From the NCBI RefSeq assembly GCF_001894865.1, contig NZ_BCXA01000012.1, positions 124,001-188,000 of the forward strand: 64,000 nucleotides of DNA, written 5' to 3'. Positions 1 to 64,000 of the stretch are shown piece after piece; within the stretch, counting starts at the first letter, position 1; each line of letters opens with the position of its first letter. The notes under the pieces were generated by a model, which was not told the origin of the DNA, did no database searches, and was given only the letters and a program-made list of their open reading frames with translations. This DNA is from Rhodococcus maanshanensis NBRC 100610 (GTDB lineage: Bacteria > Actinomycetota > Actinomycetes > Mycobacteriales > Mycobacteriaceae). The translations under genes were made by a program, and so were the position numbers.

Positions 1-494
1 CCGAGCATCCGCTCGATCCGGCTCCGGTTGATCTTCGCGAGCTCGCCGAGCATGGTCTTGAGTTCGGTGTCGGGGGAGTTGCCCAGCCGGTGGGTCAGGT
101 CGTCGAGCAGGTCCGTGGCGCCGCGCCCGGCGGCGCACCACAGATAGACGCGCCCGAACTTCTCCTCGTAGCGGGCGGTCGCCGCCAGCACCGCGGACAT
201 GGTGGCCTCGTCCGGCGCCCAGACCGCACACTGCTCCTGGCTCGAGGCCGTGGTCTGGGCCCGGCGGGCGATCCCGGGATGACACTCGAGGGCGCGGTCG
301 ATGTCGACCTCGGACAGCTCGAACAGCTCGGAGTCCGCCGCGGTGAGCAGGTCGAGGTGCGAGCCGTACGGCCTGCCCGCCGCGACCTGCCGGGCCCAGG
401 TCGCCGAGCAGCAGCACTCGAACAGCGCGTGCACCGCACCCCGCTCGGACAACGCGTTGAACCTGTCGAGCCCGATCCCCTGATGCATCAACAT
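1..494 (-). CDS. uraD: OHCU decarboxylase, 3' end beyond the window
   Basis: Encodes 2-oxo-4-hydroxy-4-carboxy-5-ureidoimidazoline decarboxylase, the last step from urate to (S)-allantoin in cytosolic purine catabolism. The minus-strand reading starts MLMHQGIGLDRFN and runs open to the window edge. It shows the family landmarks in order: the FN-L opening, a CCCSATWARQV stretch, RPYGS, ALECHPGIA (family HPRIG), SSQEQCAVW, and YEEKFGRVYLWCAAGRG before LTHRLGN. About 164 residues are visible, close to the family's usual 160-170, so only the last few are missing. ATG 494 was chosen; ATG 488 is an alternative two codons downstream. It is divergent from the crotonase-fold gene at 621. Other purine genes would be expected to the left, outside the window. 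Family recognition is from motif memory, not a search. Confidence 0.82.
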   Translation of the reverse strand, partial: MLMHQGIGLDRFNALSERGAVHALFECCCSATWARQVAAGRPYGSHLDLLTAADSELFELSEVDIDRALECHPGIARRAQTTASSQEQCAVWAPDEATMSAVLAATARYEEKFGRVYLWCAAGRGATDLLDDLTHRLGNSPDTELKTMLGELAKINRSRIERML

Positions 495-607
495 GGCATC
501 TCCGATCTCGCCCGGCCCCGGAAAGCCGATTCTGCGCCTCAGTCTGACCCCGGAAAAGACCCCGCGGGCGGAGTTTGCGCAGCCTTAACGCGCGCCGCCG
601 GGGATTG

Positions 608-621
608 TTACTCTTGAGTAA
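608..621 (+). promoter_or_regulatory. Palindromic operator overlapping a leaderless start
   Basis: The perfect arms TTACTC and GAGTAA with a TT spacer end on the A of the ATG at 621. A TANNNT-type -10 (TACTCT, 609-614) lies six bases before the ATG, so the transcript is probably leaderless and the palindrome would cover both the -10 and the start codon. Such 14-bp palindromes are typical of TetR/FadR-type sites near lipid genes, but the regulator is unknown. Confidence 0.5.
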
Positions 622-1448
622 TGACCGAGCAGACCTGGAACGCCTTCACCGTCGAGCGCAAGGACCGCGTCGCACAGGTGACCCTCATCGGGCCCGGCAA
701 GGGCAACGCGCAGGGTCCCGACTTCTGGCGCGAGCTGCCGCTGATCTTCGCCGAGCTGGACGCCGACCCCGAGGTGCGCGCGGTGGTCCTCGCCGGATCG
801 GGCAAGCACTTCTCCTTCGGCCTCGACCTCGCGGCGATGGCCCCGATGATGGCGCCTGTCCTCGGCGACAAGGCGCAGGCCGCACCCCGGACCGCCTTCC
901 ACGACGACATCAAGAAGATGCAGCGCTCGATCAACGCCGTGGCCGACTGCCGCAAGCCGGTCGTCGCGGCCATCCAGGGCTGGTGCATCGGTGGCGCCGT
1001 CGACCTCGTCACCGCGGCCGACATCCGGTACGCGAGCGCGGATGCGAAGTTCAGCATTCGCGAGGTGAAGGTCGCGATCGTCGCGGACATGGGCACCCTC
1101 GCCCGGCTGCCCGCGATCATCGGCGACGGCCACATGCGCGAGCTCGCGCTCACCGGCAAGGACATCGACGCGGCGCGGGCCGAGAAGATCGGCCTGGTCA
1201 ACGACGTGTTCGCCGATGCAGACGCCGTCCTGGCCGCCGCGCACGCGACGGCAGCCGAGATCGCCGCGAACCCGCCGCTGGTGGTGCATGGCATCAAGGA
1301 CGTGCTCGATCACAGCCGGTCGGCAGGAGTGGACGACAGCCTGCGGTACGTGGCGGCATGGAACGCGGCGTTCCTCGCCTCCGAGGACATCGGTGAGGCC
1401 ATGGCCGCGGTGTTCCAGAAGCGCACCCCGGACTTCAAGGGTCGCTGA
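621..1448 (+). CDS. echA21: Crotonase-fold enoyl-CoA hydratase/isomerase family protein
   Basis: A 275-residue crotonase-superfamily protein, expected to act on acyl-CoA thioesters in the cytosol (hydration or double-bond isomerisation in fatty-acid or sterol side-chain degradation). It has the early GPGKGNAQGPDFW segment, the oxyanion-hole strand FSFGLDLAAM (about residue 70), and the second hole helix IQGWCIGGAVDLVTAADIRYA (about 133) followed by REVKVAIVADMGTLARLP. The GPGKGNA opening and FSFGLDL resemble mycobacterial EchA21. In place of the second catalytic Glu of true hydratases the protein reads VADMGT, as in dienoyl-CoA isomerase-like members, so isomerase activity is as likely as hydratase. 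The ATG overlaps a palindrome and the mRNA is probably leaderless. It stands alone, followed by a strong hairpin. Confidence 0.85.
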   Translation: MTEQTWNAFTVERKDRVAQVTLIGPGKGNAQGPDFWRELPLIFAELDADPEVRAVVLAGSGKHFSFGLDLAAMAPMMAPVLGDKAQAAPRTAFHDDIKKMQRSINAVADCRKPVVAAIQGWCIGGAVDLVTAADIRYASADAKFSIREVKVAIVADMGTLARLPAIIGDGHMRELALTGKDIDAARAEKIGLVNDVFADADAVLAAAHATAAEIAANPPLVVHGIKDVLDHSRSAGVDDSLRYVAAWNAAFLASEDIGEAMAAVFQKRTPDFKGR

Positions 1449-1456
1449 CCTTCTTT

Positions 1457-1506
1457 CGACGGTGGGAACCGGCTTCCGGCCGACCTGATGCCGGTTCCCA
1501 TCGTCG
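1457..1506 (+). terminator. Long hairpin after the crotonase gene
   Basis: The 17-base arms at 1457-1473 and 1490-1506 (starting CGACGGTGGGAACC) pair with one G-U wobble around a 16-base loop, nine bases past the stop codon. No U-tract follows, as is common for actinobacterial intrinsic terminators. Confidence 0.65.
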
Positions 1507-1538
1507 CCGCTTGCCCAACGGCGTGCCCCCGTCACATA

Positions 1539-1570
1539 CTTGCGGCCGGAAACTAGTTGAGTGACGCAAG
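1539..1570. promoter_or_regulatory. Nested dyad at the marR start
   Basis: An outer inverted repeat CTTGCG (1539-1544) / CGCAAG (1565-1570) and an inner AACTAGTT (1551-1558) share exactly the same centre. The dyad spans the proposed GTG start at 1561, placing it to act as an autoregulatory operator for the MarR-type gene. Assignment to this regulator is inference from position. Confidence 0.4.
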
Positions 1571-2118
1571 CATTGGGGTGCGTGATGCGAGACGAGATCG
1601 AGCCATACGCCGACGAGATCGGCAATTACCTGGTTCGGCTGCAGCGGGTGCGGGACCGGACCATCGCCCACGCCAAGTCAACCGACGGGATCGACCCGGC
1701 GGCCTACGCCTGCCTGTTCCGCCTGCTCAAGGACGGGCCGATGCGGTCGGGCGCTCTGGCGGAGTCGATGTACACCGACCCGTCGACCGTCAGTCGCCAG
1801 GTGGCACAGCTCGTCGAACGCGGGCACGTGCAGCGCCAGGCCGATCCGACCGACGGCAGGGCCAGCGTACTGGCCGTCACCGAGTCCGGGCGGGCCGCCG
1901 CGGGCCGGATCCGCGACCTGCGCAACGAGCGGCTCGGCATGATGCTCGGCGATTGGCCCATCGAGGACCTGCAGGATTTCGCGCGCCTGATGGACCGGTT
2001 CGTGACGGATTATGAGCGGATGCGCCCGCTGTTCACGCCGGAGCGGAGCCTGCGGAGCGACCCTGTGGCAGAGCGGAGCTTGCGGAGCGACAGCGACAGC
2101 GAGCGTGGCGTCCGATGA
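1561..2118 (+). CDS. MarR-family transcriptional regulator
   Basis: A winged-helix regulator of 185 residues (177 if the ATG at 1585 is used). The recognition helix region reads SMYTDPSTVSRQVAQLVERGHVQRQADPTDGR, with the DxR wing motif of MarR proteins, followed by an ARG-rich dimerisation helix. The last 25 residues (PERSLRSDPVAERSLRSD...) are encoded by a duplicated DNA element and look like an added tail rather than part of the fold. The stop overlaps the ATG of the downstream DHA2 exporter (ATGA), so the two are translationally coupled, and the protein most likely represses that exporter until a ligand is bound. The start is uncertain because no clear ribosome-binding site precedes either codon. 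Confidence 0.85.
   Translation: MTQALGCVMRDEIEPYADEIGNYLVRLQRVRDRTIAHAKSTDGIDPAAYACLFRLLKDGPMRSGALAESMYTDPSTVSRQVAQLVERGHVQRQADPTDGRASVLAVTESGRAAAGRIRDLRNERLGMMLGDWPIEDLQDFARLMDRFVTDYERMRPLFTPERSLRSDPVAERSLRSDSDSERGVR
2041..2091 (+). repeat. Duplicated 21-bp element in the marR 3' end
   Basis: GAGCGGAGCCTGCGGAGCGAC (2041-2061) recurs with one change at 2071-2091, a 30-bp period, each copy coding ERSLRSD. A related GAGCGAAACGAGCGGAG-type string is found at 63931-63959, which suggests a dispersed genomic element. Confidence 0.7.
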
Positions 2119-3809
2119 CCAATTCGCCCGAACGCACCGCCCCCGCACCCGTAGCGGGAGAGTTCAGCCACCGCGAGATCCTGGTCATCCTGAGCGGACT
2201 GATGCTTGGCATGTTCCTGGCCTCGCTCGACCAGACCATCGTCTCGACGGCGATCCGGACGATCGCCGACGACCTGCAGGGTTACGCGCTGCAGGCGTGG
2301 GTGACCACCGCGTACCTGATCACCGCCACGCTCTCCACCCCGCTGTACGGCAAGTTGTCCGACATGTACGGCCGCAAGCCGTTCTTCATGGCCGCGATCG
2401 TCATCTTCGTGCTCGGCTCGCTGCTGTGCACCCTCGCCCAGTCGATGTACGCGCTGGCGGCGTTCCGCGCCTTCCAGGGCCTCGGCGCGGGCGGGCTGAT
2501 GTCGTTGGCACTCGCCATCCTCGGAGACATCGTCGGGCCGCGCGAACGCGCCAAGTATCAGGGCTATTTCCTCGCGGTCTTCGGCACGTCCAGCGTGCTG
2601 GGGCCGGTGCTCGGCGGCCTGCTGGCCGGCCAGGAGACCATCCTCGGAATCGACGGCTGGCGTTGGGTTTTCCTGGTCAACGTCCCGATCGGCGTGTTCG
2701 CGCTGGCGGTGGTCTCGAAGGTGCTGCACCTGCCGAGGGTCCACCGCCCCGGGGTGCGGATCGACTGGTGGGGCGCGCTCGTCCTCGCGATCGGCATCGT
2801 GCCGCTGCTGGTGGTAGCCGAGCAGGGTCGCGAATGGGGCTGGGACAGTAGCCTTTCAATCGCCTGCTACGTCATCGGTGTGCTCGGCGTGCTCGGGTTC
2901 ATCTTCGTGGAACGGGGGATGCGCGACGCCGCGTTGATCCCGCTGCGGATGTTCCGCAATTCCACCTTCGCGATGGGCGTGGTCATCTCGATCGTCGTCG
3001 GTGCGGCGATGTTCGGCGGCATCACGCTGCTGCCGCAGTACCTGCAGGTGGTTCGCGGGTCGAGCCCCACCCTGGCGGGCATGCAGATGCTGCCGATGGT
3101 GCTCGGACTCATGGCGGGTTCGATCATCTCGGGTCAGCGGATCTCCAAGACGGGGCACTACCGGGCGTACCCGCTGATCGGCGCCTCGCTGCTCACGCTC
3201 GGCATGTTCCTGCTGCACTTCGTGCACGCGGATTCGGCGCTGCCGCTCGTCATGGTCTTCATGGCGATCACCGGCTTCGGTCTCGGCAACCTGATGCAGC
3301 CGCTGACGCTGGCGATCCAGAACGCGTTGCCCCCGCAGGACATGGGGGTGTCGACGGCGGCCGCGACCTTCTTCCGGCAGATCGGCGGCACCCTCGGCGT
3401 CGCGGTGTTCCTGTCGATCCTGTTCACGCAGCTGACCCCGAACATCAGCAACGAATTGCGTTCGGCCGCCACGGATCCGGCTTTCCAGCAGGCGGTCGTG
3501 GACGGCCTGCACAGCTCGAACCCGGCCGATGTGGCGTTGTCGACCGGGCTGGCGAACCAGGATGTGACCTCGGCGGGTCAGGTCCTCGAGGACAGCTCGA
3601 TCATCCAGCAGCTGAGCCCGGCGCTGGCCCAACCGTTCAAGGTCGGGTTCTCCGAGTCGATGTCGACGGTGTTCCTGTCGGTGACCGGTGTCGCGCTGGT
3701 CGCCCTGGTGCTGGTCTTCTTCTGGAAGGAGGTCCCGCTGCGCACGGCAGGGGGACTGGCGGCCTCGGCGGCGGCGAGGAAGGAAACCGGCGAGGGCGCC
3801 GAGGAGTGA
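2115..3809 (+). CDS. DHA2-family (EmrB/QacA-type) MFS drug exporter
   Basis: A 564-residue integral membrane proton antiporter, length and layout typical of 14-TM DHA2 exporters. TM1 ends with the motif-D1-like LASLDQTIVSTAIRTI, and the loop between TM2 and TM3 reads GKLSDMYGRKP (motif A). Motif C-like glycines follow in VLGPVLGGLLAG, and WRWVFLVNVPIGV is the hallmark of the family after TM6. A soluble loop of about 75 residues (ISNELRSAATDP to LAQPFKVGF) precedes the last membrane segment, also typical. Its ATG overlaps the marR stop. Substrates are not predictable, but drug or toxic-compound efflux under MarR control is the usual arrangement. Confidence 0.9.
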   Translation: MTNSPERTAPAPVAGEFSHREILVILSGLMLGMFLASLDQTIVSTAIRTIADDLQGYALQAWVTTAYLITATLSTPLYGKLSDMYGRKPFFMAAIVIFVLGSLLCTLAQSMYALAAFRAFQGLGAGGLMSLALAILGDIVGPRERAKYQGYFLAVFGTSSVLGPVLGGLLAGQETILGIDGWRWVFLVNVPIGVFALAVVSKVLHLPRVHRPGVRIDWWGALVLAIGIVPLLVVAEQGREWGWDSSLSIACYVIGVLGVLGFIFVERGMRDAALIPLRMFRNSTFAMGVVISIVVGAAMFGGITLLPQYLQVVRGSSPTLAGMQMLPMVLGLMAGSIISGQRISKTGHYRAYPLIGASLLTLGMFLLHFVHADSALPLVMVFMAITGFGLGNLMQPLTLAIQNALPPQDMGVSTAAATFFRQIGGTLGVAVFLSILFTQLTPNISNELRSAATDPAFQQAVVDGLHSSNPADVALSTGLANQDVTSAGQVLEDSSIIQQLSPALAQPFKVGFSESMSTVFLSVTGVALVALVLVFFWKEVPLRTAGGLAASAAARKETGEGAEE

Positions 3810-3820
3810 GAACGGTATGT

Positions 3821-3862
3821 GCACGAGAGGCCTCGTCCGGTAGCCGGGCGGGGCCCTCGTGC
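3821..3862. terminator. Bidirectional hairpin between convergent genes
   Basis: GCACGAG (3821-3827) pairs with CTCGTGC (3856-3862), extended inward by GGCC/GGCC around a single bulged A. It sits between the convergent exporter and lexA-like genes and may serve both. No U-tract is present. Confidence 0.5.
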
Positions 3863-3873
3863 GTCGGCGTGGC

Positions 3874-4530
3874 TCAGACTCGGCGCATCACCGAGACGAC
3901 CTTGCCCAGCACCACGGCCTCGTCGCCGTCGATGACCTCATAGGCACGGTTACGCGGTTCGAGGTAGATGTGCCCGTTCCTGCGCCGGTACACCTTGACG
4001 GTGGCCTCGCCGTCGATCATCGCGGCAACGATCTGACCCGAATGTGCCTCGTGCTGTTGCCGCACGACCACGATGTCGCCGTCACAGATCGCGGCATCGA
4101 CCATCGAATCGCCGCGCACGCGCAGGCCGAAGACCGTGCCGGAGCCGACCAGTTCGCGCGGCAGCGTCAGCATGTCGTCGGCATGCTCCTCGGCGAGGAT
4201 CGGGGTGCCTGCCGCGATGTCACCGACCACGGGCACGGTCACCGAACTCTCGGCGGACTCCCGGGTCGACGATCCCCGGAGGAACAGACGCACGTCGATC
4301 GGCCGTGAGACCGAGTCGCCGCGCCGCAGAAAACCGTTCTCCTCCAGGCTCTTCAGATGCTTCGACACCGTAGAGGAGGATCGCAGGCCCACCGCGTCCC
4401 CGATCTGCCTGGAGCTGGGTGCGTAACCGTGCGCGACCACGAAATCTCGGATGACAGCCAGGATCCGCTGCTGACGGGGCGGCAGCGTCGAGGTGTCGAG
4501 GTAGTCGAGATCGTCGTCATATCCGGTCAC
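3874..4530 (-). CDS. lexA: LexA-like autocleaving transcriptional repressor
   Basis: A 218-residue S24-family repressor. An N-terminal winged helix (residues about 16-80: PPRQQRILAVIRDFV...SSSTVSKHLKSLE) is joined to a LexA peptidase domain. The cleavage Ala-Gly is at about 107-108 in VVGDIAAGTP, the catalytic Ser at 142 (RGDSMVDA) and the Lys at 179 (EATVKVY), so RecA-stimulated self-cleavage should be intact. The catalytic domain matches mycobacterial LexA closely, but the DNA-reading helix (STVSKHLKSLE) differs from the usual SSVAHQL form, and the gene is not beside nrdR, where actinobacterial lexA usually lies. It may therefore be a second LexA with a different operator. GTG 4530 was chosen because it gives the family length; the frame stays open further upstream without LexA-like sequence. 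No obvious SOS box was seen upstream. Confidence 0.85.
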   Translation of the reverse strand: MTGYDDDLDYLDTSTLPPRQQRILAVIRDFVVAHGYAPSSRQIGDAVGLRSSSTVSKHLKSLEENGFLRRGDSVSRPIDVRLFLRGSSTRESAESSVTVPVVGDIAAGTPILAEEHADDMLTLPRELVGSGTVFGLRVRGDSMVDAAICDGDIVVVRQQHEAHSGQIVAAMIDGEATVKVYRRRNGHIYLEPRNRAYEVIDGDEAVVLGKVVSVMRRV

Positions 4531-4606
4531 CCGGCGAATGGTAGTGGTGGAGGGCGACAACCAGCGGACATGGGTGAGGGGCCGCCACCGGGTCTCGCTC
4601 TCGGGG

Positions 4607-4654
4607 CAAACAAAAAATGTGGGATCCCGCCCGGAGAACGGGCGGAATCCCACA
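4607..4654 (-). terminator. Intrinsic terminator of ppa
   Basis: The 16-base arms at 4618-4633 and 4639-4654 (one mismatch) flank a five-base loop. Read on the minus strand, the hairpin runs straight into TTTTTTGTTTG, a true U-tract. It lies just after the ppa stop and insulates lexA from ppa. Confidence 0.9.
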
Positions 4655-4671
4655 CTTTCGGTGATTTGGGC

Positions 4672-5163
4672 TCAGTGGCCGCCGTTGGCCTTCAGGCGCT
4701 CGATCGCCTCGGTGATGACCTTCTCGGCCTCCGCGCGGCCGACCCAGTCGGCGCCGGTGACGTGCTTGTTCGGCTCGAGGTCCTTGTAGTGCACGAAGAA
4801 GTGCTTGATCGCGTCCAGCTCGAACTGCGAGACGTCGGCGAGATCCTGGATGTGGTCCCAACGCGGGTCGCCCGCGGGCACGCACAGCACCTTGTCGTCG
4901 CCGCCTGCCTCGTCGACCATCTTGAACATGCCGACGGGGCGAGCCTCGACGATCACGCCGGGGAAAACCGACTCGGGCAGCAGCACCATCGCGTCGAGCG
5001 GGTCGCCGTCCTCGCCGAGGGTGTTCTCGATGTAGCCGTAGTCGGCGGGGTAGCCGAAGGAGGTGTAGAGGTAGCGGTCCAGCTTGACCCGGCCGGTCTC
5101 GTGATCGACCTCGTACTTGTTGCGCTGACCCTTGGGGATCTCGATGGTGACGTCGAACTCCAC
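4672..5163 (-). CDS. ppa: Inorganic pyrophosphatase
   Basis: Family I soluble pyrophosphatase, 163 residues, hydrolysing PPi to two phosphates to pull biosynthetic reactions forward; cytosolic and Mg-dependent. The start [22 protein letters not shown] aligns with mycobacterial Ppa (which starts [12 protein letters not shown]). This fixes GTG 5163 as the start even though the frame stays open far upstream. Active-site signatures are visible: [21 protein letters not shown] (the D-G-D-P-L-D-hydrophobic motif) and GDDKVLCVP. The C-terminal [16 protein letters not shown] is also family-typical. It is divergent from dacB across a 120-bp promoter region and ends in a strong terminator, so it is probably monocistronic. 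Confidence 0.96.
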
Positions 5164-5202
5164 GCCTCTTCCTCGCTTTGTCTCGGTGGATGGTGCGGGG
5201 TC

Positions 5203-5226
5203 AGGGTAGCCGGTCCGGGATAATGT
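5203..5226. promoter_or_regulatory. Divergent ppa/dacB promoter region
   Basis: In the 120-bp gap, a minus-strand TACCCT (5208-5203) fits a -10 for ppa about 40 bases before its start. GATAAT (5219-5224) and the overlapping TAATGT fit a -10 for dacB on the plus strand. The -35 boxes are not convincing. Confidence 0.45.
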
Positions 5227-5283
5227 GGAGGTACATAGACGGACCTGCGGCGCAGCGACGGGCCGGAAAAAACAAACGGAGGG

Positions 5284-6702
5284 GTGTTGGCAAAGCTCGG
5301 ATCCAAGGACCGGAAGCTGGGGTCCTTGGCGGCGCGACGGCGCAAGCGGGTCCGGCTCCTCCTGTCCGCGGGGCTGGTCCTCGTCGTCGGCGCGGGCGCG
5401 GCCGTGTTCGCGGGCCAGCGATTCAACGGCGAATCGTCCGCCGACGCGGCGACAACGACCATGCCCGAGCCGCCGCCGATCCTGCCCGACCCCAAGGTCG
5501 CGCCGGTTCCTGCGGACGCCCCTGTGCCGAATCCCGCCGCCCTCGCCGCCGTCCTCGGTCCGGCGCTGGCCGATCCCGGTCTCGGCAACTTCACCGGCGC
5601 CGTGTCCGATGCGGCGACCGGCACCGTGCTCTGGAGCCAGCGTCCCGAAGTTCCGATGACCCCGGCGTCGACGACCAAGATCGCCACCGCGACAGCGGCG
5701 TTGCTCGCCCTGCCCCCCGAGCACCGGGTGGCCACCAGGGTGGTGCAGGGAGCCGTGCCCGGCCAGATCGTGTTGATCGGCGGCGGCGACCCCACCCTCA
5801 CCGCGCAGCCGGCAGGGCAGTCCGGCTTCTACCCGGGCGCGCCCCGCGTGGAGGATCTGGCCGCCCAGATCCGGGGCGCCGGGACCCCCGTGGACAGCAT
5901 CGTGGTGGACACCAGCGCGTACGCCGGGCCGACCATGGCGCAGGGCTGGTTCCCCGCGGACATCGGTGCCGGTTACATCGCGCCCATCGAATCGCTGATG
6001 CTCGACGGCGGGCGGCTCAACCCGCTCGAGGACGAGTCGCCCCGCACCGCCACCGCGTCCCTCGACACCGGCCGCGCGCTTGCCGCCGCGCTCGGCGTCG
6101 ACCCCGCCAAGGTCACGCCCGGGGTCGCGCCTCCAGGCGCGGCGCCGCTGGCCTCCGTCGAATCCGCCGCACTGCGCGACCGACTCGGTCAGATGATGGG
6201 CCACTCGGACAATGTGCTCGCCGAGGCCATCGGCCGGGAGATCGCCATCGCGGTCGGGACGGAACCCTCGTTCGGGGGCGCGGTCACCGCGATCGGCCAG
6301 ACCCTGAGCTCCGCGGGCATCGACACCAACGGGATGACGCTGCACGACGCCAGCGGGCTCTCCGTGGACAATCGCATCCCGGCGCGGCTGCTGGACCAGG
6401 CGCTCACCGATGCCGCGGGCGATGCCGACCCGCGACTGCGGCCGATGCTGGACTACCTGCCGGTGGCCGGGGCCACCGGGACGCTGTCCGAGCGCTACGC
6501 CTCGGGCGATCGCCGCGGTGCCGGGTGGGTCCGGGCCAAGACCGGGACCCTGTCCAATGCGAGCGCGCTGGTCGGTTACGTCACCGACGTCGACAACCGG
6601 GTGCTGACCTTCGCGCTGATGTCCAATGACCGGCCGCCGGAGGTCAGTCGCCCTGCCCTCGACGCGATCGCGTCGACCCTGCGTTCCTGCGGGTGCCTGT
6701 GA
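5284..6702 (+). CDS. dacB: D-alanyl-D-alanine carboxypeptidase/endopeptidase (PBP4 class)
   Basis: A class-C penicillin-binding protein of about 472 residues that trims peptidoglycan stem peptides outside the membrane. An Arg/Lys-rich start and one hydrophobic segment ([18 protein letters not shown], about 27-44) form a signal anchor, followed by a Pro-rich linker. The catalytic motifs are present: SxxK in [10 protein letters not shown] (about 125), SxN in [10 protein letters not shown] (about 305) and KTG in [17 protein letters not shown] (about 420). The start is ambiguous. GTG 5284 overlaps the GGAGG, and TTG 5287 gives a more normal spacing. It ends by overlapping the next gene (GTGA), the first of a dacB-metalloprotease-tilS-hpt operon conserved in Mycobacteriales. 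Confidence 0.93.
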
Positions 6703-7763
6703 GCCGCGAGGCGGCGAACTCACCACGATCCGGCGGATTCGCCGGCGTCGTCGACTGGGACCTGGCTTCCCGAACCGGGGTGCGGCTGACCAAGCCGGGC
6801 CCGAGCACCACGAGATTTTCCGCGGAGGCGGCGGTCGCGGAGCTGTCCGCGGCCTCCATCCGCGCCGAGGGTCCCGTCCGGGACGTCACCGGCCTGGCCG
6901 ACGGGCTGCCCGTCCCCGAGGCGCAGGTGGTGGATCGGCCCGGCTGGATCCGGGCCGCGGCCCGATCGATGGCCAACCTCACAGGGGACGACGCGGTCAC
7001 CGACCGCGGCCTGCTCGGCGGCGTGCCCGCCGGGTTGCAGGCCGGCGCGATGCTCGCGTTCCTGTCCTCGGCGATCCTCGGCCAGTACGACCCCTTCACC
7101 GGGGAGCACGGCACGCTGCTGCTGGTGGCGCCCAACGTGGTCAGCGTCGAGCGGGCGCTGAAGGTGGTGCCGAGCGACTTCCGGATGTGGGTGTGCCTGC
7201 ACGAGGTCACCCACCGGGTCCAGTTCTCCTCCTCGCCCTGGCTGGCCGGCTACATGCGGGACAACGTCGCGGCGATCGGTGAGGGCGGCGACGAGTCCGT
7301 CGCCGAGCTGCTCGGCAGGCTGACCACCGTGCTGCGTCAGCGTCGGGGCGACGACGCCGCTCCCGAGGACCGCGGGGTGCTCGGGTTGCTGCGCGCCACC
7401 CAGACCGAGTCCCAGCGGGCGGCTCTCGACCGGTTGCTGATGCTCGGCACCCTGCTCGAGGGGCACGCCGACCACGTGATGGACGCCGTCGGGCCCGAGG
7501 TCGTGCCGTCGGTGGTGGCGATCCGGCGGGCGTTCGACCGCCGTCGCGCCCGGCAGGTGAACCCGCTGCAACGGCTGGTCCGCGCGCTGCTCGGGATGGA
7601 CGCCAAGATGGCCCAGTACGTGCGCGGCAAGGCCTTTGTCGACGCCGTCGTCGGCCGGGTCGGGATGGCCGAGTTCAACGCGATCTGGACCGGACCCGAC
7701 ACCCTGCCGTTGATGGCCGAGATCGACGACCCCGAGAGCTGGATCGCCCGGGTCCTCGCATGA
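6699..7763 (+). CDS. DUF2342 zinc-dependent metalloprotease family protein
   Basis: About 354 residues, matching the conserved actinobacterial family also named coenzyme F420 biosynthesis-associated or zinc-dependent metalloprotease (Rv3626c in M. tuberculosis). The zinc motif is [10 protein letters not shown] (about 166), an HExxH variant with T between E and H. A second conserved stretch, [12 protein letters not shown], supplies likely further ligands. No signal peptide or membrane segment is seen, so it is presumably cytoplasmic; substrates are not established. GTG 6699 is used because it overlaps the dacB stop (GTGA); GTG 6693 would add two residues. Its stop overlaps the tilS ATG. Confidence 0.88.
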
Positions 7764-8752
7764 GCCGCCCGCGGCTGCTGCCGGAGGGACCGGCGTTGCT
7801 GGAGGTGCGGCACGCCGTCCGGCGCTGGGTCGCCGCGCACGGCGCGGACACGGGTGTCGCGGTGGCCCTGTCGGGCGGGGCCGACTCGCTGGCGCTGACC
7901 GCCGCGGCGGTCGCCGAGTCGGGACCCGTGCACGCCCTCGTGGTCGACCACCGGCTGCAGGAGGGTTCGGGCGCGGTGGCCGAGCAGGCCGCGGCCCGCG
8001 CCCTCGACCTCGGCTGCGCCTCGGCTCGGGTGCTGACGGTGAGCGTCGACCGCGACGGCGGGCTGGAGGCGGCCGCCCGCCGCGCCCGCTACCAGGCGCT
8101 GGGCGACGCCAGGGCAGGCAGGCCGGTGCTGCTCGGGCACACTCTCGACGACCAGGCGGAGACGGTGCTGCTCGGGCTGGCCCGGGGCTCGGGACCGCGT
8201 TCGCTCGCCGGGATGCGCGACTTCGACGCGCCATGGGGTCGGCCGTTGCTCACGGTGCGCCGCGGCGTCACGGCCAGGGCCTGCGAGGAGCTCGAGCTCG
8301 ACCCGTACCGGGATCCGCACAACCTCAGTCCCGAGTTCACCAGGGTGCGGTTGCGCTCGGAGGCGTTGCCGCTGCTCGAGCAGATCCTCGGCGGCGGCGT
8401 GGCGCAGGCGCTGGCCCGCACGGCCGACCAGCTGCGGGAGGACGGCGAGGTGCTCGATGCGATCGCGGTCCGGGTGCTCGCCGACGCGGAGTCCGAGGGC
8501 GGGCTGGACGTGGCCGGGCTCGTCGACATCCATCCGGCCGTGCGGCGAAGGGCGCTGCGTCTGTGGCTGCTCGGGAACGGCGCGCGGGACCTGACCGATC
8601 GGCAGCTGCGGGCCGCCGACGACCTGATCGGGCGGTGGCGCGGGCAGGGCGGCGTCGCGATCGGCGGGGGAAGTCCGGGAGCCAGGTTGGTGCTGTCGCG
8701 GCGGCATGGCAGGCTAACGCTCGGGCAGACAGCGATCGGCCCCGACCGGTGA
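7760..8752 (+). CDS. tilS: tRNA(Ile)-lysidine synthetase
   Basis: An ATP-dependent ligase that attaches lysine to C34 of the CAU-anticodon tRNA-Ile, switching its codon from AUG to AUA. The PP-loop VALSGGADSLALTAAAV lies near residue 35, followed by LGHTLDDQAETVLLGLARGSG and the YRDPHNLSPEFTRVRLR segment typical of TilS. At 330 residues it is the shorter actinobacterial form, without the full C-terminal domains of the E. coli protein. The ATG overlaps the previous stop, and hpt starts one base after its own stop, an arrangement conserved in the order. Confidence 0.94.
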   Translation: MSRPRLLPEGPALLEVRHAVRRWVAAHGADTGVAVALSGGADSLALTAAAVAESGPVHALVVDHRLQEGSGAVAEQAAARALDLGCASARVLTVSVDRDGGLEAAARRARYQALGDARAGRPVLLGHTLDDQAETVLLGLARGSGPRSLAGMRDFDAPWGRPLLTVRRGVTARACEELELDPYRDPHNLSPEFTRVRLRSEALPLLEQILGGGVAQALARTADQLREDGEVLDAIAVRVLADAESEGGLDVAGLVDIHPAVRRRALRLWLLGNGARDLTDRQLRAADDLIGRWRGQGGVAIGGGSPGARLVLSRRHGRLTLGQTAIGPDR

Positions 8753-9358
8753 ATGAACAGTTCCGTCCATGACCAGGTCAGTCGAAACGAAGGGATTCGC
8801 GCCGTGTACGAAGGCGACATCGCATCGGTGTTGATCTCCGAGGACCAGATCCAGGACAAGATCACCGAATTGGCCGGGATCATCGCCGAGCGCTATCCGG
8901 TCGGCGCACCAGAGGGCGATCTGCTGCTGGTCGGCGTCCTCAAGGGCGCGGTCTTCTTCATGACCGACCTGGCCAGGGCACTGCCGATCCCGACCCAGAT
9001 GGAGTTCATGGCCGTGAGCTCCTACGGCTCGTCGACCTCCTCGTCCGGTGTCGTGCGGATCCTCAAGGACCTGGACAAGGACATCGCCGGACGGCACGTG
9101 CTGATCGTCGAGGACATCATCGACTCCGGTCTCACGCTGTCCTGGCTGATGCGCAACCTGCGCACCCGCAATCCCGCGTCGCTCGAGGTGGTCACCCTGC
9201 TCCGCAAGCCGGACGCCATCAAGGTGGACGTCGAGGTCGCGAACGTCGGCTTCGACATCCCCGACGAGTTCGTCGTCGGCTACGGCCTCGACTACGCCGA
9301 GCGGTACCGCGACCTGCCGTACATCGGAACGCTCGAACCCACGGTCTACGGCGGCTGA
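8753..9358 (+). CDS. hpt: Hypoxanthine(-guanine) phosphoribosyltransferase
   Basis: A purine salvage enzyme joining hypoxanthine or guanine to PRPP. The PRPP-binding motif [15 protein letters not shown] lies near residue 115. The flexible-loop and base-binding parts ([45 protein letters not shown]) match M. tuberculosis Hpt almost word for word. The start at 8753, directly after the tilS stop, gives 201 residues. A GTG at 8803, preceded by AAGGGA, would remove 16 weakly conserved residues and is possible. Cytosolic; last gene of the dacB operon. Confidence 0.95.
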
Positions 9359-9375
9359 CGGGCCATACTCGTGGC

Positions 9376-10710
9376 ATGTCCACGGATCTGACCGCCGCCG
9401 CCATCGCCGCGCGGGTGCGCTCCGGCGCGCTGACGCCCCGCGACGCCGTTCAGTCGGCCCTGGCCCGGATCGCCGAGCGGGACCCGGAGCTGGGCGCGTT
9501 CGTCACGGTCCGCGCCGAGCAGGCCCTTGCCGAGGCCGATGCGGTCGGCGCGCGCTCCGACCTCGCCGCGCTGCCGCTGGCGGGTGTCCCGATCGCGGTC
9601 AAGGACAACGTCCCGGTGGCGGGACTTCCCCTCGGCAACGGCTCGCGGGCGAGTTCCCGCGAGCCCTCGCCCGCGGATCATCCGGTGGTCGCGCGCCTGC
9701 GCGCGGCGGGAGCGGTCGTGGTCGGACTCACCTCGGTGCCGGAGCTGTGCCTGTGGGGGAGCACCGACACCCCGGTCACCGTCACCAGGAACCCGTGGAA
9801 CCCCGGCCGGACGACCGGCGGTTCCTCCGGCGGTTCGGCGGCCGCGGTCGCGGCAGGCATGGTTCCCGCGGCGCACGGCGCGGACGGGATGGGCTCGATC
9901 CGGATCCCCGCCGCCTGCTGCGGGCTGGTCGGCATCAAGCCCGGCCTCGGCGTGGTGCCTGCCGAACTGGGCGTCGACTCCTGGTTCGGGATGGCCGAGA
10001 ACGGCCCGCTTGCGACCACGGTCGAGGACGCGGCGCTCATGCTGTCGGTGATGGCGGACCGCCGGGAGCTGGCGACCGTCGCCGAGCCAGGGCCGTTGCG
10101 GATCGCGGTGGCGACCGGTTCGCCGCTGCCGATGGTCCGGGTCGATCCGTACTGGCGGGCGGGCGCAGAGAGCGCGGCCGCGGTGCTGGGCGGGGCCGGC
10201 CACCACCTCACGACGGCTCGGCTGCCCTATCCCGCGAACCCGATGGTGATCCTGGCGCGCTGGATGGGCGGTGCCGCGACCGACGCGGCCGGACTCGATC
10301 CGGCGTTGCTGCAGCCACGGACGCGCAGGCACGCCGCCGTCGGGCGCGCGCTGATCCGGTTCGTCGACCCGACGCAGGTGCGAAAGGTGGACGCCGCGTT
10401 GCGCCGGGTCTTCGCCGACTCCGACGTGGTGATCACCCCGACGCTGGCCCGGTCCCCGATCGAGGCGCTGCGCTGGAGCGAGAAATCCTGGCTCTCGAAC
10501 CTCGCGGCCAACATCCGCTATGCCCCGTTCCCGTCGCTGTGGAATCTGGTCGGCTGGCCCGCGGCGAGCGTGCCGGTGGGGATCCATCCGGAGTCGGGTA
10601 CCCCGCTGGGCGTGCAGATCGCCGCCCCGCCCGGTGGGGAGGCGCTGATCCTGTCGGTGGCTGCGCAGTTGGAACGGTTGCGGCCGTGGGAGCGCACGGC
10701 GCCTGTCTGA
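9376..10710 (+). CDS. Amidase-signature family hydrolase (paralogue 1)
   Basis: A 444-residue amidase-signature enzyme with the Ser-cisSer-Lys triad: Lys76 in IAVKDNVPV, the cis-Ser in TTGGSSGGSAAAVAAGMVP (148-162) and the nucleophile Ser174 in GMGSIRIPAACCG. It hydrolyses a carboxamide to acid and ammonia, but the substrate cannot be read from the sequence. A -10-like CATACT lies just before the ATG, suggesting its own leaderless transcript. It aligns end to end with the amidase at 18175 (same AAIAARVRSGAL opening, same WFGMAENGPL and PNWNLVGWPA-like segments). The two therefore arose by duplication and now flank the kinase/ABC block. Confidence 0.9.
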   Translation: MSTDLTAAAIAARVRSGALTPRDAVQSALARIAERDPELGAFVTVRAEQALAEADAVGARSDLAALPLAGVPIAVKDNVPVAGLPLGNGSRASSREPSPADHPVVARLRAAGAVVVGLTSVPELCLWGSTDTPVTVTRNPWNPGRTTGGSSGGSAAAVAAGMVPAAHGADGMGSIRIPAACCGLVGIKPGLGVVPAELGVDSWFGMAENGPLATTVEDAALMLSVMADRRELATVAEPGPLRIAVATGSPLPMVRVDPYWRAGAESAAAVLGGAGHHLTTARLPYPANPMVILARWMGGAATDAAGLDPALLQPRTRRHAAVGRALIRFVDPTQVRKVDAALRRVFADSDVVITPTLARSPIEALRWSEKSWLSNLAANIRYAPFPSLWNLVGWPAASVPVGIHPESGTPLGVQIAAPPGGEALILSVAAQLERLRPWERTAPV

Positions 10711-10721
10711 CGGGCGCGGTG

Positions 10722-11165
10722 TCAGCCGACGCCGAGGGCCGTCAGCAGCACCAGCACGACGGTGACGACAGCGAAGAACCCGTGGCCGGCGACGGCTGCC
10801 ACCGGGAAATGTTTCTCCGGCGCCCCGTTCGGGGCCGTCCCCGGTGCCGAATCTCCGCCGTTCCCCGCGCCAACCCCGGCAGCGCGGTATACGGGAATCC
10901 AGCGGATCAGCATCGTGAAACCGAGGAGGGCAACCGGGACCAGCAGCGCAAAGGCGGTCCACGCGAGGGCGTCCTCGTCGACGACGAGATACACGATCCA
11001 CACGACCAGTCCGATCACGGCCAGGACGAAATGCCCGAAGATCACGGCCGGAGGGAAATGGCTGTTCCGTGGTTGCCGCACACCGCCTTTGGCGATCCAG
11101 GTCGCGAGCAGGTAGAAGCCGCCTGCGGCCGTCAGCAGCCAGGTCACAAGAGCTGCGATACCCAT
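10722..11165 (-). CDS. Four-TM membrane protein, unrecognised family
   Basis: A 147-residue protein not matched with certainty to a named family. Four hydrophobic spans are visible: residues about 3-23, 43-64, 72-92 and 127-145. Between spans 3 and 4 lies a Gly/Ala/Pro-rich loop. Conserved-looking histidines occur in two similar short motifs, NSHFPPAVIFGHF and EKHFPVAAVAGHGFF. This suggests an internal duplication (H-F-P-x-A-x-x-x-G-H) that could bind metal or haem; that is inference. It lies nine bases after the DUF2231-like gene and is probably co-transcribed with it. It is convergent with amidase 1. Confidence 0.7.
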   Translation of the reverse strand: MGIAALVTWLLTAAGGFYLLATWIAKGGVRQPRNSHFPPAVIFGHFVLAVIGLVVWIVYLVVDEDALAWTAFALLVPVALLGFTMLIRWIPVYRAAGVGAGNGGDSAPGTAPNGAPEKHFPVAAVAGHGFFAVVTVVLVLLTALGVG

Positions 11166-11173
11166 GTCATCTC

Positions 11174-11734
11174 CTAGGCAGTGGTGGACCGATCGGGTCT
11201 ACGGTGCCGGTCGGGTCGGGAAGGGTGCTCGAATGCGTCGGCCTGGGTCGCTTCGTCCACAACCCGCACACCATCGCGAAAGACGAGGCGGCCGCCGAGA
11301 TAGCCCGCGGCGGACAGCCCGGCCAGTGACACCGCCGAGAGGACGAGCTGGCCGATGCCCACCGCGTCCGGGGTTCCGTAGTCGGCGTGGCGCCACACGA
11401 GGTTCACCGCGTACGAGATGGTCACCGCGAGATTCAGCGACATGTGCGCCACACCGGTTCGGAATGCCGGGGTCCCCGTCGGGATGGCCATGAAGTCGAG
11501 GAACCCGATCGTCGCTGCGGCAAGCGCACCGAGCAGGCCGATCGAGATGAGCCACAGCGACCCCTTGGTCAGAAAACCCGGATCCCCGACGATTCGAGAA
11601 GCGACGTCGAACACCAGGCTGCTGACCCACGCGCCGATCGGCAGCGTCACCAGGATCGGGTGGAACGGATGCCCATACGGCCCCGCGAGTACCGCGCTCA
11701 CCGGGCGCTTTCCGTGATCTGCTTGCTCAGACAT
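11174..11734 (-). CDS. DUF2231-like membrane protein
   Basis: A 186-residue protein of DUF2231 type. The signature GHPFHPILVTLPIGAWVSSLVFD (about residue 21) carries the paired His residues, followed by three further hydrophobic spans (about 60-80, 95-115, 125-145) and a charged cytoplasmic tail. DUF2231 proteins are small quinol- or haem-associated-looking membrane proteins of unknown activity. It is followed by the four-TM protein nine bases on, and lies 113 bases after the first kinase gene on the same strand, so it may be the distal part of the kinase operon. Confidence 0.78.
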   Translation of the reverse strand: MSEQADHGKRPVSAVLAGPYGHPFHPILVTLPIGAWVSSLVFDVASRIVGDPGFLTKGSLWLISIGLLGALAAATIGFLDFMAIPTGTPAFRTGVAHMSLNLAVTISYAVNLVWRHADYGTPDAVGIGQLVLSAVSLAGLSAAGYLGGRLVFRDGVRVVDEATQADAFEHPSRPDRHRRPDRSTTA

Positions 11735-11847
11735 GCATTCACCGACCTACTGGATCGCAGGCTCATGTATCAGCCTGTTCCTAGCTCAACCGTCGGTCAA
11801 GACGCGGGCCCGTAGGAGTCTCGGTGACGACCTCACCGCCCCGCCGG

Positions 11848-14145
11848 TCATGCGGACCGGGTGGCCGGTTCGTGCGAGACGACCCGCTCCAGCGCGCGCA
11901 GGTCCTTCTCCAGCAGCCGGAACAGCCAGTACACGACGATGAAGGCGGCGATCGCCCCGACACACAGCAGGCGGACGGCCACGATCACGGAGGTGATCTC
12001 GTCGGGGGACAGGAAGGTCACCCCGGCCACCCCGATCAGCGGCACCGAGGCGGCCAGCGCCAGGTAGCGGACGCTGCGCCTGCTGAGCCCGCGCAGTTTG
12101 CGGGCGTCGTCGCTGCTGGTGATCCCCTGCGGCAGCATCATCGGATAGATGCACCGCACCAGGTAGAAGGTCACCAGGAAGAAGGGATAGGCGACGGCGA
12201 TCGCCCCGCACACGACAAGCGACCCGATGAAATGGATGATGGCGCCCGCCGGGAGGTGGCCCGCGACGATCTGCAGGGAGATCGGGTAGGTGATGCCGGC
12301 CAGCAGCCAAGCGCTGAAGATGATGAGGACGGCCCGGTCGGCCAGCAGCAGGGTGTCGCTGCGCGCCTTGGCCAGGGTCTGCTTGTCGTAGATGCGGCCC
12401 TTGCGCAGTCCGCGCGGCATCCGCATCGGATATCGGCTCAGGTACACCACAACGGCGATGCCGATCGGGTACAGGATGCCGTTCATGACGGACTGGACCC
12501 CTTCGAACTTCTGCTGGGCCTCGAGCGACAGGTTGCTGACGATCAGCGACTTGTTGTGGTGGTAGTTGTAGACGCCCGCCAGCACGTTCGGCACCAGCAT
12601 GGCCGCAACGGTGATCGGTATCACGTAGCGCCGCAGCCGCATCCGCCAGCTCCGCGGAGGGGGGTCGACGAGGTCGCGGGCCCTTGGGTCGAGGCACAGT
12701 TCGAACTGCTGGGCCAGCTCCGCGCCCGTCGACCACCGCCGGTCCGGGTCCGGCGAGAGGCAGGTCAGCAGCACCCGCTTCAGTGCGGCCGGGCAGTCGG
12801 GCGGCAGCGTGGCCTGCGCCTCTGGGCCGACGCCGCGCTCGCGGATGTCCAGCATCCGTTCCAGCGACTTCTCCGACTGGCCGCTCGCCGAGCTGTCGTC
12901 GAAGGGACGCGAGCCGGTGAGCAACTCCCACAGCATGACCCCGAGCCCGAAGATGTCGCTGCGGGTGTCGAGGTCGCTCGCCGTGCCGGGCAGGCCGGGA
13001 TGGCAGGCCTCGAGCTGTTCGGGCGACATGTAGGCCAGGGACCCGCCGAAGTAGGCGACGGGGCTCGTGCCTGCCACGGCGTCGCTGAAGCTGATGTTGA
13101 AGTCGGCGAGCTTCGGCACCCCGTCGGCGGTGAGCAGCACATTCGCCGGCTTGATGTCGCGGTGCAGCACACCGTGTTTGCCCGCGTAGTCCAGTGCCTC
13201 CGCTAGCCGGCGGCCCAGCCACGCGACGGTCTCCGGCCAGCTGAGGGACGCGATCTCGGGCCGGACGCTGGAGTCGCTGGGGCGGATCTCGCCCTTGGCC
13301 TCGAGCGATTCATCGATCACGTCCAGCAGCAACTGCCCGCTGCGGTCCTCTGGCGGTGTCGCCTGCACCCGCCGCAGCACCCCGAGCAGGGTGCCCCCGG
13401 GGACGTACTGCATGTAGAGCAGCTTCAGCTTGTGTTCGTCGAGGACCCGCTGGTCGAACACCCGGACGATGTAGTCGTGGTCGAGTTGGGCCAGTGTCTG
13501 TGGTTCGGTGCCGTGATCGTGGGACATCTTCACCGCGACCAGGCGCTGCATCGAGAGTTGGCGGGCGAGGAACACCCGGGCGAACGCGCCCCGCCCCAGG
13601 CCCATCAGCAGGTCGAAGTCGTCCACCCGCTGGCCGACGTCGATGTCGTCGAGCGCCGTCTCCGCGGCGGGCTTCGCGATCAATGTGGACTTCTCGTCGA
13701 TGGGACGCTGCGATTGTTCGATCACCTGGGACTCCTCCGGGAAGTCCCGCGAGTAGTCGCTCGCCTCCACGGTGAGCCCGGTCTGGCGCCGCAGACGGAA
13801 CTCCTCCTGGATCAGCGCGGGCGGCAACGGCTCGGACTTCAGTTCGGGGAACTCCTCGCGGTAGGCGGCCAGACGCTTGGGCTTGTCGAAATCCAGCCAG
13901 CGGTACCGCAGGTCGACCGCGATCAGTTCGATCAACGCGTCGCGTCGCTGGTCCGCCCGCTCGGGGAGGTAGTCGGGGAGATTCGGGGGAGTGCCGGTGG
14001 CCTCCCACTTGGCCGTGAAACGGGCGACCGGGGACTGCGCCACGACCGTCGAGTCGGGCGATGGTTGCGCCGTGACCGTCGAGTCCGGCGATGATGGCGC
14101 CGCGACCGTAGGGTCCGGTGCCGGTCGAATGGTCCGTTTCGTCAC
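11848..14145 (-). CDS. Membrane Ser/Thr protein kinase with N-terminal planctomycete-like prefix (STK1)
   Basis: About 765 residues from GTG 14145. Residues 1-40 are Pro/Ser-rich, with tandem SPDSTVxAQP units. Residues about 41-140 contain two short blocks ending in a Tyr-x3-Phe-Pro pattern (AAYREEFPEL and SDYSRDFPEE), a prefix I know mainly from planctomycete kinases. The kinase domain (about 175-490) has GRGAFARV (184), Lys206 in LVAVKM, HRDIKPANVLL (328) and SLAYMSPEQL (372). The metal-binding motif is DFN (348-350), not DFG. Six hydrophobic spans fill the C-terminal part (about 507-755). This polytopic tail replaces the single TM plus PASTA or propeller sensor of usual actinobacterial kinases. 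It probably phosphorylates cytoplasmic or membrane targets; the signal is unknown. It lies 59 bases downstream of its paralogue. Confidence 0.88.
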   Translation of the reverse strand: MTKRTIRPAPDPTVAAPSSPDSTVTAQPSPDSTVVAQSPVARFTAKWEATGTPPNLPDYLPERADQRRDALIELIAVDLRYRWLDFDKPKRLAAYREEFPELKSEPLPPALIQEEFRLRRQTGLTVEASDYSRDFPEESQVIEQSQRPIDEKSTLIAKPAAETALDDIDVGQRVDDFDLLMGLGRGAFARVFLARQLSMQRLVAVKMSHDHGTEPQTLAQLDHDYIVRVFDQRVLDEHKLKLLYMQYVPGGTLLGVLRRVQATPPEDRSGQLLLDVIDESLEAKGEIRPSDSSVRPEIASLSWPETVAWLGRRLAEALDYAGKHGVLHRDIKPANVLLTADGVPKLADFNISFSDAVAGTSPVAYFGGSLAYMSPEQLEACHPGLPGTASDLDTRSDIFGLGVMLWELLTGSRPFDDSSASGQSEKSLERMLDIRERGVGPEAQATLPPDCPAALKRVLLTCLSPDPDRRWSTGAELAQQFELCLDPRARDLVDPPPRSWRMRLRRYVIPITVAAMLVPNVLAGVYNYHHNKSLIVSNLSLEAQQKFEGVQSVMNGILYPIGIAVVVYLSRYPMRMPRGLRKGRIYDKQTLAKARSDTLLLADRAVLIIFSAWLLAGITYPISLQIVAGHLPAGAIIHFIGSLVVCGAIAVAYPFFLVTFYLVRCIYPMMLPQGITSSDDARKLRGLSRRSVRYLALAASVPLIGVAGVTFLSPDEITSVIVAVRLLCVGAIAAFIVVYWLFRLLEKDLRALERVVSHEPATRSA
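14044..14127 (-). repeat. 30-bp tandem repeat coding the Ser/Pro-rich N-terminus of STK1
   Basis: Units starting GACCGTCGAGTC occur at 14044 and 14074, with a third diverged unit at 14104. They code repeats of about ten residues with consensus SPDSTVxAQ. The length is a multiple of three, so copy-number change would alter the linker without breaking the frame. Confidence 0.7.
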
Positions 14146-14204
14146 GAGAACCTCGGACTGTCTCGTGCGCCTGTGGCGCTCGATTCCGTGAGGGATGCCC
14201 CTCG

Positions 14205-16160
14205 TCAGGATAACGCCGCTCGGGCGGGACCGCCGAGGGTGAATGCTGGACCGGGTTCGCCGGACACCACGCGTTCGAGGGCGTGCAGGTCCTGCTCGAG
14301 CTGCCGGAACATCCAGTAGGCCGCGACGAACGCGACGATCGCCCCCAGACAGAGCACCCGGATCGGCACGACGATCGCCCCCAGGTCGGCTGCGGGCAGG
14401 AACGTCGCCCCCGCGACCCCGAGTAACGGGACGGAGGCGGCGAGAGCCAGGTAGCGGTTGCTGAGCCGCTCCAGCCCCCGCAGCCGCCGGGTGTCGTCCC
14501 CGCTGATGATGCCGGGCGGCAGCATCACCGGGTACAGGCAGCGAACCATGTAGAAGGTGACCAGGAAGAACGGGTATGCCATCACGATGGCGCCGCACAC
14601 CACCGTCGAGGCGAGGAAGTGGACATACGATCCCCGCGGGACCCCGGTGGCGACCTGCATCGCGAACAGGTTCACCACGGTCGAGACCCACCACGCACCG
14701 AAGCAGACGACCACCATGCGGGAGCCGAGCAGCAGGGTGTCCGCGCGTGCCTTGGCAAGGGTCGTCGGATCGAAGGTGCGCCCGTGTGACAGTGCCCGGG
14801 TCACCGCGATCGGACGACGCCACATGTAGGCCAGCAGTACCACCATTGCGGGGAAGACGATCGCGGTGATGAGCAGCTGGAACAGTCCGAATTGCTGTAC
14901 CGCCGCAGGGGACAGCTTGCTGACGATCAGCGTTCGGTTGTGGACGTAGTTGTAGAGACCCGCGAGTAGGTTCGGGAACACGAGCCCGATGAAGATGATC
15001 GGTGCCGACCACGGCCGCAGTCGCAGCCGCCAGCTGCCCGGAGGCGGATCGACCAGATCACGGGCCTGCGGATCCAGACACAGCTCGAACTGCTGCGCCA
15101 GATCCGCGCCGGATTGCCACCGGTCGCGAGGGTCGGGTGCGAGGCAGGTCAACAGCACCCGGCGCAATGTGGCCGGGCAGTTGGGTGGCAGCGCGGCCAC
15201 CACGTCGGGGTCGATCCGGCGGCTGCGCAAGTCCAGCATGGTGCTGAGCGAGGTGTCCGACTCGTCGGCGTCGATCGCGTCGCGGAACGGGCGCCTACCG
15301 GTCAGCAGTTCCCACAGCAGGACGCCGAGCGCGAAGATGTCGCTGCGGGTGTCGAGGTCGGCGGCGCTCCCGGTCGCGTGTGGATGCCGGGCAGCCAGTT
15401 GCTCCGGTGACATGTAGGCCAGCGAGCCGCCGAAGTACGCAGCGGGGCTGACGCCGCCGAGCTGGGCGCTGAAGCTGATGTTGAAGTCGGTGAGCTTGGG
15501 GACTCCCTCGGCGGTGAGCAGTATGTTCGCGGGCTTGATGTCGCGGTGGATCACTCCTTGCCTGCTCGCATGGTCGAGCGCAAGGGCGAGGCGCCTGCCC
15601 ACCCAGGCGACCGTCTCCGGCCACGACAGCGTGGCGAGCTCTGCCCGCACGCTGGAGTCGGTTGGCCGGATCTCACCCCTGGCCGCCAGTTCCTCGTCGA
15701 TCGCGTCCAGCAGCACCTGGCCGCCGCGTTGCTTTTGCGGGCTCCCTCGGATCCGGCGCAACACGGCGAGCAGGGTGCCGCCGGGGACGTACTGCATGTA
15801 GAGCAGTTTCACCCCGAATTGCTCGAGATACCGCTGGTCGAAGACCCGAACGATGTAGTCGTGGTCGAGCTGGGCCATCGTCTGTGGCTCGGTGCCGTGG
15901 TCCTGCGAGATCTTCACCGCGACCAGTCGGTGCATGGAACGCTGGCGGGCGAGGAAGACCCGGGCGAATGCCCCGCGGCCGAGCCCCATGAGCAGGTCGA
16001 AGTCGTCGATGCGCTGGCCGACGTTGATGTCGTCGATCGATCCGGTCCGTACGGCGCGCTCGTCGTCCATCCGTTCGGGCGACAGGGTCCGAACGTGCCC
16101 CCTGCGAGTCGGATCCCCCACGATCGTCCCCTCAGGCATCGACCGGCCGGTCCGATCCAT
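14205..16160 (-). CDS. Membrane Ser/Thr protein kinase paralogue (STK2)
   Basis: A 651-residue paralogue of STK1 lacking its N-terminal prefix. The kinase domain begins near residue 47: GRGAFARV 61-68, Lys83, HRDIKPANILL 205, DFN 225-227 (again not DFG), and SLAYMSPEQL. Six hydrophobic spans follow from about residue 390 (opening APIIFIGLVFPNLLAGLYNYVHN), aligning with those of STK1. The ATG overlaps the stop of the ABC permease (TGATG), so kinase and transporter are translationally coupled. This suggests that the kinase controls the exporter or senses through it; no such partnership is known to me. The frame extends upstream into the permease gene, but that part has no kinase-like sequence. 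Confidence 0.88.
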   Translation of the reverse strand: MDRTGRSMPEGTIVGDPTRRGHVRTLSPERMDDERAVRTGSIDDINVGQRIDDFDLLMGLGRGAFARVFLARQRSMHRLVAVKISQDHGTEPQTMAQLDHDYIVRVFDQRYLEQFGVKLLYMQYVPGGTLLAVLRRIRGSPQKQRGGQVLLDAIDEELAARGEIRPTDSSVRAELATLSWPETVAWVGRRLALALDHASRQGVIHRDIKPANILLTAEGVPKLTDFNISFSAQLGGVSPAAYFGGSLAYMSPEQLAARHPHATGSAADLDTRSDIFALGVLLWELLTGRRPFRDAIDADESDTSLSTMLDLRSRRIDPDVVAALPPNCPATLRRVLLTCLAPDPRDRWQSGADLAQQFELCLDPQARDLVDPPPGSWRLRLRPWSAPIIFIGLVFPNLLAGLYNYVHNRTLIVSKLSPAAVQQFGLFQLLITAIVFPAMVVLLAYMWRRPIAVTRALSHGRTFDPTTLAKARADTLLLGSRMVVVCFGAWWVSTVVNLFAMQVATGVPRGSYVHFLASTVVCGAIVMAYPFFLVTFYMVRCLYPVMLPPGIISGDDTRRLRGLERLSNRYLALAASVPLLGVAGATFLPAADLGAIVVPIRVLCLGAIVAFVAAYWMFRQLEQDLHALERVVSGEPGPAFTLGGPARAALS

Positions 16161-16963
16161 CAGCGGCTTACCGCCTTCTTGTAGCGGTGGATCGCCAGCG
16201 GCACGAACACCACGAGTATCCCGACGATCCAGGCGATGGAGGCCACCACCGGGTTCTGCAGGGGCCACACGTCCGGCACGACGAGCGCGGGATTGGTGTT
16301 GCCGAACAGTTCACGGACCGCCTGTGTCACAGCCGAGACGGGGTTCCACTCCGCGATGACCCGCAGCACCGTCGGCAGATTCGTGGTGGGGACGAAGGTG
16401 TTCGCGATGAACGACAGCGGGAAGATCACCATGAAGCTGGCGTTGCTGTACACCTCCGGCGTCCGGATCCACAGGCCGACCACGGCCATCACCCAGGACA
16501 GGGCGTAGGCGAACAGCAGCAGCAACACGTACGCGGCCGCGGCCTCGAGCAGGGAGGTGTGGATCCGCCAGCCGACCGCGAGGCCGGCCAACGACATCAC
16601 GACCAGGCTCACCACGTTGATCAGCACGTCGCTGGTGGTGCGCCCGACGAGCACCGCGGACTGGGCCATCGGCAGTGACCGGAACCGGTCGATGAAGCCC
16701 TTCTGGATGTCCTCGGCGAGCCCGAGCCCGGTCCAGGTGGCGCCGAAGATCACCGACTGGGTGAAGATGCCCGCGATCAGGAACTCCCGGTACGACATCC
16801 CCGGCACCTCGATCGAGCTACCGAAGACGTACGCGAACAGCAGCACGAACATGATCGGTGACAGGGTCGTGAAGATCAGCAGGTCCGGAACCCGCCTGAT
16901 CTTGATGACATTGCGCTTGGCGATCGTCGCCCCGTCGCGGACCGCCATCTCGATCCCGTTCAC
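16160..16963 (-). CDS. ABC-2 type permease (DrrB-like)
   Basis: A 267-residue ABC-2 membrane subunit with six spans. The N-terminal cytoplasmic part ends in RVPDLLIFTTLSPIMFVLLFAYVFG. The family loop GFIDRFRSLPMAQSAVLVGRTTSDV follows TM2, and a conserved FVPTTNLPTVLRVIAEWNPVSAVTQAVRELF lies near the C-terminus. These are the marks of daunorubicin-resistance DrrB and related lipid or antibiotic exporters. GTG 16963 overlaps the ATPase stop (GTGA). It probably dimerises and works with the ATPase encoded just upstream. Confidence 0.92.
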   Translation of the reverse strand: MNGIEMAVRDGATIAKRNVIKIRRVPDLLIFTTLSPIMFVLLFAYVFGSSIEVPGMSYREFLIAGIFTQSVIFGATWTGLGLAEDIQKGFIDRFRSLPMAQSAVLVGRTTSDVLINVVSLVVMSLAGLAVGWRIHTSLLEAAAAYVLLLLFAYALSWVMAVVGLWIRTPEVYSNASFMVIFPLSFIANTFVPTTNLPTVLRVIAEWNPVSAVTQAVRELFGNTNPALVVPDVWPLQNPVVASIAWIVGILVVFVPLAIHRYKKAVSR

Positions 16964-18000
16964 GATGCACGCTCCTTCCGGTGGGCACCACCGACGCGCT
17001 CGACTTCGCCGACCGGGCCGGCGCCGTCGGTGTCGTTCCCGTCGGAGTCGTTCCCGGTGCTGTCGGCCTGGTGGCCGGTCAGCGCGAGGAACACATCGTC
17101 GAGGGAGGGTCTGCGCAAGGCGACGTCGGTGACGGTCACGTTCCGCCTCGACAGGCTGCCGAGGGCCTCGACGAGAGCGCTCGACCCGTCGGCGACGGGA
17201 ACGGTGATCCGGCGGGCGTGGTGGTCCACCTGGAGGTCGCCGTCCGACAGCGGTGCCAGCGCCGCCCGCGCATCGTCGAGGCTGGCGCCCGGGTCGAGGG
17301 CGAGCTCGATCCGCTCCCCGCCGACCTGGTCCTTGAGCTCGTCCGAGGTGCCTCTCGCGATCACCCTGCCGCGGTCGACCACGGCGATGGAGTCGGCGAG
17401 TCGGTCCGCCTCGTCCATGTACTGGCTGGTGAGCAGCAGCGTGGTGCCCCCGGCGACGAGTTCTTCGATGACATCCCACAGGCCGAGCCGCGCCCGGGGG
17501 TCGAGGCCGGTCGTCGGCTCGTCGAGGAACAGCACCGGCGGGTTCGCGACCAGCGCACCGGCCAGGTCGAGGCGCCGCCGCATGCCGCCGGAGTAACCCC
17601 GGACCGGCCGGTCACCTGCCTCCACGAGGTCGAACTGTTCCAGGAGTTCACGCGCCCGGTCCCTGCTGAACTTGGTGCCCAGGTGGTAGAGGCGCCCGAC
17701 CATCTCCAGGTTCTCGAATCCGGTCAGGTATTCGTCCACCGCGGCGTACTGCCCGGACGCACCGATCCGCGAACGCAACTCCTTGGCGTCGGCGACCACG
17801 TCCAGTCCGTCGACGGTGGCGTGCCCGCCGTCGGGTTCGAGCAGCGTCGTGAACACCCGGACCGCCGTGGTCTTCCCGGCACCGTTCGGGCCGAGTAGCG
17901 CGAGGACGGTGGCCTCGGGCACCGCGAGGTCCAGCCCGTCGAGGGCGACGACCTTGCCGTACCGCTTGACCAGTCCCTCGGCCACGATTGCATCAGCCAT
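16960..18000 (-). CDS. ABC transporter ATPase (DrrA-like)
   Basis: A 346-residue nucleotide-binding subunit with Walker A GPNGAGKT (37-44), Q-loop SGQYAAVDEYLTG, signature YSGGMRRRLDLA, Walker B VLFLDEPTTGLD and a switch region LLLTSQYMDEAD. The C-terminal extension contains LRRPSLDDVFLALTGH, the regulatory motif that marks DrrA-type exporters. The last 35 residues are a low-complexity Asp/Gly/Asn tail. A good ribosome-binding site (GGAGGTAGGC) precedes the ATG. It is the first gene of the ATPase-permease-STK2-STK1 unit and is transcribed divergently from amidase 2. Confidence 0.94.
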   Translation of the reverse strand: MADAIVAEGLVKRYGKVVALDGLDLAVPEATVLALLGPNGAGKTTAVRVFTTLLEPDGGHATVDGLDVVADAKELRSRIGASGQYAAVDEYLTGFENLEMVGRLYHLGTKFSRDRARELLEQFDLVEAGDRPVRGYSGGMRRRLDLAGALVANPPVLFLDEPTTGLDPRARLGLWDVIEELVAGGTTLLLTSQYMDEADRLADSIAVVDRGRVIARGTSDELKDQVGGERIELALDPGASLDDARAALAPLSDGDLQVDHHARRITVPVADGSSALVEALGSLSRRNVTVTDVALRRPSLDDVFLALTGHQADSTGNDSDGNDTDGAGPVGEVERVGGAHRKERAS

Positions 18001-18093
18001 GCCTACCTCCGCGCGACGTGGATGGTTGGGGCTTGCCCTGCAACGATCGCACTCCGGTCCGGCGGCAGCAACCGTTTTCGCTCGTCTTTGTGG

Positions 18094-18108
18094 CCACCCG
18101 TGGGGTGG
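18094..18108. promoter_or_regulatory. Palindrome in the ABC/amidase divergent region
   Basis: CCACCC and GGGTGG arms around GTG lie in the 174-bp gap between the ABC ATPase and amidase 2. The position fits an operator for either gene. A 15-bp palindrome this GC-rich could also be chance. Confidence 0.3.
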
Positions 18109-18174
18109 TCGATCCCAACCCCGGGGTGTCTGGTTGCCGGCGTCGGGACGCAGGACCATCGAGTGACCAACCAG

Positions 18175-19560
18175 ATGAGGCGGTCAATGCGTATGTACAA
18201 CTCCTCGGTGGACGCCCTGTTCACCGGCGCCCAACTCGAATTCACAGCTGCCGCGATCGCGGCTCGGGTGCGCTCGGGTGCGCTGTCTCCGATCGACGCG
18301 GTCGAAGGAGCGTTGAGCCGGATCTCCGAACGCGATCCCGAACTGGAGGCGTTCGTGGCCGTGCGCGGCGAGCAGGCCCGCGCCGAGGCGGTGGCCTTGG
18401 CCGGACGGCCGGGCCTGTCGGCGTTGCCCTTGGCAGGCGTGCCGATCGCGATCAAGGACAACATCCCGATGGTGGGGCATCCGCTGGGGAACGGGTCCAT
18501 GGATATCGCTGCGGAGCTGTCGACCGAGGACCACCCGGTGCTCGACCGGTTGCGTCGGGCCGGGGCGGTACCGGTGGGGCTGACCAGGCTGTCCGAGCTG
18601 TGTGTGTGGCCCTCGACCGACTCGCACGAGTCGATCGTGCGGAACCCGTGGAACCCCGAGCGGAGTGCGGGTGGTTCCTCCGGCGGGTCGGGGGTCTCGG
18701 TGGCCGCCGGGATGGTGCCGGTGTCGCACGGGTCCGATTGTCTCGGCTCGATCCGGATCCCGGCCGCGACCTGCGGGCTGGTCGGCATCAAACCCGGCAG
18801 CGGCCTTGTGCCCCGTGAGCTGGGCGAGAACTGGTTCGGGATGGCGGAGAACGGCCCGCTGACGACGACGGTCCAAGACGCCGCGCTGCTGTTGTCGGTG
18901 ATGGCGGACCGCCCGGAACTGGCGGAACTCGCCGATCCCGGTCGGCTGCGGATCGCGGTGGCGGTTGGCTCACCGTCGCCGATGACCCCGGTGGATCGGC
19001 ACTGGCGGGAAGGGGTGGAACGTGCCGCGCGGGTGCTCGGCACGGCCGGGCACACGGTCACGACCGCGAAACTGCCGTACCCGCTGAATCCGATGCCGCT
19101 GGTGGCGCGCTGGACGGCGGGCACGGCCGCCTATGCGGAGGGTCTCGATCACTCGTTGCTGCAGGCGCGCACCCGAACGCACGCCGCGGTCGGGCGCGCG
19201 ATGCACCGGCACGTCAAGTCGCATCACGTGGACAGGCTGGAGACCGCGATGCGCGGGTTCTTCAAGGACTTCGACGTGGTGCTGACGCCGACGCTCGCAC
19301 GGCCGCCGATGCAAGCGCACCGATGGAGCAAGCGCTCCTGGGCGTCGAACGTCATGGTCGCCGCGCGTTTCGCGCCGTTCACCCCGGTCTGGAACCTGGT
19401 CGGCTGGCCGGCCGCGACCGTGCCTGCGGGGATGCACCCCGAGTCCGGAACCCCGCTGGGCGTACAAATCGTGGCGCCGGCCGGCGGGGAGGCCCGGATC
19501 CTGGCGCTGGCCGCACAGCTGGAGGCATTGCAGCCGTGGCCGCGGGTCGCGGTGGGGTGA
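18175..19560 (+). CDS. Amidase-signature family hydrolase (paralogue 2)
   Basis: About 461 residues from ATG 18175. ATGs at 18187 and 18193 and GTG 18163 are also possible; the frame is open further upstream, but that part does not align with paralogue 1. The amidase triad is conserved: Lys in IAIKDNIPM, cis-Ser in SAGGSSGGSGVSVAAGMVP and nucleophile Ser in CLGSIRIPAATCG. It matches the amidase at 9376 over its whole length, including the C-terminal SGTPLGVQIVAPAGGEARIL. The substrate is unknown. Divergent from the ABC/kinase unit. Confidence 0.9.
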   Translation: MRRSMRMYNSSVDALFTGAQLEFTAAAIAARVRSGALSPIDAVEGALSRISERDPELEAFVAVRGEQARAEAVALAGRPGLSALPLAGVPIAIKDNIPMVGHPLGNGSMDIAAELSTEDHPVLDRLRRAGAVPVGLTRLSELCVWPSTDSHESIVRNPWNPERSAGGSSGGSGVSVAAGMVPVSHGSDCLGSIRIPAATCGLVGIKPGSGLVPRELGENWFGMAENGPLTTTVQDAALLLSVMADRPELAELADPGRLRIAVAVGSPSPMTPVDRHWREGVERAARVLGTAGHTVTTAKLPYPLNPMPLVARWTAGTAAYAEGLDHSLLQARTRTHAAVGRAMHRHVKSHHVDRLETAMRGFFKDFDVVLTPTLARPPMQAHRWSKRSWASNVMVAARFAPFTPVWNLVGWPAATVPAGMHPESGTPLGVQIVAPAGGEARILALAAQLEALQPWPRVAVG

Positions 19561-19570
19561 GCGCCGAGGG

Positions 19571-20203
19571 TCAGAACGGCCAGGCGGGCAGTTCGGGGAG
19601 CCCGGCGCGCGTCGGCCTGCCGACCAGCCAGGCCAGCAGCTCGGCCCTTGGCAGGTCGGGCGGCACGACATCGGGCTCCGCCGCCGCGAGCTCGGGCAGA
19701 TCCCGCGCCAGGATCTCCTCGACGAACGCATCGGGCCAGTTCCCGGCGGTGTATCCGGTACCGAGATCGAGGTGGTGGATCTCCAGTTCGCACCACCGCA
19801 GCACCGGGATGTCGCGCCCTGTGACGGGCTTGCGCCAAGACACCGGGGTGTCGAGCTGGTCGGGCCCGATCTCCCGCAGCGATTCGATCACCCGTCGCCC
19901 GGCGAATCGCAGGTCGGCGGCCAGCAGCTCGACGGGGCGGTCCGCCCCCTCCTCGATGGCGGCGCCCCGGGCCTCCCGTTCGCCCGGGTACATCTCGGGT
20001 CGGGTCCCGGACAACACGCCAACGGCCAGCCGGTTCAGTGCGTCGGCGTTGCGCGCGACGTGCGTGACGACGTGACCCCGGCTCCAGCCCGGTAGCAGCG
20101 AGTCGCCGCGGGCCTGCTCGTCCGACAGGTCGGCGACCGCGGATTCCAGCCGCGCCTGTGAGTGCTCGATCTCCGCCAGGACCTCGGGGTACGGCAGCGT
20201 CAT
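19571..20203 (-). CDS. Mycothiol-dependent maleylpyruvate isomerase family protein
   Basis: A 210-residue DinB-like four-helix protein of the MDMPI family. The N-terminal zinc site reads LPGWSRGHVVTHVARNADALNRL (about 42), with the further ligands in LRWCELEIHHLDLGTGYT (about 138). The C-terminal part matches MDMPI C-terminal domains (DLPRAELLAWLVGRP). Relatives use mycothiol as cofactor in maleylpyruvate isomerisation or other thiol transfers; the actual substrate here is unknown. It is convergent with amidase 2, with a ten-base gap, and its start lies divergent to the ftsH promoter region. Confidence 0.85.
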   Translation of the reverse strand: MTLPYPEVLAEIEHSQARLESAVADLSDEQARGDSLLPGWSRGHVVTHVARNADALNRLAVGVLSGTRPEMYPGEREARGAAIEEGADRPVELLAADLRFAGRRVIESLREIGPDQLDTPVSWRKPVTGRDIPVLRWCELEIHHLDLGTGYTAGNWPDAFVEEILARDLPELAAAEPDVVPPDLPRAELLAWLVGRPTRAGLPELPAWPF

Positions 20204-20358
20204 GGCCGCAGCCTATCGACATCCGGATCCGGCTGCCGGCGGTGGCGGGGCTCACGGAACCATCCGGTGTGCCCGCGCGTTCTACTTGGCAGAAGCCGCT
20301 GCGACAGCTGCTCCGGGCCGATGCCCGCGCTAACGGACACTGCTCGCGGCGGTCGCGG

Positions 20359-20364
20359 TAACCT
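20359..20364 (+). promoter_or_regulatory. Putative ftsH -10 in a 244-bp gap
   Basis: The 20204-20447 gap upstream of ftsH contains TAACCT, a TANNNT-type -10, giving a leader of about 75 bases. GAGG at 20435-20438 is the likely ribosome-binding site. No clear -35 or operator was seen in the rest of the gap. Confidence 0.4.
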
Positions 20365-20447
20365 TGAACCTCCGGTGAGCAGCCGGAACCCGGCGCACTG
20401 TGCTCGACCGGAACTGGAAAGGACTGGCCTGCAGAGGCTGAACCTGT

Positions 20448-22751
20448 ATGAATCGCAAGACTGTGTTTCGCAACCTGGCGATTGTCGCCGGCATCCTGCT
20501 GATCATTTACGCGTTCAGCTATTTCGGTAACGACACCCGCGGGTACAAAAACGTCGACACCTCGGTGGCCATCGCCCAGCTCGACGCGAAGAACGTCACC
20601 GATGCGCAGATCGACGACCGCGAGCAGCAGCTCCGCCTCACCCTGAAGCAGGGCAACGACGCGACCGACAACTCGGACCAGATCCTCGCGAAGTACCCGA
20701 GCGCCGCGTCCGAGCAGATCTTCACCGCCGTCCAGAACGCGGGCGTGGAGAAGTACAACACCAAGGTGAGCCAGGAGAGCTGGCTGACCTCGATCCTGCT
20801 GTTCGTGCTGCCGATGGTGATCCTGCTCGGCCTGTTCGTCTTCGTGATGGGGCGGATGCAGGGCGGTGGCCGCGGCGGCGTGATGGGCTTCGGCAAGTCG
20901 AAGGCCAAGCAGCTCACCAAGGACATGCCCAAGACCACGTTCGCGGACGTCGCGGGCGCCGACGAGGCCGTCGAAGAGCTGTACGAGATCAAGGACTTCC
21001 TGCAGAACCCGGCCCGTTACCAGGCGCTCGGCGCGAAGATCCCGAAGGGCGTCCTGCTCTACGGCCCTCCCGGCACCGGTAAGACGCTGCTGGCCCGCGC
21101 GGTCGCAGGCGAGGCCGGGGTGCCGTTCTTCACGATCTCGGGCTCGGACTTCGTCGAGATGTTCGTCGGTGTCGGCGCCTCCCGGGTGCGCGACCTGTTC
21201 GAGCAGGCCAAGCAGAACAGCCCCTGCATCATCTTCGTCGACGAGATCGACGCGGTCGGCCGTCAGCGTGGCGCAGGCCTCGGCGGCGGGCACGACGAGC
21301 GCGAGCAGACCCTCAACCAGCTGTTGGTCGAGATGGACGGCTTCGGCGACCGCACCGGCATCATCCTGATCGCCGCGACCAACCGCCCCGACATCCTCGA
21401 CCCGGCGCTGCTGCGTCCCGGCCGCTTCGACCGCCAGATCCCGGTGAGCAACCCGGACCTGGCCGGCCGTCGGGCGATCCTCAAGGTGCACTCGCAGGGG
21501 AAGCCGCTCGATCAGCACGCGGACCTCGAGGGCCTGGCCAAGCGGACCGTCGGCATGTCGGGCGCGGACCTGGCGAACGTCATCAACGAGGCCGCGCTGC
21601 TGACCGCCCGCGAGAACGGCGCCCTGATCACGGAGGCGGCGCTCGAGGAGTCGGTGGACCGCGTCATCGGCGGCCCGCGCCGCAAGAGCCGGATCATCAG
21701 CGAGCACGAGAAGAAGATCACCGCGTACCACGAGGGCGGGCACACCCTGGCCGCATGGGCGATGCCGGACATCGAGCCGATCTACAAGGTCACCATCCTG
21801 GCCCGCGGCCGCACCGGCGGACACGCCATGACGGTGCCCGAGGACGACAAGGGCCTGATGACCCGCTCGGAGATGATCGCCCGGCTGGTGATGGCGATGG
21901 GCGGCCGCGCCGCCGAGGAGCTCGTCTTCCACGAGCCGACCACCGGCGCATCCTCCGATATCGACCAGGCCACCAAGATCGCCCGCGCGATGGTCACCGA
22001 GTACGGCATGAGCGCCAAGCTGGGTGCGGTCCGCTATGGGCAGGAGCAGGGCGATCCGTTCCTCGGCCGGTCGATGGGGATGAGCTCCGAGTACTCGCAC
22101 GAGGTCGCACGGGAGATCGACGAGGAGGTGCGCAACCTCATCGAGGCGGCGCACACCGAGGCGTGGGCGATCCTCAACGAGCACCGCGACCTGCTCGACG
22201 TGGTGGCCACCGAGCTGCTCGAGCGCGAGACCCTCACCCGCAAGGATCTGGAGCAGATCTTCTCGGGTGTGGAGAAGCGGCCGAGGATCACCGCGTTCAA
22301 CGACTTCGGTGGCCGGACGCCGTCCGACAAGCCCCCGGTGAAGACGCCCCGTGAGCTGGCGATCGAGCGCGGCGAGCCGTTGCCCGACGACTCGGTGCGG
22401 CAGCCGACCTTCAGCAAGCCCCGCGAGACGGTTCCGCCGACCGCGCCGGTCCCCGGCCCCCAGAACGGGTACCCGATGCCGGCCCCGAACGGCGGCTACC
22501 AGCCGTACCCGGATCCGCGGCAGCAGCCACAGCAGGGCACGATGCCGGACTACGGTGCGCCCGCCGGTTGGTCGGCGCCGGGTTGGCCGCCGCGGGATGC
22601 GGGGGAGGGCCAGCACCAGCAGCAGCCGCAGCACGCCCAGAACCCGCAGAACCCGTACGGCGGGTATCCGCAGTGGAATCCGCCGCAGGCGCCGTCCGAA
22701 GAGGGCGGGCCGGCAACCGAGCGCTGGGAAGGGCCGAACGGTCAGCAGTAG
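20448..22751 (+). CDS. ftsH: ATP-dependent zinc metalloprotease FtsH
   Basis: A 767-residue membrane-anchored AAA protease that degrades misassembled membrane proteins and short-lived regulators as a hexamer. TM1 spans about 8-25, an extracytoplasmic domain of about 85 residues follows, and TM2 spans about 113-134. The AAA module has Walker A GPPGTGKT (206-213), Walker [12 protein letters not shown] (about 261), the second region of homology in [18 protein letters not shown], and the pore-loop F-V-E in SDFVEMFVG. The zinc site is HEGGH (428-432). The last 120 or so residues are a Pro/Gln-rich low-complexity tail, as in mycobacterial FtsH. A hairpin separates it from folE. Confidence 0.98.
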
Positions 22752-22768
22752 TCCGGCGGTTACTAGGC

Positions 22769-22809
22769 TTACCCACTGATCGCGTCGCACCGGCGTGATC
22801 GGTGGGTAA
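22769..22809 (+). terminator. Hairpin between ftsH and folE
   Basis: TTACCCACTGATC (22769-22781) pairs with GATCGGTGGGTAA (22797-22809), 12 of 13 positions, around a 15-base loop. There is no U-tract. It could be a terminator, or a processing or attenuation hairpin that sets the fol genes below ftsH. Confidence 0.55.
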
Positions 22810-22837
22810 CGGTCGGCGAGAATGGAGGTTCGATCGG

Positions 22838-23527
22838 GTGTCGGTCAATCAACTCGGTGGTGCGAATTCCCGTGACGCATCGACGTCACAGGAACGCGAC
22901 GCGGTGGAGTCCGATGAGCGTGGCGCCGCTGCGCCGCTCGAGTGCATCGAGACCGGGCGCGTCTTCGACCAGCCGCGCGCCGAGGCCGCGATTCGTGAGC
23001 TGCTGATCGCGGTCGGCGAGAACCCGGATCGGCCGGGTCTGCTCGACACCCCGGCCCGGGTGGCGCGGGCGTACCGGGAGGTCTTCGCGGGCCTCTACAC
23101 CGATCCGGATTCCGTGCTCAACACCACCTTCGACGAGGGACACCAGGAGCTGGTGCTGGTCCGCGACATCCCGATGTACTCCACCTGCGAGCATCACCTG
23201 GTGTCGTTCCACGGTGTCGCGCACGTCGGCTACATCCCGGGCTCCACCGGCCGGGTCACCGGGCTCTCGAAGCTCGCGCGACTGGTCGACCTGTACGCGA
23301 AGCGTCCGCAGGTGCAGGAGCGGTTGACCAGCCAGATCGCCGACGCGATGGTGCGCAAGCTCGATCCCCGCGGGGTGATCGTCGTGGTGGAGGCCGAGCA
23401 CCTGTGCATGGCGATGCGCGGCATCAGGAAGCCGGGAGCCAGCACCACCACCTCGGCCGTGCGTGGTCTGCTGCAGTCCAGTGCCGCCTCGCGTGCCGAG
23501 GCTCTGGACCTGATCCTGCGCAAGTGA
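22838..23527 (+). CDS. folE: GTP cyclohydrolase I
   Basis: Catalyses GTP to 7,8-dihydroneopterin triphosphate, the first committed folate step. GTG 22838 is chosen because GGAGG (22824-22828) lies nine bases before it, giving 229 residues. Zinc ligands are visible in [14 protein letters not shown] (Cys and His) and [16 protein letters not shown] (second Cys). [27 protein letters not shown] is the classic family stretch. The first 45 residues are an unconserved acidic N-terminal extension. The stop overlaps the folP GTG, opening the folE-folP-folB-folK operon. Confidence 0.96.
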
Positions 23528-24372
23528 CGGTGCCGATGCCGGGCCGCTGCGTGGTGATGGGTGTCCTCAACGTCACCAGCGACTCGTTCTCGGACGGCGG
23601 CCGCTACCTGGACCGGGACGCGGCGATCGAGCACGGCCTCGCGCTGAGCCGGCTTGGCGTTGACGTCGTGGACGTGGGCGGCGAATCGACCCGGCCCGGC
23701 GCTGCGCGGGTGGATCCGGAGGTCGAGGCCGAGCGGATCCGTCCGGTGATCGCTGCCCTTGCGGCCGAGAACATCACGGTCAGTGTCGACACCATGCGCG
23801 CCTCGGTGGCTGCGGCCGCGATCGAGGCGGGGGCCACCATCGTCAACGACGTCTCCGGTGGCCGTGCCGATCCGGCGATGGCCGCGGTGATGGCGGACGC
23901 GGGCCTGCCCTGGATCCTGATGCACTGGCGCTCGGCGGGCGAGTACGTGCACGCAGGCGGGGTGGAGCACTACGGCGACGTGGTGGCGGAGGTCAGCGAA
24001 GAACTGCTCACCCAGGTCGACCTGGCGGTTCGGGCCGGCGTCGATCCGGGCAAGCTGATCCTCGATCCCGGGCTGGGGTTCGCGAAGACCGCCGAACACA
24101 ACTGGGCGCTGCTCGGCGCGTTGCCGAGGCTCAACGCGCTCGGCTTCCCGGTGTTGATCGGGGCCTCCCGCAAGCGTTTCCTCGGCAGCTTGCTCGCGGA
24201 TGACCACGGTGACCGCGCCCCCGACGGGCGCGAGGTCGCAACGGCTGTCGTCTCGGCGCTCGCCGCGCGGGGCGGCGCCTGGGGCGTGCGCGTGCACGAC
24301 GCGCGGGGATCCCTCGACGCGATCGCCGTGGTGAACGCGTGGACCGCGGCTGAGGAGAAGCACGATGGCTGA
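23524..24372 (+). CDS. folP: Dihydropteroate synthase
   Basis: Condenses 6-hydroxymethyl-dihydropterin pyrophosphate with p-aminobenzoate; target of sulfonamides. 282 residues from GTG 23524, which overlaps the folE stop (GTGA) and gives a family-like start ([24 protein letters not shown]). The conserved loops [62 protein letters not shown] and [10 protein letters not shown] are all present in TIM-barrel order. It is close to mycobacterial FolP1 and shows no sign of the inactive FolP2 form. Overlaps folB by eight bases. Confidence 0.96.
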
Positions 24373-24739
24373 TCGAATCGAGTTGCGAGGGCTGCGGGTT
24401 CGCGGCAATCACGGTGTCTTCGAGCACGAGAAGCGGGACGGCCAGGACTTCGTCGTCGACATCACGGTGTGGATGGACCTGGCGCCGGCCGCGGCCTCGG
24501 ACGATCTCGCCGACACCATGCACTACGGGGAGCTCGCCGAGACGGCCGCCGCGATCGTGGCAGGCCCGTCGCGCGATCTCATCGAGTCGGTGGCCGGGGA
24601 GATCGCCGACGCGGTGCTGACCGACGATCGGGTGAACGCGGTGGAGGTGACGGTCCACAAGCCGTCGGCACCGATCCCGCTGACCTTCGTCGACGTCGCC
24701 GTCGTGGCGCGCCGTTCCCGCAAGGGCCTGCGCGGATGA
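24365..24739 (+). CDS. folB: Dihydroneopterin aldolase
   Basis: Converts 7,8-dihydroneopterin to 6-hydroxymethyl-dihydropterin and glycolaldehyde. 124 residues with [35 protein letters not shown], the usual tunnel-fold start, a catalytic Glu in the N-terminal block, and [21 protein letters not shown] with the conserved Lys-Pro near the end. Overlaps both neighbours (folP stop by eight bases, folK start by ATGA), so translation is coupled across the operon. Normally a homo-octamer in the cytosol. Confidence 0.95.
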
Positions 24740-25242
24740 GTCGCGCGGTGCTCTCCATCGGGTCGAATCTCGGTGACCCGCTCGAGAATCTGCGGTCCGT
24801 CGTCGACGCGCTCGGTGATCGCCTTGTCGGGGTGTCGGGGGTGTACGCCACGGCGCCCTGGGGCGGCGTCGAGCAGCAGGATTTCCTCAACGCGACGCTG
24901 ATCGTCGACGATCCCGAGTTGGACTGCCACGGCTGGCTGCGGCTCGGGCAGGAGTTGGAGGCCGCCGCGGACCGGGTGCGCGAACAGCGATGGGGTCCGC
25001 GCAGCCTGGACGTCGACGTGGTCGACTGCGACGGCCTCGTCAGTGCCGACCCGGAATTGACGTTGCCGCATCCGCGAGCCCACGAGCGGGCGTTCGTGCT
25101 CGTCCCGTGGCTGGAGATCGACCCAGATGCCACACTGACCGTGCGTGGAGTGAGGGTGCCCGCGCGAGAGCTGCTCGGCTGCCTCGACGCCACCGAGCGT
25201 GACGGCGTGCGGCGGACCGATCTCCTGCTGGTGCGGCCGTGA
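24736..25242 (+). CDS. folK: HPPK, 6-hydroxymethyl-dihydropterin pyrophosphokinase
   Basis: Transfers pyrophosphate from ATP to 6-hydroxymethyl-dihydropterin, feeding FolP. 168 residues with the family signatures [13 protein letters not shown] at the start, [26 protein letters not shown] (the R-W-G-P-R-x-L-D-x-D motif with Mg-binding aspartates) and [21 protein letters not shown]. The ATG overlaps the folB stop. The frame is open upstream, but the conserved protein starts [11 protein letters not shown]. Confidence 0.95.
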
Positions 25243-25255
25243 CGGCGGTGTGTCG

Positions 25256-25726
25256 ATGATGTCGACGACTCGGATCCGGGACCTGCTCGGACTCGCGGCC
25301 TTCGCGGCCATCGCGACCTGGCTCCTGGTTCGCGCCTTCTACGGATCGCTTCCGCCGATCCCGCTGTTCGCGGGCGCCTCGCTCTACCCCGTCGCCGCCA
25401 TCGAGGTGGGCGTCGCCTTCATGATCCGGTCGCGGGTCAGGGGGCATCAGCTCGGGCAGGGCCCGCGCCAGCTCCACCCGATCACCGCGGCACGCGCGGT
25501 GGCGCTGGCCAAGGCATCGGCGCTGGTGGGGGCCGCCAGCTCGGGAGTCTGGCTCGGATTGCTCCTGTATCTGCTGCCGCAGCGCTCGACGGTGCAGGCG
25601 GCCTCCGACGACACCGCAGGCACCGTTGTCGGTCTCGTCGCGGGCGTGGCGTTGGTCGCCGCGGCGCTCTGGCTCGAGCACTGCTGTAAGGCCCCGGAGG
25701 AACCGCCGGACGAGCCCGCGCTCTAG
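25256..25726 (+). CDS. DUF3180 membrane protein
   Basis: A 156-residue protein of the DUF3180 family, which follows folK in most Mycobacteriales (Rv3605c in M. tuberculosis). Four hydrophobic spans are visible: about 8-24, 33-52, 82-105 and 122-142. The Arg-rich loop RSRVRGHQLGQGPRQLHPITAARAVALAKAS between spans 2 and 3 is the most conserved part. Function is unknown; its persistent place between folate and pantothenate genes suggests a housekeeping role. ATG 25256 or 25259 may be used. Confidence 0.85.
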   Translation: MMSTTRIRDLLGLAAFAAIATWLLVRAFYGSLPPIPLFAGASLYPVAAIEVGVAFMIRSRVRGHQLGQGPRQLHPITAARAVALAKASALVGAASSGVWLGLLLYLLPQRSTVQAASDDTAGTVVGLVAGVALVAAALWLEHCCKAPEEPPDEPAL

Positions 25727-25733
25727 CGGCGGC

Positions 25734-28049
25734 TCAGCGGGATTGGCGCTCGACGACCCACGCTGCGATCTGAGCTCGGGAGTTGAAACCCAGCTTCGCC
25801 AGCACGTGCTCGACGTGCCCCTGCGCGGTCCGCTGCGCGATCACCAGCTTGGCGGCGATGGCCTTGTTGGTCAGGCCCTGCGCGACCAGATCGGCGACCT
25901 GCAGTTCGCGTGGCGTCAGGGTCGTCGCGGCACCGGTCGGTTCCGGGTTCTCCTCGCCGAGGTCCTCCCCGAGCGCGAAGGCGATCGTCTCCTGCGCGGT
26001 CCAACGGGCGCCGTCCCGAAACGCCGACTCGAACGCCGACTCACCCAGTGCCCGGCGGGTCCGCCGCTCGCACTCCTCGTGGTACGACTCCAGCTTCGGC
26101 ACGACGGCTCCCGGGCTGCCCACCCGCTGCCACATGGTCCGCGCCGCGCCCAGCAGCAGCGCGGCGCGGCGGGCCCGGTCCGTCGCGATGGCGATCCAGG
26201 CCTTCGCCTCCACGCACATCGCGGTCGCGAGCATGTCGTCGGTCTGCCGGGCGAGCTGCAGGCCCCTCTCGAGCAGCTCATCAGCCCGCCGCGGATCGGT
26301 CTTCCACAGCGCCAGCCCGAGGGCACAGACCGCGTAGGCGCGGTAGACGAATTCGCCGCTGGCCCCGCTGATCGCGAGGGCATGTTCCTGGTACTCGATG
26401 GCCCGGGCGGGATCGTCGAGCAGCCCGTATGCCACGGCGAGCCCGAGCAGGGTCGAGATCTGCCGGATGGGATTGCCTTGCGTGCGGAATACCTCGAGGG
26501 CCTCCTCCAGACAGGCCACCGCGCGGGGGACATCGCCTGCGAAGGCGGCCAGGTAACCGGCGGCATGCATCACGACCCCACGGACCGCCGGGTCACCGAG
26601 ATCCTCGGCGAGGCGGAGCGCCTCCTCCGCCTGTGCCGTCGCGGTCGTGATGTCGCCCTGGTTGCCCGTGAGCAGGCAGTTGGCGCACAGCGCCTTGATC
26701 CGATGGGCGGTCGGGACCTCTCCCGGCAGGTCGAGCGCGCGGTCGAGCCAGTGTCGGCCCTCGCTGAGCAGACCGCGGGAGAGCCAGAACGGGAACATCG
26801 CGATGGCGATCCGCATCGCGTGGTCCGCCTCGCCGGGTTCCTTCGCGCTGAACTCCATGGCCTCGCGCAGGTTCGGTTGCTCCCTGGCGATTCGGACCAT
26901 CAGTTCCGGCTGCCGGGGACCGATCCACTCGGAGCGTGCTCCCAGCATCAGCCCCTCGTACCAGTCCCGGTTCCGCCGGAGCAGTGCCTCGAATTCGCCC
27001 GCTTCGCGTAGCTTCTCGCGCCCGTACGCGCGCAGGGTCTCGAGCATCCGGTACCGCACCTCGGAGCCCGCCTCTTCGCGGATCAGGATCGACTTGTCCA
27101 CCAGCGAGGCCACCACGTCGAGCAGGTCGGGCGGATCGACCAGGCCGCCTGTACAGACGCCCTCGGCCGAATCCAGCCCGAAGCTGCCCGCAAACACCGC
27201 GAGCCTGCGCCACAGCACCTGCTCGGCACGCGTGCACAGTTCGTGGCTCCAGTCGATGCTCATCCGCAGAGACTGTTGCCGGGTCAGCGAGCCTTGCCTG
27301 CTGACGGTCATGTACAGGTCGTTGAGTCCTTCCAGGATCTCCTCGGCGGGGATGGACCGCATCCGCCTGGCCGCCAATTCGATCGGCAGCGGCAAGCCGT
27401 CCAGCCGCCGACAGATCTGCACGATCTGCGCCAGGTTGTCCTCGGTGAGCGCGAAGCCGGGCAGCGCCGCGGCGGCGCGCTCGGCGAACAGCGCCACCGC
27501 CTCGTATTGCGGCACGTTCTGCAGTTCTGGCGTGGGACCCCGGTCCGGGACCGCCAGTGCGGGCACCCGCAGCACGGCCTCGCCGCCGATGACGAGCGGT
27601 TCCCGGCTGGTCGCGAGGATGCGCAGGTCCGGACAGGACCGGAGTAGAGAATCCGCGAGCTTCGCGACCGCGTCGATCAGGTGCTCGCAGTTGTCCAGCA
27701 CCAGCAGCAGGGTGCGGGTGGTCAGGTACTCGGTGAGCAGGACCAGCGGCGGGTGCGCCGGATGTTCTCGCAGGCCCAACGCGGTGGCGACGGTGTCGGG
27801 CACCAGCGCCTCGTCCTGGAGCTCTCCGAACTCGACGAGCCAAACCCCGTCCTCGAACGCGCGGCGCGAGTCCTCCGCCACCCGCAATGCGAGTCGGGTC
27901 TTCCCCACGCCGCCGATCCCGGTCAGCGTCACCAATCGGGCGCCGGAGAGCAGCCGCTTGGCCTCGGTGAGTTCGGGTCGACGCCCGACGAAGCTCGTCG
28001 GTTCGATGGGTAGGTTCCCGATGGCTCTGGCCCGCGTGCCGGGCGGCAT
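25734..28049 (-). CDS. Large ATP-binding LuxR-family regulator (LAL type)
   Basis: A 771-residue STAND-type regulator. An NB-ARC-like ATPase starts at about residue 20 (TSFVGRRPEL), with Walker A TGIGGVGKTRLA (about 43) and a Walker B-like LLLVLDNCEHL. An arm and winged segment follow (QQSLRMSIDWSHELCT), then TPR-like helices through about 650. A C-terminal LuxR helix-turn-helix is LTPRELQVADLVAQGLTNKAIAAKLVIAQRTAQGHVEHVLAKLGFNSRAQ in outline. A short AGAGGGA precedes the ATG at 28049. It interrupts the DUF3180/DUF6779 pair that is adjacent in mycobacteria and is on the opposite strand to that cluster, which suggests insertion. The inducer and targets are unknown. Similar NB-ARC/TPR parts occur in the regulator at 60421. 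Confidence 0.9.
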   Translation of the reverse strand: MPPGTRARAIGNLPIEPTSFVGRRPELTEAKRLLSGARLVTLTGIGGVGKTRLALRVAEDSRRAFEDGVWLVEFGELQDEALVPDTVATALGLREHPAHPPLVLLTEYLTTRTLLLVLDNCEHLIDAVAKLADSLLRSCPDLRILATSREPLVIGGEAVLRVPALAVPDRGPTPELQNVPQYEAVALFAERAAAALPGFALTEDNLAQIVQICRRLDGLPLPIELAARRMRSIPAEEILEGLNDLYMTVSRQGSLTRQQSLRMSIDWSHELCTRAEQVLWRRLAVFAGSFGLDSAEGVCTGGLVDPPDLLDVVASLVDKSILIREEAGSEVRYRMLETLRAYGREKLREAGEFEALLRRNRDWYEGLMLGARSEWIGPRQPELMVRIAREQPNLREAMEFSAKEPGEADHAMRIAIAMFPFWLSRGLLSEGRHWLDRALDLPGEVPTAHRIKALCANCLLTGNQGDITTATAQAEEALRLAEDLGDPAVRGVVMHAAGYLAAFAGDVPRAVACLEEALEVFRTQGNPIRQISTLLGLAVAYGLLDDPARAIEYQEHALAISGASGEFVYRAYAVCALGLALWKTDPRRADELLERGLQLARQTDDMLATAMCVEAKAWIAIATDRARRAALLLGAARTMWQRVGSPGAVVPKLESYHEECERRTRRALGESAFESAFRDGARWTAQETIAFALGEDLGEENPEPTGAATTLTPRELQVADLVAQGLTNKAIAAKLVIAQRTAQGHVEHVLAKLGFNSRAQIAAWVVERQSR

Positions 28050-28213
28050 CACACCGTCCCTCTCGTCTCGTGATCCCTTCTGGCAACGGTACCGTTCGGC
28101 CGCGCATCTCCGGGCGGTCTCCGCCCAGGACATGCCTCCCGAATCACGCCGGCTCCGCTTCGGCCGGACACGGGCCCGGCCCGTTGTGACGGCGGGTGGT
28201 CGGTGCGGACGGC

Positions 28214-28219
28214 TATCCT
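28214..28219 (+). promoter_or_regulatory. Leaderless -10 box for the DUF6779-type gene
   Basis: TATCCT lies seven bases before the ATG at 28227, within GGCTATCCTCGGCTGC. The same GGCTATCCTCG string recurs at 29300-29310 before the DUF2520 gene, supporting both as promoters. Confidence 0.6.
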
Positions 28220-28226
28220 CGGCTGC

Positions 28227-29243
28227 ATGACTGTTTCTGGTCGCGCGGCCTCGCTTCGGCGGTACAAGCGCAGCACGAGCCAGATGTTCGTCGCCGCGCT
28301 GGTGGCACTGGCGGTGATCGCGAGCCTGTTCATGATCTTCAGCAACAGCGTCCAGTTGCTGCGTGTCGGCCTGGTCGTCGCCCTGTGGGCGGCGGTCATC
28401 GCGGCGATCGCGATGACGAAGTACCGCCGCGAATCCGCCGCCGACAAGGCGAAGGTGCGCGATCTGCAGACCGTGTACGAGTTGCAGCTCGAGCGCGAGA
28501 TCACCGCGAGGCGTGAGTACGAGATGGGCGTCGAGGCCAAGGTCCGCAGCGAGGCGGATCTCGATGTCTCCGAGATCGCGGCCCTGCGGGCGGAGCTGGC
28601 GGCGCTTCGCGGCAGCCTCGAGGTGTTGTTCGAGGGCAGGCTGCCCGTCGACCGGGTCGCGCTGCAGGCCGACGCCACCCGGATCCCGGAGCTGGCGAGC
28701 GCGGCGCGGCCGAAGACGTTCACCCCCGACCCCGCCTACTCGGCCGCCCCAGGCGCGGGGCCGACGTTCGCCACTCCGGACGACGACCCGGTCACCGCCG
28801 AGGTCATGGTTGTCGGGGAGCCCGAGACCGAACCGGAGCCCGCCGTTCCGGCAGCGGCATTCCCCATTCCGAGGCAGGTGCCCCCGCCGCGCCCGGCCAG
28901 GCAGCCCGCGGCCACGCAGCCGCCGCCCGAGCCGGTGCCGCCGATCCCGGTTCCCGAGCCGGTGCCGCCGACCCCTGACCCCGCACCGCTGCCCGAACCC
29001 GAGCCCGTCCCGGTGCCCGAGCCGGGGCCGACGCCCCAGTCCGCGCCCACGGACGAGGTCTCGTCCCGCAGGGCTCGGCGGCGTGCCGCCGAGCCGGAGC
29101 CCGCGGCCGAGGCCGATGGTGAGCCTGCCGTTCCGGTTGGCGCGCACTCGAAGGGGCTCTCGGTGGCCGAGATCATGGCGAACATGAAGAGCGCGGAGGC
29201 CGAGACGGACGAGCCGAGGTCCGGTCGCCGCCGCCGCGACTGA
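28227..29243 (+). CDS. DUF6779-type membrane protein with Pro-rich tail
   Basis: 338 residues, corresponding in place and architecture to Rv3604c. It has an Arg-rich start and two hydrophobic spans (about 20-38 and 47-64). A coiled-coil-like charged stretch follows (about 72-130: SAADKAKVRDLQTVYELQLEREITARREYE...). A long Pro/Glu-rich low-complexity region runs from about 155 to 290. It ends in a short conserved motif, GLSVAEIMANMKS, and a basic C-terminus. Function is unknown; the layout suggests a membrane-tethered scaffold. ATG 28227 agrees with the leaderless -10. Confidence 0.8.
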   Translation: MTVSGRAASLRRYKRSTSQMFVAALVALAVIASLFMIFSNSVQLLRVGLVVALWAAVIAAIAMTKYRRESAADKAKVRDLQTVYELQLEREITARREYEMGVEAKVRSEADLDVSEIAALRAELAALRGSLEVLFEGRLPVDRVALQADATRIPELASAARPKTFTPDPAYSAAPGAGPTFATPDDDPVTAEVMVVGEPETEPEPAVPAAAFPIPRQVPPPRPARQPAATQPPPEPVPPIPVPEPVPPTPDPAPLPEPEPVPVPEPGPTPQSAPTDEVSSRRARRRAAEPEPAAEADGEPAVPVGAHSKGLSVAEIMANMKSAEAETDEPRSGRRRRD

Positions 29244-29301
29244 GCCGGGGCGTGCTTTAGATCACTCTGTTCCGCCATGGCGGCCGTCCCGGCGCTGCGG
29301 C

Positions 29302-29307
29302 TATCCT
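29302..29307 (+). promoter_or_regulatory. -10 box upstream of the DUF2520-panC-panD-coaX operon
   Basis: TATCCT in GGCTATCCTCGCTG repeats the string found before the previous gene. Transcription would start near 29314, leaving a leader of about 50 bases before GTG 29363. Confidence 0.5.
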
Positions 29308-29362
29308 CGCTGTGAACGTCTGGTACCCGCCCTGCGGGACTGGAACGAACGAGAGGACAACG

Positions 29363-30289
29363 GTGACCTCCTCCGAGATCACTCAAGACCCCGCGCCCGC
29401 ACGATTGACCATCGGAATCGTCTCGGCGGGACGCGTGGGAACGGCGATCGGTGCCGCGCTCGAGCGCGTCGGCCACATCGTCGTCGCCTGTTCCGCGGTA
29501 TCCGATGCGTCGATTCGCAGGGCCGAGACCAGGCTCCCCGAGACCGAGATCCTGCCCGCCGCCGAGGTGGCGTCGCGTTGCGAGTTGTTGCTGCTCGCCG
29601 TCCCGGACGATGAGCTCGCTGGCCTGGTCGGCGGCCTGGCGGCAACCGGTTCGGTCAAGCCCGGCACCCTCGTCGTGCACACCTCGGGCGCCAACGGCAT
29701 CGGTGTGCTCGCGCCGCTGACCGCCCTCGGTGCGCTGCCGATGGCGATCCATCCCGCAATGACCTTCACCGGGCACGACGAGGACACCGCTCGGTTGTCC
29801 TCCGCGTGTTTCGGCATCACCGCGGCGGACGAGATCGGCTACGCGATCGCGCAGTCGCTTGTCCTCGAGATCGGCGGGGAGCCCGTCCGGGTCCGCGAAG
29901 AGGCCCGTCCGCTTTACCACGCGGCGCTCGCGCACGGCAGCAATCACCTGGTCACCCTGGTCGTGGACGCCGTTGCCGCGCTCCGCGTCGCGCTCGCGGG
30001 CGAGGAACTCCTCGGCCAGCAGCTCATCGACGACCAGCCCAACGGGGTGGCCGAGCGGGTGCTGGGCCCGTTGCTGTCCGCCGCCCTCGACAACGCGCTC
30101 AGGCGCGGTCCTGCGGCACTGACGGGGCCGGTCGCCCGCGGTGACGCCGCGGCGGTCGCGACCCACCTCCGGGTCCTGCAGGACGTCGACCCCCGGATCG
30201 CGGCCGGCTACCGCGCCCTCTCACTTCGGTCCGCTCAGCGGGCCGGGTCCAAGCCCGAACTCATCGAGATCCTGGAGGGCCGCTCGTGA
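29363..30289 (+). CDS. Rossmann-fold DUF2520 protein
   Basis: 308 residues from GTG 29363, which has GAGAGGA just upstream. An N-terminal NAD(P)-binding Rossmann fold ([25 protein letters not shown]-x-x-x-x-G variant) is followed by a conserved HTSGANG/HPAMTF segment and an all-helical DUF2520 domain ([19 protein letters not shown]). It resembles ProC or 6-phosphogluconate dehydrogenase folds. It is always next to panC in Mycobacteriales (Rv3603c), so a ketopantoate- or pantoate-related reduction has been suggested by context but is not shown here. The stop overlaps panC (GTGA). Confidence 0.88.
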
Positions 30290-31200
30290 ACGGCTACGCA
30301 CGCGGTGAACTGACCGTGCACCACGAACCCGCCGAGCTGACCAAGGTCACCAAGGCGCTGCGCGGCGTCGGACGCCAGGTGGCATTGGTCCCGACCATGG
30401 GTGCGCTGCACGCGGGGCACCTGGAGATCGTCCGTCAGGCCAAGCTCCGTGGCGGCGTGGTGGTGGTGTCGATCTTCGTCAACCCGTTGCAGTTCGGCGC
30501 GGGCGAGGATCTCGACGCGTACCCGCGCACTCTGGACCGGGACCTCGAGCTGCTGCGCGAGGCCGGGGTGGAGTTGGTGTTCGCGCCGTCGGTTGCCGCG
30601 ATGTACCCGGCAGGCCGGCGCACCATGATCCACGCGGGTCCCCTCGGCAGCGAACTCGAAGGGGCGAGCCGCCCGACGCATTTCGCCGGGATGCTGACCG
30701 TCGTGAACAAGCTGTTCCAGATCGTCGGACCCAACCTCGCGTACTTCGGCGAGAAGGACTACCAGCAGCTCACGCTGATCCGGCAGATGGTCCGCGACCT
30801 GAACCTGGACGTCGAGGTCTATGGCGTCCCGACCGTGCGCGAGCAGGACGGCCTCGCGCTGTCCTCGCGGAACCGATACCTCGACGAGGCCCAGCGCACC
30901 GCGGCCGCGACCATCTCCGCCGCACTGGTGGCGGGCGCGCACGCGGCGGCAGGGGGAGCAGAGGCGATCCTCGCCACCGCCCGTGAGGTGCTGGCGACGA
31001 CCCCCGAGGTGGACGTCGACTACCTCGAGGTGCGCGGCGTCGACCTGGGACCGGCGCCCGAGCGCGGGGACGGGCGACTGCTCGTCGCGGCCAAGGTCGG
31101 TGGCACCCGATTGATCGACAACGTCGGCGTCGCCGTCGGCACCGGATTCCTCGAACGGGAAGAGGATTCCCGTACCTCCCAGACGACAGCGGCCGGGTAA
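30286..31200 (+). CDS. panC: Pantothenate synthetase
   Basis: ATP-dependent condensation of pantoate with beta-alanine. 304 residues; GTG 30286 overlaps the previous stop. The nucleotidyltransferase HxGH signature is in [16 protein letters not shown] (about 42), with [23 protein letters not shown] next. A pantoate-binding loop reads [20 protein letters not shown], and the KMSKS-like element is [15 protein letters not shown]. The C-terminal dimerisation domain is followed by a short polar tail. Works with PanD two genes on. Confidence 0.96.
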
Positions 31201-31250
31201 GAGCGCCCCTCCACCGACCTGAATTTCCAGCCAGACCCGAAGGACACAAC

Positions 31251-31691
31251 ATGTTTCGCACCATGATGAAGTCGAAGATCCACCGCGCCACCGTCACCCA
31301 CGCCGATCTGCACTACGTCGGTTCGGTCACCGTGGACCAGGACCTGATGGACGCCGCCGACCTGCTCGAGGGTGAGCAGGTGTGCATCGTGGACATCAAC
31401 AATGGCGCCCGTCTGGAGACGTACGTCATCGCGGGTGAGCGCGGTTCCGGGGTGATCGGGATCAACGGTGCGGCAGCGCATCTGGTGCACCCCGGCGACC
31501 TGGTCATCCTCATCGCCTACGGCGTGATGAACGAGCAGGAGGTCCGCGACTACCAGCCGCGCGTGGTCTTCGTCGACGCCGACAACAAGGCCATCGAGCT
31601 CGGTGCCGACCCGGCGCACGCCCCCGAGGGGTCGGGCCTGATCACCCCGCGGATGCTCTCCACCCTCGAAGACGCCTCGGCGCTGGTGTAG
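31251..31691 (+). CDS. panD: Aspartate 1-decarboxylase proenzyme
   Basis: A pyruvoyl-dependent enzyme making beta-alanine from aspartate for PanC. 146 residues beginning [20 protein letters not shown]. The self-cleavage Gly24-Ser25 lies in HYVGSVTVD, giving the pyruvoyl group on the alpha chain. [25 protein letters not shown] and a conserved Arg-Tyr environment complete the beta-barrel. The frame ends three bases before the coaX start. In M. tuberculosis this is a pyrazinoic-acid target. Confidence 0.96.
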
Positions 31692-31693
31692 CC

Positions 31694-32509
31694 GTGCTGC
31701 TCACCGTCGACGTCCGCAACACCAACATCTCACTCGGGTTGTTCACCGGCACGGGCGACCACTCGAAGTTGGTGCGGGACTGGCGGATGCGCACGGATCC
31801 GCGGATGACGGCGGACGAGTTGGCCTGGATGCTGCGGGGCCTGCTCGGGGAGCGAGTGGACCAGATCGTCGGGGTGTCGGCGCTGTCCACAGTCCCGTCG
31901 GTGCTGCGGGAACTGCGGGTGATGCTGACCCGGTACTGGGAGCACGTCCCGCACGTGGTGGTCGAGCCCGGTGTGCGAACCGGGGTGCCGCTGCTGGTCG
32001 ACAACCCGAAGGAGGTCGGGGCCGACCGGATCGTCAACAGTCTTGCCGCGCATCACCTTTACGGCGGGCCGTGCATCGTCGTGGACTTCGGGGTCGCGAC
32101 CTGTGTCGATGTGGTCTCGGCGAAGGGTGAGTTCCTCGGCGGGGCGATCGCGCCTGGCCTGGAGACCTCGACGGACGCGCTCGCCTCGCACTCGGCTGCG
32201 CTGCGGAAGTTCGAGCTGGTGCGCCCGAGGGCCGTGGTCGGCAAGAACAGCGTCGAGTGCATGCAGGCCGGGGCGATCTTCGGGTTCGCAGGCTTGGTGG
32301 ACGGTCTGGTGCGCCGGGTGCGCGCCGAGGTGCCCGCGTTCGCGGGCGACGACGTGAACGTGATCGCAACGGGGGAGAGCGCCCCACTGGTGATGCCGGA
32401 GTCGGAGACGATCGCGCACATCGAGAGGGACCTCGCGCTCGAGGGCCTGCGGATCGTCTATGAGCGCAACCAGGCCCGACGGGCCGCGAAGCACCCACCG
32501 GTGGCCTGA
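31694..32509 (+). CDS. coaX: Type III pantothenate kinase
   Basis: First step of CoA synthesis, 271 residues, ASKHA fold. The phosphate loop [12 protein letters not shown] has Arg where many bacteria have Gly, as in mycobacterial CoaX. It continues with [24 protein letters not shown] and the catalytic-Asp strand [30 protein letters not shown]. The second phosphate loop is in [19 protein letters not shown] 31694 follows panD directly, so panC-panD-coaX form one vitamin-B5/CoA operon. Confidence 0.95.
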
Positions 32510-32528
32510 CCGCCGATGGTCGGAGGGT

Positions 32529-32556
32529 TTGCCAATTCGGGGTTCTGTGCCACACT
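32529..32556 (+). promoter_or_regulatory. Promoter of the cysteine-dioxygenase leader transcript
   Basis: TTGCCA (32529-32534) and CACACT (32551-32556) are spaced 16 bases, a plausible SigA-type pair. Transcription would then start at or next to the GTG at 32564, making the leader peptide leaderless. Confidence 0.5.
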
Positions 32557-32563
32557 GGTTGGC

Positions 32564-32605
32564 GTGAATCGCCGCATGGTTGCTCAGGAGTGTTGTCGAG
32601 GCTGA
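32564..32605 (+). CDS. Cysteine-codon leader peptide (MNRRMVAQECCRG)
   Basis: A 13-residue reading frame starting with GTG and ending at TGA 32603. The tandem TGT TGT codons (32591-32596) lie three codons before the stop. It is preceded by a promoter that would make it leaderless and followed by competing hairpins and then cysteine dioxygenase. Cys-codon attenuator peptides are known in mycobacteria upstream of cysteine-related operons; this one resembles them in size, leaderless start and terminal Cys codons. Two adjacent Cys codons are rare in so short a frame. The assignment is from pattern, not from expression data. Confidence 0.65.
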   Translation: MNRRMVAQECCRG

Positions 32606-32646
32606 ACGCCGCCTCGACTCGTTGAGGCACGTCTCACGGCCTTGAC
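32595..32646 (+). promoter_or_regulatory. Candidate cysteine attenuator (competing stem-loops)
   Basis: Four segments can pair in mutually exclusive ways. Segment 1, GTCGAGGC (32595-32602), overlaps the second Cys codon. It pairs perfectly with segment 2, GCCTCGAC (32611-32618). Segment 2 also pairs, with one G-U, with segment 3, GTTGAGGC (32621-32628). Segment 3 pairs, with two G-U, with segment 4, GCCTTGAC (32639-32646). A ribosome stalled on the Cys codons would cover segment 1 and release segment 2. No U-tract follows 3:4, so control may be by Rho or by access to GGAG at 32661. Confidence 0.55.
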
Positions 32647-32672
32647 CAATTCACCCTCCTGGAGTTTCTCCC

Positions 32673-33239
32673 ATGCTTTCCACATCTGTGGTCTCTTCTT
32701 CGGTGCCGTCACCGGTCACCGCACTGTCCTCGCCGAGCCGCCTGCGGCCTGCCGACCTGCTGCGCATCACCGATCAGGGCGCGCAGGACGTGCTCGACGG
32801 CCGCTTCGCCGATCTGCTGCCAGGGGCCGGCTCGTGGCCGACGGACGAGCGCTGGTCCACCCGCCTGCACGCCGACGATGACGTCGACGTCTGGCTGATC
32901 AGCTGGGCGCCAGGCCTCGCGACCGAACTGCACGACCATGCCGGATCGCTCGGCGCGCTCACCGTGCTGAGCGGTGTCCTGGCCGAATACCGTTGGAGCG
33001 GTGGTGAACTGAAGTACCGCACGCTCGGCGCGGGCGATCAGGCCTCCTTCCCGCTCGGTTGGGTGCACGACGTCATGCAGGCCCCAGGCGACCCGGTGGA
33101 TCCGGTCGCTCCGACGCTGAGCGTGCACGCCTACTCGCCGCCGCTCACGGCGATGTCCTACTACGAGGTGACCGATCAGGGCACCCTGCGGCGCACCCGC
33201 ACCGAGCTGACCGATCTCCCGGAAGGACAGTCGGCATGA
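32673..33239 (+). CDS. Cysteine dioxygenase type I
   Basis: A cupin enzyme that oxidises L-cysteine to cysteine sulfinate with O2 and Fe(II). 188 residues. Metal ligands fit the CDO three-His pattern: His87 and His89 in ATELHDHAGSLGALTVLSG and His132 in PLGWVHDV. Residues 1-24 are a Ser/Val-rich, non-conserved start. A ribosome-binding site, GGAG at 32661, lies eight bases before the ATG. It is coupled by ATGA to a rhodanese-like gene, a pairing seen in other actinobacteria. The Cys leader upstream suggests that it responds to the cysteine supply. Confidence 0.9.
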   Translation: MLSTSVVSSSVPSPVTALSSPSRLRPADLLRITDQGAQDVLDGRFADLLPGAGSWPTDERWSTRLHADDDVDVWLISWAPGLATELHDHAGSLGALTVLSGVLAEYRWSGGELKYRTLGAGDQASFPLGWVHDVMQAPGDPVDPVAPTLSVHAYSPPLTAMSYYEVTDQGTLRRTRTELTDLPEGQSA

Positions 33240-33658
33240 CCATCGACCAGATGCTCGAGAAGGCCCGCGCGAGCTACCGCCGCATGTACGTGTTCGAGGT
33301 CGCCGAGGCCGTCGCCCGCGGCGCGATCATCGTCGACATCCGGCCGCAGGCCCAGCGTGCCGCCGAGGGGGCGTTGCCCGGCGCGCTGGCGATCGAACGG
33401 AACGTGCTCGAGTGGCGCCTCGACCCGACGAGCAGCGCACGCATCGCGCTGGCCGTCGATCACGACGTCGAGTGGATCGTGGTCTGCTCGGAGGGCTACA
33501 CGTCCAGCCTGGCGGCCGCGGCGCTGCAGGAACTGGGCCTGCACCGGGCGACCGATCTCGTCGGCGGGTACCAGGCGCTCCGTTCCGCCGGTCTGCTCGG
33601 CGTCGCGACGCGGGCCCGGCACTACGTTCGGGAGGCCGCGGCCGTCGCCGCTCACTGA
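33236..33658 (+). CDS. Rhodanese-like sulfurtransferase
   Basis: A single-domain rhodanese of 140 residues. The fold markers are [37 protein letters not shown] and a catalytic loop CSEGYTSS with Cys84, the expected persulfide carrier. A C-terminal [11 protein letters not shown] closes the domain. It starts inside the stop of cysteine dioxygenase (ATGA), so the two act together, probably in handling sulfane sulfur from cysteine oxidation. Cytosolic, with no signal peptide. Confidence 0.88.
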
Positions 33659-33666
33659 GGGCGCAT

Positions 33667-33672
33667 TATGCT
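33667..33672 (+). promoter_or_regulatory. Leaderless -10 for lysS
   Basis: TATGCT sits eight bases before the GTG at 33681. There is no ribosome-binding site between, so the lysS transcript is probably leaderless. Confidence 0.55.
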
Positions 33673-33680
33673 GGTCACCC

Positions 33681-35192
33681 GTGAGTGATGCAGCAATTCA
33701 GCAGGCCGATGACACCCCCGAGCAGCTCCGGATCCGCCGAGAGAAGCGGGACCGGATCCTGGCGCAGGGTCAGGAGGCCTACCCGGTCTCGGTGCCGCGC
33801 ACGCACACGCTCGCACAGGTGCGCGCGCAGCACCCTGACCTGGAGCCGGACACGGCCACGGGCACCGAGGTCGGCGTCGTCGGCCGGGTGATCTTCGTCC
33901 GCAACACCGGCAAGCTCTGCTTCGCGACGTTGCAAGAGGGCGACGGCACCCAGCTGCAGGCCATGATCAGCCTGGCCTCCGTCGGCGAGGACGCGCTGGC
34001 GGCGTGGAAGTCGGACGTCGACCTGGGCGACTTCGTCTTCGTGCACGGCGAGGTGATCAGCTCTCGCCGCGGCGAGCTCAGTGTGATGGCCGACGCCTGG
34101 CAGATCGCATCGAAGTCGCTGCGTCCGCTGCCGGTCGCGCACAAGGAGATGAACGAGGAGTCGCGGGTCCGTCAGCGGTACGCCGACCTGATCGTGCGGC
34201 CCGAGGCGCGGGAGATGGCCCGCAAGCGTGTCGCGGTGGTCCGTGAGCTGCGCAACGCGCTCGAGCGGCGTGGGTTCCTCGAGGTGGAGACCCCGATGCT
34301 GCAGACGCTGGCCGGCGGCGCGGCGGCGCGCCCGTTCATCACCCATTCGAATGCCCTCGACATCGATCTGTATCTGCGGATCGCCCCGGAACTGTTCCTC
34401 AAGCGATGCGTCGTCGGCGGTATCGAGAAGGTTTTCGAGATCAACAGGAACTTCCGCAACGAGGGCATCGATTCGACGCACTCGCCGGAGTTCGCGATGC
34501 TCGAGACGTACGAGGCATACGGCACCTACGACGATTCCGCGACGATGACACGCGAATTGATCCAGGAGGTGGCGCAGGCCGCCTTCGGGACCCAGCTGGT
34601 GACGCTCGCGGACGGCACCGAGTACGACCTCGGCGGCGAGTGGAAGACGCTCGAGATGTACCCGTCGCTGTCCGAGGCGATCGGGGTGTCGGTCACCCCC
34701 GAGACGACCGTCGACGAACTGCTCGCCCTCGCGGAGAAGGTCGGACTCGAGGTGCCAAAGGACAAGGGGTACGGCCACGGCAAGCTCGTCGAGGAGCTGT
34801 GGGAGCACCAGTGTGGCGACCAGCTCTTCGCGCCCACCTTCGTGCGGAACTTCCCTGTGGAGACCTCGCCGCTGACCCGTCAGCACCGCAGCGAGCCGGG
34901 CGTGACGGAGAAGTGGGACCTCTACGTGCGCGGGTTCGAGCTGGCCACCGGCTACTCGGAGCTCGTCGACCCGGTGATCCAGCGTGAGCGGTTCGTCGAC
35001 CAGGCGCGGCTGGCGTCGGCTGGCGACGACGAGGCGATGGCCCTTGACGAGGAGTTCCTCGCCGCGATGGAGCAGGGAATGCCGCCCACGACGGGCACCG
35101 GCATGGGGATCGACCGTCTGTTGATGGCGTTGACCGGTTTGGGAATCCGCGAAACTATCCTCTTCCCAATTGTGCGCCCCTCGGCTCGCTGA
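33681..35192 (+). CDS. lysS: Lysyl-tRNA synthetase, class II
   Basis: Charges tRNA-Lys; cytosolic homodimer. 503 residues from GTG 33681. An N-terminal OB-fold ([33 protein letters not shown]) is followed by the class II core. Motif 1 is [21 protein letters not shown], motif 2 is [24 protein letters not shown], and motif 3 is [15 protein letters not shown]. Length and motifs are those of the housekeeping enzyme, LysS of the Rv3598c position, and not of the LysX lysyl-phosphatidylglycerol fusion. The coding sequence is followed by a 119-bp promoter region for lsr2. Confidence 0.96.
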
Positions 35193-35226
35193 CCTCTTTC
35201 AATTGCTGAATTGCTTTTCTCCGGTA

Positions 35227-35253
35227 TTGCGTCCGTCGGAATGGGCGTAGACT
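35227..35253 (+). promoter_or_regulatory. lsr2 promoter
   Basis: TTGCGT (35227-35232) and TAGACT (35248-35253) are spaced 15 bases in the unusually AT-rich gap before lsr2. AAAGGAAA lies before the ATG at 35312 as ribosome-binding site. The AT-rich tract (TTTCAATTGCTGAATTGC) at 35197 could be an Lsr2 autoregulatory site, which is inference. Confidence 0.5.
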
Positions 35254-35311
35254 CGTCGCAGCCGGCGCGGGGAAGCGCAAAATTGCAGTTCATTGAAAGG
35301 AAACTCGATCC

Positions 35312-35656
35312 ATGGCGAAAAAGGTCACCGTCACCCTGATCGATGATGTGGACCAGGAGGCTGCCGCCGACGAAACGGTCGAGTTCGGTCTCGACGGCGT
35401 CACCTACGAGATCGACCTGTCGTCAGCGAATGCCGCAAAACTGCGGGAGCAGCTTGAGGTTTGGGTTTCCCATGCACGACGGTCGACCGGGCGTCGGCGT
35501 GCCAAGGCCGCGGTGGCCGGCGGCAAGAGTCGGGTGGCGATCGACCGCGAACAGAGTGCGGCGATTCGCGAGTGGGCGCGGCGCAATGGCCACAAGGTTT
35601 CGGCCCGCGGTCGTATCTCGGCGGAAATCACCGAGGCGTACAACAAAGCCAACTGA
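35312..35656 (+). CDS. lsr2: Lsr2 nucleoid-associated xenogeneic silencer
   Basis: 114 residues. The N-terminal dimerisation domain starts [37 protein letters not shown]. The C-terminal DNA-binding domain carries the AT-hook-like RGR in [15 protein letters not shown]. Lsr2 is the H-NS-like protein of actinobacteria that coats AT-rich and acquired DNA. This is the conserved lysS-lsr2-clpC position, so it should be the main copy. A basic linker ([19 protein letters not shown]) joins the domains. Confidence 0.96.
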
Positions 35657-35758
35657 TCTCCCTGGAGTTTGTGCTCTCGTTTCGCCCGCCCCATCGCATA
35701 CAGGCTGTTAGCCTCGCGGTCGGGCGGGCGGACGAGGGAGCAACTCGAGGGGAGTGTC

Positions 35759-36694
35759 ATGCGCTGGCGAATTGTGATCGGTTCATTGATTTCGGCGGCC
35801 ACCTTGTTCTGGGGCACAGTCGCCGTGGGCGCGGCGCCCCTCCCCGAACCCGATACCTTTCTTTCGGGCGTTCTGCCGGAATTGACCAATCCGGGCGGAT
35901 CGGCACCCGGCAGCAATGACTGGTCGTGTCGGCCGACCGCGGAACACCCCTCGCCCGTCGTTCTGGTGCACGGCACCGCAGGCAACCGGCAGGACAACTG
36001 GGCCGCATACGCGCCGATGCTGGCGAACGAGGGTTTCTGTGTCTTCGCCCTCACCTACGGCAACTTCGCCGATCTGCCGTGGCCGCTGAGCGCGATCGGC
36101 GGCATGCTCCCCATCGACCAGAGCACCGAGCAACTCGCGGCGTTCGTGGACCGGGTGCTCACCACGACCGGTGCCGACAAGGTGGATCTGGTCGGCCACT
36201 CGCAGGGCACCGTGGTGGCCAACAACTACGCGAGGTTCGGGGGCGGGGCGGCCAAGGTCGGCCGGATCGTGTCGTTGGCACCGCCGTGGGACGGGACCTA
36301 CGGAGTCGACGGGTTCAGCCTCGGCGCCGCGCTGCGCGGGTTGGGGGTCGACGACGAGTTCCAGCTGGGATTCCCCGCATGCAAGGCCTGTCCCGAGATG
36401 ATGCACGGCTCCGGATTCGTGGACCACATGCGGTCCGGCGGCCTGTACGTGCCGGGGATCGAGTACACGAACATCGTCACGCGCTACGACGAGATCGTGG
36501 TTCCGTACACCTCCGGAATCGAGCCGGGGCCGCAGACGACCAACATCGTGCTGCAGGACGGCTGCGAACAGGACTATTCCGACCACCTGTCGATCGCAGG
36601 CGCGCGGCGCGCGCGGACGATGGTGCTCAACGCGCTCGACACCGCGCATCAGCGCGAGGTTCCGTGCGTGTTCGTGCCGCCGGTCGCCGGCTGA
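35759..36694 (+). CDS. Secreted alpha/beta-hydrolase lipase
   Basis: A 311-residue class 2-like lipase or esterase with a signal peptide (MRWRIVIGSLISAATLFWGTVAVGAAP, cleavage near 27). The oxyanion segment is VVLVHGTAGNRQDNW, the nucleophile elbow VDLVGHSQGTVVAN, and a late YSDHLSIAG supplies the His. An Asp in RYDEIVVPYTSG is the likely acid. Four Cys (WSC, FC, CKAC) suggest disulfides in the exported protein. GGGGAG precedes ATG 35759, and TAGCCT at 35709 is a possible -10. It lies between lsr2 and clpC, where mycobacteria have no gene, so it is an accessory insertion. Confidence 0.87.
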   Translation: MRWRIVIGSLISAATLFWGTVAVGAAPLPEPDTFLSGVLPELTNPGGSAPGSNDWSCRPTAEHPSPVVLVHGTAGNRQDNWAAYAPMLANEGFCVFALTYGNFADLPWPLSAIGGMLPIDQSTEQLAAFVDRVLTTTGADKVDLVGHSQGTVVANNYARFGGGAAKVGRIVSLAPPWDGTYGVDGFSLGAALRGLGVDDEFQLGFPACKACPEMMHGSGFVDHMRSGGLYVPGIEYTNIVTRYDEIVVPYTSGIEPGPQTTNIVLQDGCEQDYSDHLSIAGARRARTMVLNALDTAHQREVPCVFVPPVAG

Positions 36695-36720
36695 GTCCCT
36701 CGGCGGGTCCGAGCTGCTGC

Positions 36721-36790
36721 GCACACCTTCTGGCGCCGCCGCACACGCGTTGGGCGCCCAATCGCCGTGCGATGTCGGGAAAAGGTGTGC
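36721..36790 (+). terminator. Structured terminator region after the lipase gene
   Basis: GCACACCTT (36721-36729) and AAGGTGTGC (36782-36790) enclose inner GGCGCC repeats, giving a branched hairpin starting 27 bases after the stop. It is the first half of the 311-base gap before clpC. Confidence 0.5.
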
Positions 36791-36814
36791 GACCGTGACG
36801 TCGACATCTGCCCC

Positions 36815-36832
36815 TGTTCGCTGCTGGCGTAG
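36815..36832 (+). promoter_or_regulatory. ClgR-like operator upstream of clpC
   Basis: TGTTCGCTGCTGGCGTAG fits the published actinobacterial ClgR pattern (CGCY, four-base spacer, GCG with W/S flanks) at all but one position as I recall it. ClgR activates clp genes in corynebacteria and mycobacteria. A possible -10, TAGAGT (36939-36944), follows about 105 bases on. The rest of the gap up to clpC shows only GAGGGAGAG, the ribosome-binding site. Confidence 0.4.
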
Positions 36833-37005
36833 AGCAGAGCGGAAACGAAACCCCTGGCTGCTGCGTTAGGACCAGTAAGCAGGCACACTGTCCCGCAGTG
36901 AATGGGATGGAGGCGGCGCAGGTCGTACCACTGGCCACTAGAGTAGAGGTGCGGCTCGTGGATTCCGTGTAGGGATCTACCCCAAGAAGAACGTGAGGGA
37001 GAGCG

Positions 37006-39558
37006 ATGTTCGAGAGGTTCACCGACCGCGCGCGGCGCGTTGTTGTCCTGGCCCAAGAAGAGGCCCGGATGCTCAACCACAACTACATCGGCACAGAGCA
37101 CATCCTGCTCGGCCTCATCCACGAGGGTGAGGGCGTGGCGGCGAAGTCGCTGGAGTCGTTGGGTATCTCCCTTGAAGGCGTGCGCAGCCAGGTGGAAGAG
37201 ATCATCGGCCAGGGTCAGCAGGCCCCGTCCGGTCACATCCCCTTCACCCCGCGCGCCAAGAAGGTGCTGGAGCTGAGCCTGCGCGAGGCGCTGCAGCTCG
37301 GCCACAACTACATCGGCACCGAGCACATCCTGCTCGGCCTCATCCGTGAGGGCGAGGGCGTGGCCGCCCAGGTGCTGGTCAAGCTGGGCGCGGACCTGAA
37401 CAGGGTCCGTCAGCAGGTCATCCAGCTGCTGTCCGGCTACCAGGGCAAGGAGCCCTCCGAATCGGGCGGCACCCGCGGCGAGGCGGGCACCCCGTCGACG
37501 TCGCTGGTCCTCGACCAGTTCGGCAGGAACCTGACCCAGGCCGCCCTCGAGGGCAAGCTCGACCCGGTCATCGGCCGCTCGAAGGAGATCGAGCGGGTCA
37601 TGCAGGTGCTCAGCCGCCGGACCAAGAACAACCCGGTCCTGATCGGCGAGCCCGGCGTCGGCAAGACCGCCGTCGTCGAGGGCCTGGCACAGGCCATCGT
37701 CAACGGCGAGGTCCCGGAGACGCTCAAGGACAAGCAGCTGTACACCCTCGACCTGGGTTCCCTGGTCGCGGGCAGCCGCTACCGCGGTGACTTCGAGGAG
37801 CGCCTGAAGAAGGTGCTCAAGGAGATCAACACCCGCGGCGACATCATCCTGTTCATCGACGAGCTGCACACGCTGGTCGGTGCGGGCGCGGCCGAGGGCG
37901 CCATCGACGCGGCCTCGATCCTCAAGCCCAAGCTGGCCCGCGGCGAGCTGCAGACCATCGGTGCGACCACCCTCGACGAGTACCGCAAGTACATCGAGAA
38001 GGACGCCGCCCTCGAGCGCCGGTTCCAGCCGGTCCAGGTCGGCGAGCCGACGGTCGAGCACACCATCGAGATCCTCAAGGGTCTGCGGGACCGTTACGAG
38101 GCGCATCACCGTGTCTCGATCACCGACGGCGCGCTGGTGGCTGCGGCCACCCTGGCCGACCGGTACATCAACGACCGCTTCCTGCCGGACAAGGCGATCG
38201 ACCTGATCGACGAGGCAGGCGCCCGGATGCGCATCCGCCGGATGACCGCGCCGCCGGACCTGCGCGAGTTCGACGACAAGATCGCCGACGCGCGCCGGGA
38301 GAAGGAGTCCGCGATCGACGCGCAGGACTTCGAGAAGGCCGCGAACCTCCGCGACAAGGAGAAGCAGCTGGTCGCCCAGCGCTCCGAGCGGGAGAAGCAG
38401 TGGCGTTCCGGCGACCTGGACGTCATCGCGGAGGTCGACGACGAGCAGATCGCCGAGGTCCTTGGCAACTGGACCGGCATCCCGGTGTTCAAGCTCACCG
38501 AGGAGGAGACCACCCGTCTGCTCCGCATGGAGGACGAGCTGCACAAACGGATCATCGGCCAGGAGGACGCCGTCAAGGCGGTCTCCAAGGCGATCCGCCG
38601 CACCCGTGCCGGCCTGAAGGACCCGAAGCGCCCGTCCGGATCGTTCATCTTCGCCGGCCCCTCCGGTGTCGGTAAGACCGAGCTGTCCAAGGCGCTCGCG
38701 AACTTCCTGTTCGGCGACGACGACGCGCTCATCCAGATCGACATGGGCGAGTTCCACGACCGCTTCACCGCCTCGCGGCTGTTCGGTGCCCCTCCCGGGT
38801 ACGTCGGCTACGAGGAGGGCGGCCAGCTCACCGAGAAGGTCCGGCGCAAGCCGTTCTCGGTGGTGCTGTTCGACGAGATCGAGAAGGCGCACCAGGAGAT
38901 CTACAACACCCTCCTGCAGGTGCTCGAGGACGGCCGTCTCACCGACGGTCAGGGCCGCACGGTCGACTTCAAGAACACCGTGCTGATCTTCACCTCGAAC
39001 CTGGGCACGTCGGACATCTCCAAGGCCGTCGGGCTGGGCTTCTCGTCCGGAACGGGCAGCGAGTCGAACTACGAGCGGATGAAGCTCAAGGTCAACGACG
39101 AGCTCAAGAAGCACTTCCGGCCCGAGTTCCTCAACCGCATCGACGACATCATCGTCTTCCACCAGCTGACCAAGGATCAGATCATCCAGATGGTGGACCT
39201 GATGATCGGCCGCGTCGAGAAGCAGCTGAAGAACAAGGACATGGACATCGAGCTGACCGAGCAGGCGAAGTCGCTGCTCGCCAAGCGCGGGTTCGATCCC
39301 GTCCTGGGTGCGCGGCCGCTGCGTCGCACCATCCAGCGCGAGATCGAGGACCAGCTCTCGGAGAAGATCCTCTTCAACGAGCTCGGTGCAGGCCAGATCG
39401 TGCTGGTCGACGTCGAGGGCTGGGACGGCGAGAGCTCCGGCGAGGACGCGAAGTTCACGTTCACCGGTAGCCCGAAGCCGGTCAAGGTGCCCGATTCGCC
39501 TGCGGAGGCGCTGGCGGGTGCAGGCGAGGCCCCCGTCGAGGGCGGTTCCGCCGACTAG
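37006..39558 (+). CDS. clpC: ClpC AAA+ unfoldase of the Clp protease
   Basis: 850 residues. Two N-terminal Clp-N repeats are visible ([22 protein letters not shown] and [20 protein letters not shown], about 25 and 100). AAA domain 1 has Walker A GEPGVGKT (about 215). A middle domain with a UVR-like helix ([21 protein letters not shown]) follows. AAA domain 2 has Walker A GPSGVGKT (about 555) and Walker [12 protein letters not shown]. It feeds substrates to ClpP1P2 and is essential in mycobacteria, where it is the target of cyclomarin and ecumicin. The Clp-N binding surface looks intact. It is transcribed alone and ends in an ideal terminator. Confidence 0.98.
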
Positions 39559-39571
39559 GTTCACATACGAC

Positions 39572-39605
39572 AAACGCCCCGCGAGCGAGAGCTCGCGGGG
39601 CGTTT
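39572..39605 (+). terminator. Intrinsic terminator of clpC
   Basis: A perfect 15-bp stem (AAACGCCCCGCGAGC with its complement) around the tetraloop GAGA is followed by TTTT. It lies 13 bases after the clpC stop and could also act on the convergent RidA gene. Confidence 0.93.
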
Positions 39606-39646
39606 TCGTGTCTCGTCCGGAGAGCACCGGAGGCGGCGAGGTCACA

Positions 39647-40114
39647 TCACGCGACGGCGGTCCCCTCGAGCTCGACCATCAGGTCGGGGATCGCCAGCCG
39701 CGTCACCCCGAGCATCGTGGTGGTCGGTGCCACCCCGGCGGCCCCCAACCGCGACGCCAGCAGCCCGTAGTGCTGGAAGAGCAGATCGACGTCCGTGGTG
39801 TAGACGTTGAGCCGGACGAGGTTCGCGAGGGACATGCCTGCCTCGCTGAGGACGGCCTCCAGGTTGTCGATGCTCAGCGCCAACTGCGGGGCCATGTCGC
39901 CTGCATGCTGGGGCCTGCCCTCGCCGCTCATCGCGGTCTGCCCGGAGCAGTACAGGGTCCTGGTGTGCCCGGAGACGATCTCGCCTTGGTTGTAACCCAG
40001 CTCCGCCGACCACGTCCACGGGTTGACCGCTGCCCGTTTCATTGCCCCATCGGCTCCGGTCGATTCATCGAGAGTGCGTACGTCCATCGGCTCGGTGGCC
40101 ATCTTCTCTGTCAT
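39647..40114 (-). CDS. RidA/YjgF family protein
   Basis: 155 residues, Rid family. A 28-residue N-terminal extension precedes the fold, which begins NPWTWSAELGYNQGEIVSGHTRTLYCSGQTAMSG. The C-terminal VRLNVYTTDVDLL and PTTTMLGVTRLAIPDLMVELEGTAVA are typical. Canonical RidA uses an Arg in an R-x-x-x-x-x-D context to hydrolyse enamines and imines; the corresponding loop here is ALSIDNLEAVLSEAG with VRL. It may be a Rid subfamily member acting on other substrates. It is divergent from a WYL regulator over a strong palindrome. ATG 40102 is an alternative start. Confidence 0.85.
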   Translation of the reverse strand: MTEKMATEPMDVRTLDESTGADGAMKRAAVNPWTWSAELGYNQGEIVSGHTRTLYCSGQTAMSGEGRPQHAGDMAPQLALSIDNLEAVLSEAGMSLANLVRLNVYTTDVDLLFQHYGLLASRLGAAGVAPTTTMLGVTRLAIPDLMVELEGTAVA

Positions 40115-40133
40115 GCCGGCAAGCCTCGCAGCC

Positions 40134-40160
40134 AATACACGACACCTTGTGTCATGTATT
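40134..40160. promoter_or_regulatory. 27-bp operator between the RidA and WYL-regulator genes
   Basis: The arms AATACACGACAC (40134-40145) and GTGTCATGTATT (40149-40160) match at 11 of 12 positions around CTT. It occupies the 64-bp gap between the two divergent starts and is AT-rich compared with its surroundings. It is the likely binding site of the WYL regulator, controlling both genes. Confidence 0.75.
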
Positions 40161-40178
40161 GCTGCCATAATTTTCGTC

Positions 40179-41189
40179 ATGCGAGCTGACCGGTTGGTCT
40201 CGCTGGTGCTGCTGCTGCGCCAGCACGGTCGGCTGTCCGCGGCCACGCTGGCTCGCGAGCTGGAGGTGTCCACCCGGACGGTGCTGCGCGACATCGAGGC
40301 GCTGTCCGCGGCAGGCGTCCCGGTCTACGCCGAGCGCGGCAGGCACGGCGGCTTCGCGATGTTGCCCGGTCTCCGTAGCGAGCTCACCGGACTGAACCAC
40401 GACGAAGCGCTCGCCCTGCTGGTCGCCGGATCACGGCGCGGCGCACAGGCATTCGGCCTCGGTTCGGCGCTAGCCTCGGCCATGCTCAAGGTGGTCGACG
40501 CGCTACCGGAGAACTACCGGGACACCGCGACCGGCGCGGCCCAGCGCTTGCTCATCGATCCAGAGGCCGACCTCCTCTCGCGCCGGCTGGTCGCCGAGGA
40601 GGTGCCGGACGGCATCGTGGCCGAGGTCCGCCGCGCGGTGCTCGCCGGACACAAGCTGCGCATCCACTACGCGGCCGAGGGGCAGACACCACAGTGGCGC
40701 ACGGTGGATCCGATCGGTCTGGTCACCGCACGCGACCAGGGCTACCTGCTGGCCACGAGATCGGGCGCGGATCGCACCTACCGGCTGTCCCGGGTCCTGG
40801 CCGCCGTGGAGCTGCCCGAGCCCGCACAGCGACCGGACCGGGTCGATCTGGACCGGGCCTGGCAGGAACGCGCCGTGCAGTTCCGGACCGGCGGCGAACA
40901 GGTCGCCGTGCTGGCACGGGTGGACCCGACTCGGCGGAAGGACCTGGTTGACACCGCGTTGGCCGTCCTCGCCGAGGAACCCGACGCAGACGGCTGGCTG
41001 CGCATGGAGGTGACCTTCCAAGACTCGAGGCACGCCGAATGGGCGCTGTGGCAACTCGCCACGCATGCGGAAGCCCTTGCACCGCAGTGGTTGCGCACCT
41101 CATTGCGCACCCGCGCCGCCGCGACCGTCACCCGCTACGGCGCCGACCTCGACATGATCGATGCCCGTCCGGCGCCGGAATCCGGTTGA
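40179..41189 (+). CDS. YafY-type HTH/WYL-domain transcriptional regulator
   Basis: 336 residues from ATG 40179. An N-terminal HTH_11 domain (MRADRLVSLVLLLRQHGRLSAATLARELEVSTRTVLRDIEALSAAGVPVYAERGRHGGF) is followed by a WYL domain (about 140-310) that binds ligand. The WYL core reads HYAAEGQTPQWRTVDPIGLVTARDQGYLLATRSGADRTYRLSRV, and a C-terminal WCX-like part follows. Such proteins often control a divergent detoxification gene, here the RidA family gene, through the intergenic palindrome. Confidence 0.9.
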   Translation: MRADRLVSLVLLLRQHGRLSAATLARELEVSTRTVLRDIEALSAAGVPVYAERGRHGGFAMLPGLRSELTGLNHDEALALLVAGSRRGAQAFGLGSALASAMLKVVDALPENYRDTATGAAQRLLIDPEADLLSRRLVAEEVPDGIVAEVRRAVLAGHKLRIHYAAEGQTPQWRTVDPIGLVTARDQGYLLATRSGADRTYRLSRVLAAVELPEPAQRPDRVDLDRAWQERAVQFRTGGEQVAVLARVDPTRRKDLVDTALAVLAEEPDADGWLRMEVTFQDSRHAEWALWQLATHAEALAPQWLRTSLRTRAAATVTRYGADLDMIDARPAPESG

Positions 41190-41244
41190 CCCCGAGTGCC
41201 GTTCGGGGCGGACACCCCACTCGAGTGCCCGCCCCTGTTCGAGC

Positions 41245-42501
41245 TCAGGAGAGCGGGGTGATCGGGAACGGCAGATCCGAGGACCCGGCGCCGTCGTCGA
41301 CCTTGACCTCGACCAGTACGGTCTCGATGCCGCTGCCGGCGACGTCCTGGCCCGCGGCGTAGGCGCGGGTGCCGTCGAAGCCGAAGTCGTTGTCGGAGAT
41401 CAGGATCAGTCGGTTTCCGCGCAGTGCGGCGCCCTCGATCTTGCCGGGCACGCCCGCGACGCCCGCGAGGTTTGCGAACAGCGTCTTGTCGGCGCTGGTG
41501 ATCAGCGCGCGGGCCGGGTCCAGGTCGACGGCGTGGAAGCGGGCCTCGGTGTCGGTGCGCTCCTCGACGAGGACCCGGTTCTGCGACAGCGGGATCAGCG
41601 CCGAGATCTTCAGGTCGCGCCCCCTGGTGCCTGCCGCAAAGGTGGACGGGTCGTCGAATTGGTACCCGAACTCGTGCACGGTGGTGCGGGTCGCGGTGTC
41701 GAAGGTGAGCAGCTCCGTGACGGTGCGGTCCTTGTCGCCGCTGACCACGACCGAACTCTGCAGCGCGACGGCGACGGTGTGGCCGTCCGGCAGTAGGGCG
41801 ATGTCCTCGAAGCCGCGGTTGACCTTCCTGTCGGCCAGGCCGGCGGGGAGGCTGCCGGTCACCGGGTACGCGACCCCGGCCGCGGTGTAGTCGTCCTCGA
41901 GTCCCGCGGGCACGTGCCGGGCGACGACGTGGCCCGTGGCGTCGGCCTCGACGATCGAGGGGCCGTACTCGTCGACCAGCCAGAAGTGGCCGTCCGGGGT
42001 GCGGACCACGCCTTCGGTGTCGAGTCCGTTGGGGTTCAACGGGAGCAGCGTCGCGGCATCGGCGGCGTACGGCTTCTCGTCGCGGGGGAGGTTCGAGAGG
42101 CCGGTGACGGGCGCGCCTGCCGGGGTGGTCAGCGGCAGCGTCTCGAGCACGGCGATCCGGTCGCCCTGGACCCGGATCCTGACCAGCGCGGGGGTGAACT
42201 CGGGGACGACGAAGGTGCGTCGGTCCGCGCCGTCCACCTTCACCTCGCCGTTGGGTCCGCGATCGGTCACGGTCCAGTACTCGCCGCCGCCGATCGGGAA
42301 GATGCCGCTGCCGATGCCGCCGAGGTTGACGCCCCGGTCGTCGGTGATCTGCCGCGCCACGTCGGAGAGCGGGGTGGCGGGCAGCGTCGCGGACGACTTC
42401 ACGATCGGGGCCGCGGGCGGCGCGGCCGAGGCGGGAGCGGCCGCGACGGCGGCGAGGACCGCGGCGGCCGCCGCGGTCAACATTGTTGTGTGAGTGCGCA
42501 T
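41245..42501 (-). CDS. Secreted esterase-like activity of phytase family protein
   Basis: 418 residues with a clear signal peptide (MRTHTTMLTAAAAAVLAAVAAAPASA). The mature part is a beta-propeller-like domain of the phytase-esterase-like family: GVNLGGIGSGIFPIGGGEYWTVTDRGPNGE, DTEGVVRTPDGHFWLVDEYGPSIVEAD, and NRGFEDIALLPDGHTVAVALQS. The C-terminal IEGAALRGNRLILISDNDFGFDG is typical. Enzyme activity of the family is poorly defined. It follows the TetR gene on the same strand by 31 bases, so it may be part of that transcript, although its promoter could lie in the TetR gene. Confidence 0.85.
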   Translation of the reverse strand: MRTHTTMLTAAAAAVLAAVAAAPASAAPPAAPIVKSSATLPATPLSDVARQITDDRGVNLGGIGSGIFPIGGGEYWTVTDRGPNGEVKVDGADRRTFVVPEFTPALVRIRVQGDRIAVLETLPLTTPAGAPVTGLSNLPRDEKPYAADAATLLPLNPNGLDTEGVVRTPDGHFWLVDEYGPSIVEADATGHVVARHVPAGLEDDYTAAGVAYPVTGSLPAGLADRKVNRGFEDIALLPDGHTVAVALQSSVVVSGDKDRTVTELLTFDTATRTTVHEFGYQFDDPSTFAAGTRGRDLKISALIPLSQNRVLVEERTDTEARFHAVDLDPARALITSADKTLFANLAGVAGVPGKIEGAALRGNRLILISDNDFGFDGTRAYAAGQDVAGSGIETVLVEVKVDDGAGSSDLPFPITPLS

Positions 42502-42532
42502 GAGGGCTGAACCTAGGGGCGCCGGGTGACCA

Positions 42533-43144
42533 TCAGCCGTCGTCAGGGCGAACATCGGGGTGCGGTGCCGGACCGGTCAGGAGGTGCTGGATGACGGGAC
42601 CCGCCCACCGCGTGATCTCGGCGTGGCTGGCCTCGGCGATGCCGGGGGTGGCGAGCACGTAGCGGGCGGTTGCCAGGCCGATGATGAACGACCCGAGCAT
42701 GCCGATCCGCCGGGCAGGTTCGTCGGGAGTGACGACCGACAGCGCTGGTGCCACCTGGGTGACGAAGACCGCTCTCATCGTGGCCGCGGCGCTCTCGCTG
42801 GTCATCGCCGAGCGCAGCAGAGCGAGGAAGGTGCTCTGCCCCTCCCATACGGCGAAGAAGCGGGGCAGCAGGACCTCGGCCAGCCCGTCTGGTCGGATGC
42901 CGCGCAGGTCCGGGAAATCGAGAGTGACATGGGCCGCGGCCGCGAACAGGTCTTTCTTGCTGCCGAAGTAGCGAATCACCAGCGCGGGATCGATTCCCAC
43001 GTCGGCCGCGACGGCCCGCAGGGTGGTGCGTTCGAAGCCGTCCGCGGCGAAGCGTGCCCTGGCCGCGGCGAGGATGTCCGCGCGGGTCTGTTCGGCGTTC
43101 CTGGTGCGGGCTGGTCCGGTGTCACCGATGCGCGTGCCGCTCAT
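42533..43144 (-). CDS. TetR-family regulator of the divergent monooxygenase
   Basis: 203 residues from ATG 43144. The HTH is visible at about 20-65 (RADILAAARARFAADGFERTTLRAVAADVGIDPALVIRYFGSKKDLFAAAA), with a helical ligand domain after it. GLATARYVLATPGI resembles TetR_C proteins that sense aromatic or drug-like compounds. It is divergent from the FAD monooxygenase, and perfect repeats of TATGTCA/TGACATA type lie between them. It most likely represses the monooxygenase and itself. Confidence 0.9.
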   Translation of the reverse strand: MSGTRIGDTGPARTRNAEQTRADILAAARARFAADGFERTTLRAVAADVGIDPALVIRYFGSKKDLFAAAAHVTLDFPDLRGIRPDGLAEVLLPRFFAVWEGQSTFLALLRSAMTSESAAATMRAVFVTQVAPALSVVTPDEPARRIGMLGSFIIGLATARYVLATPGIAEASHAEITRWAGPVIQHLLTGPAPHPDVRPDDG

Positions 43145-43169
43145 GCCCCCGAACCTATCCCGCACGATC

Positions 43170-43241
43170 CGCTATGTCACCGACCGTGGACTTACCGGCC
43201 GGGGCGGCGTAGCGTTTATGTCAACACTCGGTGACATAGCG
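43170..43241. promoter_or_regulatory. TetR operator repeats between regulator and monooxygenase
   Basis: CGCTATGTCACCGA (43170-43183) and its exact reverse complement TCGGTGACATAGCG (43228-43241) flank the promoter region. A nearer palindromic pair, ATGTCA (43218-43223) and TGACAT (43232-43237), shares the right half. A TANNNT -10 for the monooxygenase, TAGCGT (43210-43215), lies between. Confidence 0.75.
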
Positions 43242-43253
43242 GGAGTGTGAGTC

Positions 43254-44687
43254 ATGGAAAACGTCGATGTGGTCGTGGTGGGCGGTGGCCCGACCGGTCT
43301 GACCATCGCGGGCGATCTGTCCCGCGCCGGCCGCGAGGTCGCCGTTCTGGAGCGCTGGCCGCAGATCAATCCGTCCAGCCGGGCCTTCGCGACGATGGCC
43401 CGCACGCTCGAGGTGCTCGACAGCCGCGACCTGGCGGACGGTCTGCTCGCCATGGGCACCACGATTGCCGAGGTGCACCTGTTCGGCGGCGCGACACTCG
43501 ACCTGACGCGGCTGCCGTCGCGATACCGGTATGCCCTGATCACTCCGCAGACCAACGTGGACGGTGCGCTCCTGCGGTACGCCAGTGAGCAGGGTGCCAC
43601 CATCCACCGGGGTACCGAAGTCGTTGGTCTGGAGCAGGACTCCGATGGTGTCACCGTCACCACCCAACCCAAGGGCGGCGGCGCCACCCGAGCCTGGCGG
43701 GCCCGCTACGTCGTCGGCGCCGACGGCGCCCACAGCACGGTCCGCGAGTTGCTCGGTGTCCCGTTCCCCGGCAAGACGGTCCTCGAGTCCGTCGTCCTCG
43801 CGGATGTCCGTCTCACGAACGGCCCAGCGGGCCGCGGGCCCCTTCTCGGCAGCACCGCCGACGAATTCGCGTTCCTGGTGCCGTACGGCGACGACGGCTG
43901 GTATCGGTCCGTGACGTGGGACCGCGACCATCGCCTCCCGGACAGCGTCGGGGTGGAGCCCGGCGAGGTCGAGGAGGTCCTCGACCGGACTCTCGGCCGT
44001 GCGGTCGGGCTCGGCGAGATCAGCTGGCGGTCTCGGTTCCACTGTGACGAGCGGCAGGTCGAGAACTATCGACACGGACGCGTGTTCCTCGCAGGCGACG
44101 CCGCCCACGTCCATTCGCCGATGGGCGGCCAGGGCATGAACACCGGCATCCAGGACGGCGCCAACCTGGCCTGGAAGCTCGACCTCGCGCTCGGTGGCGC
44201 CGACGACGCGATCCTCGGCACCTACCAGGCCGAGCGACACCCGATCGGCCGCCTCGTGCTGTTCCAGAGCGGCGCATTGATGCGGGCCGTGACCCTGAAG
44301 CCGGTCCTGGCGCGGTGGGCCCGCGACTTCCTTGCGCCGAAGATCCTTGCGATCCGGCCGATCTCGAACCCGATCGCAGGCGCCTTCTCCGGCGTCACCC
44401 TGCGCTATCGCCACGGTCGCGGGCAGCACTCCCTCGTCGGCACCCGCGCCACCGAGGTGCCGCTACGGCGGGGGCGACTGACCGAGGTACAACGCTCCCC
44501 GGGATTCGTGCTCGTCCGTCGGCGCGGCGCGGCCCGCCGCGACACCGACGTTCTCCAAGTCGAACGAACCGACGCCGGCCCCGATCTGCTGGTGCGTCCC
44601 GACGGATACATCGCCTGGGTCGGGACCACGGCAGGCGACGACGGGTGGCGCACGGCGCTGCGTTCGTGGACGGGTGTAGCGGCATAG
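43254..44687 (+). CDS. FAD-dependent aromatic monooxygenase (group A, Rox-like)
   Basis: A 477-residue PHBH-fold flavoprotein hydroxylase. The dinucleotide site is VDVVVVGGGPTGLTIAGDLSRAG. The DG motif is RYVVGADGAHSTVRELLG (about 155), and the second FAD motif is RVFLAGDAAHVHSPMGGQGMNTGIQDGANLAWKL (about 285). A C-terminal thioredoxin-like domain lies at about 385-477. It resembles polyketide and rifampicin monooxygenases such as Rox and phenol hydroxylases; it uses NAD(P)H and O2. The substrate is unknown, but TetR control suggests induction by a toxic aromatic. Soluble. Confidence 0.9.
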   Translation: MENVDVVVVGGGPTGLTIAGDLSRAGREVAVLERWPQINPSSRAFATMARTLEVLDSRDLADGLLAMGTTIAEVHLFGGATLDLTRLPSRYRYALITPQTNVDGALLRYASEQGATIHRGTEVVGLEQDSDGVTVTTQPKGGGATRAWRARYVVGADGAHSTVRELLGVPFPGKTVLESVVLADVRLTNGPAGRGPLLGSTADEFAFLVPYGDDGWYRSVTWDRDHRLPDSVGVEPGEVEEVLDRTLGRAVGLGEISWRSRFHCDERQVENYRHGRVFLAGDAAHVHSPMGGQGMNTGIQDGANLAWKLDLALGGADDAILGTYQAERHPIGRLVLFQSGALMRAVTLKPVLARWARDFLAPKILAIRPISNPIAGAFSGVTLRYRHGRGQHSLVGTRATEVPLRRGRLTEVQRSPGFVLVRRRGAARRDTDVLQVERTDAGPDLLVRPDGYIAWVGTTAGDDGWRTALRSWTGVAA

Positions 44688-44703
44688 CTCGTGTCAGGAG
44701 TGG

Positions 44704-45528
44704 TCATCCACGCCCGGGCGTCTGGGGCGAGAGCTCCACCGGATCACCGCCAACGGTGGCCCCGCGTCGCGCGAGTGCGATGGCGAAGGCCGCGGTGCCG
44801 ACCAGCACGAACAGGCCGGTGTCCCCGGCGAGGTACTCGTTGACGACGACGGGACGGTCGGTGGTGATCGCGTAGGTGGCGAGAACGGCGAACGAGGCGT
44901 TGTGCGCGAAGTGCGCGAGGACGGCCGGCCACACACTGCCGGAGCGAATGCGCAGGTACCCGAACAGGAATGAGAACGCGACCACGGTGCTGCCGAACAG
45001 GATCAGCACGAGGGCGCGTTGTCCTTCGGCGTGGTAGTTGGGCGTCAGCAGGATGTACGGCAGGTGCCAGCAGATCCACACGACGCCGACCACGAACATG
45101 GCCCACCGCTCGCCGAGGAACTCCAGACGCGGCTGCAGGTATCCCCGCCAGCCGATCTCCTCGGCGAACGCGAGGATCGGCCCGGTGATGCAGAGGAGGA
45201 GCGAGGACCGCAGCCAGTCACCCGAAGGGGCGGTGAGACTTCCGGCGCCCGCCAGCACGACGCCGACGATCGCGAGTGCCGACACCCCCGCGGTCGCCAG
45301 GAGCGTGTAGGGCCAGTACCGCAGGCCGAGGCGGGTCATGCCCAGCGGGCGCCACCCGGCGCGACGGTAGCCCTCGCGGGTGACGACCAGCATCATGACC
45401 AGCACCGTCAGCAGTGGCGAGACCGCGAGCAGCAGACCCTCGGCGATGTTCGCGGTGCCGAGCGCGACCGCCAGGACGAGGGCGATGTAGACGATCGACG
45501 CGGTGCGATCGGGCAGGCGGGGGAACAC
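44704..45528 (-). CDS. CPBP-family intramembrane glutamic protease
   Basis: 274 residues from GTG 45528, which is preceded by AAAGGAG. Without that site a 21-residue longer start is possible. Eight hydrophobic spans are visible. The Abi/CAAX protease motifs are AEEIGWRGYLQPRL (motif 1), WICWHLPYILL (motif 2) and VLAHFAHNASF (motif 3). Members cleave prenylated or other membrane substrates, or act in bacteriocin self-immunity; the substrate is unknown. Convergent with the monooxygenase by a 16-base gap. Confidence 0.88.
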   Translation of the reverse strand: MFPRLPDRTASIVYIALVLAVALGTANIAEGLLLAVSPLLTVLVMMLVVTREGYRRAGWRPLGMTRLGLRYWPYTLLATAGVSALAIVGVVLAGAGSLTAPSGDWLRSSLLLCITGPILAFAEEIGWRGYLQPRLEFLGERWAMFVVGVVWICWHLPYILLTPNYHAEGQRALVLILFGSTVVAFSFLFGYLRIRSGSVWPAVLAHFAHNASFAVLATYAITTDRPVVVNEYLAGDTGLFVLVGTAAFAIALARRGATVGGDPVELSPQTPGRG

Positions 45529-45639
45529 GCGGGGAGCTCCTTTCGAGGGACCAACCCGCCCAGCCTCACGCAGGCACCATGCCAGGAGCATCCACCCCGC
45601 AGCTGATCTCGTTCCGGCCGATCTCCTACCGTGGGACTA

Positions 45640-46254
45640 CTACGGTCGATCATCGTCCGGGGCAGTCGAACTCGTGATGACGACGATGTGGGCGGCCCGC
45701 CGCGTCCGGTCCGCCCCGAACAGCGCCGCCTCCTGCCGGGCCCAGCGGGCCCAGTGCGGCCGGAACATGTCGCCGTCGCGCAGCAGCGCGCGCCGCATCC
45801 GTTCGCCCGGGTCGGCGTCGACCCACACCCGCACGGCGTAGTACCCGCGGGCCCGCCCGCTGGTCGCGCCCGCGCCCTCGACGATCAGGTATCGGTGGCG
45901 GCGGACCGCGCGCCACTCCGCGTATCCGCCCAGATGCCAGTCGTAGCGCCGATAGCGCGGGACCCGGCCGTGCTCGGCGGGGGAGAGGACCCACCGGACG
46001 AGCCGGGGAACGGCCGCGGCGAGGCCGTCCCAGCCCGGGTACAGGTCGTCCATCCGGACGACCGGCGCGTCGTCCAGTGCCGCGGCGACCCGCTCGGCCA
46101 AGGTGGACTTCCCGCCGCCCGCGGGACCGTCGATGCCGACCAGGGTCGGGCCGCGCCGCCGACGCCGCCTGCGATGGGCGGCTCGCGCCTGCGCCGCGAT
46201 CCGGGTGACACCGCCGACCGGCGGCGGGATGGTCGGATCGTCATCGGTGGCCAT
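45640..46254 (-). CDS. P-loop uridine-kinase-like protein
   Basis: A 204-residue P-loop NTPase. Walker A GIDGPAGGGKSTLAERVA lies near residue 40 and is followed by VVRMDDLYPGWDGL, the nucleoside-binding D-D-x-Y motif of uridine-kinase-like proteins. RRYDWHLGGYAEWR and LIVEGAGA follow. The last 30 residues lack an obvious catalytic motif. The substrate is unknown. An Arg-rich run (AHRRRRRRRGPTL) precedes the P-loop. It is the last gene of a TetR-HD-kinase transcript. ATG 46263 would add three residues. Confidence 0.78.
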   Translation of the reverse strand: MATDDDPTIPPPVGGVTRIAAQARAAHRRRRRRRGPTLVGIDGPAGGGKSTLAERVAAALDDAPVVRMDDLYPGWDGLAAAVPRLVRWVLSPAEHGRVPRYRRYDWHLGGYAEWRAVRRHRYLIVEGAGATSGRARGYYAVRVWVDADPGERMRRALLRDGDMFRPHWARWARQEAALFGADRTRRAAHIVVITSSTAPDDDRP

Positions 46255-46281
46255 GGACAGCACGCTATGCCGTCGGTGCGG

Positions 46282-47001
46282 TCAGTGATCTCCGAGCCGG
46301 TCGAGGGGGTTGAGGCGCAGCGGGATCCGCATCCCGCCGCGCCACAGCACCGCCATCGTCGAACGTGGCCTGACCCGGCTCTCGTGCCGGGCGAGCGCGC
46401 CGAACTCCGCGCCGAGCCCGTCGCGGGGGAGTGCCGCGATGACGGTGCGCAGAACCTCCGGCGGCAGGTCCCGAACCCGATACCCGGCGACGTCGAGGTG
46501 GGCGGCGTCGTGCAGCAGGGCGGCCTCGGGGCCGTGCCCGGTTGGCGTGCGCGGGTCCATGTGGCGCACGATCGCGGTGGCCACCGTCTCCGCCGATGCG
46601 GGGGCGCCGCGGGCAGCCACGAACCGCCTGGCCTCCTCGGCCCCCAGCAGTGCGAAGCAGCCGACATGCGCATCGGCGGGGGCGCCGAGCGCCGTGTCGT
46701 GCAGGACGCACGCGACGAACAGTGCCTCGGGGTCGGGTTCGAGCCCGTCCACCGCGCGAAATCGCATGGCCCACTGCCAGCACCGCAGGCTGTGCGCGAG
46801 GATGGCCGGGCTGAGCACCTCGCGGGCGTGCTCGAGGGCCTCCCTGGCCAGGGCGGAATCCGGCGGATCGAACAGCGGCGGTGCCGCCGGGCCGGACTTC
46901 GCCACGCCCGCCAATTGGCTTGGCAGCGCACGGGTCTGGATGGCCGCCGCCTGCAACACGACCCGGAGCCGATCGGCCCGGCCCAGTTCACCTCTGAGCA
47001 T
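46282..47001 (-). CDS. HD-domain phosphohydrolase-like protein
   Basis: A 239-residue HD-fold protein. The metal ligands fit H..HD..H..D: the first His in AHSLRCWQWAMRF, the HD pair in VACVLHDTALGA (about 100), then the GCFALLGAEEARRF and VRHMDPRTPTGHGPEAALLHDAAHLDVAG helices. These match HD proteins near YfbR- or cyanamide-hydratase-like types. The substrate is unknown. It overlaps the TetR gene end by 14 bases and precedes the P-loop kinase-like gene by 27 bases, so the three are probably co-transcribed. Confidence 0.82.
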   Translation of the reverse strand: MLRGELGRADRLRVVLQAAAIQTRALPSQLAGVAKSGPAAPPLFDPPDSALAREALEHAREVLSPAILAHSLRCWQWAMRFRAVDGLEPDPEALFVACVLHDTALGAPADAHVGCFALLGAEEARRFVAARGAPASAETVATAIVRHMDPRTPTGHGPEAALLHDAAHLDVAGYRVRDLPPEVLRTVIAALPRDGLGAEFGALARHESRVRPRSTMAVLWRGGMRIPLRLNPLDRLGDH

Positions 47002-47602
47002 GTGCTGACTCCTTCAATCTGCGGTCGCCGTCCGCCCGCGCCATCTCGATGAGCGAATCCGCGCTGCCGCGGGTGACCGTGCGGCGATGCTCGAGGCTGA
47101 GCACGCCGTTGACGGTCGCCCAGGCCAGCAGCACGATCTCCTCGGTGCCAGGGACGGCGGGGCCGATCGCCGCCACCAGCTCGCGGGTGATCCCGATCAG
47201 CGTCGCGTCGATGCGCGCTCGGGCCTGTGCCACGACCTCGGAATCCCGGTCGTCGACGTCCGTCAGACCGAGGATCCGGAAGGCCAGCGGTCGGGAGCGG
47301 TGGAACGACACGTACGCATCGAAGGCCACCAGGAGACGGTCCTCGGCGGTGGTGCCGGTCAGCGCCTCTCGCATGCCCTGCGCGTGCTCGGTCGCCGTGC
47401 GGCAGGCGAGCGCGGCGTACACGTCGGCCTTGCCGCCGGGGAAGTTCGCGTAGATGGAGCTGAGTGCGACATCGGCCTGGTTCGCCAGGGCGTCGACGCT
47501 CGTCGCACGGTAGCCGTCCCGGGTGAACAGCAGATCAGCGGCGTCGAGGACCGCCGTGTGCGTGCGGCGGCGCCTGCGGTCCGCGGGCGGGTCTAGGCTC
47601 AT
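46988..47602 (-). CDS. TetR-family regulator
   Basis: 204 residues with an N-terminal HTH (RTHTAVLDAADLLFTRDGYRATSVDALANQADVALSSIYANFPGGKADVYAALA). The ligand domain is of the common actinobacterial type. It is divergent from the frameshifted thioesterase. The 59-bp gap contains two direct CGTAGT copies (47616 and 47634 area) that could be half-sites, but no clean palindrome. It overlaps the HD gene on its own strand. Confidence 0.87.
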   Translation of the reverse strand: MSLDPPADRRRRRTHTAVLDAADLLFTRDGYRATSVDALANQADVALSSIYANFPGGKADVYAALACRTATEHAQGMREALTGTTAEDRLLVAFDAYVSFHRSRPLAFRILGLTDVDDRDSEVVAQARARIDATLIGITRELVAAIGPAVPGTEEIVLLAWATVNGVLSLEHRRTVTRGSADSLIEMARADGDRRLKESAHAQR

Positions 47603-47661
47603 GACAGAAACCGTAGTACAGTTCCGAAAACGTAGTCAAACTCTGATTTAGGGGTGAGGTC

Positions 47662-48095
47662 ATGTCCGAGGCAACAATCCAGGCACCCACCACGGGGTCG
47701 GAGGCGATGCGGCTGTTCCTCCCGCACTCGCCCTTCGTGCAGCACCTCGGTATCGAGCTCGTCGACATCGGCGACGATCACGCACGCCTGCGCATGCCCT
47801 TCCGCGACAACCTGGTCACCGTCGGCGAGATGGTCCACGGCGGCGCGCTCGCCGCGTGCATCGACATCGGCATCATGGCAGCGGCGTGGGCAGGACCGAG
47901 GGTCCCCGAAAAGCTGCGGGGCGTCACGGTTTCCATGTCCGTCGAGTTCCTCGAGCCTGCGTTCGCGGAGGACGTCGACATCATCGGAACGCGCGTACGG
48001 AGGGCCGTCGCCTGAGCAGCTGCACCGTGGACATCGTGACCACCGGCGGGGGCACGCTGGTGGCCAAGGGCATGGGCACGTATCAGGTCGGCTGA
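47662..48095 (+). pseudogene. Hotdog thioesterase (PaaI-like), frameshifted near 48000
   Basis: The first frame (47662-48015) codes MSEATIQAPTTGSEAMRLFLPHSPFVQHLGIELVDIGDDHARLRMP... through HGGALAACIDIGIM and EFLEPAFAEDVDIIGTRVRR, then stops with VA. The missing end of the hotdog fold, GRRLSSCTVDIVTTGGGTLVAKGMGTYQVG, is present in the next frame and ends at 48095. Joining them needs one base inserted within ACGGAGGG at about 47998-48003. The full length would be about 143 residues, normal for the family. It may be a recent pseudogene or an assembly error; the truncated product lacks the last strands. Divergent from the TetR gene. Confidence 0.75.
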
Positions 48096-48111
48096 TCGGC
48101 CTGCGGGGGAC

Positions 48112-48438
48112 TCACTCGCGCTCGAAGCGCTCCCGCACCGCCTTCATCTTCGCCCGGAGTTCCACCTCGTCGATGACACCCAGGTCGATCAGCGCGTGCG
48201 CGGTGACCACGGCCGAGCGGGCGCGGACCGGGAAGTCGAGGTAGATGGTCTCGCCGAGTTCGTCCTCGGCCTCGCGGCGCTCCAGGTTGTCCAACGCCCC
48301 CCGCCAGGACAGGCACTCGCACGTGGCCTGCATACTCGACTCCCACGGCGCCGGCTTCCCGTCCAGCTCGGCCAGGCTCGACTCGCGCCGCGATCCTGGC
48401 TCGAGCGTCTCGAACAGCACCCGGTATCCCTCGCTCAT
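48112..48438 (-). CDS. P15K-like thiocyanate hydrolase/nitrile hydratase accessory protein
   Basis: 108 residues, homologous to the N-terminal domain of nitrile hydratase beta and to the beta-like subunit encoded at 49411. The shared block is TCECLSWRGALDNLERREAEDELGE, against TCECLGWRGVWNSEERRRAENDLGA there. Its place after the gamma gene matches the P15K maturation factor of the Thiobacillus thioparus thiocyanate hydrolase cluster. That factor helps load cobalt and oxidise the active-site cysteines. The ATG overlaps the gamma stop (TGATG). Last gene of the operon; cytosolic. Confidence 0.72.
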   Translation of the reverse strand: MSEGYRVLFETLEPGSRRESSLAELDGKPAPWESSMQATCECLSWRGALDNLERREAEDELGETIYLDFPVRARSAVVTAHALIDLGVIDEVELRAKMKAVRERFERE

Positions 48439-49121
48439 CACGCACCCACCTTCGACGGGGCATCGGAGGCGGTCCAGTCGACCTGGGGCAGCGCGACCCC
48501 GATCATGGTGTCGCGGGTGACGATGGCGGCGAGCTGTTCCTCGGTCCAGCCCTCGGTGCCCTCGGGCCGCATCGGCATCACCATGAACCGCGACTTCTGG
48601 TTGGAGTCGTGCACCCGCACCTCGACCTCGGGCGGCATGTGTAACCCGAACTCCGCGAGCACCTCTCGCGGCCAGCGGACCAGGCGCCTGCGGTAGTTGG
48701 GGGTGCGGTACCAGTCCGGCGACATGCCGAGCACCGGCCGCGGGTAGCAGGAACACAGGGTGCAGACGATCACGTTGTGCACCGTCGGGGTGTTCTCCAG
48801 GACGTAGAAGTACGTGTAGTCGCTCGGGGTTCCCGACCCGGTCGGATCCCGCCAGTCGATACCGACCTCCTTGCAGGTCTCGGTGCCGTCGGCGAGCAGT
48901 CGCGCCTTGAACTCGGGGTCCGTCCACGCCTTGGCCACCAGCCGCGATCCGCCTGCGGGGCCGACGGACTCGGCCCACTCCGAGAAGCGGCGGTGATCCT
49001 CCGCCGAGAACAGGCCTTTCTCGATGGCCAGTTCCCGGACGGCCGTCTCGAGGACCTCGAACTCGCTGATCTCACCGGATTCCTGGATCGGTGCGTGGTG
49101 ATCGTCGTGTGTCTGGCTCAC
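48438..49121 (-). CDS. scnC: Thiocyanate hydrolase gamma (nitrile hydratase alpha-like) catalytic subunit
   Basis: 227 residues from GTG 49121 (GAGGAGGAG upstream, overlapping the previous stop). It carries the metal claw VCTLCSC (Cys120, 123, 125), the form seen in cobalt enzymes; Fe types have CSLCSC. This is followed by YPRPVLGMSPDWYRTPNYRRRLVRWPREVLAEFG, with Arg where nitrile hydratases usually have Trp (YPWP). In the family the two flanking cysteines are oxidised to sulfinic and sulfenic acids and bind low-spin Co(III). The predicted reaction is thiocyanate plus water to carbonyl sulfide plus ammonia. A three-component nitrile hydratase such as ToyJKL is the main alternative. Confidence 0.8.
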   Translation of the reverse strand: MSQTHDDHHAPIQESGEISEFEVLETAVRELAIEKGLFSAEDHRRFSEWAESVGPAGGSRLVAKAWTDPEFKARLLADGTETCKEVGIDWRDPTGSGTPSDYTYFYVLENTPTVHNVIVCTLCSCYPRPVLGMSPDWYRTPNYRRRLVRWPREVLAEFGLHMPPEVEVRVHDSNQKSRFMVMPMRPEGTEGWTEEQLAAIVTRDTMIGVALPQVDWTASDAPSKVGA

Positions 49122-49414
49122 TTCGGCTCCTCCTCGGCGGGTTCCAGCCACCGCTCCGAGCACTCGGTCTCGAGGGTGTCGGCGTCAAATCCGGTGTATT
49201 TGGGCCAGAGGTCGCGCTGCAGGAACCGCACGACGTAGAAGGGTTCCTTGCGACCGTCCTCGCGTCCCCACGCCTCGTCCTCGGGGATCACCCACTCCGG
49301 GCGGTGTTCGACCACGACGCCGGTCCGGCCGCGGGTGTACGCCTGGGTCCTGGTGTGGAACATCGAGGTCGCGTCCCTGACGGTCACCCGGTCCCCGATC
49401 TGGAACTTCGTCAT
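49118..49414 (-). CDS. scnA: Thiocyanate hydrolase alpha (nitrile hydratase beta C-terminal-like) subunit
   Basis: A 98-residue SH3-like barrel. FQIGDRVTVRD, RTQAYTRGRTGVVVEHRPEWVIPE, KEPFYVVRFLQRDLW and DTLETECSERWLEP match the C-terminal domain of nitrile hydratase beta. As a stand-alone protein it corresponds to SCNase alpha, although shorter than the T. thioparus subunit. It overlaps both neighbours (four bases each), so the three structural genes are translationally coupled for balanced heterotrimer assembly. Confidence 0.78.
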   Translation of the reverse strand: MTKFQIGDRVTVRDATSMFHTRTQAYTRGRTGVVVEHRPEWVIPEDEAWGREDGRKEPFYVVRFLQRDLWPKYTGFDADTLETECSERWLEPAEEEPK

Positions 49415-49836
49415 GACGCCGCCCCCGTCCGTGCCCGCACCTCGTCCAGCTTGGCCGACAGTTCGTCCGGTGTGATCAGGCCCTTGTTGATCAGGGTCTT
49501 CGCGGCGACGGTGGCCCATCGGGCGTAGTAGGGGAGTCCGAAGTAGAGCGTCGCGCCGAGATCGTTCTCGGCCCGGCGTCGCTCCTCGGAATTCCACACG
49601 CCGCGCCAGCCCAGGCATTCACAGGTGACGTAGGTGCGCATCTCCCATGGCTCTTCGTCCTTCTCCTTGTACTCGATCGGCAGGTCGGGTTGGCCGCCGA
49701 CGTCGTGGAGGACGTGCCGCAGTGCGGCGAACATCTCGTTGGAGATCTCGTAGGGCGAGTCCAACGGATTGCGGTAGACCGGTGCGATATCTGCGACGCG
49801 GGTCTGAAGCGCGTCGAAACTGTTCGGTGAACTCAT
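49411..49836 (-). CDS. scnB: Thiocyanate hydrolase beta (nitrile hydratase beta N-terminal-like) subunit
   Basis: 141 residues, all helical, corresponding to the N-terminal domain of nitrile hydratase beta. YEISNEMFAALRHVLHDVGG is followed by a shared TCECLGWRGVWNSEERRRAENDLGATLYFGLPYYARWATVAAKTLINKGLIT. It is encoded first in the order beta-alpha-gamma-P15K known from T. thioparus scn. Splitting of the beta chain into two genes is what separates SCNase-like from normal nitrile hydratase clusters. It starts 90 bases after cbtB. Confidence 0.78.
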   Translation of the reverse strand: MSSPNSFDALQTRVADIAPVYRNPLDSPYEISNEMFAALRHVLHDVGGQPDLPIEYKEKDEEPWEMRTYVTCECLGWRGVWNSEERRRAENDLGATLYFGLPYYARWATVAAKTLINKGLITPDELSAKLDEVRARTGAAS

Positions 49837-49895
49837 CGAGATCTCCGTCGTTCGTCGAGCCTCGGCCGGTCCGTCAGGAACGGGGGCCGTGTTGT

Positions 49896-49926
49896 CCGAA
49901 CCGGTGGCTCATGCTCGCCGGTTCGG
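49896..49926 (-). promoter_or_regulatory. Hairpin between cbtB and scnB
   Basis: CCGAACCGG (49896-49904) and CCGGTTCGG (49918-49926) form a perfect nine-bp stem ending on the base before the cbtB stop codon. No U-tract follows. It could protect the upstream message or partly terminate, setting cbtB and scn levels apart. Confidence 0.5.
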
Positions 49927-50121
49927 TTAATGGCAGGGCAGGCCGAGCAGGTGCCTACCGTCGTGCATCAGTTCGTGCATGTACATGCCGGAGCGGGAGA
50001 TCGCCCCCTGGTCGAATCCGACCAGGTAGAGCGTGAGCAACGCGAACAGGATCACGCCGATGGCGAGGACGATCGCGCCCATCGATTCCACTGTCCCGCT
50101 TGGCGAATGGACTACTGCCAT
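49927..50121 (-). CDS. cbtB: CbtB cobalt-transporter subunit (copy 1)
   Basis: 64 residues with one membrane span (about 14-36). It ends in the family's metal motif MYMHELMHDGRHLLGLPCH, four His and one Cys. AGGAGGAACC precedes the ATG. CbtB normally pairs with the polytopic CbtA, but here it stands directly upstream of the cobalt enzyme operon with no cbtA beside it; a cbtA lies 4 kb away. The copy at 54649 is nearly identical in its C-terminal half. The leader has a degenerate cobalamin-riboswitch look. Confidence 0.85.
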   Translation of the reverse strand: MAVVHSPSGTVESMGAIVLAIGVILFALLTLYLVGFDQGAISRSGMYMHELMHDGRHLLGLPCH

Positions 50122-50181
50122 GGTTCCTCCTGGTAACGGGACGTCCCGTGGTTCCAACGAAGGTCGGCGTGTTCTCGCGGT

Positions 50182-50290
50182 CGGGGAGCTGATCCCCGAT
50201 CACAGTGTCGCGGCCCTCTGAGGCTACACCGCCTGCCGTGGCGATCTCGGGTTTCTTCCGGAATGACGACCGCGCCACGGCCCCGCAATT
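50182..50290 (-). promoter_or_regulatory. Degenerate cobalamin riboswitch upstream of cbtB copy 1
   Basis: On the minus strand a B12-box-like CGCGACACTGTGATC (box GCCACTG with one change) is followed at once by the hairpin CGGGGA/TCCCCG (50182-50198). This is the same order as in the canonical riboswitch at 54904. Upstream lie GCCGTGGCG/CGCCACGGC arms that could form a peripheral stem. The GGTGxxAxTCC core is not convincing, so it may have lost or changed ligand binding. Confidence 0.5.
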
Positions 50291-50326
50291 CGCACCGGTG
50301 AGCCGTAGATGGTGTGAACTGGGTGC

Positions 50327-51919
50327 GTGGCAATCGCATCCCCCGGAGACCAGCCCGCACGGCCGCGTCTCGTACTGCTCTCGTTGATCATCGTGGCCGC
50401 CGTCGCGAACCTGAACCTGGCGGTGGCAAACGTCGCGCTGCCGGACATCGGGAAGGCCTTCGACGCCAGCCAGACACAGCTCAACCTGATCGCGGTCGGC
50501 TACTCGGTCGGGCTCGCCGCGTCCGTGCTGTATCTCGGTGCCCTCGGCGATCGGTACGGGCGCAAGACGATGCTGGTCCTCGGCATGGCGCTCTCGGTGC
50601 CTGCCAGCCTGATCGCCGCGTTCGCGCCCAACTTCGAGGTGCTGTTCGCGGCCCGACTGTTCGGCGGCATCAGCGCTGGGTTGGCGTTCCCGACCACGTT
50701 GGCGCTGATCACCGCGCTGTGGTCCGGGGCGGCGCGTACCAAGGCGATCGCGCTGTGGTCGGCGATCGGTGGTGGCATCTCGGCGCTCGGGCCGCTTGCC
50801 TCCGGGGCGTTGTTGCAATGGTTCGAGTGGGGCTCGGTCTTCTTCATCACGCTGCCCCTCGCGCTGATCGCGCTCGGCCTCTCGGTCGTCTTCGTGCCCA
50901 GCCATGTGAACGAGTCGACGGATCCGGTCGACCACTTCGGCGGCATGGTGTCCGTGGTGCTGGTCGCCGCCCTCGTACTCGGCATCAACTTCGCGCCCGT
51001 CGACGGGATGGGCGCCACCGCGCTGGGTCTGTTGGCGATCGCACTCGCCGCAGGGGCCGTGTTCTTCTGGCGTCAACTGAGGGCTCCCGCACCGCTTTTC
51101 GATCTCCGTGTGGCCCGTCGCCGGATCTTCTGGGTGGCCGCGGTCGCGGGCATCGTGGTGTTCGGGACGCTGATGGGCACGATGTACATCGGCCAGCAGT
51201 TCATGCAGAACGTCCTGGGCTATTCCACGCTCGCGGCTGGTTCGGCGGGCCTGCCAGCCGCCGCGGTGATGGTCCTGGTGGCGCCGCAGTCCGCGAAGCT
51301 GGTCGAGTCCCACGGCGCCAGGTTCACCCTGTTGCTCGGGTACGTGGCGATCGTGGCGGGACTGCTGGTGGCGCTGCTGTTGTGGAAGGAGGACGCGCAG
51401 TACTGGAAGATCGCGCTCGGCTACATCTTCCTCGGCATCGGTGTCGGGCTCGCGGGCACGCCTGCGTCCCGGTCGCTGACCGGCTCGGTGCCGGTGTCCA
51501 GGGCCGGAATGGCCTCGGGCACGGCGGATCTGCAGCGTGACCTCGGTGGCGCCATCGTCCAGTCCGTGCTCGGCGCGCTGCTCACTGCCGGGTACACGGC
51601 CTCCTTCGCCGCGGCCATCGCCTCGTCGCCCCAGTCGGATCAGGTCAGCTCGGAGGTGGAGTCCGCCCTGGAGAAGTCCTTCGCCGGCGCCGCGGACATC
51701 GCCGAGCGGTACCCGCAGTACGCGGAGCCGATCATGAGCGCGGCGCGGTCGGCGTTCCTCGACGGCGACACCAAGGCCTACGCGGCGGCGATTCTCATCG
51801 TGCTGGTCGGCTCGGCGTTGGTCTTCTTCGCGTTCCCCAAGCGCGACGAGGAACGCGCCCTGCTGGCGCACTACCACGAGACCGACAACGCTGCGGAGCA
51901 GTCGAGCGGCGTGCGGTAG
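50327..51919 (+). CDS. DHA2-family MFS exporter
   Basis: A 530-residue, 14-TM transporter. After GTG 50327, TM1 reads LVLLSLIIVAAVANLNLAVANVALPDIGKAF, followed by motif A (GALGDRYGRKTM) and WGSVFFITLPLALIALGLSVVFVP at TM6. A soluble stretch (SSPQSDQVSSEVESALEKSFAGAADIAERYPQYAE, about 440-470) lies before the last span, as in other DHA2 exporters. It is divergent from the cobalt gene cbtB, over the same 205-bp region. The substrate is unknown; a link to scn is possible only by position. Confidence 0.88.
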   Translation: MAIASPGDQPARPRLVLLSLIIVAAVANLNLAVANVALPDIGKAFDASQTQLNLIAVGYSVGLAASVLYLGALGDRYGRKTMLVLGMALSVPASLIAAFAPNFEVLFAARLFGGISAGLAFPTTLALITALWSGAARTKAIALWSAIGGGISALGPLASGALLQWFEWGSVFFITLPLALIALGLSVVFVPSHVNESTDPVDHFGGMVSVVLVAALVLGINFAPVDGMGATALGLLAIALAAGAVFFWRQLRAPAPLFDLRVARRRIFWVAAVAGIVVFGTLMGTMYIGQQFMQNVLGYSTLAAGSAGLPAAAVMVLVAPQSAKLVESHGARFTLLLGYVAIVAGLLVALLLWKEDAQYWKIALGYIFLGIGVGLAGTPASRSLTGSVPVSRAGMASGTADLQRDLGGAIVQSVLGALLTAGYTASFAAAIASSPQSDQVSSEVESALEKSFAGAADIAERYPQYAEPIMSAARSAFLDGDTKAYAAAILIVLVGSALVFFAFPKRDEERALLAHYHETDNAAEQSSGVR

Positions 51920-52013
51920 CGCCCGCGACCGGTGTGCCGAATTCGGGTGTTCCCCGGCGCGAACGCGGGAACACTGGTCCTGACCACACTCACGCTCGAC
52001 GGAAGGAACACCC

Positions 52014-52451
52014 ATGCCGACACGCACCTCCCGCACCGCCTGGAACGGCACCCTGCAGGACGGGTCCGGTCAGGTCGAACTCAGCAGTTCCGGTGCGGGC
52101 ACCTTCGAGGTCTCGTTCCCCAAGCGTGCCGCCGAGGACGCGGGCGGGACCACGAGCCCCGAGGAGTTGATCGCCGCGGCGCACTCGTCCTGCTACGCGA
52201 TGCAGCTCTCCGCGTTGATCGCGGAGGCGGGCGGCACCCCGCAGAGCCTGGAGATCACCGCGGACGTGACGCTGGGCCCCGACGACCCGGGATTCAAGCT
52301 GACCGGGATCGCGCTCACCGTCCACGGCGAGGTCGACGGGCTCGACGCGGACGGGTTCGCCGCGGCGGCGCAGGCCGCCAAGCAGACCTGCCCGGTGAGC
52401 AAGGCCCTGACCGGGGTCCCGATCACCCTCGATGCGGCGCTGGTCACCTAG
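52014..52451 (+). CDS. OsmC-family peroxiredoxin-like protein
   Basis: 145 residues, OsmC/Ohr fold. Both redox cysteines are present: Cys in AAAHSSCYAMQLSALIAEAG (about 60) and Cys in AAKQTCPVSKALTGVP (about 125). These are the positions used to reduce organic hydroperoxides. The start PTRTSRTAWNGTLQDGSGQ is typical of OsmC rather than Ohr. GGAAGGAA precedes the ATG. It is followed after 42 bases by the FrnE-type DsbA gene, so the two may share a transcript against oxidative stress. Confidence 0.92.
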   Translation: MPTRTSRTAWNGTLQDGSGQVELSSSGAGTFEVSFPKRAAEDAGGTTSPEELIAAAHSSCYAMQLSALIAEAGGTPQSLEITADVTLGPDDPGFKLTGIALTVHGEVDGLDADGFAAAAQAAKQTCPVSKALTGVPITLDAALVT

Positions 52452-52493
52452 AAACCAGGAACAGAAGCGCGATGGTGGACGTTTCAACCATCC

Positions 52494-53231
52494 GTGAGCC
52501 TCGAAACGAACAGCCAGCCCGTAACCGCCACCGAGCCCGCCGTGGTGATGGAGGTCTGGTCGGACATCGCCTGCCCGTGGTGCTACATCGGTAAGAGCCG
52601 CTTCGCGGCCGCCCTGGAGAAGTTCGAGCACCGTGATCGGGTGCGGGTGGTGTGGCGTTCCTACCAGCTGGCCCCCGAGACGCCGGTCGGTGCCAGGGCC
52701 AGCGAGCTCGAGGCGCTGGCTCGGCACAAGGGCCTGCCTGCCGATCAGATCAGGCAGATGTTCGCCCACGTCGCGTCCACCGCGGCGGCCGACGGACTGA
52801 CGATGGACTTCGACACCGTGATCGCCGCGAACACCTTCGACGCCCACCGGCTGGTCCACCTCGCGGGGGACCGGGGCCAGGACGTGATGGAGGCGCTGTT
52901 CCGCGCCCACTTCACCGATGGCCGGGTGGTCGACGACCGCGACGAACTGGTCGCGATCGCCGCCGAGACCGGGCTCGACGCGACCGCGATCCGCGCCGCA
53001 CTCGAGACCGACGCCGCGGCCGATCAGGTGCGCGAGGACATCGAGGAGGCGCGCCTGCTCGGCGTCACCGGCGTGCCGTTCTTCGCGGCCAATCGGGCGA
53101 TCGGCGTCTCGGGTGCGCAGCCCGTCGAGGTGTTCACCCAGCTGCTCGAGGAGGCCTACGCGCAGTCGGGGGCGATCGTCACCCTCGGCGACGACGCCGG
53201 GAGCTGTGCCGACGACTCCTGCGCCGTCTAG
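52494..53231 (+). CDS. FrnE-type DsbA-family oxidoreductase
   Basis: A 245-residue thioredoxin-fold protein with an inserted helical domain. The active site CPWCYIGKSRFAAAL lies near residue 24, and TGVPFFAANRAIGVSGAQPVE carries the cis-Pro near 193. These are the marks of the FrnE group within the DsbA family. Two Cys near the C-terminus (SCADDSCAV) may form a second redox pair. No signal peptide, so cytosolic. Start GTG 52494. Its stop overlaps the end of the convergent membrane gene by four bases. Confidence 0.9.
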   Translation: MSLETNSQPVTATEPAVVMEVWSDIACPWCYIGKSRFAAALEKFEHRDRVRVVWRSYQLAPETPVGARASELEALARHKGLPADQIRQMFAHVASTAAADGLTMDFDTVIAANTFDAHRLVHLAGDRGQDVMEALFRAHFTDGRVVDDRDELVAIAAETGLDATAIRAALETDAAADQVREDIEEARLLGVTGVPFFAANRAIGVSGAQPVEVFTQLLEEAYAQSGAIVTLGDDAGSCADDSCAV

Positions 53232-53680
53232 CGGCGCGCGAAGTACCGCCGGGCGTCCGCACCCAACAACAGGTACAGCCCGGCGACCACCGCGATCACG
53301 TGGACGGTCCGCGCCAGACCGATGAGGGTCGACGCGACCGTGAGGTCCGCGAGATCGAATCCGTTCGCCGACAACAGCCAGGCCGCCGGTTCGATCACCA
53401 GCGACCCGATCCCCACCGTCCCGAGGCCTATCAGCAGGGTCAGCCGGGCGGGGTTCGAGCCGCGCCGCATCGCGACGGCGAGCGCGTACACCGCGCCGTA
53501 GATCGCCAGCCGGACCGCGCCCTGGGCCGCCGCCGCGGACGGACTCGCGGCGCCCTCCTCCAGTGCGCGAGCCGCCTGGAGGATCGCCTCGACGATGCCG
53601 GCGAGCAGTGCGACGCAGAGCAGGGTGAAGGAGAGCTCCACCTGACGTGGCGGGCGGGTGCGGATCTCGGTGGTGGTCAT
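53228..53680 (-). CDS. Four-TM membrane protein, unrecognised family
   Basis: 150 residues from ATG 53680. Hydrophobic spans are seen at about 17-36, 52-72, 80-102 and 117-143. A short polar loop (RALEEGAASPSAAAAQGA) lies between spans 1 and 2, and the tail is basic. No motif for activity is visible and I do not recognise the family. It lies downstream of cbtA but behind a strong hairpin, so it is probably not part of the cobalt transcript. Confidence 0.65.
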   Translation of the reverse strand: MTTTEIRTRPPRQVELSFTLLCVALLAGIVEAILQAARALEEGAASPSAAAAQGAVRLAIYGAVYALAVAMRRGSNPARLTLLIGLGTVGIGSLVIEPAAWLLSANGFDLADLTVASTLIGLARTVHVIAVVAGLYLLLGADARRYFARR

Positions 53681-53780
53681 GGTTTCCGAGCGTGCCGCCC
53701 CGATGCGGCGCATGGCATCACCCTGTGGCGTGAATCCTCGCTCACCCCACGGTATCGGTCGGCGCTGCGGCACAACGAGA

Positions 53781-53823
53781 GAAGCGGTGGAGCCCGATGC
53801 AATGCACCGGCCTCCACCGCTTC
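53781..53823 (-). terminator. Terminator hairpin after cbtA
   Basis: GAAGCGGTGGAG (53781-53792) pairs perfectly with CTCCACCGCTTC (53812-53823), with an inner CCG/CGG. It lies 17 bases beyond the cbtA stop. No strong U-tract is present. Confidence 0.65.
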
Positions 53824-53839
53824 GCTCGAGTGGTGACCG

Positions 53840-54658
53840 TCAGCGGGCGGTCAACGCCTCCGACCGGGAGCTCGCCTTCGCGGCGCGCTCGGTGAGGAAC
53901 GCGAACCCGAGGCCGAGCGCCAGCCACAGCGTGGCCTGGATCGCCAGCGACGAGATGCGGAACTCCCACAGCAGCGTCGCGGGGAAGTCGTCGCCGACCT
54001 CGTTGATGCCGGGCAGCACGACGTAGCCGATCGCGACGATCGCCAGGAACGCCAACGCCGGAGCCGCGACCTGCACCGACAGGTACCCGGTCGCGGCGAC
54101 GAGGCGCGCGACGTACGCCGCGACCGCGACCGCGAACAAGCCGAGCACCACCGACGCCAGCCACAGCCAGGTGCGCTGGTTGATGGTGTCCGGGTCACCG
54201 ACCGCGGGCGGGTTCGCCGGGTACTTGAAGAACGGCACCGCCTCGATCGCCAGCCAACCCAGACCTGCCAGCGCCAGGGCCAGCACCGGACCCGACAGTG
54301 CCGTCACCCGGCGTGCGTAGTGGGCGACAGCTGCGAAGATCGCGCCGAGGGCCAGACCCGCGAGGGTCGTCGCGAGGAACAGGCCGAACCGCTGACCGTC
54401 GCGGCTGACGAGTGCATCGTCGCCGTGCGAGTGGCCTTCCTCTGCCGCGCCGCCCGCGTCGTGCGGGTGCTCGTCCGTCGTGGCGGCGTCGTGGCTGTGC
54501 TCCTCCGCCGGTGCGGAGGCCGCCTCCTCGATCGCGATGGCCGCGTTGATGTGCGGCTCGCCGATCACGAACGCGACGGCACCGGCGAGCAGTCCGGCGA
54601 CGAGGCCGGCCAGCAGGCCGCGGATGAGGAGGTTCTTGAAGGTTCCTGTCAGTGGCAC
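53840..54658 (-). CDS. cbtA: CbtA cobalt-transporter subunit
   Basis: 272 residues from GTG 54658, overlapping the cbtB stop by ten bases. Span 1 (LLIRGLLAGLVAGLLAGAVAFVIGEP) is followed by an extracytoplasmic loop rich in His, Asp and Glu (EEHSHDAATTDEHPHD and EGHSHGDD), a likely metal collector. Four further spans follow. The conserved FKYPANPPAVGDPDTINQRTWLWL is typical of CbtA. CbtAB is a predicted cobalt importer found behind B12 riboswitches. The substrate assignment is by family and by the riboswitch, not by test. Confidence 0.92.
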   Translation of the reverse strand: MPLTGTFKNLLIRGLLAGLVAGLLAGAVAFVIGEPHINAAIAIEEAASAPAEEHSHDAATTDEHPHDAGGAAEEGHSHGDDALVSRDGQRFGLFLATTLAGLALGAIFAAVAHYARRVTALSGPVLALALAGLGWLAIEAVPFFKYPANPPAVGDPDTINQRTWLWLASVVLGLFAVAVAAYVARLVAATGYLSVQVAAPALAFLAIVAIGYVVLPGINEVGDDFPATLLWEFRISSLAIQATLWLALGLGFAFLTERAAKASSRSEALTAR

Positions 54659-54843
54659 GGCAGGCCCAGCAGGTGCCGACCGTCATGCATCAGTTCGTGC
54701 ATGTACATACCGGTGCGCGAGACCGCACCCTGGTCGAAGCCGACCAGGTAGAGGGTCAGCATCGCGAGCAGGACAACGCCCGCGATGATCATCGCGATGC
54801 CGACAGAATCGGTCGCCGTGCTGGGATTGTGTACGAGTGCCAT
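54649..54843 (-). CDS. cbtB: CbtB cobalt-transporter subunit (copy 2)
   Basis: 64 residues, one span (about 16-36), ending MYMHELMHDGRHLLGLPCH as in copy 1. AGGAGGAACC precedes the ATG, identical to the first copy. It is encoded directly before cbtA with overlap, the usual cbtBA order, downstream of a canonical cobalamin riboswitch. The near-identical C-terminal halves of the two copies suggest a recent duplication or gene conversion. Confidence 0.92.
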   Translation of the reverse strand: MALVHNPSTATDSVGIAMIIAGVVLLAMLTLYLVGFDQGAVSRTGMYMHELMHDGRHLLGLPCH

Positions 54844-54903
54844 GGTTCCTCCTGGGATTCCGCGTCCCTTAAAAAGCCCATGCGATGGCCCCGGTATCTG
54901 GCT

Positions 54904-55000
54904 GTCGAGGGTGTGCCTCGATCACAGTGGCGCGACCGCTCCGGACTCTCACCGGATTCCCGTCAACCATCGCTATTACCAGCGCACTCTCGCATTGACC
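54904..55000 (-). promoter_or_regulatory. Cobalamin riboswitch of cbtBA
   Basis: On the minus strand, GGGAATCCGGTGAGAGTCC, then GGAGCGGTCGCGCCACTGTGA, reproduces the conserved core and the B12 box of the cobalamin riboswitch. It is followed by the hairpin TCGAGG/CCTCGA (54904-54920). The cbtB ribosome-binding site lies about 55 bases further on. High cobalamin would shut off cobalt uptake. The 5' limit of the aptamer is not defined by eye. Confidence 0.82.
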
Positions 55001-55070
55001 CGACTGTGGTGTCAATCGCAACCGTCCGGCCGATCGGCGAGACGTTCGCGCGTACTTCACCGGGCGGTCG

Positions 55071-56222
55071 GTGACAGTTGGCGGGTTCGCCATGCCGACC
55101 GGGATCGATGGGTCGGTGCGAATAGTGCAGCTGGCCAACTTCTACGGTCCCCGATCGGGTGGGCTGCGCACCGCCCTACACAACTGGGGCGCAGGCTATT
55201 GCGGACGCGGGCACGAGGTGATCCTGGTCGTTCCCGGCAGGCGCGACGCCGAGGAGGTGATGGCGAGCGGGGTCCTGCGGATCACCCTGGCTGCGGTGCC
55301 GATCCCGGGGACCGGTGGCTACCGCGCCGTCAACCCGCGCCGGGTTGCCGATGTCGTGCGGGGGCTGCGCCCGGCCGCGCTGGAGGTGTCGGACCGGCTG
55401 ACGCTGCGCGGCTTCGGGCAGTGGGCGCGTCGGCGGGACGTGCGGAGCGTGGTGGTGTCCCATGAACGACTCGACCGACTGCTCGGTCAGGTGCTGCCGC
55501 CGCGCACGGCGCGATCGTGGGCGGATGTCGCCAACGCCAGGATGGTGCGCAACTTCGATGCGGTGGTCTGCACCACCGCGTTCGCATCCGAGGAGTTCAC
55601 CCGGATCGGCGCGGGAAACCTGTTCCGCGTTCCACTGGGCGTCGACCTGGCGCTGTTCCATCCGGATCGGCGGGACGAGGGCGTGCGCGAGCACTACGCC
55701 CTGCCGTCGCAACGGCTGTTGCTGCACTGCGGTCGGCTGTCGGTGGAGAAGCAGGTCGATCGCAGCATCGACGCGGTCCGGTCCCTCGTCGGGCAGGGCC
55801 AGGACATCCGACTGGTGATCGCAGGCGACGGGCCGAAGCGAGAAGCCTTGCGACACAGGGCGCGAAAGCTGCCGGTGCACTTCGCGGGCTTCATCGGCGA
55901 CTCCGGACGGCTGGCGACGTTGTTCGCCTCCGCCGATGTCACCCTTGCGCCGGGCCCGCACGAGACGTTCTGCCTGGCGGCCCTGGAGTCGCTGGCCGCG
56001 GGGACGCCGGTGGTCGCGGCGCGGTCGTCCGCCCTCGCGGAGATCATCACCCCGGGTTGCGGGGCGCTGGCGCACGGGAGGGGCGTCGCGCTGGCGGACG
56101 CCGTCACCGAGGTCCTGGCCCTCCCCGCGGGTGCGCGCCGGGATTCGGCCCGGCTGCGGGCCGAACAGTTCAGCTGGTCGGCGTCAGTCGACGGGATGCT
56201 GTCGGTCCTGGCGGGGCGCTGA
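55071..56222 (+). CDS. pimC: GT4 mannosyltransferase, PimC-like
   Basis: A 383-residue GT-B fold glycosyltransferase. The start RIVQLANFYGPRSGGLRTALHNWGAGYCGRGHEVILVVPG and the core LEVSDRLTLRGFGQWARR, SHERLDRLLGQVLP, VVCTTAFASEEFTRIG, VPLGVDLALFHPDRR, LLHCGRLSVEKQVDRSIDA and LAPGPHETFCLAALESLAAGTPVVA match mycobacterial PimC. PimC adds a third mannose to phosphatidylinositol dimannoside from GDP-mannose at the inner membrane. GTG 55071 is used; ATG 55092 gives a start nearer to PimC and may be the true one. Its 3' end overlaps the convergent esterase gene by 39 bases. Confidence 0.82.
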   Translation: MTVGGFAMPTGIDGSVRIVQLANFYGPRSGGLRTALHNWGAGYCGRGHEVILVVPGRRDAEEVMASGVLRITLAAVPIPGTGGYRAVNPRRVADVVRGLRPAALEVSDRLTLRGFGQWARRRDVRSVVVSHERLDRLLGQVLPPRTARSWADVANARMVRNFDAVVCTTAFASEEFTRIGAGNLFRVPLGVDLALFHPDRRDEGVREHYALPSQRLLLHCGRLSVEKQVDRSIDAVRSLVGQGQDIRLVIAGDGPKREALRHRARKLPVHFAGFIGDSGRLATLFASADVTLAPGPHETFCLAALESLAAGTPVVAARSSALAEIITPGCGALAHGRGVALADAVTEVLALPAGARRDSARLRAEQFSWSASVDGMLSVLAGR

Positions 56223-57266
56223 CGGCGGGGCGGACAGCGCAAGGCGCAACGCGGCCGCGGCCCGTCCCATCGCCTCGGGACCCGAGCGGCCGACCCCGAC
56301 CATGTTCGCGAAGGAGTGGATCAGCCCGCGCTCGCACACGTGCTGTACCTCGACCCCCGCCTCGCGCAGCTTCTCGGCGTAGGCCTCTCCCTCGTCGCGC
56401 AGCGGATCGAATCCCGCCGTCACGACGTAGGCGGGAGGAAGGCCGGTGAGGTCGCCGTAGATCGGGGACAGCAGCGGATCGGTTCGGTCCACGCCCGCGG
56501 GGACGTAGCTTGCCTCGCAGAGGTCCATGAACCGTTCGGTCAGGAAGAATCCGGTCGCGAAGGTCCTCCGGCTGGGCCGCTTCACCGCGACATCCGTCCC
56601 GGGATAGATCAGCAACTGGAACACGGGGGGTGCACCCAGCTCCCCGCGCGCGGCACGCTGGGCGAGGACGGCGGCGAGGTTGCCGCCCGCGCTGTCGCCG
56701 CCGACGGCGACCCGGTCCGGGTCGATGCCCAAGCCGGCCGCGTTGGCGGTCACGAACGAGTACGCCGCCTCGACGTCGCGCACGGCGGCGGGGAAGGGCG
56801 ACTCCGGGGCCAGCCGGTAGTCGACGGCGACGACCCGGATCCCGGCCCGCTCGGCGAGGAAGCGGCACACCGCGTCGTGGCTGTCGAGATCGCCGTAGAC
56901 CCAGCCGCCGCCATGGAGGTAGACCAGCGCGGGCGACGTGGTGGTCAGGCCGCGAGGGGTGTAGAACCGCAGGCGGAGCGGGCCTGCCGGGCCGTCGATG
57001 TCGCGGTCGGTGACCGCACCGATCGGCGGATTGCCGCCGACGGCCCTGGAACTGGACAGCAGCGCGCGCCGGCCGCCTGGAATCGGACGCTCCTCGGCGG
57101 CCGCGCCCTCGAGCCTCCCCAACGCGAGCATGAGCTGCATCTCGGCGTCGAGGACGTTGCCGTCGATCTCCACCGGCCGCCCTGCCAGCCGGCGGAGGAG
57201 GCCCGCTGGCATCGACAGCAGGGTCTGCAACGCGTGCCGCTTCGCGGCGTCGAACGCCCTGGCCAT
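56184..57266 (-). CDS. HSL-family (GDSAG) esterase/lipase
   Basis: 360 residues, hormone-sensitive-lipase family. The oxyanion hole is VYLHGGGWVYGD (about 118) and the nucleophile elbow VAVGGDSAGGNLAAVLA (about 190). The catalytic Asp lies in GFDPLRDEGEAYAEKL and the His in LIHSFANMVG. The first 70 residues resemble the cap of mycobacterial Lip proteins. No signal peptide. It cleaves short or medium acyl esters; the physiological substrate is unknown. The 39-base overlap with pimC on the opposite strand means that both products are coded by the same DNA there. Confidence 0.9.
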   Translation of the reverse strand: MARAFDAAKRHALQTLLSMPAGLLRRLAGRPVEIDGNVLDAEMQLMLALGRLEGAAAEERPIPGGRRALLSSSRAVGGNPPIGAVTDRDIDGPAGPLRLRFYTPRGLTTTSPALVYLHGGGWVYGDLDSHDAVCRFLAERAGIRVVAVDYRLAPESPFPAAVRDVEAAYSFVTANAAGLGIDPDRVAVGGDSAGGNLAAVLAQRAARGELGAPPVFQLLIYPGTDVAVKRPSRRTFATGFFLTERFMDLCEASYVPAGVDRTDPLLSPIYGDLTGLPPAYVVTAGFDPLRDEGEAYAEKLREAGVEVQHVCERGLIHSFANMVGVGRSGPEAMGRAAAALRLALSAPPSAPRQDRQHPVD

Positions 57267-57314
57267 ACGGACGAACCTATCCGCTCGTCCCTGGGCGCAT
57301 GCGCGGTTCGGGGC

Positions 57315-57632
57315 TCAGGAGTCCTTCGCCGCGGCGGTCACGTCGAGCACGACCTCGAACTCGAGCAGCGAGGCGCCGGTCGCCACCGGCTTCGCGCGCT
57401 CACCCGAGTGGGCGGCCCTGGCCGGGCCGTCGGCCCAGGCCTTGAAGGCCTCCTCGGATTCCCACTGCGTCACGACGAAGTAGCGCTCGTCGCCCTTGAC
57501 GGGGCGCAGCAACTGGAAGCCGAGGAAGCCGGGGGAGTTCTCGACCGCGTGCGCGCGGTTCGCGAAGCGCTTCTCCAGCTCGGGGCCCGCGCCCTCGGGA
57601 ACCTCGATTGCATTGATCTTCACGACTGCCAT
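57315..57632 (-). CDS. mhuD: Haem-degrading monooxygenase MhuD
   Basis: 105 residues, closely matching M. tuberculosis MhuD (Rv3592): MAVVKINAIEVPEGAGPELEKRFANRAHAVENSPGFLGFQLLRPVKG in outline. The key residues stand at the same numbers: Asn7 and Trp66 in the active site and His75 as haem ligand. In M. tuberculosis the enzyme opens haem to mycobilin without releasing CO, freeing iron. An antibiotic-biosynthesis-monooxygenase fold dimer. In M. tuberculosis it lies a few genes from clpC1; here it is 18 kb away, with the accessory region between. It probably has its own promoter in the 48-base gap after the esterase gene. Confidence 0.93.
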   Translation of the reverse strand: MAVVKINAIEVPEGAGPELEKRFANRAHAVENSPGFLGFQLLRPVKGDERYFVVTQWESEEAFKAWADGPARAAHSGERAKPVATGASLLEFEVVLDVTAAAKDS

Positions 57633-57657
57633 GCGGGCGAGCGTACTCCGCTCGGGA

Positions 57658-58050
57658 TCAGGCGCCGGTGGTGTCGGGCTCCGCGAGATGCTCGGTCAGG
57701 ACGGCCAATTGGATCTTGCCCGCGTCGGCGTGGACCGCACGGCCCGCGTCGGTGACGTCGACGAACACACCGCGACGATCCGACTCGCACAGCGACCGCG
57801 CGACGAGCCCCGCCTTCTCCAGCCGCGCGACGCTCCTGGAGAGGGCACTCGGGCTCAGGTACATGTCCGCGGCGAGCTCCTGCATTCGCGGGTGCTTGCA
57901 GGTGACGCTCATCAGGCGGTCGAGGGTCTCGAAGTCACTCATGCTCAGGCCGTGCGCGCTCTGCATCTGTCGATCGAGGTCGCACGCGATCCCGTTGTAC
58001 CGGTCGAGCAGCGCTCGCCAGGTGTCGCGGAGCTCCGCTTCTGACGTCAT
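57658..58050 (-). CDS. MarR-family regulator of the divergent exporter
   Basis: A 130-residue MarR protein. The HTH and wing are MSVTCKHPRMQELAADMYLSPSALSRSVARLEKAGLVARSLCESDRRGVFVDVTDAGR (about 45-105), with the D-R-R wing. ATG 58050 has no strong ribosome-binding site. It is divergent from the DHA2 exporter across a 100-bp AT-rich region with GCAAGC/GCTTGC repeats and most likely represses it. It follows mhuD's start by 25 bases on the same strand, so some read-through into mhuD is possible. Confidence 0.88.
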   Translation of the reverse strand: MTSEAELRDTWRALLDRYNGIACDLDRQMQSAHGLSMSDFETLDRLMSVTCKHPRMQELAADMYLSPSALSRSVARLEKAGLVARSLCESDRRGVFVDVTDAGRAVHADAGKIQLAVLTEHLAEPDTTGA

Positions 58051-58082
58051 GGCCGCATCCTAGTGCCGGTCCACCGATTGAT

Positions 58083-58118
58083 GCAAGCGAATTAAATGTT
58101 AACGAAATTAGTGCTTGC
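58083..58118. promoter_or_regulatory. Inverted GCAAGC/GCTTGC sites between marR and exporter
   Basis: GCAAGC (58083-58088) and GCTTGC (58113-58118), each within a longer TTGATGCAAGC-like half, flank an AT-rich core (AATTAAATGTTAACGAAATTA) that should hold the promoters. TGCACGTGCA at 58127-58136 is a further palindrome next to them. Confidence 0.5.
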
Positions 58119-58151
58119 GCATTGATTGCACGTGCACATACAGTCCTCGAC

Positions 58152-59624
58152 GTGACTATCACCGAAACCACTCCGAACCTCACCGCTTCGCCGGGTTCGA
58201 CCACTCCTGTCGCAGGGCAGGCATGGACGGCCCGCCTCTGGGGGATCCTCGCGGTGCTGTGCGTCGTGATGTTCCTCGATGGGCTCGACGTCTCGATGGT
58301 GGGCGTCGCGCTGCCCTCGATCGGCACCGAACTCGGCCTCGACACCACCTCGCTGCAGTGGATCATCAACGGCTACGTGCTCGGCTTCGGCGGCCTGCTG
58401 TTGCTCGGTGGGCGCACAGCCGACCTGCTCGGCAGGCGCAACGTCTTCCTGGTGGCGCTGGCTGTCTTCGCCGTCGCCTCGCTGGTCGGCGGGCTCGTCG
58501 ACAACGGCACCCTGCTCATCGTGACCCGCTTCGTGAAGGGCCTCGCCGCGGCCTTCACCGCGCCGACCGCGATGTCGATCCTGACCACCACCTTCAAGGA
58601 GGGGCCTGCCCGCAACCGGGCGCTGTCGATCTTCTCCGTGTTCGGTGCCAGCGGCTACTCGTCGGGGCTGATCCTCGGCGGGCTGCTCACCAGCGCCGGA
58701 TGGCGGTGGACGTTCCTGATGCCGGTGCCGTTCGCGGTCGCGACCCTCGTCGCCGCCGTCGTCCTCATCCCGCGGGACCGGCCGGCCGACACCGGCGGGC
58801 ACGACATCGTGGGTGCGGTCACCCTGGTCGCGGGCATGATGCTCGCCGTCTACACCGTGGTCTCCGCGCCTGCGCGCGGCTGGGCGGACCCGCTCACGCT
58901 CGGGCTCTTCGCGCTCGCGGCGGTACTGCTGGCCTCGTTCGTCTTGGTGGAGAAGCGAATTGCGCATCCGCTGGTCCGGCTGAGCATCCTCAGGGTGGGC
59001 GCGATCGTGCGGGCCAACCTGAGCATCATCGCGCTCTTCGGTTCCTACCTGAGCTTCCAGTTTATGGTGACGATCTTCCTGCAGTCCGGGCTCGGCTGGT
59101 CGCCGCTGAAGATGGCGATGGCGTTGCTCCCGGCCGGACTGATCGTCGCCTTCGGCTCGCCGTTCGTCGGACGTCTCGTCGACCGGTTCGGTACGCCGCG
59201 GATGATCATCGCCGCGCTCGGCTCGCTGAGCCTTGGCTACCTGTGGTTCCTGTTCGTCGGCAGCGACCAGCCGACGTACGCGGTGGCCATCCTGCCCAGC
59301 GTGATCCTGCTCGGCTTCGGTTTCACGTTCGGCTTCACCTCGATCATGGCCCAGGCCACCTCGGGCGTCGACGACTCCGAGCAGGGCCTGGCCTCGGGTC
59401 TGGTCCAGACCTCGATGCAGGTCGGCGCGGCGCTGGTGCTCGCACTGACCACGGCGCTGGTCACCGCGGGGTCGCACACCGGAGCGGGCACCGCGAGCTT
59501 CGATCAGTTCCGCCCCGGCCTGATCCTGGTCACGGGTGTGGCGCTGCTCGGGCTGGCGATCACCGTCTGGCCGCTGATCCGCGGGCGCAGGTATTCGGCC
59601 GTGCCGGAGGCGAGCCGGGCCTGA
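58152..59624 (+). CDS. DHA2-family MFS exporter
   Basis: 490 residues from GTG 58152. TM1 has FLDGLDVSMVGVALPSIGTELGLDTTSLQWIINGYVLGFGGLLLLGG, followed by motif A GRTADLLGRRNVF and WRWTFLMPVPFAVATLVAAVVLIP. The layout is that of the 14-TM EmrB/QacA group. A short loop (GSHTGAGTASFDQFRPG) precedes the last span. It is controlled by the divergent MarR protein. The third DHA2 exporter in the window (with those at 2115 and 50327); they are only distantly alike. Confidence 0.9.
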   Translation: MTITETTPNLTASPGSTTPVAGQAWTARLWGILAVLCVVMFLDGLDVSMVGVALPSIGTELGLDTTSLQWIINGYVLGFGGLLLLGGRTADLLGRRNVFLVALAVFAVASLVGGLVDNGTLLIVTRFVKGLAAAFTAPTAMSILTTTFKEGPARNRALSIFSVFGASGYSSGLILGGLLTSAGWRWTFLMPVPFAVATLVAAVVLIPRDRPADTGGHDIVGAVTLVAGMMLAVYTVVSAPARGWADPLTLGLFALAAVLLASFVLVEKRIAHPLVRLSILRVGAIVRANLSIIALFGSYLSFQFMVTIFLQSGLGWSPLKMAMALLPAGLIVAFGSPFVGRLVDRFGTPRMIIAALGSLSLGYLWFLFVGSDQPTYAVAILPSVILLGFGFTFGFTSIMAQATSGVDDSEQGLASGLVQTSMQVGAALVLALTTALVTAGSHTGAGTASFDQFRPGLILVTGVALLGLAITVWPLIRGRRYSAVPEASRA

Positions 59625-59646
59625 CCGGGCACACCGACCGCGAGGC

Positions 59647-59679
59647 AGCACGGCACCGGGATAACCTCGGTGCCGTGCT
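59647..59679 (+). promoter_or_regulatory. 12-bp inverted repeat enclosing -10 and start codon
   Basis: AGCACGGCACCG (59647-59658) and its exact complement CGGTGCCGTGCT (59668-59679) flank GGATAACCT. The -10-like TAACCT (59662-59667) lies in the loop and the GTG start (59675) in the right arm. It could be an operator over a leaderless promoter, or an RNA hairpin if transcribed from the exporter. Confidence 0.6.
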
Positions 59680-60439
59680 GCATGACGAGGGTGGGACCGG
59701 TCGGCCGATTCTGTTGCTCCACGGACTGATGGGCAGCGCCAGGACCTGGCGCAGGCACGTGCCGTGGCTCCGCGAGTACGGGCACGTCTACACCTTCGAC
59801 GCGGCCGGGCACGGCAGGCCGGCGCCGGCCGAACTGACCACCGCGGCGTTCGTCGAGGACCTCGCCGCAGCGCTGACGCCGATCACCGAGCCGATGGTGG
59901 TGATCGGACACTCGATGGGCGGGCTGCACGCCTGGTGCTTCGCCGCCGCGTACCCCGATCGCGTCAGCGCGCTCGTCGTCGAGGACATGGCGCCCGACTT
60001 CCAGGGGCGCACCGCGCGCGACTGGGCCGAGATGATCGGGTCATGGCCGCAGCCGTTCCGCGACCGCGAGCACATGATCGAGTTCTTCGGACCCGTTGCG
60101 GCGCAGTACTTCATGGACTCCTTCGAGGAGCGGTCCGACGGCTTCCATCTGCACGGCGAGGTGCCGGTGTGGCGGGACATCTCCGAGGAGTGGGGGACCC
60201 GCGACTTCTGGGCGCAGTGGTCGGCGGTCCGGGCGCCCGCCCTGCTGCTGGAGGGCGAGTTCACCATCACCCCGGCCGGGCAGATGCGCGCAATGGCCGA
60301 CACGGCAAGGGAATCCGCGACGCGGTACGAATTGGTCGCGGGTGCCGGTCACCTGGTGCACGACGACCGGCCGGTCGAGTATCGCGCCGCGGTGGAGGCG
60401 TTCCTGGGTGAGTTGCCCGCTCACGCCTCCGGCCGATGA
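59675..60439 (+). CDS. Alpha/beta-fold hydrolase
   Basis: 254 residues from GTG 59675. HG motif ILLLHGLMGSARTW, nucleophile Ser in VVIGHSMGGLHAW (about 93), catalytic Asp probably in LLEGEFTITPA or nearby, and His in GAGHLVHDDRP (about 232). A typical cytosolic ester or C-C hydrolase; the substrate is unknown. It lies 50 bases after the exporter but has its own promoter signature within a perfect inverted repeat. Its 3' end overlaps the convergent AfsR-type gene by 19 bases. Confidence 0.86.
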   Translation: MLHDEGGTGRPILLLHGLMGSARTWRRHVPWLREYGHVYTFDAAGHGRPAPAELTTAAFVEDLAAALTPITEPMVVIGHSMGGLHAWCFAAAYPDRVSALVVEDMAPDFQGRTARDWAEMIGSWPQPFRDREHMIEFFGPVAAQYFMDSFEERSDGFHLHGEVPVWRDISEEWGTRDFWAQWSAVRAPALLLEGEFTITPAGQMRAMADTARESATRYELVAGAGHLVHDDRPVEYRAAVEAFLGELPAHASGR

Positions 60440-63400
60440 TCGGGGCTCCCCGGCGGTCCGGGTAGGCCCTGCGCCGCGCCCGCCGCGAACTCGCGCCCGA
60501 AGTCGTCGGCGCCCAGCGCCTGCGTCGCATCGGTCGTGATCCTGTCGACGTCGCCGCGCTCGCCGGACGGTAGGGGTGCGTCGACCGACGCGCGGGCGGC
60601 CGATGCGGCGCCGAGCAGCCGGGCGGCGGTGGCCGGGCGTCCGGCCAGCACGTGGGCCCCTGCGAGGCCCTCCATCGCCAGGGCCACAGCGCGGGGGTCG
60701 CCGAGGCGCAGGGCCTCGGCGTGGCCCTCCGAGTGCAGGGCAAGCGCGTGGTCGGCGTCGCCGCGCAGTTCCGCGACGAACCCGAGCTCGGCCAGCATGA
60801 GCGTGGTGATCGGCCCGAAATCGGTGCGCCTGCCCCAGTCGAGCATCGACAGGAGGCGGGGTTCCGCGTCCTCCAGTCGGCCGGCCCGGCGGTCCGTCAG
60901 GCCAAGCCCGATCTCGGCGGAGACCTCTCCATTGCGGTAACCGTGTTCCAGTGCCATCTGTAGGGACCGTTCGTGGAGCTCCCGAGAGCGGGTGAGATCG
61001 CCGGTCAGGAGCGCGATTCGGGCGAGACCGCACAATCGATCGGTCGCCTCACGCCACAGGCCGAGTTCCTCCGCCGCACGGAACCCGTCGGCGTGTAGGT
61101 CCCGTGCTCGCCCGTAGTCGCCCGCGATTTCCGCGAGGGAGGCGAGCGGGTAGGCGGCCTGTGCCTGACCCCAGCGGTCGCCGAGTTCACCGAAGATCGC
61201 CATGCTCCGCTCGCCATCGCGGGCGGCCGCGGCGAGCCCGTCGGGCCCGGTGCGGAACTGGGCGCGCGTGCACAGGGCGGCGGCCACCGCCCACGGATCG
61301 TCCTCGGTCTGAAGCTGGGTGAGTGCACGCTCCACCAGCTCCCTGCTGCCGTCCATGTCGACCGCCCCGTACCTCGCGTACGCCAGGAACCAGATGGCAC
61401 GGCCGTGGCCAGGGAACTCGACTGCGCCCCGCGTCGGCGAGAGGTCGAGGCCATTGGATGAGTCGGGTGCGTGACGTAGCAGTCGAATGCCACTGTGCCA
61501 GTGGGCCGCTCGAATCGCGATCGGGCCTTCGGGGCTAGCCGTGCTCCGCCGTGCCGCGTCGAGCCAGCGGTCGGCCTCGGTGAATCGGCCGCGCAGCACC
61601 CAGTACCAGGTCAACGCGTCGACCAAGCGCAGCCCGAGATCTGGGTGGTCGAGGACGGCGACGGACAGTGCGCCCCGGAGATTCGCGCTCTCCGCGTCGA
61701 GCCGTGCCAGCCAGGTCCGCTGCGATCCCCGATGCAGATGCGGCCGGGCGGTCTCGGCGAGTGCCGTGTAGTACCGGCAGTGCCGCTCGCGCAGTGCGCC
61801 GAGTTCGCTCGCCTCGCCGAGACGTTCGGCGGCGTAGGCGAGAATCGACTCCAGGAGCCGGTACCTCGGTCCGTCGGCAGAATCGGACACGACTACCAGC
61901 GACCGGTCGACGAGACCGGAGATCAGGTCGAGGACGCCGGCTGCGTCGATGCCGTCACCCGAGCACACCGCTTCCGCGGATTCGAGTGTGCAGCCGTCGG
62001 CGTAGACGGCGAGGCGACGAAGCAGGGTGCGCTCGGCGGTGGTGAGCAGTGAACTGCTCCAGTCGATCATCGCGCGCAGGGTCTGCTGTCGCGGCGGAGC
62101 GTCCAGGTAGCCGGTCGTCAGCAGGCTGAATCGGTCCTCGAGGCGTTCGAGCAGGCGAACGGCGCCGAGCACCCGGATGCGCGGCGCGGCCAGTTCGAGG
62201 GCGAGCGGGATGCCGTCGAGTCGTGTGCAGATCGCGGCCACCGTCGAGGCGTTGTCCGCCGTCAACTCGAAGCCGGGGGCGGATGCCGCGGCGCGGGACA
62301 CGAACAGCTGCACCGCGCTCGATTCGGCCACCGACTCGGGGTCGCCGGGAAGGCTCAAAGGTTCTACGGGCCAGAGGGTTTCGCCTCGAATCGCCAGCGG
62401 CGTCTGGCTGGTGGCGAGGATCCGCAGGCCGGGCGCGGCGGCCAGCAGGTGCCCGGCGACCAGACCCACCGCGGCCGCCAGGTGCTCGCAGTTGTCGATC
62501 ACCAGTAGCATGCTCCTGGTCCGTAGGGCCTCGGTCAGGCGCGCAAGCGGATCGGTGGGTTCCGGTGCGGTAACGGCACGAGTCGGGGTGTGCTCGCGGA
62601 TGGCGAGGACCGTCAGCATCGCATCGGCGATCGCCGCGGTGCCCGGTTCGGTCTCGCGTGTCAGCGCGGCCAGTTCCACCAGCCACACGCCGTCCGAGAT
62701 CGAATCCTCCAGCTGCCATGCGGTTTCCATGGCGAGTCGGGTCTTGCCGACGCCGCCGGGGCCGGTGAGCGTCACCAGTCGGGAGCCATCGAGTGCGGCG
62801 CGGATGCCCGCCACCGCCTCCGTTCGCCCGATGAGCTCGGTGACCGGTCTCGGCAGGTTGCCGTGCACCGATGGCCTGCTCGCGCTCGTCGGGCCGAGCG
62901 CGGGGTCCCGGCGGAGGATCGCGCCGTGCAGCGCGACGAGTTCCGGATCGGGGTCGAGGCCGAGATCCTCGGCCAGGATCTCGCGAAGGCACGCGTAGCT
63001 CGCGAGCGCCTCTGCCTGCCTCCCCGCGCGATAGAGCGCCCGCATGTGGGCGCCGCGCAGCCTGTTCCGGTGGGGATGCCGGTCGACCAGGCCGGCCAGC
63101 TCGGCGACGAGCGCCGCATCCTCGCCGGTCGCGAGGCGGGCCTCCGCCTGCTCCTCCAGCGTGGTCAGTCGCCCCTCCTCGAGCCGGGTGGCGGCGGCTC
63201 GGGCGAACGATTCCTCGGCATGTTCGGCGAAGGCAGGACCGCGCCACAGCGCGAGGGCCTGATCGAGCAGCGCGACCCGCGCCGCCGGGTCGGGTTCGGT
63301 TCGCGCCCGGGCTGCCAACCGCTCGAATCGGGTCGCATCCACCGCATCGTCGTCCACCCTGAGCAGGTAACCGGATGTCTGGAACGCGACGAGCTCCCTG

Positions 63401-63642
63401 CCGCCCGGCTCGGCCTGCTCGAATGCGCGGCGCAGCAACGAGATCTTGGTCTGGAGGGTGCTCGGCGCGGTCGGAGGCGGCTCGTCGCCCCACAGTGCCT
63501 CGACCAGTCGATCCACGGAAACCGGCTTGCCCGGATGCACGAGCAAGGCCGCCAGCAGCGCGCGGACCTTGCGCTCGGTGATGGCGATCGGCCGGCCGGG
63601 TGCGGTCTCGGCGCGTAGGGGGCCAAGGACTCCGAACCGCAT
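60421..63642 (-). CDS. AfsR/SARP-type large transcriptional regulator
   Basis: 1073 residues. An OmpR-type DNA-binding domain opens the protein (MRFGVLGPLRAETAPGRPI...RKVRALLAALLVHPGKPVSVDRLVEALWGDEPPPTAPSTLQ). A bacterial transcriptional activator domain follows (about 97-240: LRVDDDAVDATRFERLAARA...LREILAEDLGLDPDPELVALH). An NB-ARC ATPase has P-loop TGPGGVGKTRLA (about 300) and LLVIDNCEHLAAAVG. TPR-like repeats run to the end. Such proteins activate secondary-metabolite or stress genes. The NB-ARC/TPR half resembles the LuxR-type regulator at 25734. It is divergent from the imine-reductase-like gene, with a 153-bp gap. Confidence 0.92.
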   Translation of the reverse strand: MRFGVLGPLRAETAPGRPIAITERKVRALLAALLVHPGKPVSVDRLVEALWGDEPPPTAPSTLQTKISLLRRAFEQAEPGGRELVAFQTSGYLLRVDDDAVDATRFERLAARARTEPDPAARVALLDQALALWRGPAFAEHAEESFARAAATRLEEGRLTTLEEQAEARLATGEDAALVAELAGLVDRHPHRNRLRGAHMRALYRAGRQAEALASYACLREILAEDLGLDPDPELVALHGAILRRDPALGPTSASRPSVHGNLPRPVTELIGRTEAVAGIRAALDGSRLVTLTGPGGVGKTRLAMETAWQLEDSISDGVWLVELAALTRETEPGTAAIADAMLTVLAIREHTPTRAVTAPEPTDPLARLTEALRTRSMLLVIDNCEHLAAAVGLVAGHLLAAAPGLRILATSQTPLAIRGETLWPVEPLSLPGDPESVAESSAVQLFVSRAAASAPGFELTADNASTVAAICTRLDGIPLALELAAPRIRVLGAVRLLERLEDRFSLLTTGYLDAPPRQQTLRAMIDWSSSLLTTAERTLLRRLAVYADGCTLESAEAVCSGDGIDAAGVLDLISGLVDRSLVVVSDSADGPRYRLLESILAYAAERLGEASELGALRERHCRYYTALAETARPHLHRGSQRTWLARLDAESANLRGALSVAVLDHPDLGLRLVDALTWYWVLRGRFTEADRWLDAARRSTASPEGPIAIRAAHWHSGIRLLRHAPDSSNGLDLSPTRGAVEFPGHGRAIWFLAYARYGAVDMDGSRELVERALTQLQTEDDPWAVAAALCTRAQFRTGPDGLAAAARDGERSMAIFGELGDRWGQAQAAYPLASLAEIAGDYGRARDLHADGFRAAEELGLWREATDRLCGLARIALLTGDLTRSRELHERSLQMALEHGYRNGEVSAEIGLGLTDRRAGRLEDAEPRLLSMLDWGRRTDFGPITTLMLAELGFVAELRGDADHALALHSEGHAEALRLGDPRAVALAMEGLAGAHVLAGRPATAARLLGAASAARASVDAPLPSGERGDVDRITTDATQALGADDFGREFAAGAAQGLPGPPGSPDHRPEA

Positions 63643-63795
63643 ACCGACACGGTAGTGCAGGTCACCGACACCGGCGGCGGGGGCGAGTACCGGGTACCGA
63701 CGGCCCGCGCCAGCCGACCACAAGCGATACGCAAGGACGGCCGCGCAGGCTCGGATCCGTCAACAGCACACAGCCGAACGAACGAAGGGCACACG

Positions 63796-64000
63796 ATGAA
63801 CGACAGCGCGCACACCCCGGTCACGGTCATCGGACTCGGACCGATGGGGCAGGCCATGGTCGGCGCATACCTTGACAGGGGGCATCCCGTGACGGTGTGG
63901 AACCGGACGGCGAGCCGAGCCGACGGACTGGTCTCGAGAGGAGCGAAACGAGCGGAGACACCCACCGAGGCCGTGCTGGCGAGCGAGTTGGTGATCCTGA
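63796..64000 (+). CDS. Imine-reductase/6-phosphogluconate-dehydrogenase-like NAD(P)-binding protein, 3' end outside window
   Basis: Only the first 68 residues are visible. VTVIGLGPMGQAMVGAYLDRGHPVTVWNRTASRA is the Rossmann dinucleotide site, with the GLGPMG and VWNRT pair typical of bacterial imine reductases and beta-hydroxyacid dehydrogenase relatives. The NRT ending suggests NADP preference. AGGG lies about 8 bases before ATG 63796. The segment LVSRGAKRAET is coded by a GAGCG-rich repeat-like string. It is divergent from the AfsR-type regulator, which may control it. No catalytic residue is visible yet. Confidence 0.82.
   Translation, partial: MNDSAHTPVTVIGLGPMGQAMVGAYLDRGHPVTVWNRTASRADGLVSRGAKRAETPTEAVLASELVIL
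63931..63959 (+). repeat. GAGCGAAACGAGCGGAG-type string with GTCTC/GAGAC ends
   Basis: GTCTC (63931) and GAGAC (63955) bound a string containing GAGGAGCGAAACGAGCGG. It is similar to the duplicated GAGCGGAGC element at 2041. It lies in frame within the imine-reductase-like gene. Confidence 0.45.

Follow-up and report, generated by a model that had tools for sequence, protein, structure and literature searches.

In attenuators of the trp type, the leader RNA folds through mutually exclusive 1:2, 2:3, and 3:4 stems, and a pair of sensor codons overlaps segment 1. Mycobacteria reportedly carry polycysteine leaderless short ORFs (the work of Canestrari 2020), on which stalled ribosomes are said to obstruct an RNA that would otherwise hide the ribosome-binding site downstream. 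This work is cited in PMC9094748, PMC9031893, and PMC13236596, and its precursor is PMC4633059, where the legend of Figure 7 gives cysA2, Rv0485, and nirA as targets of the polycysteine leader. In its passages on Cys leader peptides, a paper of 2005 (PMC1262725) places them before the cys operons of Mycobacterium and P. acnes and before cbs of B. longum; it describes no conserved hairpins as candidate terminators among them and suggests Rho.

The locus described here lies in a stretch of 64,000 nucleotides from Rhodococcus maanshanensis NBRC 100610 (the window), in which a 13-codon frame with two adjacent Cys codons precedes cdo, a thiol dioxygenase gene followed by a rhodanese gene. Like the mycobacterial polycysteine short ORFs, the frame is predicted to be leaderless, has its tandem Cys codons near the stop, and comes first in a sulfur-metabolism operon, and it would probably act in the same manner. 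Unlike them, with the targets as named in the legend of PMC4633059, it would control a thiol dioxygenase–rhodanese operon; moreover, the strand that pairs with the start codon is part of the leader coding sequence itself, and some species add a second hairpin. With the leaders of PMC1262725, it shares a short frame that ends shortly after consecutive Cys codons, but it has a conserved pairing that sequesters the ribosome-binding site and stands before a different gene. The 1:2, 2:3, and 3:4 stems and the sensor codon pair overlapping segment 1 recall the trp type, whereas no terminator was seen in the region scanned, extra stems hide the ribosome-binding site, and segments 3 and 4 are not conserved. 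Among the literature matches listed, no paper dealt with a leader before cysteine dioxygenase; the loci of Canestrari 2020 may include one.

A conserved short frame with tandem cysteine codons

The features of the leader and of the operon are as follows.
32551..32556, plus strand: −10-like element CACACT (consensus nAnnnT), which ends 7 nt before the leader GTG, with conserved spacing
32564..32605, plus strand: leader ORF, VNRRMVAQECCRG, with a GTG start and 13 codons plus TGA, between coaX and cdo
32591..32596, plus strand: tandem cysteine codons TGT TGT, the putative sensor
32673..33239, plus strand: cdo, thiol dioxygenase of the CDO_I family with a putative substrate (PF05995, E 2.9e-10)
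33236..33658, plus strand: single-domain rhodanese (PF00581, E 1.5e-10), whose ATG overlaps the cdo stop

Loci encoding relatives of the cdo protein were taken from genome contigs, and 80 of the 81 confirmed loci were kept. A frame of 8–20 codons with a Cys pair near its stop was present within 300 nt upstream of cdo in 78 of the 80 loci, compared with 18 of 1346 controls (300-nt stretches from both strands of the same loci), so that the 13-residue frame with tandem Cys codons reported in the preliminary description is both present and widely kept. Among the 78 leaders, 72 began with GTG and 64 had exactly 13 codons; the Cys pair was TGTTGT in 76 and TGCTGT in two. The two loci with no CC leader were L094 (Tsukamurella) and L049 (Williamsia sp. 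CHRR-6), and in the latter a frame of 12 codons with a single Cys, VIHHPTSRRCRS, is found 82 nt ahead of the match. All four Gordonia loci among the 80 carried the leader. It was also found in all six same-genus genomes searched, the window's own included; in the remaining five it is identical to that of L015–L019 of the 80 loci.

A further 40 loci were then considered. For the window's own GTDB family, the leader was found in 9 of 10 (the miss being L154), two of these nine, L146 and L151, repeating L022 and L047 of the 80. Outside the family, a looser scan found some CC frame before cdo in 2 of 30 loci (L134 and L164). The frames of L164 and L134, ending in CCRCC and RCCC, may be due to chance or may be independent Cys leaders. 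None of the Rfam covariance models reached its gathering score at the leader site, and the best match within 32500–32760 was M23 on the minus strand (E 0.76).

Conservation extended to single bases. In the Rhodococcus/Nocardia-type group, 30 rows gave 25 distinct sequences after removal of duplicates, and leader codons 9–13 (GAG TGT TGT CGA GGC) were identical in all 25, wobble positions included. CGA is a minor Arg codon, accounting for 8 of the 115 Arg codons across seven window genes. Identity at the base level together with this minor codon argues for selection on the RNA and not on the peptide alone.

A sigma-70 consensus scan found no promoter at the leader. The nAnnnT spacing was conserved: of the 33 leaders of L015–L047, 29 had A at −12 and 29 had T at −8, and for the 45 of L048–L094 the count was 35 at each of the two positions. 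A fixed distance of 7 nt is what a leaderless message would show, and we infer a transcript that probably starts at or adjoining 32564. The leaderless start proposed for the small frame is a likely one, predicted from the −10-like spacing.

The gene order in the window is panC-panD-coaX, cdo, rhodanese, and then an apparent lysS, where coaX was identified by Pfam and the names panC, panD, and lysS are those we take these neighbours to have. The rhodanese gene followed cdo in every one of the 80 loci and in all 40 further loci, but coaX could be found upstream in no more than 28 of the 80. The leader thus goes along with cdo-rhodanese rather than with coaX. Between the rhodanese stop and the likely lysS GTG (33656–33683) there are 22 nt, and with so small a gap lysS may be co-transcribed with the cysteine-controlled operon.

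Pairing between leader codons and the cdo start site

The minimum free energy (MFE) fold of the window leader had an energy of −47.8 kcal/mol (z −3.7 against 300 dinucleotide shuffles). In this fold, the 1:2 and 3:4 stems that had been proposed before are enclosed in a longer stem that had been overlooked. The elements of the fold are listed below.
32574..32579, plus strand: anti-start arm GCAUGG, inside leader codons 4–6, pairing with 32671–32676, which holds the cdo AUG
32582..32590, plus strand: anti-Shine-Dalgarno arm GCUCAGGAG, leader codons 7–9, pairing with 32656–32665
32595..32602, plus strand: segment 1, GUCGAGGC, overlapping the second Cys codon and codons 12–13
32611..32618, plus strand: segment 2, GCCUCGAC, partner of segment 1 in the MFE fold
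32621..32628, plus strand: segment 3, GUUGAGGC, part of an extra hairpin missing from 18 of 25 sequences
32639..32646, plus strand: segment 4, GCCUUGAC, partner of segment 3 in the MFE fold
32656..32676, plus strand: sequestered cdo ribosome-binding site, with CUCC, the Shine-Dalgarno (SD) stretch UGGAG at 32660–32664, and the start codon AUG at 32673–32675

Across the 25 distinct sequences, 94.9% of the cells of the start stem were paired, compared with 34–60% in slid controls, a comparison that itself favours the counted structures, as they were derived partly from the same sequences. Four of the seven pairs were changed on both sides (14 such cells), and the covariation score was reached by none of 500 shuffles in a test that ignores kinship among the sequences. 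The amino acids of leader codons 4–7 vary between species while the pairing stays. Even the start codon was involved: its first base in cdo is A or G, and the leader partner follows it (UA 12, UG 10, CG 2, unpaired 1), so that ATG or GTG was matched by the leader in 24 of 25. The paired fraction was 95.5% in the compact form (18 sequences; slid, 36–49%) and 96.1% in the four-segment form (7 sequences; slid, 33–43%).

The duplex between leader arm and ribosome-binding site was also assessed. L049 and L094, which have no CC leader, were left out of all folding, and L076 and L077, in which no Shine-Dalgarno start was recognised, were left out of the duplex, SD-probability, and opening-cost tests. 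In the Rhodococcus/Nocardia type, the mean z was −4.2, with values below −2 in 23 of 24. Cognate duplexes had a mean energy of −23.9 versus −22.1 for swapped partners (permutation p 0.0004), but only 3 of 24 leaders paired best with their own start site. Elsewhere, the p values were 0.26 for Williamsia (n = 7), 0.04 for Gordonia (n = 4), and 0.23 for Mycobacteriaceae (n = 33). For the 16 Mycobacterium sequences, the consensus fold shared this topology, leader codons 2–5 lying on the Shine-Dalgarno side; 96.7% of cells were paired (slid, 38–66%), and one pair was changed on both sides, a score reached by 62 of 500 shuffles. Outside the Rhodococcus group, the structural case is weak.

The preliminary description had held that a small frame or stem pairing not conserved in relatives would speak against an attenuator, and had proposed to look for kept TGT codons. 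The frame, the partner gene, and, in the Rhodococcus group, the pairing are conserved, and the TGT codons are kept to the extent given above.

Predicted effect of a stalled ribosome

Because the 5′ arm facing the Shine-Dalgarno stretch and start codon of cdo is made of leader codons, stalling on the Cys codons should open the operon and not close it. A ribosome with its A site on the first Cys codon was assumed to have a footprint of approximately leader nt 10–42, enough to cover the entire 5′ arm. Folding calculations for the window put the opening cost of the cdo start site at 12.2 kcal/mol without stalling and at 5.4 kcal/mol with it. For the 30 Rhodococcus/Nocardia-type rows, it fell from 15.5 (free) to 7.5 kcal/mol (stalled), with a drop of >3 in 28 of 30, and for each of five footprint sizes the drop was >3 kcal/mol in 23 of the 25 distinct sequences. 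When the codons before Cys were shuffled, the free cost was lower by a mean of 6.6 kcal/mol, with z >2 in 24 of 30. Nocardia L033 and L034 had almost no drop (12.4 to 12.0 and 10.3 to 9.0, respectively). In the other groups, the cost changed from 9.8 to 6.1 in Williamsia (9 rows), from 7.4 to 6.0 in Gordonia (4 rows), and from 7.6 to 6.7 in Mycobacteriaceae (34 rows); z >2 against shuffled leaders was obtained in 4 of 9, 0 of 4, and 2 of 30 (30 of the 34 rows used), respectively.

The probability that the SD stretch is unpaired was tried as a second readout, and it did not support opening on stalling, whereas the opening cost of the whole site did. The value went from 0.21 to 0.23 in the window and from 0.28 to 0.18 in 27 Rhodococcus/Nocardia rows, being lower by >0.1 in 15 of 27 and higher in none; among all 77 rows, it rose by >0.1 in 7 and fell in 29. 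In the model, local pairs arise in the ribosome-blocked state. In the Rhodococcus/Nocardia-type group, pair counts and opening cost, though not the SD unpaired probability, support an RNA structure that sequesters the ribosome-binding site and that a ribosome on the Cys codons would block.

We consider it likely that the leader is a cysteine-responsive translational attenuator of ordinary polarity, ON when Cys-tRNA is short. Transcription would begin at the leader GTG, and a ribosome would translate the leaderless frame of 13 codons. With ample Cys-tRNA, it would finish and depart, and codons 4–13 would fold onto the downstream RNA, codons 4–6 with the cdo start codon, 7–9 with the Shine-Dalgarno stretch, and 11–13 with segment 2; translation of cdo-rhodanese would then be low. 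When Cys-tRNA is short, the ribosome would halt at TGT TGT with its footprint over the whole 5′ arm, the start site would open, and cdo-rhodanese would be made.

The preliminary description had argued for the inverted logic, in which cdo is switched on by complete translation of the leader at high cysteine and turned down by stalling, since cdo would degrade cysteine. This agrees with the annotated reaction and with the lower SD unpaired probability in the 15 rows mentioned above, and a ribosome at the stop codon also cuts the opening cost (to 6.7 kcal/mol in the window and 8.6 in the group), so that frequent passage could help. Nevertheless, the A site on the first Cys codon gave the lower group cost: 7.5, compared with 8.6 for a ribosome at the stop, and 7.7 compared with 12.6 for the smallest footprint. 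Among the folds made, none was seen that was both favoured by stalling and hid the whole start site, and related Cys leaders precede supply genes. As the leader arm is predicted to sequester the start site and stalling lowers its opening cost in the model, the inverted polarity was not supported, and we regard it as unlikely.

The four-segment layout of a classical attenuator was the one first proposed, and much of its geometry stood; as a transcription attenuator, it would have a 3:4 terminator and a 2:3 antiterminator. Segment 1 does overlap the second Cys codon, beginning inside it; the 1:2 and 3:4 stems appear in the MFE fold, and 2:3 can form at −5.4 kcal/mol. In the seven sequences with the four-segment form, 100% of the cells between segments 1 and 2 were paired and two pairs of the 3:4 helix were changed on both sides. 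These carriers are the window, R. oryzae, R. spelaei, Rhodococcus sp. RD6.2, R. triatomae, and two Nocardia. Across 32595–32646, segments 3 and 4 resemble a tandem copy of hairpin 1:2. What did not stand was an intrinsic terminator, with 0 terminator-like sites within 32380–32800, and generality: 18 of the 25 sequences have a single hairpin and miss segments 3 and 4. The layout is therefore real yet is not the conserved core, and control by such a terminator seems very improbable. That the leader merely delivers or removes ribosomes by translational coupling, its Cys codons being kept for RNA pairing, would suit the base identity of codons 9–13 in all 25 Rhodococcus-type sequences, which pairing alone could demand, but it is most improbable of all given that tandem Cys codons persist in Williamsia, Gordonia, and Mycobacterium leaders despite a differing pairing sequence and that extra Cys codons occur at codon 4 in 15 of 25 Rhodococcus-type leaders and at codon 8 in 14 of 16 Mycobacterium leaders.

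Other cysteine leaders and the putative role of the operon

Two further Cys leaders with leaderless spacing were found in the same genome.
L125:96-182 (G000:C61): second Cys leader, VQTSQELMLTRRRTVDLCRLGGCCCTCC, 130 nt before the gene that precedes a double-rhodanese cysA2-type gene (cysA2-type operon)
L124:13376-13465, minus strand (G000:C17): third Cys leader, VSATAVHQVRHELALIAVGMLAVADIDCC, 176 nt before a sulfate-binding protein gene

When a strict filter was applied, the two recurred in five and four, respectively, of the six same-genus genomes, the window's own included. Judged by family, the targets of both would be sulfur-supply genes. A motif search of the genome with TGTTGTCGAGG gave 9 places, three of them on the reverse strand, and the place before cdo alone was a short frame; another motif pattern gave 8 places, with short CC frames at L004, L005, and L007. 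Elsewhere in the window, a cobalamin riboswitch (RF00174) was found at 54870–55006 on the minus strand (41.8 bits).

If cysteine were the substrate of the cdo product, the polarity that we infer, ON at low cysteine, would be wasteful. H87, H89, and H132, which we take to be the 3-His iron ligands, were invariant in 20 of 20 aligned proteins. R64, presumably the position where CDOs bind the carboxylate, was kept in 20 of 20 and is compatible with L-cysteine as the substrate. No NCBIfam model names the cdo product. By sequence and fold, its nearest solved relative is an ergothioneine dioxygenase, that of Thermocatellispora tengchongensis (PDB 8qfl–8qfr), which has Ser in 8qfl/8qfr where the window protein has R64; unlike in that system, the partner of cdo in the window is a rhodanese and the substrate is putative. 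Among the matches listed, no ergothioneine paper dealt with the Thermocatellispora enzyme. Of five AlphaFold models, two were good (82.6 and 82.2) and three were poor (48–52). The cdo product has no cysteine at all, as is the case for 59 of 77 cdo proteins, this one included; its low cysteine content was considered as evidence and set aside as too weak to use. Given this nearest relative and a rhodanese partner in every one of the 80 loci, the paradox of polarity may sit in the gene name, and cdo is perhaps not a cysteine destroyer.

Published expression data may touch on both genes. In Gordonia sp. NB4-1Y, PMC7661421 reports the genes of a cysteine dioxygenase and of four sulfurtransferases as more highly expressed with three organosulfonates than with MgSO4; the dioxygenase gene, which has no locus name in that text, is reported to be up under sulfate limitation, which speaks indirectly for the ordinary polarity. 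In R. qingshengii grown on DBT, the rhodanese-type proteins IGTS8_peg751 and peg1918 were down, according to PMC8557817. One of these two may be the cdo partner, which would count against the model of ON at low cysteine.

Expression at low cysteine would be odd for a cysteine destroyer, which hints that the enzyme may really salvage sulfur. The physiological point of the attenuator would then be to let the dioxygenase and the rhodanese together release sulfur from a thiol in times of cysteine shortage. We put forward tentatively, and with rather less than even confidence, that cdo-rhodanese serves sulfur salvage (e.g., from ergothioneine or another storage thiol) and not cysteine disposal, and that it may have been captured into the set of Cys-tRNA-sensing leaders across Rhodococcus, Nocardia, Gordonia, Williamsia, and Mycobacterium by a leader coding sequence that would act at once as sensor, anti-Shine-Dalgarno strand, and anti-start-codon strand. 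The case is a compact one: 13 codons would carry the sensor and both sequestering strands, and natural compensatory changes reach the start codon itself. An apparently catabolic operon would thereby join the genes under cysteine-sensing leaders as an unexpected target, and the paradox that cysteine is destroyed when scarce becomes a testable claim on the real role of the enzyme.
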